Assembly (NCBI GenBank): GCA_013820875.1 | Contig: JACDHS010000043.1 | Coordinates: 1-36,397, forward strand | Length of the DNA: 36,397 nt | Origin: Verrucomicrobiota bacterium | Lineage (GTDB): Bacteria; Verrucomicrobiota; Verrucomicrobiia; Limisphaerales; JACDHS01 | Direction: 5' to 3' | Notes under the pieces: generated by a model | Seen by the model: only the letters and a program-made list of their open reading frames with translations | Told to the model about the DNA's origin: nothing | Databases searched by the model: none | In this document: piece after piece, positions 1 to 36,397 of the stretch | Numbering within the stretch: position 1 is the stretch's first letter | Layout of the letters: each line of letters begins with the position of its first letter | Program-made: the position numbers and the translations under genes

Positions 1-30
1 ATTAGCGGTCATTAGCGTTGATTAGCGGTA
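1..30 (+). repeat. Three tandem 10-bp units beginning ATTAGCG
   Basis: The window opens with three consecutive 10-mers, attagcggtc, attagcgttg and attagcggta. A related 10-bp triplet lies on the opposite strand at 1107-1136, so the methyltransferase gene is bracketed by similar repeats in inverted orientation. The remainder of 31-189 shows no credible gene. The repeat may extend beyond the window edge. Confidence 0.6.
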
Positions 31-189
31 TTGAACTGCTGGATTTAGGTTTAGTGTTCTGAAGAGCTCGCAGACGCACAGTTCGAGAATTCCATACCAG
101 GGCCACTGATTTTGTCTCCTTGGTTGATTTCTGCATGCGATCTTCTTAACTAAATGGCAGTGTCCTTCTCCTCGGGGAGAAGATCGGTT

Positions 190-288
190 GGGAATTGAAA
201 ATTGAAAAATGCAAATTGGATGACGCAGCACGCGTTAGGTCCGCCGCAGTTCCATATTGCAATTCGCAATTTTCATTTTTCAATGCCC
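190..288. repeat. Imperfect AT-rich inverted repeat
   Basis: The left arm (190-219) and right arm (252-288) are imperfect reverse complements built from runs of ATTGAAAA and CAATTTTCATT. The centre is more GC-rich. It abuts the heptamer array on its right. No coding function is apparent; it resembles a non-coding intergenic palindrome. Confidence 0.55.
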
Positions 289-290
289 TC

Positions 291-367
291 CCAGCATCCA
301 GCATCCAGCATCCAGCATCCAGCATCCAGCATCCAGCATCCAGCATCTAGCATCTAGCATCCAGAAT
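291..367. repeat. Heptanucleotide tandem array (CCAGCAT)n
   Basis: Eight perfect CCAGCAT units run from 291 to 346, followed by two CTAGCAT variants (347-360) and one CCAGAAT variant (361-367), giving 11 units in 77 bp. On the minus strand the array reads openly as a repeating MLDAGCW peptide because three units make seven codons. The variant unit at 354-360 supplies the TAG stop of the neighbouring methyltransferase gene. Confidence 0.9.
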
Positions 368-1073
368 CCCCCAGCCTCACGGCTACGGAAAAATGTCGCG
401 GCGCGCAGCCGATGTATTCGTAACTTCTGTTGGTGACAGCAATAAACTCCTTGAAGGCGCGATATTCGTGCTGCTCCCATCCCGGATAATTAAAATATTC
501 GTCAAACACGATAATTGTTCCGGCCTTCAATCGGTCACCTGCCAGATCCAAAATTTGCTTTGTCGAGACGTAGAGATCGCAATCTATATGCACGAAACTG
601 AAGGGCTCGGGATTTTCCGCAAGAAACCCGGGCAACGTGTCAGAGAACCACCCTTTATAGAGCCTGACATTATCGCCTACCGGAGGCAATTGACCGCCAG
701 TCGAGAAATGCCCCGCCCCACGCCCGAACAGCCATTTGTCGGGCAAACCTTCAAAGGAATCGAACCCGTGGATTATTTTGCCTTCAGGCAACTGCTTCGA
801 AATATGATTGATGCTGCCCCCCTGGTGAACGCCAAACTCCAGATACAAACCCGGCTGCCCGCATTGTTGCAGCGCAAAATCCAACATCGCATTACGCCCT
901 TCTTTATCATTTCGGGGCGTGGCGTTAGGGGTCGCAAACATCTGCACGGTATGCATGTGCCGGTTGATGTAGGCCGCGCTCGATTCCGTTGCCAGCTTTC
1001 GCGCAACGAACTCTGCATCGTGAAGTTTCGCGGTGAGGAATTTCTCTAACGCTGCAAAATCTATTTGGCTCAT
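354..1073 (-). CDS. TylF/MycF-type SAM-dependent O-methyltransferase
   Basis: The protein is 239 aa and resembles the macrocin O-methyltransferase (TylF) family, which moves a methyl group from S-adenosylmethionine to sugar hydroxyls using a divalent metal. The SAM-binding glycine motif reads YLEFGVHQGGS. Acidic residues fitting metal binding appear in FVHIDCDLY and IIVFDEYFNY. No signal peptide or membrane segment is seen, so it should be cytosolic. The ATG at 1073 has no obvious Shine-Dalgarno. It lies 117 bp after a sulfotransferase gene on the same strand, which suggests both decorate a polysaccharide or glycolipid; that is inference. Its last three codons (S-G-C) and its TAG stop fall inside the heptamer array, so the native C-terminus has probably been altered by repeat growth. 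The exact substrate cannot be told. Confidence 0.85.
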   Translation of the reverse strand: MSQIDFAALEKFLTAKLHDAEFVARKLATESSAAYINRHMHTVQMFATPNATPRNDKEGRNAMLDFALQQCGQPGLYLEFGVHQGGSINHISKQLPEGKIIHGFDSFEGLPDKWLFGRGAGHFSTGGQLPPVGDNVRLYKGWFSDTLPGFLAENPEPFSFVHIDCDLYVSTKQILDLAGDRLKAGTIIVFDEYFNYPGWEQHEYRAFKEFIAVTNRSYEYIGCAPRHFSVAVRLGDSGC

Positions 1074-1106
1074 TAGTTATCGGTGTCTATCTCCAACTGT
1101 ATTCTT

Positions 1107-1136
1107 AACCACGAATGAACACTAATGAACACGAAT
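1107..1136 (-). repeat. 10-bp tandem triplet upstream of the methyltransferase
   Basis: Read on the minus strand, this stretch is attcgtgttc, attagtgttc, attcgtggtt. The units resemble those at 1-30 in the opposite orientation. It sits in the 117-bp gap between the sulfotransferase stop and the methyltransferase start. Confidence 0.6.
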
Positions 1137-1190
1137 CAAATGAAAACCGAATTCGTTCTCCTCGGTGCATTCCTGGTTTAGCCCCAAACT

Positions 1191-1781
1191 TCAGCCACAG
1201 AAGGAATAGTTAAACTCCTGCAGATCGCCGCTGTAGATCGCTTCCGCCCGTTGCCGTTCTTTGTCTGAAAAATATTTCTGAAAACTGTCGCGATCAGATT
1301 TTCGGAAATGCGGCACCTGTTCGCAGGCAAGCCCAAGCGTCTTGGCAAGCTTCAGGTAAGCAGCATCGAACTCTTCAAAACGGAATATTTCCTTCACCTG
1401 CCGCATACAAAAATAGGGATGCGTGATCGGAATACTGTGCAGTTTCAATTTAGGAAAAAATCCATTCCCGATAATGGCAATGTCCGGTGCTTCAATCACA
1501 TCCATGATGCGATCAAGCGTCAGGCCGGTTTGAAAATCTTTTTCGGCGTCGGTCGCCACCGCATAGGTCTGAAACATGACAAAGGCGGAAACCAGCCGAT
1601 CGAAAGGATTTCGAACAAAAGCAAAGGAGTAAAGATGGCGCCATTCCTCTGGAAATTCGCCGAACCGGGTTTCATCCGCGTTTTCCATGCCACCGAAAAG
1701 ACCTTTGACGACGGAAGTTGAACCCGTCTTTGGAATTCTCACCATGACACATTCGGGCGATTGGAAACGAATAACCGGCAT
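1191..1781 (-). CDS. Sulfotransferase family protein (PAPS-dependent)
   Basis: This 196-aa protein carries the two cofactor motifs of carbohydrate sulfotransferases. The 5'-phosphosulfate-binding loop is RIPKTGSTS near residues 15-23, and the 3'-phosphate-binding motif is FVRNPFDRLVSAF near residues 56-68. The family transfers sulfate from PAPS to a sugar or small molecule. The layout matches the Sulfotransfer_2 type, but the protein is short. Both ends look complete: the P-loop follows directly after the N-terminus and the C-terminus ends in an ordinary YSFCG. There is no signal peptide. Together with the downstream methyltransferase it hints at surface-glycan modification. The acceptor is unknown. 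Confidence 0.85.
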   Translation of the reverse strand: MPVIRFQSPECVMVRIPKTGSTSVVKGLFGGMENADETRFGEFPEEWRHLYSFAFVRNPFDRLVSAFVMFQTYAVATDAEKDFQTGLTLDRIMDVIEAPDIAIIGNGFFPKLKLHSIPITHPYFCMRQVKEIFRFEEFDAAYLKLAKTLGLACEQVPHFRKSDRDSFQKYFSDKERQRAEAIYSGDLQEFNYSFCG

Positions 1782-2213
1782 AACTCAGCGACAAGTAACA
1801 GAATAGAAGGAAGTGCATCAACCTATTTTCCAAGTGCGGCTCATGGGTTCAGCTCTCGCCTGGTATGCGGGAGGCGTTGCGGGCACTCTCAATTCCAGCC
1901 TTACCATTCCAATTTGGGATTAGTAATGAGGCAGCATGCGGGCATTCCGCAAACAAATCCTCCTCTGGAACTTCTACGTGCCTGGCTACGAGATGCCCTG
2001 AAGAAGCCGTTAAATAGAACTCAATGCATGCCTCTTCTTCCAAATAAGGAGGGGCATGTTCACTGACCAAGACTTTTGATCACCAAACCGTCCGCTTTTC
2101 GTCATAAATCTCTGTTGTGAATAATTTTTCGCAGTTTTCTGTTCCATTTTTATAGTACAAAACTATTATTATCCAACCTCAAACACTAGAACGTCGGCAA
2201 AAAGGGGAATATT
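1782..2213. other. Intergenic region between divergent genes
   Basis: About 430 bp separate the sulfotransferase from the next plus-strand gene. The last 110 bp are AT-rich and include a small palindrome (atagt-acaaa-actat near 2154) that could belong to the promoter of the downstream gene. A 73-codon minus-strand frame (1849-2070) starts only at TTG without a Shine-Dalgarno and is not annotated as a gene. No other structure is seen. Confidence 0.5.
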
Positions 2214-2564
2214 ATGACGCGGAAAGAATTCGAAACATTTAGATTATCGGTTGAAAAAGAGAAATTTACACAAATGGCGTCCGATCCAATTGATTATGGG
2301 ATCCAACGCATTGAGTTTCGACGACAGAAACTTAAAAAGCTGATCACCGCCGGGAAAGGGATCGACTCCAGGACAGTTCAAGCAAAACTCGCCCGTTGGA
2401 AACGGCAGTTGGATCGCCTCGATAAATCCGAAAGTCGGCTATCGGAACTCAAGACCGATATTTCAACCTCAAGGCTTCATATCACCCAACCGACTCAATT
2501 GTTGGCTGTCACAGTGACAAATAGCAGAGGTAAACTGCCTAGCCAAACTGCAGCGGCATCCTGA
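2214..2564 (+). CDS. Small basic hypothetical protein
   Basis: I do not recognise this 116-aa protein. Its first 85 residues are charged and probably helical, with many Lys, Arg and Glu residues and a heptad-like pattern around KLARWKRQLDRLDKSESRLSEL, suggesting a short coiled coil. The tail is Ser/Thr-rich and probably disordered. There is no signal peptide or membrane segment. The ATG is preceded by GGGG at a seven-base spacing, which supports the start. It lies 75 bp before a response regulator on the same strand and could be co-transcribed with it. The coding status is likely because of the ribosome site and AT-rich upstream region, but no homologue is known to me. Confidence 0.6.
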   Translation: MTRKEFETFRLSVEKEKFTQMASDPIDYGIQRIEFRRQKLKKLITAGKGIDSRTVQAKLARWKRQLDRLDKSESRLSELKTDISTSRLHITQPTQLLAVTVTNSRGKLPSQTAAAS

Positions 2565-2639
2565 CCTCAGGATCATCGTTACCTGTAAGCTGTTGATCGC
2601 ACGGGTGGCTTCGAGACTGCTACTTAATGTTTTGCAGGT

Positions 2640-3659
2640 ATGCAAACCATCACCAGTGTTATGTCTCAGGCTATTCGAGTGCTCATAGTGGAAGATTCAG
2701 AAGCGGACGCATTGCTCTTGCTGCGAGAACTTCGCCGGGGGAGTTATGCGCCGGAGTTTCAACGGGTCGATACGCCTCAGGAATATCTTGCGGCATTGAA
2801 TTCACAAAGGTGGGATCTGGTCATTTGTGATTACAGGATGCCGAATTTCGATGGCTTTGCGGCACTGCGATTGTACAAAGAGGCGAACATAGATGTCCCT
2901 TTCATCGTTGTCTCCGGGTTGATCGGTGAGGATGTCGCCGTCGAAATGATGAAGGCGGGTGCTCACGATTACCTGTTGAAAGATAATCTCGTCCGGTTGA
3001 TCCCCGCAATTCAGCGCGAACTGCGCGAAGCCGAAGAACGCCGCGAACTGCATCGCGCAGAACAGGCGCGCGCCCATCTCGCGGCAATCGTCGCCTCATC
3101 CGAGGATGCCATCATCAGCAGTTCGCAGGATGGCTACGTTCTGAGCTGGAATTCCGCGGCTCAAAAGATGTTCGGCTACACGGCGCTGGAGATTCAGGAT
3201 AAACCAGTCCGGCTACTGATTCCGGAGGAACAGGAACCTGAAACGTTGCCGCTGCATCGGAAGGTTCTCCAGGGGGAACAGGTGCTCCGCTACAACACCC
3301 TGGGACGCCGAAAAGATGGCAGCAGCTTTCATCTTTCCCTCACCATTTCACCAATCCGCGATCACCAGAATAAAGTGACAGGCACATCCACCATTGCACG
3401 GGATATTACTGATTGGAAAAAGGCAGAAGCGGAACGGGAACAGTTGGTGTGCGAGTTGCAAACGGCGTTAACGCATGTGAAAACGCTCAGTGGTTTGTTG
3501 CCGATTTGTGCCGGATGCAAAAAGATTCGCGATGACAGAGGTTACTGGCAGCAGGTGGACATCTACATCAAACGCAATTCCAATGCTGAATTCACGCACG
3601 GCCTATGCCCGGATTGCATCCGCGCCTACTACCCGGACTATGCCAGTCGTGTAGTTTAA
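2640..3659 (+). CDS. Response regulator: REC + PAS + Cys-pair C-terminal domain
   Basis: This 339-aa protein begins with a receiver domain (about residues 12-125) that has the acidic pair E18-D19, phosphoacceptor D64 in LVICDYRMP, S92 and K114. A short coiled linker follows, then a PAS domain (about 145-265) with the typical DGYVLSWNSAAQKMFGY and ARDITDWKKAE ends. The final 60 residues hold CAGCKKIRDD, GYWQQV and LCPDC, a C-x2-C...C-x2-C arrangement that may bind metal. No histidine kinase, GGDEF or DNA-binding domain is present, so its output is unclear and may be protein-protein contact in a phosphorelay. The start could be ATG 2640 or ATG 2661; neither has a strong ribosome site. No partner kinase is adjacent. 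Confidence 0.88.
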   Translation: MQTITSVMSQAIRVLIVEDSEADALLLLRELRRGSYAPEFQRVDTPQEYLAALNSQRWDLVICDYRMPNFDGFAALRLYKEANIDVPFIVVSGLIGEDVAVEMMKAGAHDYLLKDNLVRLIPAIQRELREAEERRELHRAEQARAHLAAIVASSEDAIISSSQDGYVLSWNSAAQKMFGYTALEIQDKPVRLLIPEEQEPETLPLHRKVLQGEQVLRYNTLGRRKDGSSFHLSLTISPIRDHQNKVTGTSTIARDITDWKKAEAEREQLVCELQTALTHVKTLSGLLPICAGCKKIRDDRGYWQQVDIYIKRNSNAEFTHGLCPDCIRAYYPDYASRVV

Positions 3660-3750
3660 CGTTTTGTGGTTCCACAACGGTTTCGGTGGAATAGGAATCG
3701 TGAATGTTATGACCCTTGGCAGATCTGAGGCTCGATTGGTGGACGGAAGT

Positions 3751-3954
3751 TTTCTCCCTCACCCTAGCCCCGCACCGCACAGCGGTCATCGACTCTATAG
3801 TTCTGGCTTCCCGCTGGGAGAGGGAATCCGTTTTCGGGTTTCTTGGATGTTTTTCGCAGAAACCCGAGGCGACTGGCAGTCTTCGGCTTCTAAAAAAGAC
3901 GGGAGGTGATTCTCCCTCTCCCAGCGGGAGAGGGCCGGGGTGAGGGAGAGTCTC
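3751..3954. repeat. Composite palindromic element with CTCCCTCACCC ends
   Basis: The ends are inverted copies: CTCCCTCACCC at about 3753-3763 and GGTGAGGGAG near 3941-3950. The right copy (about 3910-3953) also carries the internal palindrome CTCTCCCAGCGGGAGAGGG. The left copy has the same two halves but is split, CTCCCTCACCC...CCC on one side and TCCCGCTGGGAGAGGGA on the other, with the CTATAG hairpin element between them. The centre has a 9-bp stem, CGGGTTTCT (3835-3843) with AGAAACCCG (3858-3866). It lies between the response regulator and the oxidoreductase and resembles a non-autonomous MITE-like repeat. Confidence 0.65.
3775..3806 (+). repeat. CTATAG hairpin element, copy A
   Basis: The stem CCGC-ACA-GCGG (3775-3785) is followed nine bases later by CTATAGTTCTGG. 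Related copies are at 5572-5603 and 8920-8952. It splits the left arm of the surrounding palindromic element. Confidence 0.6.
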
Positions 3955-4014
3955 ATGGGCTTTTATGAAGGTGAATTCCACCGAAAACGTCGAGGAACCC
4001 GCGTCGAGTTGCCC

Positions 4015-4072
4015 CTCTTAATCCTAATTTTCATCTTAATTCTAATCGGTTTCGGGAGATTAGGATTAAGAG
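4015..4072. repeat. 14-bp perfect inverted repeat
   Basis: CTCTTAATCCTAAT (4015-4028) pairs perfectly with ATTAGGATTAAGAG (4059-4072) across a 30-base spacer. It sits just beyond the stop codon of the oxidoreductase gene. No T-run follows on either strand, so it is not a classical terminator, though it may still block transcription or protect RNA ends. Confidence 0.6.
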
Positions 4073-4100
4073 AGGAACGCCTGCCCCAGCCCCCCTCGAC

Positions 4101-5426
4101 TCAAGCTTTATACATCTTCAGCTTCCATGGTTTGCGATACTCGCGCGCGTAGGAAATGCAGCCCTTCACATCGCCTCGATTCGTCACATCCTGCTTCTTC
4201 ACATCCCAGTGCAATGTCTTGCCAGTTTGCAACGCGATATTGCCGAGGTGACATAACATCGTCGTGCGTCCCATGGAATCGATGTCCGATGCCGGCTTCT
4301 GGCGGCTCTTGATGCAGTCGACGAAATTTTGCCAGTGCGTGCTGTCCTGTTTCTTGGAAGGTGGCGGCGCCTCGTTCCCTTCTTTTTCCGGGAAGTATTG
4401 GTAGCCATCACGATCAACGATCAATGTTCCTTTCGTTCCAATGAATTCCGCGCCGTGACCTTTGCCGCAATCCAGGCCGCGTTTGTTGTTGAACCGATTT
4501 TCCCATTGCAGAAGCCATTTCGGAAATCGATAGGTGGCCTGCATGGTATCGGGGGTGTCGCGATCATCGTTGGTCGTGAATTTTCCACCCGCGGCTGAAA
4601 CGGTCAGCGGATCAAACTGGTTCATTCCAAGCAGAACAGTATCAATCATGTGTACGCCCCAATCAGTCATCAAACCGCCGCCGTAATCGAAGAACCAGCG
4701 CCAGCTATAATGGGCGCGGTTCGCCTGGTAGGGACGTTTCGGCGCGGGCCCAAGCCAGAAATCGTAATCCAAACTGGCTGGCGCAGTTTCGGGAGTTTTC
4801 TTCCCAATGTCACTATTGCGACTCTCCGCGTCGTTCACAGCCCAGGCCCGGCAAATATTGATGTCACCCATTTTGCCGGAGCGAACAAAATTAATTGCCT
4901 CGTTGAAATGGTTCATGCTCCGTTGCCATGTTCCCACCTGCACCACACGGTTGAAGTGGCTGGCCGCATTCATCATCGCCTTCGCTTCAATGAAACTGTG
5001 GGAGATCGGTTTCTCGCAGTAAATGTCTTTGCCAGCTTCACACGCTGCGATGAAGGGCAACGCGTGCCAGTGGTCCGGTGTATTGATGATGACCCCATCA
5101 ATATGCTTCTGCTCGAGTAGGTGACGAAAATCTTTGTATCTCTTCGGCTCGGGGCGTCCGGCTTTCGTGATTTGTTCGGCGCCATTCTCCATGTGCTTCT
5201 CGTCCACATCACAAACGGCAGCGAATTCCACCCCGGGCAACTGCATCATTTTGGAGACATTGTGACGGCTAATGCCGCCACAACCGATGACACCGAAGAC
5301 CAGCTTATCGTTGGCCCCTTTGCTTTGTGCGTAAGTTCGGGCGGACAGAGAGAGGCCCAGCCCGATGCCTGCCGTTGCGAGTGAAGTTTTTCCAATGAAT
5401 TGACGACGTGTTTGCGATGAGTTCAT
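4101..5426 (-). CDS. Tat-exported Gfo/Idh/MocA family oxidoreductase
   Basis: This 441-aa protein starts with a twin-arginine signal, TRRQFIGKTSLATAGIGLGL, ending near the AYAQ-like site RTYAQS, so it should be exported folded, probably with its cofactor. The Rossmann motif GVIGCGGISRHN begins near residue 45, and the family motif CEKPISHS follows at about 137. The family uses NAD(P) to oxidise or epimerise sugars and related polyols. Exported members are abundant in Verrucomicrobia and Planctomycetes and are thought to process polysaccharide-derived sugars. The gene stands alone between repeat-rich spacers, so no operon partner reveals the substrate. The length and the intact C-terminus indicate a complete gene. 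Confidence 0.92.
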   Translation of the reverse strand: MNSSQTRRQFIGKTSLATAGIGLGLSLSARTYAQSKGANDKLVFGVIGCGGISRHNVSKMMQLPGVEFAAVCDVDEKHMENGAEQITKAGRPEPKRYKDFRHLLEQKHIDGVIINTPDHWHALPFIAACEAGKDIYCEKPISHSFIEAKAMMNAASHFNRVVQVGTWQRSMNHFNEAINFVRSGKMGDINICRAWAVNDAESRNSDIGKKTPETAPASLDYDFWLGPAPKRPYQANRAHYSWRWFFDYGGGLMTDWGVHMIDTVLLGMNQFDPLTVSAAGGKFTTNDDRDTPDTMQATYRFPKWLLQWENRFNNKRGLDCGKGHGAEFIGTKGTLIVDRDGYQYFPEKEGNEAPPPSKKQDSTHWQNFVDCIKSRQKPASDIDSMGRTTMLCHLGNIALQTGKTLHWDVKKQDVTNRGDVKGCISYAREYRKPWKLKMYKA

Positions 5427-5552
5427 AAGCGAGTATCACGTTTGGGATGACCCGCCGATAATTTCCAGAATCGAGGCGCTCGGCAAGAGTTAATCCGAGA
5501 TAATCCCAATTGCGGGTGTGAGTGGGTGCTGAGAAACGCATGCACAAGATTC

Positions 5553-5644
5553 CGTCAGGTCTTGGACGAGACCGCCACGCGGTCAGTAACTCTATAGTTC
5601 TGGCTTAACGTAACCGGATTAATGCATAAACACCGTGCCTGACG
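5553..5644. repeat. Inverted repeat enclosing CTATAG hairpin copy B
   Basis: CGTCAGG (5553-5559) pairs with CCTGACG (5638-5644). Between them, close to the left arm, is the hairpin CCGC-CAC-GCGG followed by CTATAGTTCTGG (5572-5603), nearly identical to copy A over its right half. The element lies upstream of the minus-strand oxidoreductase gene, so it could influence its promoter, but nothing in the sequence proves this. Confidence 0.5.
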
Positions 5645-5804
5645 TATTTCGCGGAATTTAAAGGTGATGCTCGCGTCACCCATTTTATTATTGTCTGAAT
5701 AGAAAGTCATGCCTCACCTGTTTCTGTGGTGAAATTCAGGGGGAAAATTGCAGCCTGTTTTGAAATGTTTTTCAGGCTTTCCGTGGAGGGTCTGCGGACC
5801 GGCA

Positions 5805-5930
5805 AAAAAGGGATTTTTGGGAGTCAGCAAGGTGTGTTGGCCGCCCAAAAAGGGATTTTTGACTGTCCGCAACCTTTGCGCACTCCTCAAAAAGGGTTTT
5901 TTGACTGTCCGCAAACCTTGCGGAGGTCAG
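5805..5930. repeat. Three tandem 42-bp imperfect repeats
   Basis: Units start at 5805, 5847 and 5889, each with AAAAAGGG followed by a T-run. The second and third also share GACTGTCCGC. A more degenerate unit may precede at 5763. The third unit contains the perfect stem TCCGCAA-ACC-TTGCGGA (5908-5924). Because 42 is a multiple of three, both strands stay open and give 14-residue peptide repeats. On the minus strand the stem follows the SCO1 stop codon and precedes an A-rich/T-rich tract, so it may aid termination of that gene. Confidence 0.75.
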
Positions 5931-5938
5931 TGGGCCAA

Positions 5939-6874
5939 TCACTTCGCGCTGGCAGCAGAGATCATGGCTTTTACCAATTCCTCAACCGGCCATTCGTTGC
6001 TCGGAAGAATGGTCTGCAAACGGCCTTCTCCATCAATCACCACCGTGCGCAGATTATGGTTGATGGTTCCGCCTTCGCGCCAAAAGGTTTGCCCAAGCTG
6101 CTCGGTGATTGCGGTGATTTCAACCAGGTCACCCGTCGCAAACGTCCAGCGTTGCGGATCGTAGTTATAAGTTTTGGCATACCCTTCCAACACCGCTGGC
6201 GTGTCCGTTTCGGGATCAATTGTGATGGTGAGAAAATGCCAGTTCGTCCGCGCGTCCTTCGATTGCTTCAGTTGTTTCAGGGCCTGGGAAAAATTTTGAG
6301 CCATGCGCGGGCAATAGGTCGGGAACGGGCATTTGGTAAAAATAAAATTGATGGCAAGCGCTTTGCCCTTGAAATCAGACATCTTGAAGGTTTTCCCGAA
6401 CTGGTTCGTAAAAGAATAGTCCGGCAGCACATCCCCCACGTCCAACACTTCCACATCCCGCGACAGCCTGAACGAGCCTCGGCGCGACGGCAATTCAGTG
6501 GGTGGTTTCACCGCGCTTGCGGCGTCCACTTTTTGCAATTGATCGATCCATCCGTCATCCTCGGTGACCAGCATGCGGAAAGAGATGTAATCACCCGGCT
6601 TGAACGCGCTCAGATCTGTGTCGCGCGCCTCCAGATTCATCGTCATAGCTGCCATGTAATCCGGAATTTCCTCATGCTGGATGCGAACCGTTTTTCCGTC
6701 CGGCTTGATCTCCTTGATTTCACCGCGCACCTGAAAGATTTGCAGGTTGGTGTTGGCGGCTGCGATGGGTTCTTCCGTTTTCGGCAACGATTCCTTTGGA
6801 TCATTCTCCTGTCCGCACGAAACCAAAGTGATCCCGAGCAAACAACTCAAACTGAATCTCACAAACTGACGCAT
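5939..6874 (-). CDS. CusF-like/SCO1-SenC fusion lipoprotein (copper handling)
   Basis: The 311-aa protein has a lipoprotein signal with LVSC, Cys20 being the lipid anchor. Residues about 48-115 match the CusF-like copper-binding fold, with H67 and methionines in YMAAMTMN as candidate copper ligands. Residues about 140-310 are a SCO1/SenC thioredoxin-like domain. SCO proteins deliver copper to, or reduce, the CuA site of cytochrome c oxidase at the outer face of the membrane. The usual C-x3-C is here C182-x5-C188 (KCPFPTYCP), while the conserved histidine is H273 in TINHNL. The fusion would let one anchored protein capture and pass on copper. No oxidase genes lie in the window. The gene is divergent from the sialidase-like gene and ends beside the 42-bp repeats. 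Confidence 0.9.
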   Translation of the reverse strand: MRQFVRFSLSCLLGITLVSCGQENDPKESLPKTEEPIAAANTNLQIFQVRGEIKEIKPDGKTVRIQHEEIPDYMAAMTMNLEARDTDLSAFKPGDYISFRMLVTEDDGWIDQLQKVDAASAVKPPTELPSRRGSFRLSRDVEVLDVGDVLPDYSFTNQFGKTFKMSDFKGKALAINFIFTKCPFPTYCPRMAQNFSQALKQLKQSKDARTNWHFLTITIDPETDTPAVLEGYAKTYNYDPQRWTFATGDLVEITAITEQLGQTFWREGGTINHNLRTVVIDGEGRLQTILPSNEWPVEELVKAMISAASAK

Positions 6875-6983
6875 AGGCTGAACTTAATTTCCCGAGGCCG
6901 TTTGGCAAGCCCGCTCGAAGCCTGCCGCCCATTCGGGTGTGACTAAAAGCTTGAATAGATCAGCAGAAGTTTCGGTCAGGAGA

Positions 6984-8183
6984 ATGGTGAATCTCGGCCC
7001 ACACCGTTCGCGCTCAGTCCCACTGAAGCTATCAGCGATGCTATTCGCTCTCTGCTGCCTATTCCTTTCCGCCTGGCCAAGCGCAGCCAAACCAGCCTTC
7101 GACATAAACTGGTCAGACGAAGCAGTTTCGGCTGGGGGCGCTAAAGGCGCGGTGCAACTTGCCTCCGGCGAAATCCTCGTCACGCGCACCCGCTGGACTT
7201 CGAATGCGGTGCAGGTCATCTGCTCACGCAGCACCAATCATGGCGCGAAATGGGAAGACTTTTCGATCATTGCCGAAGCAGAAGCCGGCACCGACATCGG
7301 CGACGGTGATCTGCGGCAACTGGCAAACGGCAACGTCCTCTACAGCTACCGGCACAATTCCGTGCGACGCGATAACGTAAGACACTTCTCCATTCGCGTT
7401 GCTGTCAGCGTCGATGCTGGAAAAACCTGGAAACCACATTCGACCGTCGCGGAGTCCAGGCACAACTCCGAACAGGAACCCGATGCACTTCGCGGACTCT
7501 GGTCCAGTTACCTACTGCAAAAACAGGACGGCACTTTGCAGTGTTACTACGATGACGAAGAAACGCCGCACCGGGCTGGTTTCTTTCGGAATCAATGGCT
7601 CACGTTGAAAACATGGGATGCCGAGTCCAGCCAATGGAACAAACCGGTCACCGTATCGCGGGCGTACGATGCCAAACATTTGTCGCGCGATGGAATGCCA
7701 ACTGTCGTTGAACTCGAACCCGGTAAACTCCTCGTCGTCTTCGAGAGCGTGCAGATCGAAGCGCCGCACGCCAATTGCGTTCGATCTGTCACAAGCAATG
7801 ACGGGGGCAAAACCTGGAGTTGGAGCCAGGCGGAACGATCCATCGTCTTTCAGCCACAGAAAAAACATTTCATGGCCATATCCCCATGGATGACCAGGGC
7901 CGGTTCCAACACCTTGATCTGCGCATTCGCCACCGACGAAGATCGTGACACACCCGACAAACCTGCAACGCATCCGCGCCATATGAACATGGATGTGAAA
8001 TACGTTTTGAGTTTCGACGATGGCAAAACATGGAGCCGTTCAGCCCAGACAATTTTCGACAAAACCCATCGAAGTTACGCGCCCGGTGTCCTCTTGCTCC
8101 AGGATGGATCGCTGCTGGCGACGTTCATGGATTTTTCAGGCAAAAGCTCCCTCGCCTCTCGCGGGGAGATTTTGGTGCCATGA
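6984..8183 (+). CDS. Secreted sialidase-like (BNR/Asp-box) protein
   Basis: With the chosen start this is 399 aa. Three Asp boxes of the form S-x-D-x-G-x-T-W occur: SVDAGKTW, SNDGGKTW and SFDDGKTW. This marks a six-bladed beta-propeller of the exo-alpha-sialidase superfamily, whose members cleave terminal sialic acids or related sugars, or only bind glycans. A hydrophobic signal (about LSAMLFALCCLFLSAWPSAA) follows a basic N-terminus, so the protein is exported. An upstream in-frame start at 6939 exists, but AGGAG at 6978-6982 lies right before ATG 6984 and favours this start; GTG 6987 is an alternative. The stop is 5 bp from the convergent rdgB stop. Substrate specificity cannot be assigned by eye. 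Confidence 0.85.
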   Translation: MVNLGPHRSRSVPLKLSAMLFALCCLFLSAWPSAAKPAFDINWSDEAVSAGGAKGAVQLASGEILVTRTRWTSNAVQVICSRSTNHGAKWEDFSIIAEAEAGTDIGDGDLRQLANGNVLYSYRHNSVRRDNVRHFSIRVAVSVDAGKTWKPHSTVAESRHNSEQEPDALRGLWSSYLLQKQDGTLQCYYDDEETPHRAGFFRNQWLTLKTWDAESSQWNKPVTVSRAYDAKHLSRDGMPTVVELEPGKLLVVFESVQIEAPHANCVRSVTSNDGGKTWSWSQAERSIVFQPQKKHFMAISPWMTRAGSNTLICAFATDEDRDTPDKPATHPRHMNMDVKYVLSFDDGKTWSRSAQTIFDKTHRSYAPGVLLLQDGSLLATFMDFSGKSSLASRGEILVP

Positions 8184-8188
8184 TCAAT

Positions 8189-8887
8189 TCAATTAAAGGC
8201 GTTTTCGAAGTGTCGTTGCAGTTCATGCAACGCTTTGGCCCGGTGACTCAGCTTGTTTTTGATCGTCTCACCCAGTTCCGCAAAGGAGGCGGTGTATCCG
8301 TCCGGAACGAACAACGGATCGTAGCCAAAACCACCCTTGCCGCTGGGGGCATCGGTAATCCGCCCTTCACAGGCGCCGGAAAAAAAGTGGGTGCTTTGCA
8401 GGAGCGCTGCTTCTGACGGAGTCGATGTGCCGGGTTCGTCAGGGGGAATCGGGGTCAGCGCCAGCACGCAACGAAATCGGGCGGTGCGCTTTTCGAGCGG
8501 TATCTCTCCGAGGAGACGCATCAGTTTCGCATTATTTTCGTGATCGGCTGAATTGCCGGGAGCATTTGTATCAAGCGCAGCGTAGCGGGCGGAGTGAACA
8601 CCCGGGGCGCCACCCAGAGCATCCACTTCCAGGCCGGAATCGTCGGCCAAAACAAACGCCGGCTTGCCTTCCAGTTTGTGCGTCATCTCAGGATTGGCCA
8701 GTATCCAACGAATCAGCCCAACGGATTTCCTGGTGGCATTGTCCGCGAATGTTTCGCCGTCCTCCACAATCGGCGGGGCATCTGGTAAATCGTCCAGTGT
8801 GAGGAACTGAAAATGTTCCGTGCCGAGGATCGATTTGATCTCTTCGACTTTGTGCTTGTTCCGAGTGGCGATAATTAGGGTTTGCAT
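8189..8887 (-). CDS. rdgB: RdgB/HAM1 non-canonical purine NTP pyrophosphatase
   Basis: The 232-aa product hydrolyses ITP, dITP and XTP to monophosphates, keeping deaminated purines out of nucleic acids. Family motifs are clear: the N-terminal IIATRNKHKVEEIKSIL, the catalytic/metal region FVLADDSGLEVDALGGAPGVHSARYA, and the C-terminal GKGGFGYDPLFVPDG with SHRAKAL. It is longer than the usual roughly 200 aa, with extra residues around 50-75 and 150-165. It is cytosolic with no signal sequence. The gene converges with the sialidase-like gene, and a palindromic element lies just upstream of its start. Confidence 0.95.
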   Translation of the reverse strand: MQTLIIATRNKHKVEEIKSILGTEHFQFLTLDDLPDAPPIVEDGETFADNATRKSVGLIRWILANPEMTHKLEGKPAFVLADDSGLEVDALGGAPGVHSARYAALDTNAPGNSADHENNAKLMRLLGEIPLEKRTARFRCVLALTPIPPDEPGTSTPSEAALLQSTHFFSGACEGRITDAPSGKGGFGYDPLFVPDGYTASFAELGETIKNKLSHRAKALHELQRHFENAFN

Positions 8888-8904
8888 AAAATCAGACGGT
8901 CCTC

Positions 8905-9071
8905 CGGAGCGCGGCGTAACCGCTTTGCGGTTCGTCGTTTCTATAGTTTTGTCCTGGGCGGAGCATCAGGTGTAGCGGTCGGGGGATGTAATTGCAGCAT
9001 TTTCGATTTCCCAATGCGCTCGAACTATCCTCACGTGCTGCGGCTGATGCTTCGCACACAACCGCGCTCCG
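8905..9071. repeat. Nested palindromic intergenic element
   Basis: The outer arms CGGAGCGCGG (8905-8914) and CCGCGCTCCG (9062-9071) are perfect reverse complements. Inner arms AGCATCAG (8962-8969) and CTGATGCT (9044-9051) are as well. The CTATAG hairpin copy C lies between the left outer and left inner arms. The element fills almost the whole gap between rdgB and the esterase gene, which ends at 9081. Confidence 0.6.
8920..8952 (+). repeat. CTATAG hairpin element, copy C
   Basis: The stem CCGC-TTT-GCGG (8920-8930) is followed ten bases later by CTATAGTTTTG. It is the most diverged of the three copies, with one extra base between stem and CTATAG. Confidence 0.5.
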
Positions 9072-9080
9072 ACCGGGCGA

Positions 9081-10169
9081 TCACTTCTTTAGATGCTTTT
9101 CCAGGACTTCATAAGCTTGCAAGCGAACAGCCTCAGGAAAGTCGTGCGCGCAATCCGGGTGAACGACTTCAACATTGTTCAGTTTGCCGTGGAGCGCGTA
9201 AATCGGGCGGGCTGCGGTGAGAATTTTATCCACGCTTTGCCATTTGAAATTGCTGTCACCAATTGGCGCATTCACAAAAAACGGACGCGGCGCCAGGGCG
9301 CCAACCAGTTCGTGGAAATCGAAAGGAATTTCCGGCAGAGAATAATCGAGCAGGCGCGGCATGTAACGGTCACTGGTCCAACCTTTGATAGTGCCGTTCA
9401 TGTAATCGAGATAGGAATCAAATCCACAACTTGAAACGATCACCTTGATGCGATCATCAAAGACCGCGGTGTAGATGGAGTTATGCCCGCCGAGCGAATG
9501 GCCGATTGCGCCAAAATTGCCGCGCTTCACGTAGGGCAACGAGTCCAGCAGATCCATGCCGCGAACATTGTCCCAGATAGCTTTCATTGTGCCGCTTCGA
9601 TAGCCGAGCGCTTTCAGGTCAGGCCAGTAATTGGCCAGTTGCGGATAAGATGGCGCGAGCACGACAAAGCCGCGTTCCGCCAATTCCGATGCGTAGGCGC
9701 GATTCTCTTTCTCGCCGAAACCAACGACCACTTTGTGCCCAATCTGCGAATGGGTCGGATGCAAGGCGAGGATTGCCCTATGCTTTTTCTTTTTCTCCAA
9801 AGCGGTTTTAGGAATCAGCAGGTAGGCCGGCACGCGAGAGTTGGGTTCAGATGCATACGAGATCAACCGCCGCACATAACTGCCGCAGTCCACTTCCTCC
9901 TCGATTTTGACGTCCAGCGGACAACGCTTTTCTTTGCCGGGCAAGGATCCCATCACCTCCTGGGCCGAGCGCAGGATTTCAGCTTTGCGCGCCTTCCAAT
10001 GCGAGAGCGTCCTGCCCTGGACAACCTTCCCAGAGGCGTTCCGATATTGCAGCAGGTTCTCGCGGTCAAGCCGTTCTGAGGTGCTGGCGGATTCGGCCAT
10101 GGCCGGGAAAAACGTCAGGCACGCACAGCAGATCGAAGCAAAAGTGAAGCAACAGACTTTGGTTTTCAT
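9081..10169 (-). CDS. Secreted alpha/beta hydrolase (esterase-like)
   Basis: The protein is 362 aa from ATG 10169; an in-frame upstream start at 10178 adds three residues. A signal peptide (CCFTFASICCACLTFFPAMA) leads to export. The hydrolase core shows the nucleophile elbow GHSLGG. The likely acid is the Asp in PIGDSNF, and the likely catalytic histidine is in CAHDFP near the C-terminus. The overall plan resembles the dienelactone hydrolase/acetyl-xylan-esterase-like families common in Verrucomicrobia, which act on esterified polysaccharides or other esters. It is not adjacent to genes that would fix the substrate. It shares its upstream region with a divergent small ORF. Confidence 0.85.
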   Translation of the reverse strand: MKTKVCCFTFASICCACLTFFPAMAESASTSERLDRENLLQYRNASGKVVQGRTLSHWKARKAEILRSAQEVMGSLPGKEKRCPLDVKIEEEVDCGSYVRRLISYASEPNSRVPAYLLIPKTALEKKKKHRAILALHPTHSQIGHKVVVGFGEKENRAYASELAERGFVVLAPSYPQLANYWPDLKALGYRSGTMKAIWDNVRGMDLLDSLPYVKRGNFGAIGHSLGGHNSIYTAVFDDRIKVIVSSCGFDSYLDYMNGTIKGWTSDRYMPRLLDYSLPEIPFDFHELVGALAPRPFFVNAPIGDSNFKWQSVDKILTAARPIYALHGKLNNVEVVHPDCAHDFPEAVRLQAYEVLEKHLKK

Positions 10170-10334
10170 CACGAGCAAAGGATTGAACCTTGTTTATGCC
10201 GTTCAAGTCAAAGAAATCGAGGCGCACATCGTGCCAAAGGACGAGTAGTTAATCAGCGCGCGTCCTCATTGTTGAAAACAGGGATTAAACGGATGTTCGA
10301 CAAAGGGTGAAGGTTAATGCTCCGGAGGAAAATT

Positions 10335-10616
10335 ATGTTTGCAGAAAGGCTGAAAGAAGAATTGAACACCATGGCGCCGGAGTGGGAATGGTCGTGTGCT
10401 AATGAAACCGGCAAGTCTCCTGACCTGATTTCGCCAAAGCTGCTCTCTGTTTCCGCGACGAACAAAGCCTCGGGCGCCAGCACCTCGTCCATTCAGGTCA
10501 GCAATACGCCCACTGCGGATGTGCGACAGGCCGCCCAATTCATCTGCGATGTGTTGATGATTGCGCCTCCCGATCCCGCCCTGCCCGGCTCTGCTGTTTT
10601 CCAACGACCTGGTTGA
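10335..10616 (+). CDS. Possible small hypothetical protein
   Basis: A 93-codon frame starts at ATG 10335 with a strong ribosome site, GGAGG at 10324-10328 and a six-base spacer. It begins MFAERLKEELNTMAPEWEW and then becomes Ser/Thr- and Pro-rich, with no recognisable domain, signal or membrane segment. The stop codon TGA (10614-10616) lies 17 bp ahead of the next candidate start. It could be the first gene of an operon with the phosphatase-like gene and the GT39 gene, or a leader peptide. The antisense frames across it lack comparable start signals. The product is unknown to me. Confidence 0.45.
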   Translation: MFAERLKEELNTMAPEWEWSCANETGKSPDLISPKLLSVSATNKASGASTSSIQVSNTPTADVRQAAQFICDVLMIAPPDPALPGSAVFQRPG

Positions 10617-10633
10617 AAGATTCTTTTCACCAG

Positions 10634-11761
10634 ATGCTTCGCTCCGTAAGTTTGCGCAGAATGTTTCGTAAGGAATCGGACGCCAACAGCCAGGATGAAC
10701 CCGCAGTGTCCGCAGCCCCAACACTGCGGAGGCGAATGGCGTCGTGGGTGCGGCTGGCGTGTTTTGCATACGTGATCGTCCTGGTCGTTTTTTTGATCGC
10801 GACAAAAATCTTCGGTGAACGTTCCTCCCTCACCAGCATCGCGCTCTTTGTGCCGCCGCAATTCTGGTTGCTCCCCATTTTTTTGTTATTGCCGCTGGTG
10901 TTGATCTTTCAGCGAAAACTTCTGTGGCTGCTCCTGCTGGCTGTGCTGTTCGTCTTTTTCGGCCACATGAATTTTCACACTTCGATCAGCCGCAGTTCTT
11001 CCGGCAAGACTCTTTCGATTTTCTCCAACAATATCGGCCAACGAAAAACCCGGACGATGTGGCCGTTCCTGCGTTCCGAGAACCCGGACGTATTCGCGTT
11101 GCAGGAAGCGTGGAACCATCGGCCAGCCATCAGCAGCGAAAACCCGGAACATTACGTGGCAAACCATGGTGAGTTTCTTCTGGCCAGCCGCTTTGAAATC
11201 AAGAATTCCGGGATTGTTCCGGGTCTAAGAGCGCGCACCGGCCCGATCGCGGCCTGGTTCGAAATTGATTTTCACGGCACTCCGGTCGTCATCTACAACG
11301 TCCACATGCCGACTCCCCGCAATGATTTTGAACGCTTGCGCGGCGCGGGATTCATTTATGAAATCGCCCGGCTCGGCGGCATTTATTCGAGCGAAGCACG
11401 CGCGGTTTACAAGAAATCGCTTCAAGCCCGCAATCAACTTTCGATGGATTTCCTGGAGCATCTCCGCGCGGAACAACGGCCTTTCCTTGTCGTCGGCGAT
11501 TTCAACATGCCGGACACCGGCTACCTGCGCCGTCTTTACGCGGGCGAATTGACCGACGCATTTGCCGCCAAAGGCGCCGGCTACGGTTTCACCTTTCCAG
11601 GGACCAGCAAGAATCCCCTCACATTGTTTGGACCGTGGTTGCGAATTGACTACATTTTTGCTGGAAAAAACTGGCAACCGCTCTCCTTTAAAGTCGAGCC
11701 ACGCCAACCCGCGCAGCATTTATCTGTTGCCGCGGAGTTTGAATTCAGCGAAAGCAAATGA
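10634..11761 (+). CDS. Membrane-anchored endonuclease/exonuclease/phosphatase family protein
   Basis: The N-terminal third holds three hydrophobic helices (around LACFAYVIVLVVFLIATKIF, FWLLPIFLLLPLVLIF and LLWLLLLAVLFVFF). The catalytic domain then shows EEP-superfamily motifs: FSNNIGQ, NPDVFALQE with the metal-binding Glu, VIYNVHMPTP, VVGDFNMPD with the Asp/Asn pair, RIDYIF, and a final His in AQHLSVAAEF. The usual SDH triplet is replaced by AQH. Such proteins cleave phosphodiester or phosphomonoester bonds, and here the enzyme probably faces the periplasm. The start is uncertain: ATG 10634 is given, but ATG 10736 has GGAGG three bases upstream and begins right before the first helix. The stop overlaps the next gene in an ATGA, so translation is coupled to the glycosyltransferase. 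Confidence 0.85.
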   Translation: MLRSVSLRRMFRKESDANSQDEPAVSAAPTLRRRMASWVRLACFAYVIVLVVFLIATKIFGERSSLTSIALFVPPQFWLLPIFLLLPLVLIFQRKLLWLLLLAVLFVFFGHMNFHTSISRSSSGKTLSIFSNNIGQRKTRTMWPFLRSENPDVFALQEAWNHRPAISSENPEHYVANHGEFLLASRFEIKNSGIVPGLRARTGPIAAWFEIDFHGTPVVIYNVHMPTPRNDFERLRGAGFIYEIARLGGIYSSEARAVYKKSLQARNQLSMDFLEHLRAEQRPFLVVGDFNMPDTGYLRRLYAGELTDAFAAKGAGYGFTFPGTSKNPLTLFGPWLRIDYIFAGKNWQPLSFKVEPRQPAQHLSVAAEFEFSESK

Positions 11762-13350
11762 ACATGATTTCGGAACCCCAAAGCCGTCTGCCTCAAATCC
11801 TGCAACTAGCGCTTGTTGCCGCCATCCTTTTTGGCCTCACCACATTCCTGCAAATCCGCGGGGGCGCTTACAAATCAGAGTTTGGCGGTCACCCCGATGA
11901 AGCGGCGCATTACGTTACAGGACTGATGATTCGGGATTATGTCGCGGCAGGTTTTCCGGGGCACCCGAAGAAATACGCTGACAACTATTATGCGCATTAT
12001 CCCAAGGTCGCTTTGGGAAACTGGCCGCCGATGTTCTACCTGATGCAAACCGGATGGACGCTCCTCTTCACGCCGGAACGCACTTCGATGTTTATCTTCA
12101 TGGCTGTTTTCACCACCGGCGTTGGACTTCTGCTGTTTCACCTGGTGCGACAACGACTCGGGTTTTCAGCCGGACTGATTACTGGACTCCTCTTCGTCAT
12201 GACTCCGCTCACGCAACGGCACACTTCCATGCTCATGACGGAAGTTCCAATCACGTTGTTTACACTGCTGGCGCTTTATTTCCTGGCGAAGTTCTTTGAA
12301 ACGAAACGGACTCGTGACTCGGTGTTGTTCGGTGTCTTCGCCTCTATTGCAATCCTGACGAAGGGTTCTGGGATGTTCCTGGCACTCGTTCCTGTCCTGA
12401 CGATTGTGATAACGCGCAATTTTCAAATCATGCGCCGCCTGAACTTTTGGTATCCGGCAGTGATCGTCGCCATCCTGTGCGGTCCCTGGACATTTGCGTT
12501 TCGTAATATCGCGCGCGCTGGTTGGATGGAGGAAAATCCATCAATGAACTTCACCTCCCAGGCGCTGCAATTTTATCCCGGCAACCTGGTGTGGTCTGTG
12601 GGAATCGCGCTGGCCGCCCTTGCGATTGCCGGGATCACCTCGGAACTGAAACTCGCGAGGAAAGGTGCTGGCGTCAGAGCCGTGGTGTTTGCCTCTGCCA
12701 TTGTCAGCCTGCTTTTTTTCCACAGCATTATGCCTGTTGGTTTGGAAGATCGCCATTTACTGCCGGTGCTGCCGCTCGTGATCTACTTTGCAATTTTCGG
12801 AGCGCATTTCTTTGGCGTCGCTTTATCCCGAAAATTTCGAGCCTCTGAAGCAACCGTCATCATGGCTGCCGTAGCCATCTTCCTGCTCGTCACATTCAAG
12901 ATCCCAGTGAAAGGGTATAGCGGTTTTGGGAAGCCTGCGGAAATGCTTCTTCGCGAAGCTCCGGACACCAAAACCAAATTCCTCGTTTCTTCAGATGCGC
13001 AGGGTGAAGGAATGTTCATCGCAGAAGTGGCGATGCGCGAGAAGCGTCCGGGACATGTGGTGCAACGCACGAGCAAAGCCCTCGCCAGCAGCACATGGAG
13101 CGGCAGCGGTTACAGTGCAAAGTTTGAAAATGAAGCAGCCGTGATCAAGTATTTGAAGGAACAGGAATTTCAATACGTGGTGGTGGATTCTTCGATGCCG
13201 CCCTACCAATGGCGCGAACATCACAAACTGCTCTCACGAACCGTCGAACAATTTCCAAACGAGTTTTCGTTGTTGGAAAACTTCTCGGTGCAGAGAAAAG
13301 GGGTATGGACAAACGCATTGGCCATTTACCGCCTGGACATTCCGGAATGA
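11758..13350 (+). CDS. GT39-like (ArnT/PMT-type) membrane glycosyltransferase
   Basis: This 530-aa protein has about ten hydrophobic segments and a first extracytoplasmic loop with GGHPDEAAHY, the acidic motif typical of GT-C enzymes that use polyprenyl-phosphate sugars. Members of the ArnT/PMT family transfer a sugar from a lipid carrier to lipid A, protein or another glycan on the outer face of the inner membrane. The C-terminal 130 residues are soluble and probably periplasmic. It overlaps the preceding EEP gene by four bases and ends 1 bp from the convergent GT2 gene. The EEP partner could recycle or trim a lipid-linked intermediate; that is inference. Confidence 0.88.
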   Translation: MNMISEPQSRLPQILQLALVAAILFGLTTFLQIRGGAYKSEFGGHPDEAAHYVTGLMIRDYVAAGFPGHPKKYADNYYAHYPKVALGNWPPMFYLMQTGWTLLFTPERTSMFIFMAVFTTGVGLLLFHLVRQRLGFSAGLITGLLFVMTPLTQRHTSMLMTEVPITLFTLLALYFLAKFFETKRTRDSVLFGVFASIAILTKGSGMFLALVPVLTIVITRNFQIMRRLNFWYPAVIVAILCGPWTFAFRNIARAGWMEENPSMNFTSQALQFYPGNLVWSVGIALAALAIAGITSELKLARKGAGVRAVVFASAIVSLLFFHSIMPVGLEDRHLLPVLPLVIYFAIFGAHFFGVALSRKFRASEATVIMAAVAIFLLVTFKIPVKGYSGFGKPAEMLLREAPDTKTKFLVSSDAQGEGMFIAEVAMREKRPGHVVQRTSKALASSTWSGSGYSAKFENEAAVIKYLKEQEFQYVVVDSSMPPYQWREHHKLLSRTVEQFPNEFSLLENFSVQRKGVWTNALAIYRLDIPE

Positions 13351-13351
13351 T

Positions 13352-14068
13352 TTATCGCAGGAAATTGTATTTAAAAATACAACGCAACGCACTGAACCCG
13401 TCTTTCCATCCGATCTTTTTACCTTCGGCGTAGGTGCGACCGTAATAGGAAATCGGCACTTCGTAGATTCGAACTTTCATGCTCGCCACTTTTGCGGTGA
13501 TCTCCGGCTCAAAACCGAACCGGTTTTCCTCAACTGTAATCTTCTGGATGATTTCGCGACGGAACACTTTGTAACCCGTTTCCATATCGGTCAGGTTCAG
13601 GTCGGTGGCCATGTTCGAAAGCGTCGTGAGAACTTTGTTTCCGATTGAATGCCAAAAATAGAGGACGCGATGCGCTCCCGAACCGGCGAAACGCGAACCG
13701 AACACCACATCTGCTTTTCCCGCGAGAATGGGACCAGCGAGAACACTATATTCCTCTGGATCATATTCGAGGTCGGCGTCCTGCACGATCACAAGCGGCG
13801 CAGTCACGTTTGCAAACCCTGTGCGCAAAGCGGCGCCTTTCCCCTGGTTCACATCGTGACGAAACAATTTTATGCGCGGATGTTTGGCAGCGACTGGTTG
13901 CAAGTTGGCCCAGGTGTTATCCTTTGAAGCATCATCCACGACAATGACTTCCTGAACGAGCGGTTGTTCCAAGACGGTTTCCAGCACATTTGCGATCGTG
14001 GCGCCTTCGTTATAGACGGGAACGACCACCGCGAGGCACGGTGTACTATCTGTTACAGAGGGTTTCAT
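13352..14068 (-). CDS. Family 2 glycosyltransferase (polyprenyl-phosphate sugar synthase-like)
   Basis: From ATG 14068 the protein is 238 aa; in-frame upstream starts (14095, 14146) lack homology-like sequence. The GT-A fold motifs are VVVPVYNEGATIANVLE, VIVVDDASKDNTW, the DxD-type VQDADLEYDPEEY, and FGSRFAGSG. The length and lack of C-terminal membrane helices resemble dolichol/polyprenyl-phosphate mannose synthase (DPM1-like) enzymes, which move a sugar from a nucleotide donor to a lipid phosphate on the cytoplasmic face. That product is the kind of donor a GT39 enzyme uses, and the GT39 gene is its convergent neighbour. The pairing is suggestive but not proven. Confidence 0.92.
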   Translation of the reverse strand: MKPSVTDSTPCLAVVVPVYNEGATIANVLETVLEQPLVQEVIVVDDASKDNTWANLQPVAAKHPRIKLFRHDVNQGKGAALRTGFANVTAPLVIVQDADLEYDPEEYSVLAGPILAGKADVVFGSRFAGSGAHRVLYFWHSIGNKVLTTLSNMATDLNLTDMETGYKVFRREIIQKITVEENRFGFEPEITAKVASMKVRIYEVPISYYGRTYAEGKKIGWKDGFSALRCIFKYNFLR

Positions 14069-14258
14069 GTATTCGTCAGGCCTTGCAGATTTCATTCTGC
14101 GGCCAATTGAACGCGTAGGTATAACGAAGGAGCGGGCTGATGACAATATTTAGGTGATGCATTTTCAAGTCGGGCAAGGGCGGGTGCGCGGTTGCAAGTC
14201 ACCCTGCTCCTGCAAAAAAGAAAGGCGCATTGGTGAAATGTACTAACGGTGTGTTGCC

Positions 14259-14302
14259 GTCTCTGAATCGGCGGGTTGGTAGCCCGTGCCACCCATTCAG
14301 AC
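14259..14302. repeat. Palindrome downstream of the outer-membrane protein gene
   Basis: GTCTCTGAAT (14259-14268) and ATTCAGAC (14295-14302) form imperfect outer arms around a GC-rich inner segment containing GGTTGGTAGCCCGTGCCACC, itself partly self-complementary. It begins seven bases after the stop of the minus-strand gene, the place of a terminator, but no T-run follows directly. The rest of 14069-14258 holds nothing recognisable. Confidence 0.45.
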
Positions 14303-14308
14303 AGGCTT

Positions 14309-15301
14309 TTAGAATCGGAATACCAATGTTGCTCCAATACCGGCATCCAGTTTCTCGTAGTCCGGCAAGAACGACTTACTGCTGGCATCCTTGATCTGGT
14401 AACCCACGAAGGTGCGCACGCTGGCGCAGTTGTTGAAACGATATCCAAGTGCCAAGCCGAGCTCATGCAAAAGATCATGCCTTTTGTTCACCTCAGTGTA
14501 GTAGGTATATTGGAAGCGGTAGAACGGCTGGAGAACCAGCTTCGGCAGAATTTCATGAGCATAGGAAAAGGTTAGTGAATGATCGGTCCGATCGTTCACG
14601 TTGCTCGGTGTGAAAAATGTTTCCGTATCGCTGAAATGATAAAAACCACGGTAGCCGGCACTCACGAGCTTGTTCTCGCCAATCGGCCAAAACCATTGCA
14701 CGCCCCAGTAGGGCGCGATCTCGCTATAGAAATCATCTCCATAATCGCCCTGGTCGAACAGCATCGAAGCTTCCACGCCGAGATAGGCCTGCCAGTTCTG
14801 TGCGAGATAATAACGTCCTTCAGCAAAGAGTGTGTGTGCCTCAAAATCGAGTGAGCCGAGGAAGCTGTCATTACCGCCGTCCAAGCCGTAGTTATACCAT
14901 TGTGAACGGAGACCGATCCGAGGAAGAACCTCGCGTCCGTTCAACGTTAAGCCTCGGGGCGCGTACGCGGCCTGGAATGTATTAACGAAAACAGTGGATT
15001 CCCGTTCTGCATTGCTGCCGGCGTAATTGACGTTGTCGCTCCAATAAAACTGGCTATCCACCAGCACTTCAAACTGCGTGGGACGGGCTTTCAACTGCAA
15101 GAGGTGTTGCGGTCCGACATCTTCGCTTTCGCCTGGGTATAATTCCGGAACGGTTTGTCCCGGCTCCAACCGCATGGCTGGCGCAGTGATTTCCTGCCGG
15201 CGCTGAAACTGTTCAGACTGCTGGATGCGAGGTGATTGGGCGGAAGCAGTTGCACAGAAGGAAAGGACAAGGCAACTGCCAAGAATCTGGGTGGTTTTCA
15301 T
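14309..15301 (-). CDS. Outer-membrane beta-barrel protein
   Basis: The 330-aa protein has a signal peptide (ILGSCLVLSFCATASAQ) and then alternating aromatic/polar strands such as YWSDNVNY, RGFYHFSD and YRFQYTYYTE. It ends in LVFRF; the C-terminal Phe is the standard recognition signal for the BAM machinery. About ten to twelve strands seem possible after an N-terminal region of roughly 75 residues that may be periplasmic. It is the last gene of the set CHASE2 cyclase, FecR protein, barrel, 18 bp after the FecR gene. By context it may export or anchor the FecR-domain protein, or report outer-membrane state. Its family name is unknown to me. Confidence 0.82.
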   Translation of the reverse strand: MKTTQILGSCLVLSFCATASAQSPRIQQSEQFQRRQEITAPAMRLEPGQTVPELYPGESEDVGPQHLLQLKARPTQFEVLVDSQFYWSDNVNYAGSNAERESTVFVNTFQAAYAPRGLTLNGREVLPRIGLRSQWYNYGLDGGNDSFLGSLDFEAHTLFAEGRYYLAQNWQAYLGVEASMLFDQGDYGDDFYSEIAPYWGVQWFWPIGENKLVSAGYRGFYHFSDTETFFTPSNVNDRTDHSLTFSYAHEILPKLVLQPFYRFQYTYYTEVNKRHDLLHELGLALGYRFNNCASVRTFVGYQIKDASSKSFLPDYEKLDAGIGATLVFRF

Positions 15302-15319
15302 AGTTCTTGAAATGGAGGA

Positions 15320-17035
15320 TTAACGGAGACGCGACACTTCAGAATTGGGTGATCCAATAAAGATATTGTTACCGACTTCGTTTTGAGCCGGATTAGCCGT
15401 TGACCCGTAATACACGTCTCTAACGAAATTAACCATCCCGGGCACAACAGCAGCCCCAGTGTTGGGATTACTCGCAAGCTGGCCAAATTCCGATAGGAGG
15501 TAAACAAAACTCCCACTTGGGAAGAGAATGTTTTCCAAAACGATCGTCTTGGCGGACATACTGATGAAACCAGCGCTCCCGCTGAATCCAACATCACGCA
15601 AGGTCAATCGGTTTTCGGCTGCGAGGTGCGCGCTGTAGAAGCCGAGATAGCTACCATTTATCGCGATGTTATTACCCGCGATTAACGCCAGGGAATCAGC
15701 GGATATACGGACATTGCCGGACAAGGTCAGGTTCCCTGCGGCCCATAAAATCAACGAACCTTCGGGCGTAGGATTTTCGATTCGCAGCCCGTTTTCACTG
15801 GTCGAGCTGAGATTCATGTCGTTCAGGTCATTAAGTGAGAAGTAGTTTCCATCAAAGATAAGTGTGAATTCGTTAGGAAAAATGAAATCGCCCGCGGACA
15901 AAAACAATTCATCAACACTACCTTCCCCGACAACATGGGCTTGAGGAAATTGAAACGAGCCGCCTCCGAGGAAGGTGGTTGAATGGGAGGCGTTATCCGC
16001 AAACTGCATGATATTGAGCACGTCAATATACAAAGTGGGATCGCCAGCCGCCATGCTCATGTCCACAGTTTCGGCATCCACCAGGACGTTGTTGCCCTGC
16101 ATGAAATGGCCAAAATTCGGATTATACTGCAGATCATCATTATCCAGGAGGGCAGAACCAATGATGAGATCAAACTGGATGGGCGGCACAACAGGGTCAA
16201 CCGGCGGATCAATGGGAGGATCGATTGGTGGAACAGGATCGGGGCCCGGCCCCGTGGGGCCGCCAGCATGTGACACTTGCTCGAACAGTTCCTGCAGAAG
16301 GCTCGGATCAATCACCTGCACACCCTGTGGTGTCGCATGATCGCCAACCAACAAGCCAGTATCCACAGCGCGGCCATTGGCGATCAGTTTATTCTGTTTC
16401 GTAATCTGAAGGTTGATCAGGTTCATGGACGGGAGCTCATTATCGAATCCATTCACCAACAAACTGCCTTCGACCTGTTCACCGAGTCCAAAAGTGATGA
16501 CTGGCGAAAACCCTTCGCCGTTCGGCAACACGAAAATCATCTGGCCCGGCTTGAGAGTCACGGATTTTCCATTCGGCAAGGTCACCCGCCCACTGCCTTC
16601 GAGCAGGAGCACTTTGAAGCCCCCGTCATCCGTGGCCGCAATGATCATCGTTGTCCCCAGGACAGATGCGGCAGCCGATGTGGTGCGAATCGTTCCTCCA
16701 CCCTTTCCTTTTGGCGCCTGGAATAAAAGACTGCCTTTTTCGAGACTGATGGTGCGGTTCGACGGATCAAAAGAAAAAATACTGTTCGCGCCGATGCGAG
16801 TGATCGTCCTGTCTTCAGCAACCAATTCGGCTCGTGAACCAGGGCCTGTGCGGATCACATCCGGCAGATTGAAAACCTCATTAACGGATGCCTTCTTGGT
16901 TTGTTTCGTCGTTAATTCCAAGACTTTAACGTCGTTGATAACTTGGGTGAATCGGGATTGTTTCAGGTCGGCAGCAGAACCGACCGTTGAAATGAGTAAG
17001 GCGCAAAGATAAATCGCACCGGAAGAAACGTTCAT
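15320..17035 (-). CDS. Secreted FecR-domain protein with C-terminal beta-rich domain
   Basis: This 571-aa protein has a signal peptide ending near VGSAA. The FecR domain (about 50-175) shows VIRTGPGSRAELV, TRIGANSIFSF, LEKGSLLFQAPKG, TIRTTSAAASVLGTT and LKPGQM. A Pro/Asp-rich hinge (about 255-285, repeats of PPIDPP) leads to a Ser/Asn/Leu-rich region that looks like a beta-helix, similar to filamentous adhesin passengers. FecR domains were first known from iron-uptake sigma regulation, but here there is no sigma factor and no inner-membrane helix, so a periplasmic or surface role is more likely. It lies between the CHASE2 cyclase (24 bp) and the barrel gene (18 bp), consistent with one operon. 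Confidence 0.87.
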   Translation of the reverse strand: MNVSSGAIYLCALLISTVGSAADLKQSRFTQVINDVKVLELTTKQTKKASVNEVFNLPDVIRTGPGSRAELVAEDRTITRIGANSIFSFDPSNRTISLEKGSLLFQAPKGKGGGTIRTTSAAASVLGTTMIIAATDDGGFKVLLLEGSGRVTLPNGKSVTLKPGQMIFVLPNGEGFSPVITFGLGEQVEGSLLVNGFDNELPSMNLINLQITKQNKLIANGRAVDTGLLVGDHATPQGVQVIDPSLLQELFEQVSHAGGPTGPGPDPVPPIDPPIDPPVDPVVPPIQFDLIIGSALLDNDDLQYNPNFGHFMQGNNVLVDAETVDMSMAAGDPTLYIDVLNIMQFADNASHSTTFLGGGSFQFPQAHVVGEGSVDELFLSAGDFIFPNEFTLIFDGNYFSLNDLNDMNLSSTSENGLRIENPTPEGSLILWAAGNLTLSGNVRISADSLALIAGNNIAINGSYLGFYSAHLAAENRLTLRDVGFSGSAGFISMSAKTIVLENILFPSGSFVYLLSEFGQLASNPNTGAAVVPGMVNFVRDVYYGSTANPAQNEVGNNIFIGSPNSEVSRLR

Positions 17036-17059
17036 AGCGAGGGGCTGTTTACCGGCAGG

Positions 17060-19120
17060 TCACTTCTCGGTCAATGCAAAAGAGCCGTCCCACTTCTCGG
17101 GCAATGACTCTTTCATGCATGTTTTGCAGCGTTCGAGATACATGCCGCACAGGTAATCATCACCACCAATCTGCTCGGCGACGGCTAAAAACTTAACGAT
17201 CGCCTGGTCAAAACAACGTTTGCGATAGAGCTGCAACGCTTCATGGTAAACCGCGAGCCAGCCGGGCGCAGGTTGGGAACGGTCTCCCAAAACCATATAA
17301 ACTTCAACCGGCTGCGTTTTCCCTTTGAAAGCAATCGCACCGACGCTGCGGAAAATAAAATGGTCGCGTGTCAGTTTCTCCGCTTCCTGGCCGACCAGAA
17401 GATCTGTCTTGAATTGTTTGGTCGCACTTTCCAAACGCGCCGCCAGGTTCACGCCATCCCCAAGCACGGTGAACTCCATTCGGAAATCCGGATGCCCAAT
17501 ATTCCCGACGACCACTTCACCATGATTCACCCCGACTCCAATGGAAAGTTTTATCCGGTCATCCTTCCCCGCCCAACCTTCGTTCAACTTCGTGAGAGCC
17601 GCTCTCATATCCAGCGCAGTCTTGATAGCTCGACGCGCATCCACATCCAGACCGTTCGAATGCGTATCACCCCACGCGGCCATGATGGCGTCGCCAATAA
17701 ATTTCTGTAGAGTTCCATCGTGCTGGTGAACGATCCCTACCATGTCAATGAAGTACTCATTAAGCTGCGAGACAAGAGTGGTAGCATCCGTTCCTTCCGT
17801 CATGCTGGTGAACCCGCGAATATCCGAAAACAAGACCGTGACTGCTTGTTTTCTTCCGCGCAGCGATTCCACGAAAGACCGCTTATCGCCAAGAATGGTT
17901 TTGGCGACATTTTTGGAAACGTATTTATCCAGAACGGAACGAACCCGTTTTTTCTCGATCTGTTCCAGCAAGTAACGAAAGCCAATCCCGCCCATGCCAG
18001 TGACCACCAATCCAAACAGCGGCGGCACAACAGGAATGACCAGGCTGTGAACGGAGAACATCTGTTGAGCGACTAACATAAAACCACCCGCTACAACTGC
18101 CAACGAAACGCCTTGGATCCAGGCACTTCGCATGAAGATACAGATCAGTGCGGCAAATGTGAGCATCCCAAGTGTCACGATCTGGTTCACTCCCTTTGAG
18201 GAATCGCGTAAGAACGAATTATCAAGCAGCGTGGCCAGCATGTTGGCTTGAACCTCGGGCCCTGCCATTGTTCCCCAGGGGGTCTCATGGAAGTCCTGAA
18301 GAATCTCAGCGTATGGACCGACCAGGACAATTTTATCTTTGAAGATTTTACCGCTGTTCAACGGGGGCGTCTGCCAAATGCTCTCAACGAACACATTCTC
18401 TATTGGAAATACTTCATACGTTCCATTTGGTCCTGCAAAATCGATAAAGTTAGAATCATGTAGTGGCGGAAATTGCGACACCCCAGCAAATTTCTGCGCA
18501 CTGACCGCGCTGAGGGAAAATTTCATTTCATCGAAGATGGTCCCATGAAAACGCGCCCGGCGTGTCACACCGTCACCATCTGGCCACGTAGTAACGAACC
18601 CAACTATCGGCTGATTCGGATCGGAGAGGAGTGATTCATTAGGCATCACATATTGAACATCGGTATAGTTGTTTTGTGATCTGGCGAGCATCGAGCCGAT
18701 AACGACCTTGGCCTCATGTTTTTGCAGTGCCTGCGCGAATATTTCATCTCCTTCGGTGACACCTGCGAAAACCAGATCGAACATCACGACTTTGGCTCCC
18801 GCCGCGACCAACTTCTCCAAGAGACCGGCATAAACCCGTCGATCCCATGGCCATGGCGCCTGCATTAGCTGTAGCTCCTCGCTAGCGTTGACGTCATCCT
18901 CCCAAGGATACGCGAAGCTCGAACCCTGAATCCCGATTACAACTATATTTGGATTCGGATGCGAACCGCCTCTCTTACCATATCGCAGATCGATTGAGCC
19001 TCCCTCAATGTTCTGCCAAAACCATGAATCTTTTAACAATTCACTATTGGCAAAAAAGAAAACGAGCACCGCGAAAGCAGCGATAATCCATTTGGCGCGA
19101 CGCGTGAGGAACTCCAACAT
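17060..19120 (-). CDS. CHASE2-domain class III adenylate cyclase
   Basis: The 686-aa protein has an N-terminal membrane helix (about 11-24), an extracytoplasmic CHASE2 sensor (about 30-305), three further helices (about 312-382), and a cyclase catalytic domain (about 425-610). D433 and D477 are the metal-binding aspartates (FSDIRGF, KFIGDAIMA). K473 and D555 occupy the positions that select adenine, and N558 and R562 fit the transition-state residues in GDGVNLAARLE. It therefore should make cAMP. Residues 620-670 may form a short helical repeat. As first gene of the cyclase-FecR-barrel set, it would pass a periplasmic or surface signal to cytoplasmic cAMP. No CRP-like regulator is found in the window. 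Confidence 0.95.
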   Translation of the reverse strand: MLEFLTRRAKWIIAAFAVLVFFFANSELLKDSWFWQNIEGGSIDLRYGKRGGSHPNPNIVVIGIQGSSFAYPWEDDVNASEELQLMQAPWPWDRRVYAGLLEKLVAAGAKVVMFDLVFAGVTEGDEIFAQALQKHEAKVVIGSMLARSQNNYTDVQYVMPNESLLSDPNQPIVGFVTTWPDGDGVTRRARFHGTIFDEMKFSLSAVSAQKFAGVSQFPPLHDSNFIDFAGPNGTYEVFPIENVFVESIWQTPPLNSGKIFKDKIVLVGPYAEILQDFHETPWGTMAGPEVQANMLATLLDNSFLRDSSKGVNQIVTLGMLTFAALICIFMRSAWIQGVSLAVVAGGFMLVAQQMFSVHSLVIPVVPPLFGLVVTGMGGIGFRYLLEQIEKKRVRSVLDKYVSKNVAKTILGDKRSFVESLRGRKQAVTVLFSDIRGFTSMTEGTDATTLVSQLNEYFIDMVGIVHQHDGTLQKFIGDAIMAAWGDTHSNGLDVDARRAIKTALDMRAALTKLNEGWAGKDDRIKLSIGVGVNHGEVVVGNIGHPDFRMEFTVLGDGVNLAARLESATKQFKTDLLVGQEAEKLTRDHFIFRSVGAIAFKGKTQPVEVYMVLGDRSQPAPGWLAVYHEALQLYRKRCFDQAIVKFLAVAEQIGGDDYLCGMYLERCKTCMKESLPEKWDGSFALTEK

Positions 19121-19279
19121 TCTCCAGTTATTCTCCGAATAAAACGTCCCGAAACAAGAACGGAAACAACGGCGGATGGCTGACGTGTGCCACCTGCTTC
19201 AAAAAACTCTGTTCGACACGGCTCGAGCGCTTAAATAAACCTATCGGGTGCATCGGTCAACCAACGCCTCGCTTGTCAC

Positions 19280-19705
19280 TTATCCAAACCAATCACTCAC
19301 ATAAGGACCGAGTACGATCAACCCGATGAAGACAGCCGTCAGCGCCGCGAGAAGGACACCGGCGGCGGCGAGGTCTTTGGCTTTGCCGACTCGTTCGTTT
19401 TTTTCGGGACAAAGCGCATCGGCAAGATATTCGATGGCGGTATTCAATGCCTCGGCTGTCCAGACCAGGCCGATGGCGAAGACGATGGCACACCATTCAA
19501 ATTCAGTGATCTCAAAATAAACCCCTGCCGCGATAACGAACACGATTGCCGCCAAGTGGATCCAGGCGTTGTGTTCTCGGGAAACGAGGAGGCAAAGGCC
19601 ACGATAGGCGTATGCGAAACTGCCGAAGCGGGCTTTGAGGCTGAAGCTCTTGGATTTCCTGAAAAACGGGGCCTCGGAACGTTTGTTCTTCCCTCGTGTT
19701 TTCAC
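19280..19705 (-). CDS. dgkA: Diacylglycerol/undecaprenol kinase (DgkA family)
   Basis: This 141-aa membrane protein phosphorylates diacylglycerol or undecaprenol, recycling lipids released during envelope synthesis. After a basic N-terminal tail, SREHNAWIH and the signature EALNTAIEYLADALCPEKNERVGKAKDLAAAGVLL hold the acidic and lysine residues used for metal and ATP binding. Three hydrophobic helices are visible (about 48-66, 70-88, 108-135), as in the family. It is 59 bp after the LptE-like gene on the same strand, fitting an envelope cluster. Which lipid is the substrate cannot be decided; many non-enterobacterial members act on undecaprenol. Confidence 0.92.
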   Translation of the reverse strand: MKTRGKNKRSEAPFFRKSKSFSLKARFGSFAYAYRGLCLLVSREHNAWIHLAAIVFVIAAGVYFEITEFEWCAIVFAIGLVWTAEALNTAIEYLADALCPEKNERVGKAKDLAAAGVLLAALTAVFIGLIVLGPYVSDWFG

Positions 19706-19764
19706 AAAATCAAGTTAGGAAGCGCAATATCTGGCAGGCACGACGCAATGCACCGCCGGGGCGG

Positions 19765-20319
19765 TTACCACGTGCCATCCACCAGCAGTGAGGTAACGTT
19801 CCGGGCGAGATCATCGGCGAGCAGAGGAACCGCTTGCCGTTCTGCGCTGGACAAATCAGCTCCCACTCGGATCGAGGTGCGGCCGGTTACCTGCCTGTTG
19901 AGCAACACTTTGCCGCTGCTTCGATCCACCGCCTGCACCTGTGCCGTCATGTGGAGGTAATAATCGCGAACCGTGCGAACGTCACTTGGCTGAAATGCCA
20001 ACTCCGAGCGACGGAATCCAACAATTACACCGGTCACCACCACATCACCACTGTCCTTCGTATCGAGGGCGTAAGTGCCGTCCTGTTGCAGGCGTTTGCG
20101 GAGCGAGTGTGTCGCGTAATCTGTGAGGCGCGGTTCCTGAGTTTGGTTTTGAAACGGATTCACCTGGATGGACCTGGACTTCGCTGCCATTCCATTGGTC
20201 GGCCCCACTTTGTAACCTGCGCAGCCCGAAAAGAGAACGGCGGATACAACCAGCGCCATTGAAAAACCGACGCTTTTCAATACAGCCGGTTTCAAAAGGT
20301 TCAGTGCAACAATGCGCAT
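19765..20319 (-). CDS. lptE: LptE-like LPS-assembly lipoprotein
   Basis: The 184-aa product has a long signal ending in the lipobox LFSGC (Cys33), then GYKVGP, SIQVNPFQNQTQEPRL, a TDYATHSLRKRLQQDGTY segment and a beta-rich core. This order matches the LptE family, the lipoprotein that plugs LptD and helps insert lipopolysaccharide in the outer membrane. The start ATG follows the BamD-like stop by one base, so the two are translated together. A later in-frame ATG at 20259 would also give a lipoprotein signal. No lptD gene is in the window. Confidence in the family is good, but function is by homology only. Confidence 0.82.
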   Translation of the reverse strand: MRIVALNLLKPAVLKSVGFSMALVVSAVLFSGCAGYKVGPTNGMAAKSRSIQVNPFQNQTQEPRLTDYATHSLRKRLQQDGTYALDTKDSGDVVVTGVIVGFRRSELAFQPSDVRTVRDYYLHMTAQVQAVDRSSGKVLLNRQVTGRTSIRVGADLSSAERQAVPLLADDLARNVTSLLVDGTW

Positions 20320-20320
20320 T

Positions 20321-21301
20321 TTATTGCTCTTCGAGCCGGCGTTTCAAGTCGTCGATGCGGAGGCGGGCGAGAATGGCCATGGACGAATTCGGATCTTTTA
20401 CCAGCACTTCGTTGTAATAGATCAGCGCACCATCAAACTTTTTACGCTTTTCGTAGAACTTCGCGATTTCGTAGCTGCCGCGCGCCTGTTCGTAGCGCAT
20501 GCCTTCAATCAACGTTTGCGCATCCGCCACTCGATGATCGTCCGGATTCAACGTCACAAAATCAGTAAAGGCAGCAATCGCCTGTGCTGCGGCGTTCTGG
20601 TCGTATTCAGCGGTGCGAGCCTGCTTGTGATACGCCATGCCAGCTTTGAACAACGCATCGGCGGAAACCTCTTTGCGATCGCTGTAGCGGTCCGCCGCGA
20701 TTTCGTAGGCTTTCACAGCCTGACCAAATTCGTTTTGCTTTTCACGAGCTGCACCGATGTCCATCTGCGCCTGCGGCGCCACTTCGCTGTAGGGCCCGTT
20801 TTTGACAACTTTCGTCATCATGTCAGCGGTCTTGTCCATGGAGGGAAAAAATGGAATGTAACCCCAGAGCTTGAACCATTGACCGTCGAGAAACCGGACT
20901 GCGATCTCGTGTTGGCGTTCGAGGACTTCTTCGTAATTCGTGGCTTTGGGATATTTTTCAAGGACTTCCTGGTAAGCTTTGAATGCTTTTTCGTCCTGTC
21001 TTTTGGCTTCGTAGGTCCGCCCAAGCAGATACTGGGCTTCGGGAGCGTAGTCGGAAAGCGGCCAGACTTTTACCACCCGGCGAGCGGCTTTGAATGCCAT
21101 GTCGTACTTACCATCATCAAAAGCTTGCTGCGCCACTTCGAGTTGGTCTTTGGCGCGAGTGCGGGTCCATTTGCCTTCTGAACCCGCTCTTTCATAGGTC
21201 CACCCTTCACCGGGACGAAACACAAGGGGAGCAGGTGAAATAGAAGGGAATGCCAGGAGGCACACTAAGATAAAAAGAATTTGAACAGACCAACGCTTCA
21301 T
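20321..21301 (-). CDS. bamD: BamD-like tetratricopeptide-repeat envelope protein
   Basis: The 326-aa protein has a cleavable-looking signal (VQILFILVCLLAFPSISPA) and several TPR-type helix pairs, for example DQLEVAQQAFDDGKYDMAFKAARRV, APEAQYLLGRTYEAKRQ and ADALFKAGMAYHKQAR. The plan fits BamD, the TPR subunit of the outer-membrane protein insertion machine, or the related YbgF/CpoB type. Canonical BamD is a lipoprotein, but here no lipobox follows the signal, and Cys14 sits inside the hydrophobic core with Val before it. Its coupling to an LptE-like gene supports an outer-membrane assembly role. A generic periplasmic TPR protein is the main alternative. Confidence 0.72.
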   Translation of the reverse strand: MKRWSVQILFILVCLLAFPSISPAPLVFRPGEGWTYERAGSEGKWTRTRAKDQLEVAQQAFDDGKYDMAFKAARRVVKVWPLSDYAPEAQYLLGRTYEAKRQDEKAFKAYQEVLEKYPKATNYEEVLERQHEIAVRFLDGQWFKLWGYIPFFPSMDKTADMMTKVVKNGPYSEVAPQAQMDIGAAREKQNEFGQAVKAYEIAADRYSDRKEVSADALFKAGMAYHKQARTAEYDQNAAAQAIAAFTDFVTLNPDDHRVADAQTLIEGMRYEQARGSYEIAKFYEKRKKFDGALIYYNEVLVKDPNSSMAILARLRIDDLKRRLEEQ

Positions 21302-21470
21302 GCGGCGATGAACCTAAAGGGTTGCTAAAACCAAGTCAATTAACCTCTGGTTCCGTCTTTGATATACTTTCAATGCTTCTCACCCTTCAAACAAATCCCG
21401 CAATTGTATTCTCCGCTTCAGGATTGCACCGATTGCTGCTTTCATAAGGGTATGACAAGACTTTGCGCCC

Positions 21471-22118
21471 ATGGAAAATGAAAATTTGATCGATCAACTT
21501 GCGCGCACAATTTGCGATTATCATCGACTGAACCACACGTTGGAGAAGAGCGACTGCATCATGGTGCTTGGAAGCAATGATCCTCGCGTGGCGCGGCGCG
21601 GGGCCGAACTTTACCTCCAGGGATGGGCGCCGCTCCTGATTTTCTGCGGAAATGTCGGCGCATTGACCGAAGATCTTTATGGCAGGCCGGAAGCAGAACA
21701 TTTCGCTGAGATTGCGATCGAGATGGGCGTTCCTGAAGAATGTATCCTGATTGAGAACCGCTCCACCAACACGGGCGAGAATATCAAGTTCACCCGCGAA
21801 CTGTTACAACGGATGCGGTTTGATCCGGCAAATCTTATTGTGGTGCAGAAACCGTACATGGAGCGCCGCGCCTACGCGACTTTCAAACAATTCTGGCCGG
21901 AGAAAAAGTTCATTGTGACTTCGCCGCAAATTGCCTACGCCGATTATCCCCTGCCCCACATGCCAAAGGAAAAGTTGATCAACATAGTCGTGGGCGACCT
22001 GCAACGCATCAAGCTCTACCCGGAAAAGGGTTTTCAAATCCCGCAGGAAATTCCAGATGCTGTCTGGGAGGCTTACGAGAAACTGGTGGCCTTCGGGTTT
22101 ACCAGTCACCTCATTTAG
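21471..22118 (+). CDS. YdcF-like (DUF218) protein
   Basis: This 215-aa protein belongs to the DUF218/YdcF group: IMVLGSNDPRVARRGAELY, a glycine turn LIFCGNVG, the characteristic ENRSTNTGENIKFTRELL, and VVQKPYMERRA. Related proteins bind S-adenosylmethionine (E. coli YdcF) or act in envelope polymer metabolism (SanA, ElyC), but the true reaction is unresolved. No signal peptide or membrane helix is present, as in cytosolic YdcF. It is divergent from the BamD-like gene and convergent with the large MBG/Ig gene. The 170 bp before it are AT-rich and probably contain both promoters, though no clear boxes stand out. Confidence 0.85.
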   Translation: MENENLIDQLARTICDYHRLNHTLEKSDCIMVLGSNDPRVARRGAELYLQGWAPLLIFCGNVGALTEDLYGRPEAEHFAEIAIEMGVPEECILIENRSTNTGENIKFTRELLQRMRFDPANLIVVQKPYMERRAYATFKQFWPEKKFIVTSPQIAYADYPLPHMPKEKLINIVVGDLQRIKLYPEKGFQIPQEIPDAVWEAYEKLVAFGFTSHLI

Positions 22119-22140
22119 CACAGCTTCCAGAGACAAAAAA

Positions 22141-22167
22141 TCCCCCGGCCATTTGAAAGCCGGGGGA
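22141..22167 (-). terminator. Intrinsic terminator of the MBG/Ig protein gene
   Basis: A perfect 9-bp GC-rich stem, TCCCCCGGC with GCCGGGGGA, encloses a nine-base loop. Read on the minus strand it lies 21 bp after the stop at 22189 and is followed by TTTTTTGT. On the plus strand there is no T-run, so it serves the minus-strand gene. Confidence 0.9.
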
Positions 22168-22188
22168 GTGACTCAGATGATCTGAAAT

Positions 22189-25100
22189 CTATTCTTCGAT
22201 CGGATCCAGTTCGACGCTCCCGCTTTCATTTGTCCCGATAAAAAAGCCGGAACCAAAGTTGTAATCCTGCACCAGCACACCGGCATATTTAGTTGGAGGC
22301 GCGGGATCTTCCGGATGCGCAAATGTGCCTTTCAAGAGACCTGTCTTCGCAGCAAGCCCGGCTTTCACCTTGTTCAGATAAGTCTCCGTCTTGAGCGCCA
22401 GCAAAGTGGTATTGCTACTGACCATGAACCTGGCTTCGAAGGGTTCAGACAAATTACCTTCCGCAAATGAGATAACAACGTTCGTCATTTCGACCGCCCG
22501 AATCCCTGATTTGGCAATTGGCGGCAACCAGCGGGAACCGATCACTTCAAGGTTTTGATTGGTGAAGCCATTGGCATACAGAGAGTCAGCCCCGGTGTTG
22601 ATCCAATGCAGATTTCCTGCTGGAGCCATGTTGCCCAGGGCGTTGGTTTCATAATTTAACCAACCCAGGACAAAACCTTTGGTTTCAGTAATCTTCTTCT
22701 GGGTGAGGGAATGAAACCGCACCTGCTTGTAGGCAGGGGCGAAAAAGGGCCAGGCCCCATCTTTGGAAACTACCGTGGCTTGTTTCAACACCTGGCCATC
22801 TGCGGATCCGCCAGCCAGTTTGAGTTTGCCGCGTTTGTCGATCGTCACCAATCCGTATCCAGAAGCAATTGGACCTTCATTCTTATTGGTAAAACCAGGA
22901 AGCAGCATCGTGTAGGCATTCGCGAAAGCGGTAGCTTGTTCAAGAATGTTGGTGGTCCAAATGACTCGGTCTGCTTTCAAGTCAGAGACCCATTCACCGT
23001 CCTGGGCCACAGTGCCGCTGAGAGTCTCACTAGCGCCATTGAAATCCAGGGCAAACCTCACCGTCACCTCTGGCTTCTCAAAGCTTTTGGAACGAATCTT
23101 AGTAGTCGCGGAGGCGGTGCCATCAATCCCGAGTTTACCCGAGAAGCCCAGAGCATTGCCGTTCAACAGGAGCTTCCCACTAAAGCCCAATTTAGGCGTG
23201 ACTTTCAATGTGACAAAGCCAGCGCTCTCGTAAGCCACGCCGTTGTTTGTATCACTGAACAAGCCATTATAAACACCGCCAAAACGATAGAACGGATTGG
23301 GGATGAAGTTCGCATTCACCACCATATCCTCTTCCATGAGGAATCTGACGGTCAGGTTGTTTGTTTGCAGAATGTTACCGTTTCCGTCAGTCCAATTCGT
23401 CAGAATCCAGTCCGGTGCTCCGGTCTCTTTGGCTACCAATCTATACGGCCGCCCAATGAAAAGATTCGTGTTGTTGTCTGAGTACAAAGATGGGGCGGTT
23501 GGATTCAACACTGTGCCGATCCCATTTGTCACAATAGTGAGTGGAGAAGGCTGGTTATAGATAAACTTCACCACAGCGGAGGTTGAAGAATTTCCCGCGA
23601 GATCTGTTGCCGCAAAGGAAATGGTATTTGTTCCCGGTGCCGGTGTTACGGTGGAACTCCAGGCTGTCACGCTTTCTGCGAACACTTTGTAATCCACTTC
23701 AGTGAATTCAGCGTTGTTCAAACTCTGCTTTACACTTACCACCCGCACATTGTCAGATGCTATTCCGCTCACTACCAATGAAGGCTCTGTGTAAACCTTG
23801 TTGCTTCCAGGAACGATCGTTGTCAGGACTGGCTTTTGATTGTCGGGCACAACCTGCAACTGAACCGAAGTAATGGCCGATCCCATCCCATTGCTCGCTG
23901 TTATAGAATAACTCCCAGCATGCACATTTCTCACATTTTCGATGGTGTGACTGCTGGATGTGGCGTTTGCAATAACATCCCCTTCAAACAGCCATTGGTA
24001 ATCCAATCCGTTCCCTGAGACTTCAACCGTGAGAACGATGGTATCGCCTTCATCTGCGATTACCAATTCGGTAGCATCAACAATCATCGGAGTATCAATG
24101 ATGGCGAGGGTGCCCTCATTGTAAGTGACAGAATAGTTGCCGAGTTTTCCATCCGGATCTTCAACGCCATTGATTGTGATCGGGTAATTTCCAACCAGAC
24201 TCGACTGGGTGGCGGCCGTTTCCAGGATTGGGGTAATATTATCTGAGTTCTTCAGCCCTGTGAGCGTGCCAGTCAGAACAGGGTTCTCGTCGCCAACGGC
24301 TCTTGTCTTATCGTCAGCAGTCACCGTCAAACTCGCAGCAGTAATTGTCAGGGTGCCGCTGATTGTCTCCACATTGTAGTTGATCAACCGGCCATCCGGA
24401 TCATTGAGCCCCAACACGATGGCATAGTCGCCCACTGCGCTGGCAATTCCGGCCCCTGTTGAATAGAAGACGCTGATAGCGTCGTCGTTCTGAATACCGC
24501 TGATGCTTCCTGTTAAAGGCGGATTGGCATCCCCATAAACCCGGGTAACATTGTCAGCGGACACCTGGAGAAACGCTTGAGCCACTGAAAAACTTTGGTC
24601 AACCGGTTCTGCTTCATCATAGAAATCGTTGCCCGCCTGGGTGGCGCGAACCGTCACTTCGCCGACACCAGTAATAGTGATCGTCTCCTCACTAAGGGTG
24701 GCGGGGCCGGACATAATCACAAAGCTGACCGGAAAAGATGAAGATGCAGTAGCGGTCACCGGGAAAGGTGAATCGCCATAAGTTTTTTCAGAGGGGCCAT
24801 CGAACGAAATGGTCTGAGTCTGTTTTCCCGTCTTAAAGGTGTCGCTCGTTACACTGATAAACCCATCAGCCGAAGCGGTTAACTGTTTACCCGCGCCGCC
24901 CTCGTTCATGTGCAAATCAGAAAATATCACTTCACCATTTCCGGCTTCCGTGCCGATATCCTGCGTCAAAGTTCCGAGCAAAGTGCCAGATCCTTTGCTT
25001 AACGATATTGTCACATCCAAACTGGCGGGAAGCCCGAGCGACGAAGCATTTCCATAGCTATCTTCCGTCCTCACTTGAACCGTGAACGGAGCGCCAACCA

Positions 25101-25965
25101 CCACATCAGCAGGCTGAATCACAAAACCCAAACGAGGAGTCCCCGCCGCGTAAACCGCAATTTCATCGGAGATCGCACCTGTCGCAACTCCGCTGTTGAA
25201 GCTAAGCGTGATCGTACCCACGACGGTGTGAAACAGATTGGCAAAGCTCACAACGCCATTGCTGGCAACAGCAGTCAACGTCCCGGCAAGAGTTCCAGCC
25301 CCGGTCAGGCGCGCCGCAGTAACAACCGTTAAATTATCCGCAGTCCGCATATTGTTGAACTGATCGAACAAATGCAGCACAGGTTGCTGGACAAACGGCA
25401 TTCCAACGATTGCATTGGCAGAAGGTTGCGTCTGAATAATCAAATTCTTTGTGGCGCCCGCCGCTTGAGAAAGTGAACCGAACGATGTTGATGCTGTGAT
25501 GCCCGCCACGGTTGCAGTCCCACCGGTTCTAAAGATTGTTCCGTTTGAAGGGAGCGTAGCACCATCACCCGCTTGCACCTGGATACCACTGATGGTCAAC
25601 CGGTCTGTCTTGGTGGTGCCGCTCAGTGTGAAGGTAATCGTGATGGTCGTCTCATCCACGGAAATAGTCGGTGCTCCCAGATCCCGACCGTTCTGCCTTG
25701 ATGCCGACCCGACGCCCGGCTTGAACTGCCAGCCAGCAGGGGCACTAAAGATAATTGTGCCAGAATTGGAGAAGTCGTTATTTGCGCCTTCCTGGATAAT
25801 AATATCTCCCAGGGTCGTGAAAGCCGGACTTGCCGCATTTTGTGCCCTATCAGCGGGAACATTGGTTCCGCCGCTTGCGGGGGTGACGGTGACAGCCGCA
25901 TTGCCTTCAAGGCAAACGGCGGCGAACACGAGAGACAACAATGCTTTAAATGACTTTCTTAACAT
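22189..25965 (-). CDS. Large secreted protein with MBG and Ig-like domains
   Basis: From ATG 25965 the protein is 1258 aa; a longer frame starts only at TTG. A signal peptide (SFKALLSLVFAAVCLEGNAA) is followed by beta-sandwich domains of about 90-100 residues. From about residue 385 come MBG-type repeats, recognised by TISFDGPSEKTYGDSPFPVTATASS-like openings split here as KTYGDSPFPV, RVYGDANPPLTG and RAVGDENPVLTG, with YNVE/YSVTYNEGTLAI endings. An Ig-like domain follows (about 635-715, LDYQWLFEGDVI ... HAGSYSITASN). The C-terminal 400 residues are a beta-rich region ending GSGFFIGTNESGSVEL. No sortase or PEP-CTERM tail is seen. It is probably a surface or matrix protein binding glycans or other proteins; it has a private terminator. 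Confidence 0.85.
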   Translation of the reverse strand: MLRKSFKALLSLVFAAVCLEGNAAVTVTPASGGTNVPADRAQNAASPAFTTLGDIIIQEGANNDFSNSGTIIFSAPAGWQFKPGVGSASRQNGRDLGAPTISVDETTITITFTLSGTTKTDRLTISGIQVQAGDGATLPSNGTIFRTGGTATVAGITASTSFGSLSQAAGATKNLIIQTQPSANAIVGMPFVQQPVLHLFDQFNNMRTADNLTVVTAARLTGAGTLAGTLTAVASNGVVSFANLFHTVVGTITLSFNSGVATGAISDEIAVYAAGTPRLGFVIQPADVVVGAPFTVQVRTEDSYGNASSLGLPASLDVTISLSKGSGTLLGTLTQDIGTEAGNGEVIFSDLHMNEGGAGKQLTASADGFISVTSDTFKTGKQTQTISFDGPSEKTYGDSPFPVTATASSSFPVSFVIMSGPATLSEETITITGVGEVTVRATQAGNDFYDEAEPVDQSFSVAQAFLQVSADNVTRVYGDANPPLTGSISGIQNDDAISVFYSTGAGIASAVGDYAIVLGLNDPDGRLINYNVETISGTLTITAASLTVTADDKTRAVGDENPVLTGTLTGLKNSDNITPILETAATQSSLVGNYPITINGVEDPDGKLGNYSVTYNEGTLAIIDTPMIVDATELVIADEGDTIVLTVEVSGNGLDYQWLFEGDVIANATSSSHTIENVRNVHAGSYSITASNGMGSAITSVQLQVVPDNQKPVLTTIVPGSNKVYTEPSLVVSGIASDNVRVVSVKQSLNNAEFTEVDYKVFAESVTAWSSTVTPAPGTNTISFAATDLAGNSSTSAVVKFIYNQPSPLTIVTNGIGTVLNPTAPSLYSDNNTNLFIGRPYRLVAKETGAPDWILTNWTDGNGNILQTNNLTVRFLMEEDMVVNANFIPNPFYRFGGVYNGLFSDTNNGVAYESAGFVTLKVTPKLGFSGKLLLNGNALGFSGKLGIDGTASATTKIRSKSFEKPEVTVRFALDFNGASETLSGTVAQDGEWVSDLKADRVIWTTNILEQATAFANAYTMLLPGFTNKNEGPIASGYGLVTIDKRGKLKLAGGSADGQVLKQATVVSKDGAWPFFAPAYKQVRFHSLTQKKITETKGFVLGWLNYETNALGNMAPAGNLHWINTGADSLYANGFTNQNLEVIGSRWLPPIAKSGIRAVEMTNVVISFAEGNLSEPFEARFMVSSNTTLLALKTETYLNKVKAGLAAKTGLLKGTFAHPEDPAPPTKYAGVLVQDYNFGSGFFIGTNESGSVELDPIEE

Positions 25966-26513
25966 ATGCTTGATTGCTACCAACTTCCCTGCGGAAGTCT
26001 TCGAGCGTCTCAATAAAAGGCAGTCCAGCCCAAAAAGTCCACACTAATCGTTTCCCCTACCATTTTTTTGACATGAATGCCTGAAGAATGCACAGAGGCG
26101 GTCTCGGAAGTAAGGACTGTCCTGAGCGGTTTGCAGGGCGGTGTCATCGACCCGGTGGACAATAACTGTTTTTAGACCTTTTAGTCATCCATTCAACCGA
26201 ATCATGCCCTGTTTACGCTGACTTCACCTCGCTTTTGAAAGCTATGTCCTGCTAGCTGGGAGAGGCTCTTTTAAAGTGGGTTTCGGATGCAACGACCCAG
26301 CGTCGGGAACTTTATGATCACTTTGAAATGCCTGATTCGAAGCTGCCGAGCGCCTGCGCGATGTTCTAATTTGGGACAATTATAACGGTTCTCAAAAATC
26401 ATTTCCGGATCCGTTGTGATTGGAAGCTTTGTTAAGCTCGCCCTGATACGAATCCTTGGTTCCCACCACGCAAAGTGGTTTAGTGAATAATTTGTTCTCG
26501 TTTTCTCCCCCGC
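25966..26513. other. Gene-free stretch upstream of the MBG/Ig gene
   Basis: No convincing gene is present. A 38-codon open segment ending at TAA 26370 (LLKWVSDATTQRRELYDHF ...) looks protein-like but lacks a start and is cut upstream by a stop; it may be a decayed gene remnant. The promoter of the MBG/Ig gene should lie in the first part of this region. Confidence 0.35.
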
Positions 26514-26704
26514 CGGAACGATTCAGTTGAATGCGTGTTGAAACACGAGTTTCACACCAGTGCGGATGCACGGAACGCCGCATTTATGCGGCAGCAGACT
26601 CCCGAACCCCAAAACGGTGCCCAGAACTGGCGCTTTCGGGACAGATTCACGTTCCTGCCGGATGAATCCGGCGTTCCGGTGCAATTTCAACTGAATCGTT
26701 CCGG
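26514..26704. repeat. 191-bp element with perfect 19-bp terminal inverted repeats
   Basis: CCGGAACGATTCAGTTGAA (26514-26532) is the exact reverse complement of 26686-26704. The interior holds small perfect hairpins: CGTGTT-GA-AACACG (26534-26547), GCCGCAT-TT-ATGCGGC (26577-26592) and GCCGGAT-GA-ATCCGGC (26657-26672). A 70-codon frame crosses it but has no ribosome site. The form is that of a non-autonomous mobile element (MITE-like), although no target duplication was found. Confidence 0.7.
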
Positions 26705-26805
26705 ATTAACGTGGAAAAAGGGTGAAATCCGAGTCAAAAGGTCGTAAGTCATTTCGCTGTAGGGAGTTCCAGCATGGAGTGGGTTAAAAAAAGGCGCGAT
26801 GGAGG

Positions 26806-27092
26806 TCCTCCAAACTATTTTGGAGCACTAAAATCGGCAATTTCAGTCCTCCAAACTATTCTGGAGCGCTAAAATCGGCAATTTTAGTCCTCCAAACTAT
26901 TTTGGAGCGTTAAAATCGGCAATTTTAGTCCTCCAAACTATTTTGGAGCGTTAAAATCGGCAATTTTAGTCCTCCAAACTATTTTGGAGCGCTAAAATCG
27001 GCAATTTTAGTCCTCCAAACTATTCTGGAGCGCTAAAATCGGCAATTTCAGTCTTCCAAAACATTTTCGAGACCCAAAATTGCTGTCGGAGC
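26806..27092. repeat. Tandem array of 41-bp dual-hairpin units
   Basis: Six near-identical 41-bp units start at 26806, 26847, 26888, 26929, 26970 and 27011; a degenerate seventh begins at 27052. Each unit contains two separate hairpins: CTCCAAA-CTAT-TTTGGAG and, two bases later, CTAAAAT-CGGCA-ATTTTAG. Unit 5 is perfect in both. Units 2 and 6 carry one change in the first stem, units 1 and 6 one change in the second, and units 3 and 4 a C-to-T change in the second. There are no variable spacers and no cas genes. It lies 225 bp before kdsD. Confidence 0.92.
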
Positions 27093-27317
27093 CGTCTAAT
27101 CTGCGCTAACAAGCCATCCATCTCCCGTTGATCTGTTCCTACTGTGCCGCTTTTCGTCGGCTGCAATAGGGATATCCGAAGACTGCCACGTCTTTCGCGC
27201 GAAGAAAAAGCGGTAGAGGACTACCTCAGTCCAAGACGCTGGCGCGAATTGATTACACCCAACCTCTTTTGAATTCGTTTTTGCCTTTAAGCCCTGTTTC
27301 CACTTAAGTTCCCGCCC

Positions 27318-28289
27318 ATGAGCCATCTCGCCCGAGCCCGTGAAGTGTTTGATTGTGAGTTACTGGCCTTGAAAGCTGTCCGCAAGCATCTCGATGCCTC
27401 CTTCGACCTGGGAGTGGAAATCGTCGTGGAAGCTTTGCGCCGACGCGGCAAAATCATTGTCGTTGGGATTGGCAAATCAGGTAACGTTGGCCAAAAAATT
27501 GCCGCCACTCTCACCAGCACCGGTTCCACCAGCGTCGTGTTGAGTCCGGTGGATGCGTTGCACGGCGATCTGGGAATCGTGAATGACGGCGATGTGATTC
27601 TCGCTCTCAGCTACTCCGGCGAATCGGAAGAACTCCTTAATTTAATTCCCGCGATCAAACGTTTCTCCGTCAAAATCATTGCGCTGACTGGCGGGACGAA
27701 ATCTTCTCTCGCGCGCTACAGCGATGTGGTCCTGAACGTGAAGGTGCCAAAGGAGGCCTGCCCTTTCAATCTCGCGCCAACTTCCAGCACCACCGCGACG
27801 CTCGTCATGGGGGATGCCCTCGCCATGGCGGTTCTACAGGCCCGTGGATTTAAACAAAGCGATTACGCCAAACGTCATCCGCATGGGGCGATAGGCCGCG
27901 CGCTCCTCATGAAAATGAGCGACATCATGCGCACCGCCGAACGCAACGCGGTGGCTTCGGAAAAGCTAAGCGTCAAGGAGGCGTTGCTGGTAATGACGCG
28001 AGCCAAGTCCGGCAGCGTCAGCGTGGTAAACGCCAAAGGAAAATTGGTGGGCGTTTTCACAGACGGCGATCTGCGCCGGCAAATGGCCGCTGACGACAAC
28101 GCCCTTTCCAAACCGCTTTCCGCTGTGATGACACGAAATCCCGTTTGTATTCGTGATGATGTTTTAGCAGCCGATGCGTTGAAGATTTTCAATGAACGGA
28201 ACATTGACGATTTAATTGTAGTCAATGCGAAGAACGAGCCAGTCGGCCTGGTGGATTCCCAGGATCTGCCAAAACTGAAATTGATGTAA
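27318..28289 (+). CDS. kdsD: Arabinose-5-phosphate isomerase (KdsD/KpsF family)
   Basis: The 323-aa enzyme converts ribulose-5-phosphate to arabinose-5-phosphate, the first step to Kdo for lipopolysaccharide. The SIS domain (about 30-180) shows VVGIGKSGNVGQKIAATL, STSVVLSPVDALHGDLG, ALSYSGESEELL and APTSSTTATLVMGDALA. The conserved RHPHGAIGR motif follows. Two CBS domains (about 205-320) complete the usual layout, and the length equals that of the E. coli enzyme. There is no signal peptide. No clear Shine-Dalgarno precedes ATG 27318. kdsA, kdsB or kdsC are not next to it. It fits the LptE/BamD evidence for an LPS-bearing outer membrane. Confidence 0.95.
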   Translation: MSHLARAREVFDCELLALKAVRKHLDASFDLGVEIVVEALRRRGKIIVVGIGKSGNVGQKIAATLTSTGSTSVVLSPVDALHGDLGIVNDGDVILALSYSGESEELLNLIPAIKRFSVKIIALTGGTKSSLARYSDVVLNVKVPKEACPFNLAPTSSTTATLVMGDALAMAVLQARGFKQSDYAKRHPHGAIGRALLMKMSDIMRTAERNAVASEKLSVKEALLVMTRAKSGSVSVVNAKGKLVGVFTDGDLRRQMAADDNALSKPLSAVMTRNPVCIRDDVLAADALKIFNERNIDDLIVVNAKNEPVGLVDSQDLPKLKLM

Positions 28290-28325
28290 TTCATCCCAAG
28301 CCCGCACCATCAGAGAAATGCCTTT

Positions 28326-29108
28326 ATGAAAAGCAGAACCATTATTTTGTTAGCTGTTGTCTCGTTGATTTTACCCGGAACCATCATGGCGCAAAAAAAG
28401 TTAGCTTCGAAACCGCAGGATAAATTTCTTACACCCCACGTTTTCGAATACAGAACGAATCATAATGCGACGCTGAATTACCTCACCTTTCTGCCAAAAG
28501 GTTATCAAGCAGACGACAAAAAGAAATGGCCGTTGCTCCTGTTCCTGCACGGCGCTGGCGAACGCGGCACGAATGTCTGGGCGGTGAACATTCATGGGCC
28601 CTCCAAATATATTGCCGAGAACCCGGATTTTCCGTTCATCCTGGTTGCCCCGCAATGTCCCGCCAACGAAACATGGTCGAACGAACCTTTACTGGCGTTG
28701 CTCAGCCACGTGGAGAAAAGCTATAGAGTCGATAAACGGCGGGTTTACCTGACTGGTATGAGCATGGGCGGCTACGGCGCGTGGAATCTCGGCACTACTT
28801 ACCCGGAACGCTTCGCGGCGATTGCCCCAATCTGCGGCGGCGGACAAACCATCCAGGTGATTCTCGCAGCCAAAGGTTACGCTCCTCAAAAACAAAAATC
28901 TTTGTCCACACTGGGGGTTTGGGCATTCCATGGCGCCAAAGATACCCTTGTGCCGCCATCCGAATCCGAACATATGCTGCAAGCGCTGCAAGAGGCCAAA
29001 GTGAAAGAAATCAAATACACGGTTTACCCCGAAGCAAAGCACGATTCCTGGACTGACACATATAATAATCCAGAACTCTACGACTGGTTCCTGCAGCATA
29101 AGCGCTGA
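28326..29108 (+). CDS. Secreted alpha/beta hydrolase (esterase/PHB depolymerase-like)
   Basis: This 260-aa protein has a signal peptide (TIILLAVVSLILPGTIMAQ). The catalytic serine is in GMSMGGYGAW, the acid in AFHGAKDTLVPP, and the histidine in PEAKHDSW. The oxyanion strand LLLFLHGAGERGTN is typical. The fold resembles the phospholipase/carboxylesterase and feruloyl-esterase-like group found in polysaccharide-degrading bacteria. It lies 37 bp after kdsD on the same strand and may be read through from it, although the functions seem unrelated. The substrate is unknown. Confidence 0.88.
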   Translation: MKSRTIILLAVVSLILPGTIMAQKKLASKPQDKFLTPHVFEYRTNHNATLNYLTFLPKGYQADDKKKWPLLLFLHGAGERGTNVWAVNIHGPSKYIAENPDFPFILVAPQCPANETWSNEPLLALLSHVEKSYRVDKRRVYLTGMSMGGYGAWNLGTTYPERFAAIAPICGGGQTIQVILAAKGYAPQKQKSLSTLGVWAFHGAKDTLVPPSESEHMLQALQEAKVKEIKYTVYPEAKHDSWTDTYNNPELYDWFLQHKR

Positions 29109-29217
29109 GGAAAATACAAATGATCAAATTGGCATCTTGGCAATTTAAAAATCTTTGCACACATGGGCTGGAACAAGGTTCCTGGGACAACCCATTTTTT
29201 ATCCGGTGACGAGGAGA

Positions 29218-29351
29218 CGAATTTGGACTGCGGTGGCAAGCGAAGCGCGACACCGCTTTCGGACGCCCAATGCGGAGTTTTCAATTTCCTGGTGCTTAAT
29301 GCGCCCGAAAGCACTGTCGCCGCTGCGCTCTGCCAGCGCGGTCCAAAATGC
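29218..29351. repeat. Imperfect inverted-repeat element of about 134 bp
   Basis: Arms of about 45 bp (29218-29262 and 29305-29351) are imperfect reverse complements; shared blocks include GGCAAGCGAAGC versus GGCAGAGCGCAGC (the latter on the minus strand), GCGACA and GCTTTCGG. The spacer is about 42 bp. It lies between two convergent genes (stops at 29108 and 29414) and may act as a bidirectional terminator. Frames through it read KRSATPL-type peptides, which I take to be translation of a repeat, not a gene. Confidence 0.7.
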
Positions 29352-29413
29352 ATGGCTATTCCACCGAAAACAGCGAGTAACCGTGGTTCGCGGGCTAAAC
29401 TGCTGTTGAAGAG

Positions 29414-30115
29414 TCACTTTTCCACTGCAACATGCCAGTCAAAGTAGAGTTGATTGCGGCGTCCATTGTGAACTTTGTTTTCTGACAACAACGTGTAATA
29501 CAGACCGCCCGGGAAAGCATTCTGCTGATCGATATCCGTGATCGCCCACGATGCGGATGGATCCTTGATTTCATTCACCTTTTTGGGCGGCTCATCTGGC
29601 CCGTTCGGCAAGCGATAACGCGGACTTGAATAAGGATAACCAAACGGACGGGTCACCACGTGGGTGATGGCGTTGGTAATTTCGGCACTCGCGAGGTAAG
29701 TGACCGGACGAGAGAGTGAATCAGCCGGTGTGCCGGGTTCCTCCGGTTTGCTCTGTAACAATCCAGAAGGACAAATAGCGATGGAAGAGGTTTGGACAGT
29801 GGGCGATGGCGCGGGAAGTCCCAGATAGCCGTGCAAGTAAAACGGCATTCGTTCCGGTTCATCGTTATAGACGTAGTAAACTCCTTGCCACATCGGACCT
29901 GGAAGTTGATCTCCATGGTCGTCGGCAAACATCTGGATGGCGAGTCCGAGCTGCTTCAGATTGTTGAGACACTGGGTCTGTTGCCCTTTCCCCTTCGATT
30001 TACCCAGCGTTGGCAGGAGTAATCCGGCGATGATGGCAATGATTGCGATGACAACCAGCAGTTCGCTCAAGGTGAACCCCAACCGAGCGCCGCGGCGAAA
30101 CAGAATAATCCTCAT
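29414..30115 (-). CDS. Pseudopilin-like protein with prepilin N-terminal signal
   Basis: From ATG 30115 (GGGAG three bases upstream) the protein is 233 aa; an upstream in-frame start at 30157 is less likely. The prepilin signal is RLGFTLSELLVVIAIIAIIAGLLLP, split here as G/FTLSELLVV and IAIIAIIAGLLLP, cleaved after Gly by a prepilin peptidase. A following QCLNNLKQLGLAIQMFADDHGDQLPG motif and the terminal YFDWHVA match the DUF1559/H-X9-DG style proteins that are multiplied in Planctomycetes and Verrucomicrobia. The role is unsettled: they may be pseudopilins of a type II secretion system or surface proteins. No secretion genes are adjacent. Confidence 0.88.
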   Translation of the reverse strand: MRIILFRRGARLGFTLSELLVVIAIIAIIAGLLLPTLGKSKGKGQQTQCLNNLKQLGLAIQMFADDHGDQLPGPMWQGVYYVYNDEPERMPFYLHGYLGLPAPSPTVQTSSIAICPSGLLQSKPEEPGTPADSLSRPVTYLASAEITNAITHVVTRPFGYPYSSPRYRLPNGPDEPPKKVNEIKDPSASWAITDIDQQNAFPGGLYYTLLSENKVHNGRRNQLYFDWHVAVEK

Positions 30116-30339
30116 AAACTCCCGATCAAATAAGGTGCAGTTCAAACATGGATTCATCTCAACCCTTTGAGAAGGAGAAATTTCAGCACGGCAGAGGTAA
30201 ATGTTCTGATAGAAACCACGAATGGGGGAAAGGGATAAGGCGAAAGTGACGAATTACTCCGAGGACACCATTCAACCATTGGTTAACAGTCCGGCAAAAT
30301 TACCGGTTGTGAATCTTTCGTTGCGGGTGATTTTACTTC

Positions 30340-30924
30340 ATGAAAGGAACCTGCATCTATCTCACAGGCGTCCTGGCCGCGATACTCCTGGTGGGTTGCA
30401 CAACACCATTACCGCCCGGCGCTGAACCCGGTCCGCGCGGCACGATGGCATACTCAATATTAGTCGAAGCTTCGGAACCCGGCGCGAGAATCGAAGCAGA
30501 TGGCGATTACATCGGAGAGACTCCAGTGCAATTAAAGATTTTCGGTGATCGAGATGGAACCTTTCACGACTTCGGATCGTCTGTGTTCACGGTACGTGCT
30601 TTTCCTGTGACGACAAACCAATATCCACAAACACGCATTTTCCATACGGGGCGCATGTTCGGCCGGGAAGACAAGATTCCGGGGCGCATTTACTTTGACA
30701 TGAACCAACCCGCACCTGCTTACGTGCCCGTGCCTGTGCCGGTGTATGTGTCTCCTCCTCCACCACCAATGTATTACGGGCCATCGTTCTACTATGGCCG
30801 ACCGTCCTATTACGGACCCCGATATTATCCGCGGCACGGCAGCGGACTCTACCGCGACCCACGCTTTTCACCGCATGTTACACCGCCATTGAAAGACCGG
30901 CTTTTTCATCATCGGCGGAGGTGA
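30340..30924 (+). CDS. Lipoprotein with PEGA-like domain and Tyr/Pro-rich tail
   Basis: The 194-aa protein has a lipobox LLVGC (Cys20). Residues about 38-110 resemble a PEGA-type beta domain (ILVEASEPGARIEADGDYIGETPVQLKI). The tail is low complexity: PVPVPVYVSPPPPP, then repeated YYG, Y-G-x-R and Y-Y-P motifs, ending in a basic HHRRR. The protein is probably attached to the outer membrane with an extended tail that could touch peptidoglycan or glycans. GGTGA lies 12 bases before the ATG. No known family name fits. It converges with the giant gene that follows on the other strand. Confidence 0.75.
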   Translation: MKGTCIYLTGVLAAILLVGCTTPLPPGAEPGPRGTMAYSILVEASEPGARIEADGDYIGETPVQLKIFGDRDGTFHDFGSSVFTVRAFPVTTNQYPQTRIFHTGRMFGREDKIPGRIYFDMNQPAPAYVPVPVPVYVSPPPPPMYYGPSFYYGRPSYYGPRYYPRHGSGLYRDPRFSPHVTPPLKDRLFHHRRR

Positions 30925-31031
30925 TCGGAAACAGGCGGAAACGCAAGGCGTCCCGCCTGGTGTTCAGGAAATCGAGACGCCCTGCAAGAAGCGTTGCTGG
31001 GCTTGGTTGCGTAACCCTTTTGACGTCGGGA

Positions 31032-34000
31032 TTAATCCGCTGAAACGACTTTGATTCGGTAGAATCGCGAGCTGTTGATCGGGGCGCCGTTAAGGAAGGT
31101 GTCCGTGAATGATTGCGTGGAAACCGACTCCGCAGTTTCGGCATCCATTTCGATGTCGTCCCCTTCCTGGGTGTCAGCGAATGCAGTTGGATTCCCATCG
31201 GAACATTGAATGCGATAACGCACGCCGCCAACGGCGGACCAGGTCAAGGTCACGTTTCCGTCCGGGTGTTGCTCCGCGCTAAGAATTCTGAGCAGTGAGG
31301 CGGCATCTTTCGGATTGGTCTTCGCCAGGTACTCCGCGCGATTACTTTGTCCATCGCCATCATCATCCGCGTCCGGATCAGTAATCCCATACTGAGCTTC
31401 CCACTCATCGGAAATGCCATTGTCATTTTCATCTGTAAATGCCGGCTTTGTAAAACCTGAGGTAGTTGTAAAACGCCATTCGGAACTGGTCGAGTAATCA
31501 CCTGCCTCATCCGTGACGGTCACATACCATTCGTAGGTTTTGCTCGCCTGCAAGCCCGACCAGACAATGCTGCTCTGGGTGCCGGGAACGACATTTAAAT
31601 TTGTCCCAAGCACGACGTAGGCTGTGCCGGGAGAACCGGCGCCATTCGGCTGCATGTTGTAGCTGAACGAGAACTGACTGTCGGCATCAGTCTCGTAATT
31701 CCCGGTGTAAGGGGAATAGGTCTTGATATTCACAATGTTGTTGCTCGGCGAAAAATACATCAGGCGCATCAAGCCATTGCCACCGTTGAAGCGACCCTGG
31801 TAATTCGATACGAGTGTGCGAACCGTTTTCCCATTAAAGGTATTCGCACGGGAACCTTCGCCGCCATTGTTGAAGACGTGACCACCGAGCATCAGGAAGA
31901 AGTTCGGGTTCTCTTTCAGACCCTGGTAGAGAGCTGAGCCTTGATTACTGAGGTTACTCGGCGTGCTGTCACTTCCCGCATGATGCGTCAGGACGATCAC
32001 GCGGCGATTCTGGTTGGTGGCCAGAACAGCGTTGGCCCAATTCAAAACCGCGGAGCCGTAGCGGCCGTATTCAAACGAGAACACGATGAAATCCATTCCA
32101 CCAGCGCTGAACAGATCGAACCAGTTGTCGTTATCCGAGCCGAAATGACCGCCGTAATAGGGTTTGTCGCTGAAGTGCGAGATGCCGAAATATTGATTGT
32201 AAAGGTTGCTCGTCCCATTTGGATCACCCGCCGGTTGTTGATCGTGATTGCCGACCGTGATGCCGTAAGGAATGCCAAAAACCAGTTTCGTGGTGGATTG
32301 CTTTTCCAATCGATACATCGCATTGGTGGCAATTCTCCATTCTCCGGTGTTCGGATTTCCATTTTTGATGTCACCGTTCTGAACGCAATCGCCGAGCGTC
32401 GCCACGTAAGCGATATTTTGCGAAACGCGATTGTTCGCAATCCAATCCGTCTGGGCAAACCACATCTCCTTGGTCGCATCGCCAAGACCCGAATTTTCCC
32501 GCGCATAGTTCTGAGTATCGGGCAGGACCGGGATCAGAAAATCGCGACCAGGATAGGGTTTCGGCGCCTGATGTCCGTGGAAAGTGACTTTAACATTTCC
32601 CCCCGCTGGATTCACCACGGCGACTTTCAACGTGGGCGATGAAGCAACATTGGCAACGTTGTTGGCAGGTGAAACCAGGGTGGCCATCGGGGCCGGGATA
32701 AACGCAAACGAAGCGACGGGTCCAGCCGGCGTTTGCAAACCATTGCCAGGTAAATCGCGCGATTGAATCATCCAACCACTGCCGCTGGGCTGGAAGCTCA
32801 CGATGTTGTCCTGGTTCACGCTGTCGCCGCCCTCGGGAGAGAGAACCAGCACACCGGTGTTGGGAGTATGGCCCGGGATGGTCAACAACCAGTTGCCAGT
32901 GCTCACATTGTTCAAGCTGAAGCGTGGTGTAGGACCGTTATGCATCAGGATGCCGCCATCTCCCTGGAATTTTCCGGATATGACGGATGCGTTTGACTTG
33001 GGGACAAAAACGAAAACGACGGGATCCTGTTCGGTCTCTGCGCCGTTCGCGGCGTTGTCCCGCACATGAACTGTCCAGGTTCCGTTGGCGTTGGCGACGG
33101 ACGATGCACGATTACCTTCGTTGCGCGCATGGGTAACCAACAGAATGCCGTCGGTGGTTGAATTGATACCGAGGCTGGTGAGGTTCACTGTTGAAATGCC
33201 TCCGCCGTTATCCACGAAGTGAGTGCCCAAACTGAGTCCGGGCGATCCGGTAAACAGATTGTTTGGTCCACCATTAATATCCGTTGAGTTCCGCGCATGA
33301 CCCGCGAGCCAATTGGTGAATGGGAAAAAGGCGGCGGACACGTTGATGTTGTATTCCTGACCGTCAGGGGTATTCGCAATCGGGATGAAGAAACTGCCTC
33401 CATTCGCCCCGCCACGACTGTAAGCCATCGAGCTGGTGCAATAGTTCATTCCAGAATCTTCCCCATGATTCCGGCCGTTCTCTGCCACTGAAGTTATCAT
33501 CACGCCGGTTTCCACATCGTCATTGCTGCTGGATCCGATCTGCACATTGATATCGCCACGGTTCGATCCCTCCCTGATTTTGAAGCCGTTGATGGAAGTG
33601 GTGGTGGTAGCTGTGACTGAATGGACATTATTCGCCAAATCATGTTGCACCACTTGGATATTCGCCGCCGCCACACCGTGCGGCGGGACCGGGGGAACAA
33701 TCACTTTGAGGGAAATCTGGCCGGAAGTTTCAAGGATACTTGCGACTAGCCCTGCCCCGAGGCCGGAGCCGGTGATGGTAGGCGTTGCATTGAAGGAACC
33801 GCTCTTAGAACCGGTATAATTGATGAGCGGATAGGTTTCCGCACCCAGCGAACTGCCAATGACATTGATGGTGATGGTGTTCGCGTTCAGGGTCAGTCCG
33901 CCGGTCACATTAATGGCGCCAACTGTCCCGCCGGTTCCATTGGCCTGGAGAGAAACTTTTGCACCGGAGTTCAAGGTGATCGAACCATTTACATTTCCAA

Positions 34001-36059
34001 CCCCGGAGGTGAAGTTTCTGACCAGTGTTTGGCTGGCTGTGAGTGCATAGCCGCTAACTGCAGACACGTCGAAGGTGGTTCCATTCGTGATGGTGATGGT
34101 TGGGCTGGCAATAGAACCCCCTGTTCCGATGGCGAGTGTGCCAGCACGAATGAGGGTGCCGCCCGAGTAAGTGTTCGCTCCCGTGAGAGTAACCTTGCTG
34201 CCACCACTCTTGGTCAGCGCGCCGGAGCCAGTCAATGCCTGGCCGATGATGACATCGCTCGTTGCGTCAATGGTCAGTCCGCCCGCTTGAATCTGAGCGA
34301 GGTTCAGCCCGGTCATGAACGCACTGTTGGCACCGGACGCTGTGCGCAGAATGGCATTGTCAAAATAAATGCGAGCGTCGCCGCCAGAAGTGGTCTTCTT
34401 GATCTGTATGGGTTCGACCACGCCGTTTTTAATCGTGTAAGTTCCCGTTCCCGCACCCGTCTGGCTGAAGTTCACCGTGCAACCCGACACAAGACCACCC
34501 GTTTGCGAAACGTCACCAGACGAACCGGCGGAATACGCTACTCCCAGGTGACCTCCAGCCATGGTCAAGGTGCTGTTGTTGATTTCTAAACGGCTCGTGA
34601 CAGGATTGGCGCTGTCGCCCACGCGAAGATTTCCACCCGAGGTGGTGAGGGCAAATGTGGCGCCGTTGGTCAGAATCATTTGCGCCCCCGAACCGATAGC
34701 CTGCGAGCCGATGCGATAACCGCCACGCGAAGAGAAAGTGCCGCCATCCACGATGTGCTTTCCTTCGTGAAGGAGAAAGGGTGGGTTCACCAGGCTTGCC
34801 GCCCCGATTGCCATCGAACCTTTGACGCGAAGTGTGCCACCGCCGTAAACAGCATGTGCTCCGCTCACCTCTACCGAAGTCGTGTTGTCCAGCACCACTT
34901 CACTTCCACTGGCGATGCTCCAGTCCTTTGCAGAAGTGGAACCCCATGCAACGTCAGCTTTGAAGGTGTTGTTGCCCACCAAATTTGTGATGGCGCCACT
35001 GATCGTTAATTCGTTTCCGTAAAGTGCGAAGCCGCCGTTGTTGAACGTCACCCACGGCACGGTTAACCCAGTGATGTTATTCGTGTTGGACTGGCGCGTG
35101 GTGCCTTTGAAAGTCAGACTGTCACCGCTAACCGGAGCCGTCATTCCGCCCCAGTTCCCCCCCGTGCTCCAGTTGCCGTTTGCGCCATTCCCGGTCCATG
35201 GCTGCGGTCCGGAAATCCACGTCAAAGAAAAGTTGTCATATCTGACATTCCCTGCATTCGGGGCGATATCCCACATGATATAACGAGCAGTGCCGTCCAG
35301 ACGCCATCCGGTGCCAGCAAGATTGGAATCGGATGCAGTATCATAAAACCACGTGCTGCCACCGTTCAGCGAAAGTTGCACACGGGAATTATATGTCGTC
35401 GTTTCCATGCCAGCGTCGGTCACGCGCATCAATAAAGTAATTTCGGTTCCGTAAGTGTTGGCTCCCATGGTATGGATCGCCGCATTCAAGTCGCTGCCTA
35501 AACCGGATGATCCGGTGTCAATCCGTTTTCCGATCGTGTAAAAATTATTTCCACTCGCCGCCCGGTAGAGTTGCACACCGAAATCCCAGGTAGTGGCATC
35601 CCCTTCTCCAGTGCCAAGAGCAAAGGAGGTGCGGTAAACTCCGGTAGAATCGTTGTCCATGCTGATAGCAACATCATAGACCACCGGGTTCGCAGGGGTT
35701 GCCGCCTCAATTCCAAGAGCGGGCGCGAAATCGAAAGGGGTCGTCCCATTGGCAGAAAGCGTAAACCTTCCAGCGTTGGCTGCTGCCACCACTCGCAGTT
35801 TGCTGCCAGGGATATCGTAGGCAGTCGTTGCCTTGGTCCCGGTGTTCATGTAGCGCAGGCCGGCAGCAATGGAACCGGTCAAACGGGTGGTCGGTGGATT
35901 GATCCCGGTGTTGACGCCACTGCCCAGCCCAAAGCCGGTGCCAGAACTGGTGACGTTGTAATTATCGCCAATGATCACGGTTGCGCCATGCACGGGATTA
36001 CTGAATAGAACCGCCAGGGCCAAGCCAGGCAGGAGAGTTAGTTTTCGCAAAATTTTCAT
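31032..36059 (-). CDS. Giant secreted autotransporter-repeat/metallophosphoesterase protein
   Basis: From ATG 36059 the product is 1675 aa; upstream in-frame codons have no signal character. A signal peptide (LRKLTLLPGLALAVLFSNPVHG) begins it. An N-terminal lectin-like beta domain is followed by beta-solenoid sequence with an autotransporter-associated repeat near residue 610 (GALTKSGGSKVTLTGANTYS and GGTLIRAGTL). A calcineurin-like metallophosphoesterase spans about 1170-1465, with VLPDTQNY, TLGDCVQNGD, VGNHD, LTHHAG and GGHVFN supplying metal ligands. A fibronectin-III-like segment and an Asp-rich calcium-binding segment (about 1541-1585, DPDADDDGDGQS) precede the C-terminus. It should be extracellular or surface-bound; phosphate scavenging is possible but unproven. 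No membrane barrel is attached. Confidence 0.85.
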   Translation of the reverse strand: MKILRKLTLLPGLALAVLFSNPVHGATVIIGDNYNVTSSGTGFGLGSGVNTGINPPTTRLTGSIAAGLRYMNTGTKATTAYDIPGSKLRVVAAANAGRFTLSANGTTPFDFAPALGIEAATPANPVVYDVAISMDNDSTGVYRTSFALGTGEGDATTWDFGVQLYRAASGNNFYTIGKRIDTGSSGLGSDLNAAIHTMGANTYGTEITLLMRVTDAGMETTTYNSRVQLSLNGGSTWFYDTASDSNLAGTGWRLDGTARYIMWDIAPNAGNVRYDNFSLTWISGPQPWTGNGANGNWSTGGNWGGMTAPVSGDSLTFKGTTRQSNTNNITGLTVPWVTFNNGGFALYGNELTISGAITNLVGNNTFKADVAWGSTSAKDWSIASGSEVVLDNTTSVEVSGAHAVYGGGTLRVKGSMAIGAASLVNPPFLLHEGKHIVDGGTFSSRGGYRIGSQAIGSGAQMILTNGATFALTTSGGNLRVGDSANPVTSRLEINNSTLTMAGGHLGVAYSAGSSGDVSQTGGLVSGCTVNFSQTGAGTGTYTIKNGVVEPIQIKKTTSGGDARIYFDNAILRTASGANSAFMTGLNLAQIQAGGLTIDATSDVIIGQALTGSGALTKSGGSKVTLTGANTYSGGTLIRAGTLAIGTGGSIASPTITITNGTTFDVSAVSGYALTASQTLVRNFTSGVGNVNGSITLNSGAKVSLQANGTGGTVGAINVTGGLTLNANTITINVIGSSLGAETYPLINYTGSKSGSFNATPTITGSGLGAGLVASILETSGQISLKVIVPPVPPHGVAAANIQVVQHDLANNVHSVTATTTTSINGFKIREGSNRGDINVQIGSSSNDDVETGVMITSVAENGRNHGEDSGMNYCTSSMAYSRGGANGGSFFIPIANTPDGQEYNINVSAAFFPFTNWLAGHARNSTDINGGPNNLFTGSPGLSLGTHFVDNGGGISTVNLTSLGINSTTDGILLVTHARNEGNRASSVANANGTWTVHVRDNAANGAETEQDPVVFVFVPKSNASVISGKFQGDGGILMHNGPTPRFSLNNVSTGNWLLTIPGHTPNTGVLVLSPEGGDSVNQDNIVSFQPSGSGWMIQSRDLPGNGLQTPAGPVASFAFIPAPMATLVSPANNVANVASSPTLKVAVVNPAGGNVKVTFHGHQAPKPYPGRDFLIPVLPDTQNYARENSGLGDATKEMWFAQTDWIANNRVSQNIAYVATLGDCVQNGDIKNGNPNTGEWRIATNAMYRLEKQSTTKLVFGIPYGITVGNHDQQPAGDPNGTSNLYNQYFGISHFSDKPYYGGHFGSDNDNWFDLFSAGGMDFIVFSFEYGRYGSAVLNWANAVLATNQNRRVIVLTHHAGSDSTPSNLSNQGSALYQGLKENPNFFLMLGGHVFNNGGEGSRANTFNGKTVRTLVSNYQGRFNGGNGLMRLMYFSPSNNIVNIKTYSPYTGNYETDADSQFSFSYNMQPNGAGSPGTAYVVLGTNLNVVPGTQSSIVWSGLQASKTYEWYVTVTDEAGDYSTSSEWRFTTTSGFTKPAFTDENDNGISDEWEAQYGITDPDADDDGDGQSNRAEYLAKTNPKDAASLLRILSAEQHPDGNVTLTWSAVGGVRYRIQCSDGNPTAFADTQEGDDIEMDAETAESVSTQSFTDTFLNGAPINSSRFYRIKVVSAD

Positions 36060-36397
36060 GATGGGTGTTTGCGTTTGGGTTGGGACAAGACGCGACTCCA
36101 CTTCAAAGCCACTCTGGTGGAGGGGGGACACCACCGGCTGCGTACTGCCAGAAAGGGCAAAGGCTTTTGGGAGATCGGTGCAAAGGCTAGGCAGACGAGA
36201 CCAATCCGGCAATACCCGCAAATTAGGGTAAGTCTTTGATCACCTCAGACGTATATCCGTGGTCTCCAACCCCTTGTCATTACCCACATCTTTTCAGGGT
36301 TGGATTAACGCCTCTGATAATAAGGTGTAATATGTTGATATATAGCTGTTTATGACTTGTACTTTTTTTAAGTACATCTCACAATGCCGGAATGATT
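36060..36397. other. Upstream region of the giant gene
   Basis: The 338 bp up to the window end contain no gene. The AT-rich part (about 36300-36397) probably carries the minus-strand promoter. A perfect 7-bp palindrome, TGTACTT-TTTTT-AAGTACA, lies at 36358-36376. A GGTGG/CCACC hairpin occurs near 36116-36136 in what would be a long 5' leader. No known riboswitch was recognised. Confidence 0.4.

Follow-up and report, generated by a model that had tools for sequence, protein, structure and literature searches.

Intergenic tandem arrays in a family of Limisphaerales bacteria hold a 41–43-bp repeat length while their sequence turns over

The closest described counterparts of the repeats reported here are REP/BIME elements and bacterial minisatellites or VNTRs of the MIRU type. 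REP/BIME elements are abundant short palindromes that lie between genes, in clusters and sometimes in tandem; they share one sequence family per genome and carry a GTAG or CGTC tag. Minisatellites and VNTRs are tandem, variable in copy number, intergenic and contained in dispersed repeats, and ordinary bacterial VNTRs come in many different unit lengths within a genome. CRISPR arrays also combine tandem direct repeats with palindromic character, but separate them by unique spacers. Here, we analyze a stretch of 36,397 nucleotides, henceforth termed the window, from a draft genome of Limisphaerales (Verrucomicrobiota subdivision 3; assembly GCA_013820875.1, contig JACDHS010000043.1). The window holds a minisatellite in which short DNA palindromes alternate in 41-bp units and which forms a module inside a dispersed composite repeat with an IS630-type left end and REP-like palindromes in mid-element. 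It belongs to a large class of intergenic arrays in one bacterial family that keep a repeat length of 41–43 bp and whose sequence turns over freely.

Tandem repeat analysis (TRF) delimits the window array to positions 26805–27071, with a period of 41 bp, 6.5 copies, 94% matches, 0 indels and a score of 457 (Table 1). Together with a unit-by-unit reading, this agrees with a preliminary description of six units and a decayed seventh carrying two alternating hairpins. The palindromes H1 (CTCCAAA-CTAT-TTTGGAG) and H2 (CTAAAAT-CGGCA-ATTTTAG) follow each other at a centre spacing of exactly 20.5 bp. Both are present in each unit as described, but the stems are not perfect, as had been stated: A·C mismatches occur in H1 of units 2 and 6 and in H2 of units 1 and 6; units 3 and 4 have T·G as the outer pair of H2. 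The stem of the seventh H1 is broken by TTCGAG in place of the TTGGAG of other copies. Folding of the array exceeds chance by far on both strands (z of −6.9 for plus-strand RNA, −11.8 for minus-strand RNA and −5.8 for plus-strand DNA), and none of 200 shuffles folds as well. The contiguous units with 0 spacers bear out the earlier exclusion of a CRISPR array. Constant-length units arranged head to tail, numbering from 1 to 7 in paralogous copies with near-identical flanks, place the array among minisatellites and VNTRs. The other of the two TRF arrays in the window is a heptamer repeat (CCAGCAT, 11.3 copies) at 291–369.

Table 1. Features of the array, its carrier element and the downstream gene (positions in the window)
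Feature	Position	Strand	Remarks
Copy of the dispersed composite repeat holding the array	26381..27114 (shared end 27112)	+	~732 bp
IS630-family terminal inverted repeat (TATAACGGTTCTCAAAAATCATTTCCGGA)	26381..26409	+	Marks the left boundary
Block bounded by an inverted repeat (CCGGAACGATTCAGTTGAA / TTCAACTGAATCGTTCCGG)	26513..26704	.	Also occurs alone elsewhere in the genome
REP-like palindrome GGAACGCCGCATTTATGCGGCAG	26572..26594	+	Short exact matches recur in G008, a genome of the same order
REP-like palindrome, opposite orientation (CTGCCGGATGAATCCGGCGTTCC)	26655..26677	-	Short exact matches recur in G010, a genome of the same order
Leader	26723..26804	+	Common to diverged array subfamilies and to two loci with a single hairpin and no array
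Six 41-bp units	26805..27050	.	H1, unit positions 4-21; H2, unit positions 24-42
Decayed seventh H1 (GTCTTCCAAAACATTTTCGAG)	27051..27071	.	
Array tail, inverted H2 fragment (CCCAAAATTGC)	27072..27092	-	
kdsD (SIS and CBS domains)	27318..28289	+	Downstream gene

The carrier element recurs in its own genome in about 20 further copies or fragments, in unrelated gene contexts; searches of this genome returned 30 matches to the array and 47 to its 1.2-kb neighbourhood. Eight copies share the left end at 26381 and at least ten the right end at 27112, with unrelated flanks beyond. Most other copies run 13 bp longer (..CTGTTTCAACAGC, then TA), an end that the window copy lacks, and one further copy (L085) ends in AACCGTTATA. 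The left-end terminal repeat has 26 exact pattern matches in the genome. In the relative G023, two facing copies of this repeat lie 1.14 kb apart (L174:2149-3288) around an intact 366-aa frame, whose DDE-type motifs suggest an IS630 transposase and an apparently intact element. The carrier resembles an IS630-family MITE in its left end, an IS630-type terminal repeat starting with TA, but a counterpart on the right is missing from the window copy, and the array module also occurs without the left end. At four other loci, diverged arrays (about 70–76% identity) keep H1, and the leader is present at most of them. Used as a DNA pattern, the 41-bp unit gave 0 matches in collections of genome contigs and viral contigs.

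Other dispersed repeats neighbour the element. Directly downstream of the array, positions 27142–27253 belong to one that is 89% identical to G000:C98:20127-20238. Another sequence of about 150 bp occurs 18 times in the genome (L099–L116, e.g., G000:C20:38731-38903), five times directly next to the array element. At no fewer than 14 sites, the sequence closes with GTT and precedes a short reading frame that differs from site to site, in several cases with an attC-like sequence thereafter. Judged by these sequence features, the copies may represent many scattered attI-like sites with gene cassettes; no integron integrase reaching the family cut-off was found in this genome. We considered the array itself as an integron attC site or cassette and rejected this, as the abutting attI-like sequence is a separate repeat that is also found without the array. 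Three loci (L093, L094 and L095) contain truncated frames resembling the N-terminus of integron integrases, and a 41-bp array that belongs to another family follows each of them.

Arrays at other fetched loci likewise had a period of 41 bp in sequences unrelated to the window array, and we therefore sampled 0.8 Mb of the draft genome. Among tandem arrays with a period of at least 25 bp in this sample, which was partly chosen for copies of the window element, 39 of 42 have a period of 41, 42 or 43 bp, corresponding to 49 per Mb. The window family accounts for only 7 of the 37 own-genome arrays that entered the family analysis. An independent autocorrelation scan over lags 16–130 of the same genome returned only 41, 42 and 43 and their multiples. 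In G001, a genome of a different genus in the same family from which most contigs were picked regardless of content, 11 of 16 arrays fall into this range (41 per Mb). The density is 2.0 per Mb in other members of the order (0.51 Mb), for which the autocorrelation has a uniform background of 4 across all lags, attributed to runs of N, and 1.7 per Mb around kdsD of 80 named relatives (1.19 Mb). A few other order members carry short tandem repeats of 21 or 42 bp (L183:14483-14639, L216:9825-9920, L233:11893-12112 and L234:190-290), which may represent the same kind in half-unit form.

The 48 arrays of the two genera fall into 31 unrelated sequence families, 20 in the genome of the window and 11 in G001, and none of the 31 is common to both. 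The median array comprises 6.1 units, or about 250 bp. Arrays occur about once per 20 kb in the window's genome, and scaling 49 per Mb to 5.7 Mb would give nearly 300 per genome. They are intergenic, with one overlapping a called gene, and the orientation of neighbouring genes, called from simple hexamer-scored reading frames, is unbiased (9 ++, 8 --, 7 +- and 8 -+). A terminator or promoter role was discarded, there being no bias towards convergent or divergent neighbours.

Palindromes recur across the class. Over the 48 arrays, the best palindrome arms match at 6.54 of 8 positions compared with 5.26 ± 0.09 for permuted columns, about 14 standard deviations above chance. Arms are also less variable than the remainder of the unit (difference of −0.045 versus −0.001 ± 0.007; 39 of 48 arrays), a test made on consensus palindromes, so that conserved columns may still be somewhat favoured even with the permutation control. 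The families fold at a mean z of −2.3, and 21 of 31 lie below −1.64. Of 46 units, 28 lie nearer to their own reverse complement than shuffles do (p < 0.05), and about 40% of the arrays are without clear whole-unit symmetry. Inverted part-units, like the tail of the window array, occur at the edges of other families as well, in 20 of 93 flanks in total versus about 2.8 expected, and flipped units are found inside the arrays L131, L146 and L148. A+T content is periodic at 10.4 bp (z 4.6) and 13.8 bp (z 4.1). We did not adopt an interpretation as DNA curved by phased A-tracts; the 13.8-bp power is also raised, and GC-rich families exist. With a fixed period and palindromes recurring genome-wide, a neutral tandem repeat, the fallback offered in the preliminary description, is not the whole story.

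Variation within the window family was read from 62 units. Frequent variation is confined to four sites, where every change is a transition, and since identical variants recur across many copies, they point to exchange between units. Three of the four polymorphic sites lie in stems, as anticipated for most changes. The further suggestion that several changes stay compatible with G-U pairing on one strand holds only by half: wobbles form on the minus strand at sites 16 and 40 and on the plus strand at site 24. Pair 9–16 is an A·C mismatch in 33 of 62 units and pair 26–40 in 36 of 62. No stem pair shows a compensatory change among the 62 units, and over the 48 arrays 16 compensatory double changes stand against 20.0 expected from permutation, i.e., no excess; wobbles are likewise unbiased by strand (87 versus 79). 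The proposed covariation check for a structured RNA is therefore negative, since compensatory stem changes are absent and wobble compatibility is divided between the strands.

These observations bear on four readings of the arrays. According to one, the array would be transcribed and act as a structured RNA, be it a small RNA array, a sponge or an attenuator of kdsD. Tandem arrays encoding small RNAs exist, such as NsiR1 in Nostoc, and the very stable folding of the window array, stronger on the minus strand, would suit such a role. Against it stand the missing compensatory changes and strand bias, the unrelated genes adjoining the element copies, the relatives, in which no comparable array precedes kdsD, and an Rfam search of the whole window that yielded no match at gathering score. 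The attenuator before kdsD, raised earlier, was rejected on the distribution of copies and on the relatives: the element recurs, leader and array included, beside unrelated genes at about 20 other sites, and in the 1.19 Mb around kdsD of 80 relatives the only such repeats are two weak ones of 42 bp (about 2 copies each), neither of which precedes the gene. We judge kdsD, whose product is 82% identical to Verrucomicrobiales RYN_621, to be unrelated to the array. Because copies are spread, no such array precedes kdsD in the relatives, and covariation as well as strand and orientation bias are lacking, a gene-linked RNA or attenuator role is disfavoured, and a function as transcribed structured RNA appears highly improbable altogether. 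We instead favour, at a probability of roughly 0.47 and thus just short of even odds, a class of arrays that makes and maintains itself through hairpins at the DNA level. Hairpins would form at the palindromes when the DNA is single-stranded or negatively supercoiled, and whole two-hairpin units would be gained or lost by slippage between neighbouring ones. Template switching between arms would repair arm changes and sometimes copy a unit inverted, from which flipped units and, at array edges, inverted part-units would result; in quasi-palindromes, template switching that extends the identity between arms is reported as a known type of mutation (PMC3820800). Arrays would spread as their carrier dispersed repeats move or recombine, and the window copy would need no gene-specific regulatory role. 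Such a process would account for the palindromes, the conservation of arms in the absence of compensation, the variable copy number, the flipped units and the inverted edges. Arm repair would have to be inefficient in the window family, as arm sites 16 and 40 are mismatched in over half of the copies, and both the arrays lacking clear symmetry and the 10 of 31 families that fold no better than z −1.64 speak against the process.

Slippage and template switching alone predict neither that 31 unrelated sequences have one length nor that the arrays are confined to a single bacterial family. The 41–43 bp correspond to about four helical turns, two per palindrome, a length for which the hairpin process itself does not account and which could follow from either a structure-specific platform or a length-ruler enzyme. 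Arm conservation, moreover, would also be expected under selection by a bound protein. As BIME-like platforms, the palindromes two helical turns apart would recruit a putative structure-specific or loosely specific DNA-binding protein, such as a nucleoid protein, gyrase or an SMC-like loader, and help organize the chromosome. REP/BIME elements offer a comparison as structure-specific platforms (PMC3733652, PMC2817692), and BIMEs are reported to bind several host proteins (PMC2817692). The conserved arms, the intergenic placement irrespective of gene orientation, the array density and the 10.4-bp A+T periodicity are in line with this; the 13.8-bp signal is nearly as strong, however, a period of 41–43 bp lets the helical phase drift by up to about 34 degrees per unit, and no sequence is common to the two genera. 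Since the 31 families are unrelated, a single sequence-specific docking protein is disfavoured; a docking array, as proposed earlier, may still be in line with the conserved arms. We regard the platform as rather unlikely. Similarly, we think it unlikely that the arrays, their sequence being incidental, are built by a dedicated enzyme that measures off about four helical turns; candidates would be a recombinase, a rolling-circle Rep acting on dumbbells of about 41 nt, or a reverse transcriptase. Such a ruler would explain one length in 31 families of two genera and its confinement to one bacterial family, and near-self-reverse-complementary units with two centres half a period apart are the remnants expected of a replicated dumbbell circle; the inverted array ends are likewise in its favour. 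Some families lack this symmetry, however, a non-systematic search found no candidate enzyme, and Y1 (RAYT) transposases are few, with five clear matches in the window's genome. More generally, we tentatively consider a family-specific, genome-wide class of palindromic arrays whose 41–43-bp length is set, independently of sequence, by dedicated machinery or a structural requirement. If true, length and symmetry would define what is in effect a sequence-free genomic element.

Compared with known systems, the arrays share with REP/BIME elements their intergenic, clustered and tandem palindromes, and the carrier element itself contains REP-like ones. They differ in forming 31 unrelated array families, in holding one fixed period and in lacking a tag in the window unit; GTAG or CGTC occurs somewhere in 15 of the 31 families versus 13.8 expected in shuffled units. 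In the literature searched, with subscription journals mostly outside the search, we found no report of a fixed-period array class. For Methylacidiphilum fumariolicum SolV, 54 short tandem repeats are on record, and the available part of the source describes them as low-GC and mentions no fixed length. With minisatellites and VNTRs the arrays have tandem organization, variable copy number, intergenic location and residence in dispersed repeats in common, whereas essentially all non-coding arrays here measure 41–43 bp and most of their units are palindromic. Dozens of unrelated non-coding arrays with one length would imply that some undescribed machine or physical rule gauges DNA in lengths of about four turns, or else that the arrays have a common role in chromosome organization, and either is directly testable in these genomes.
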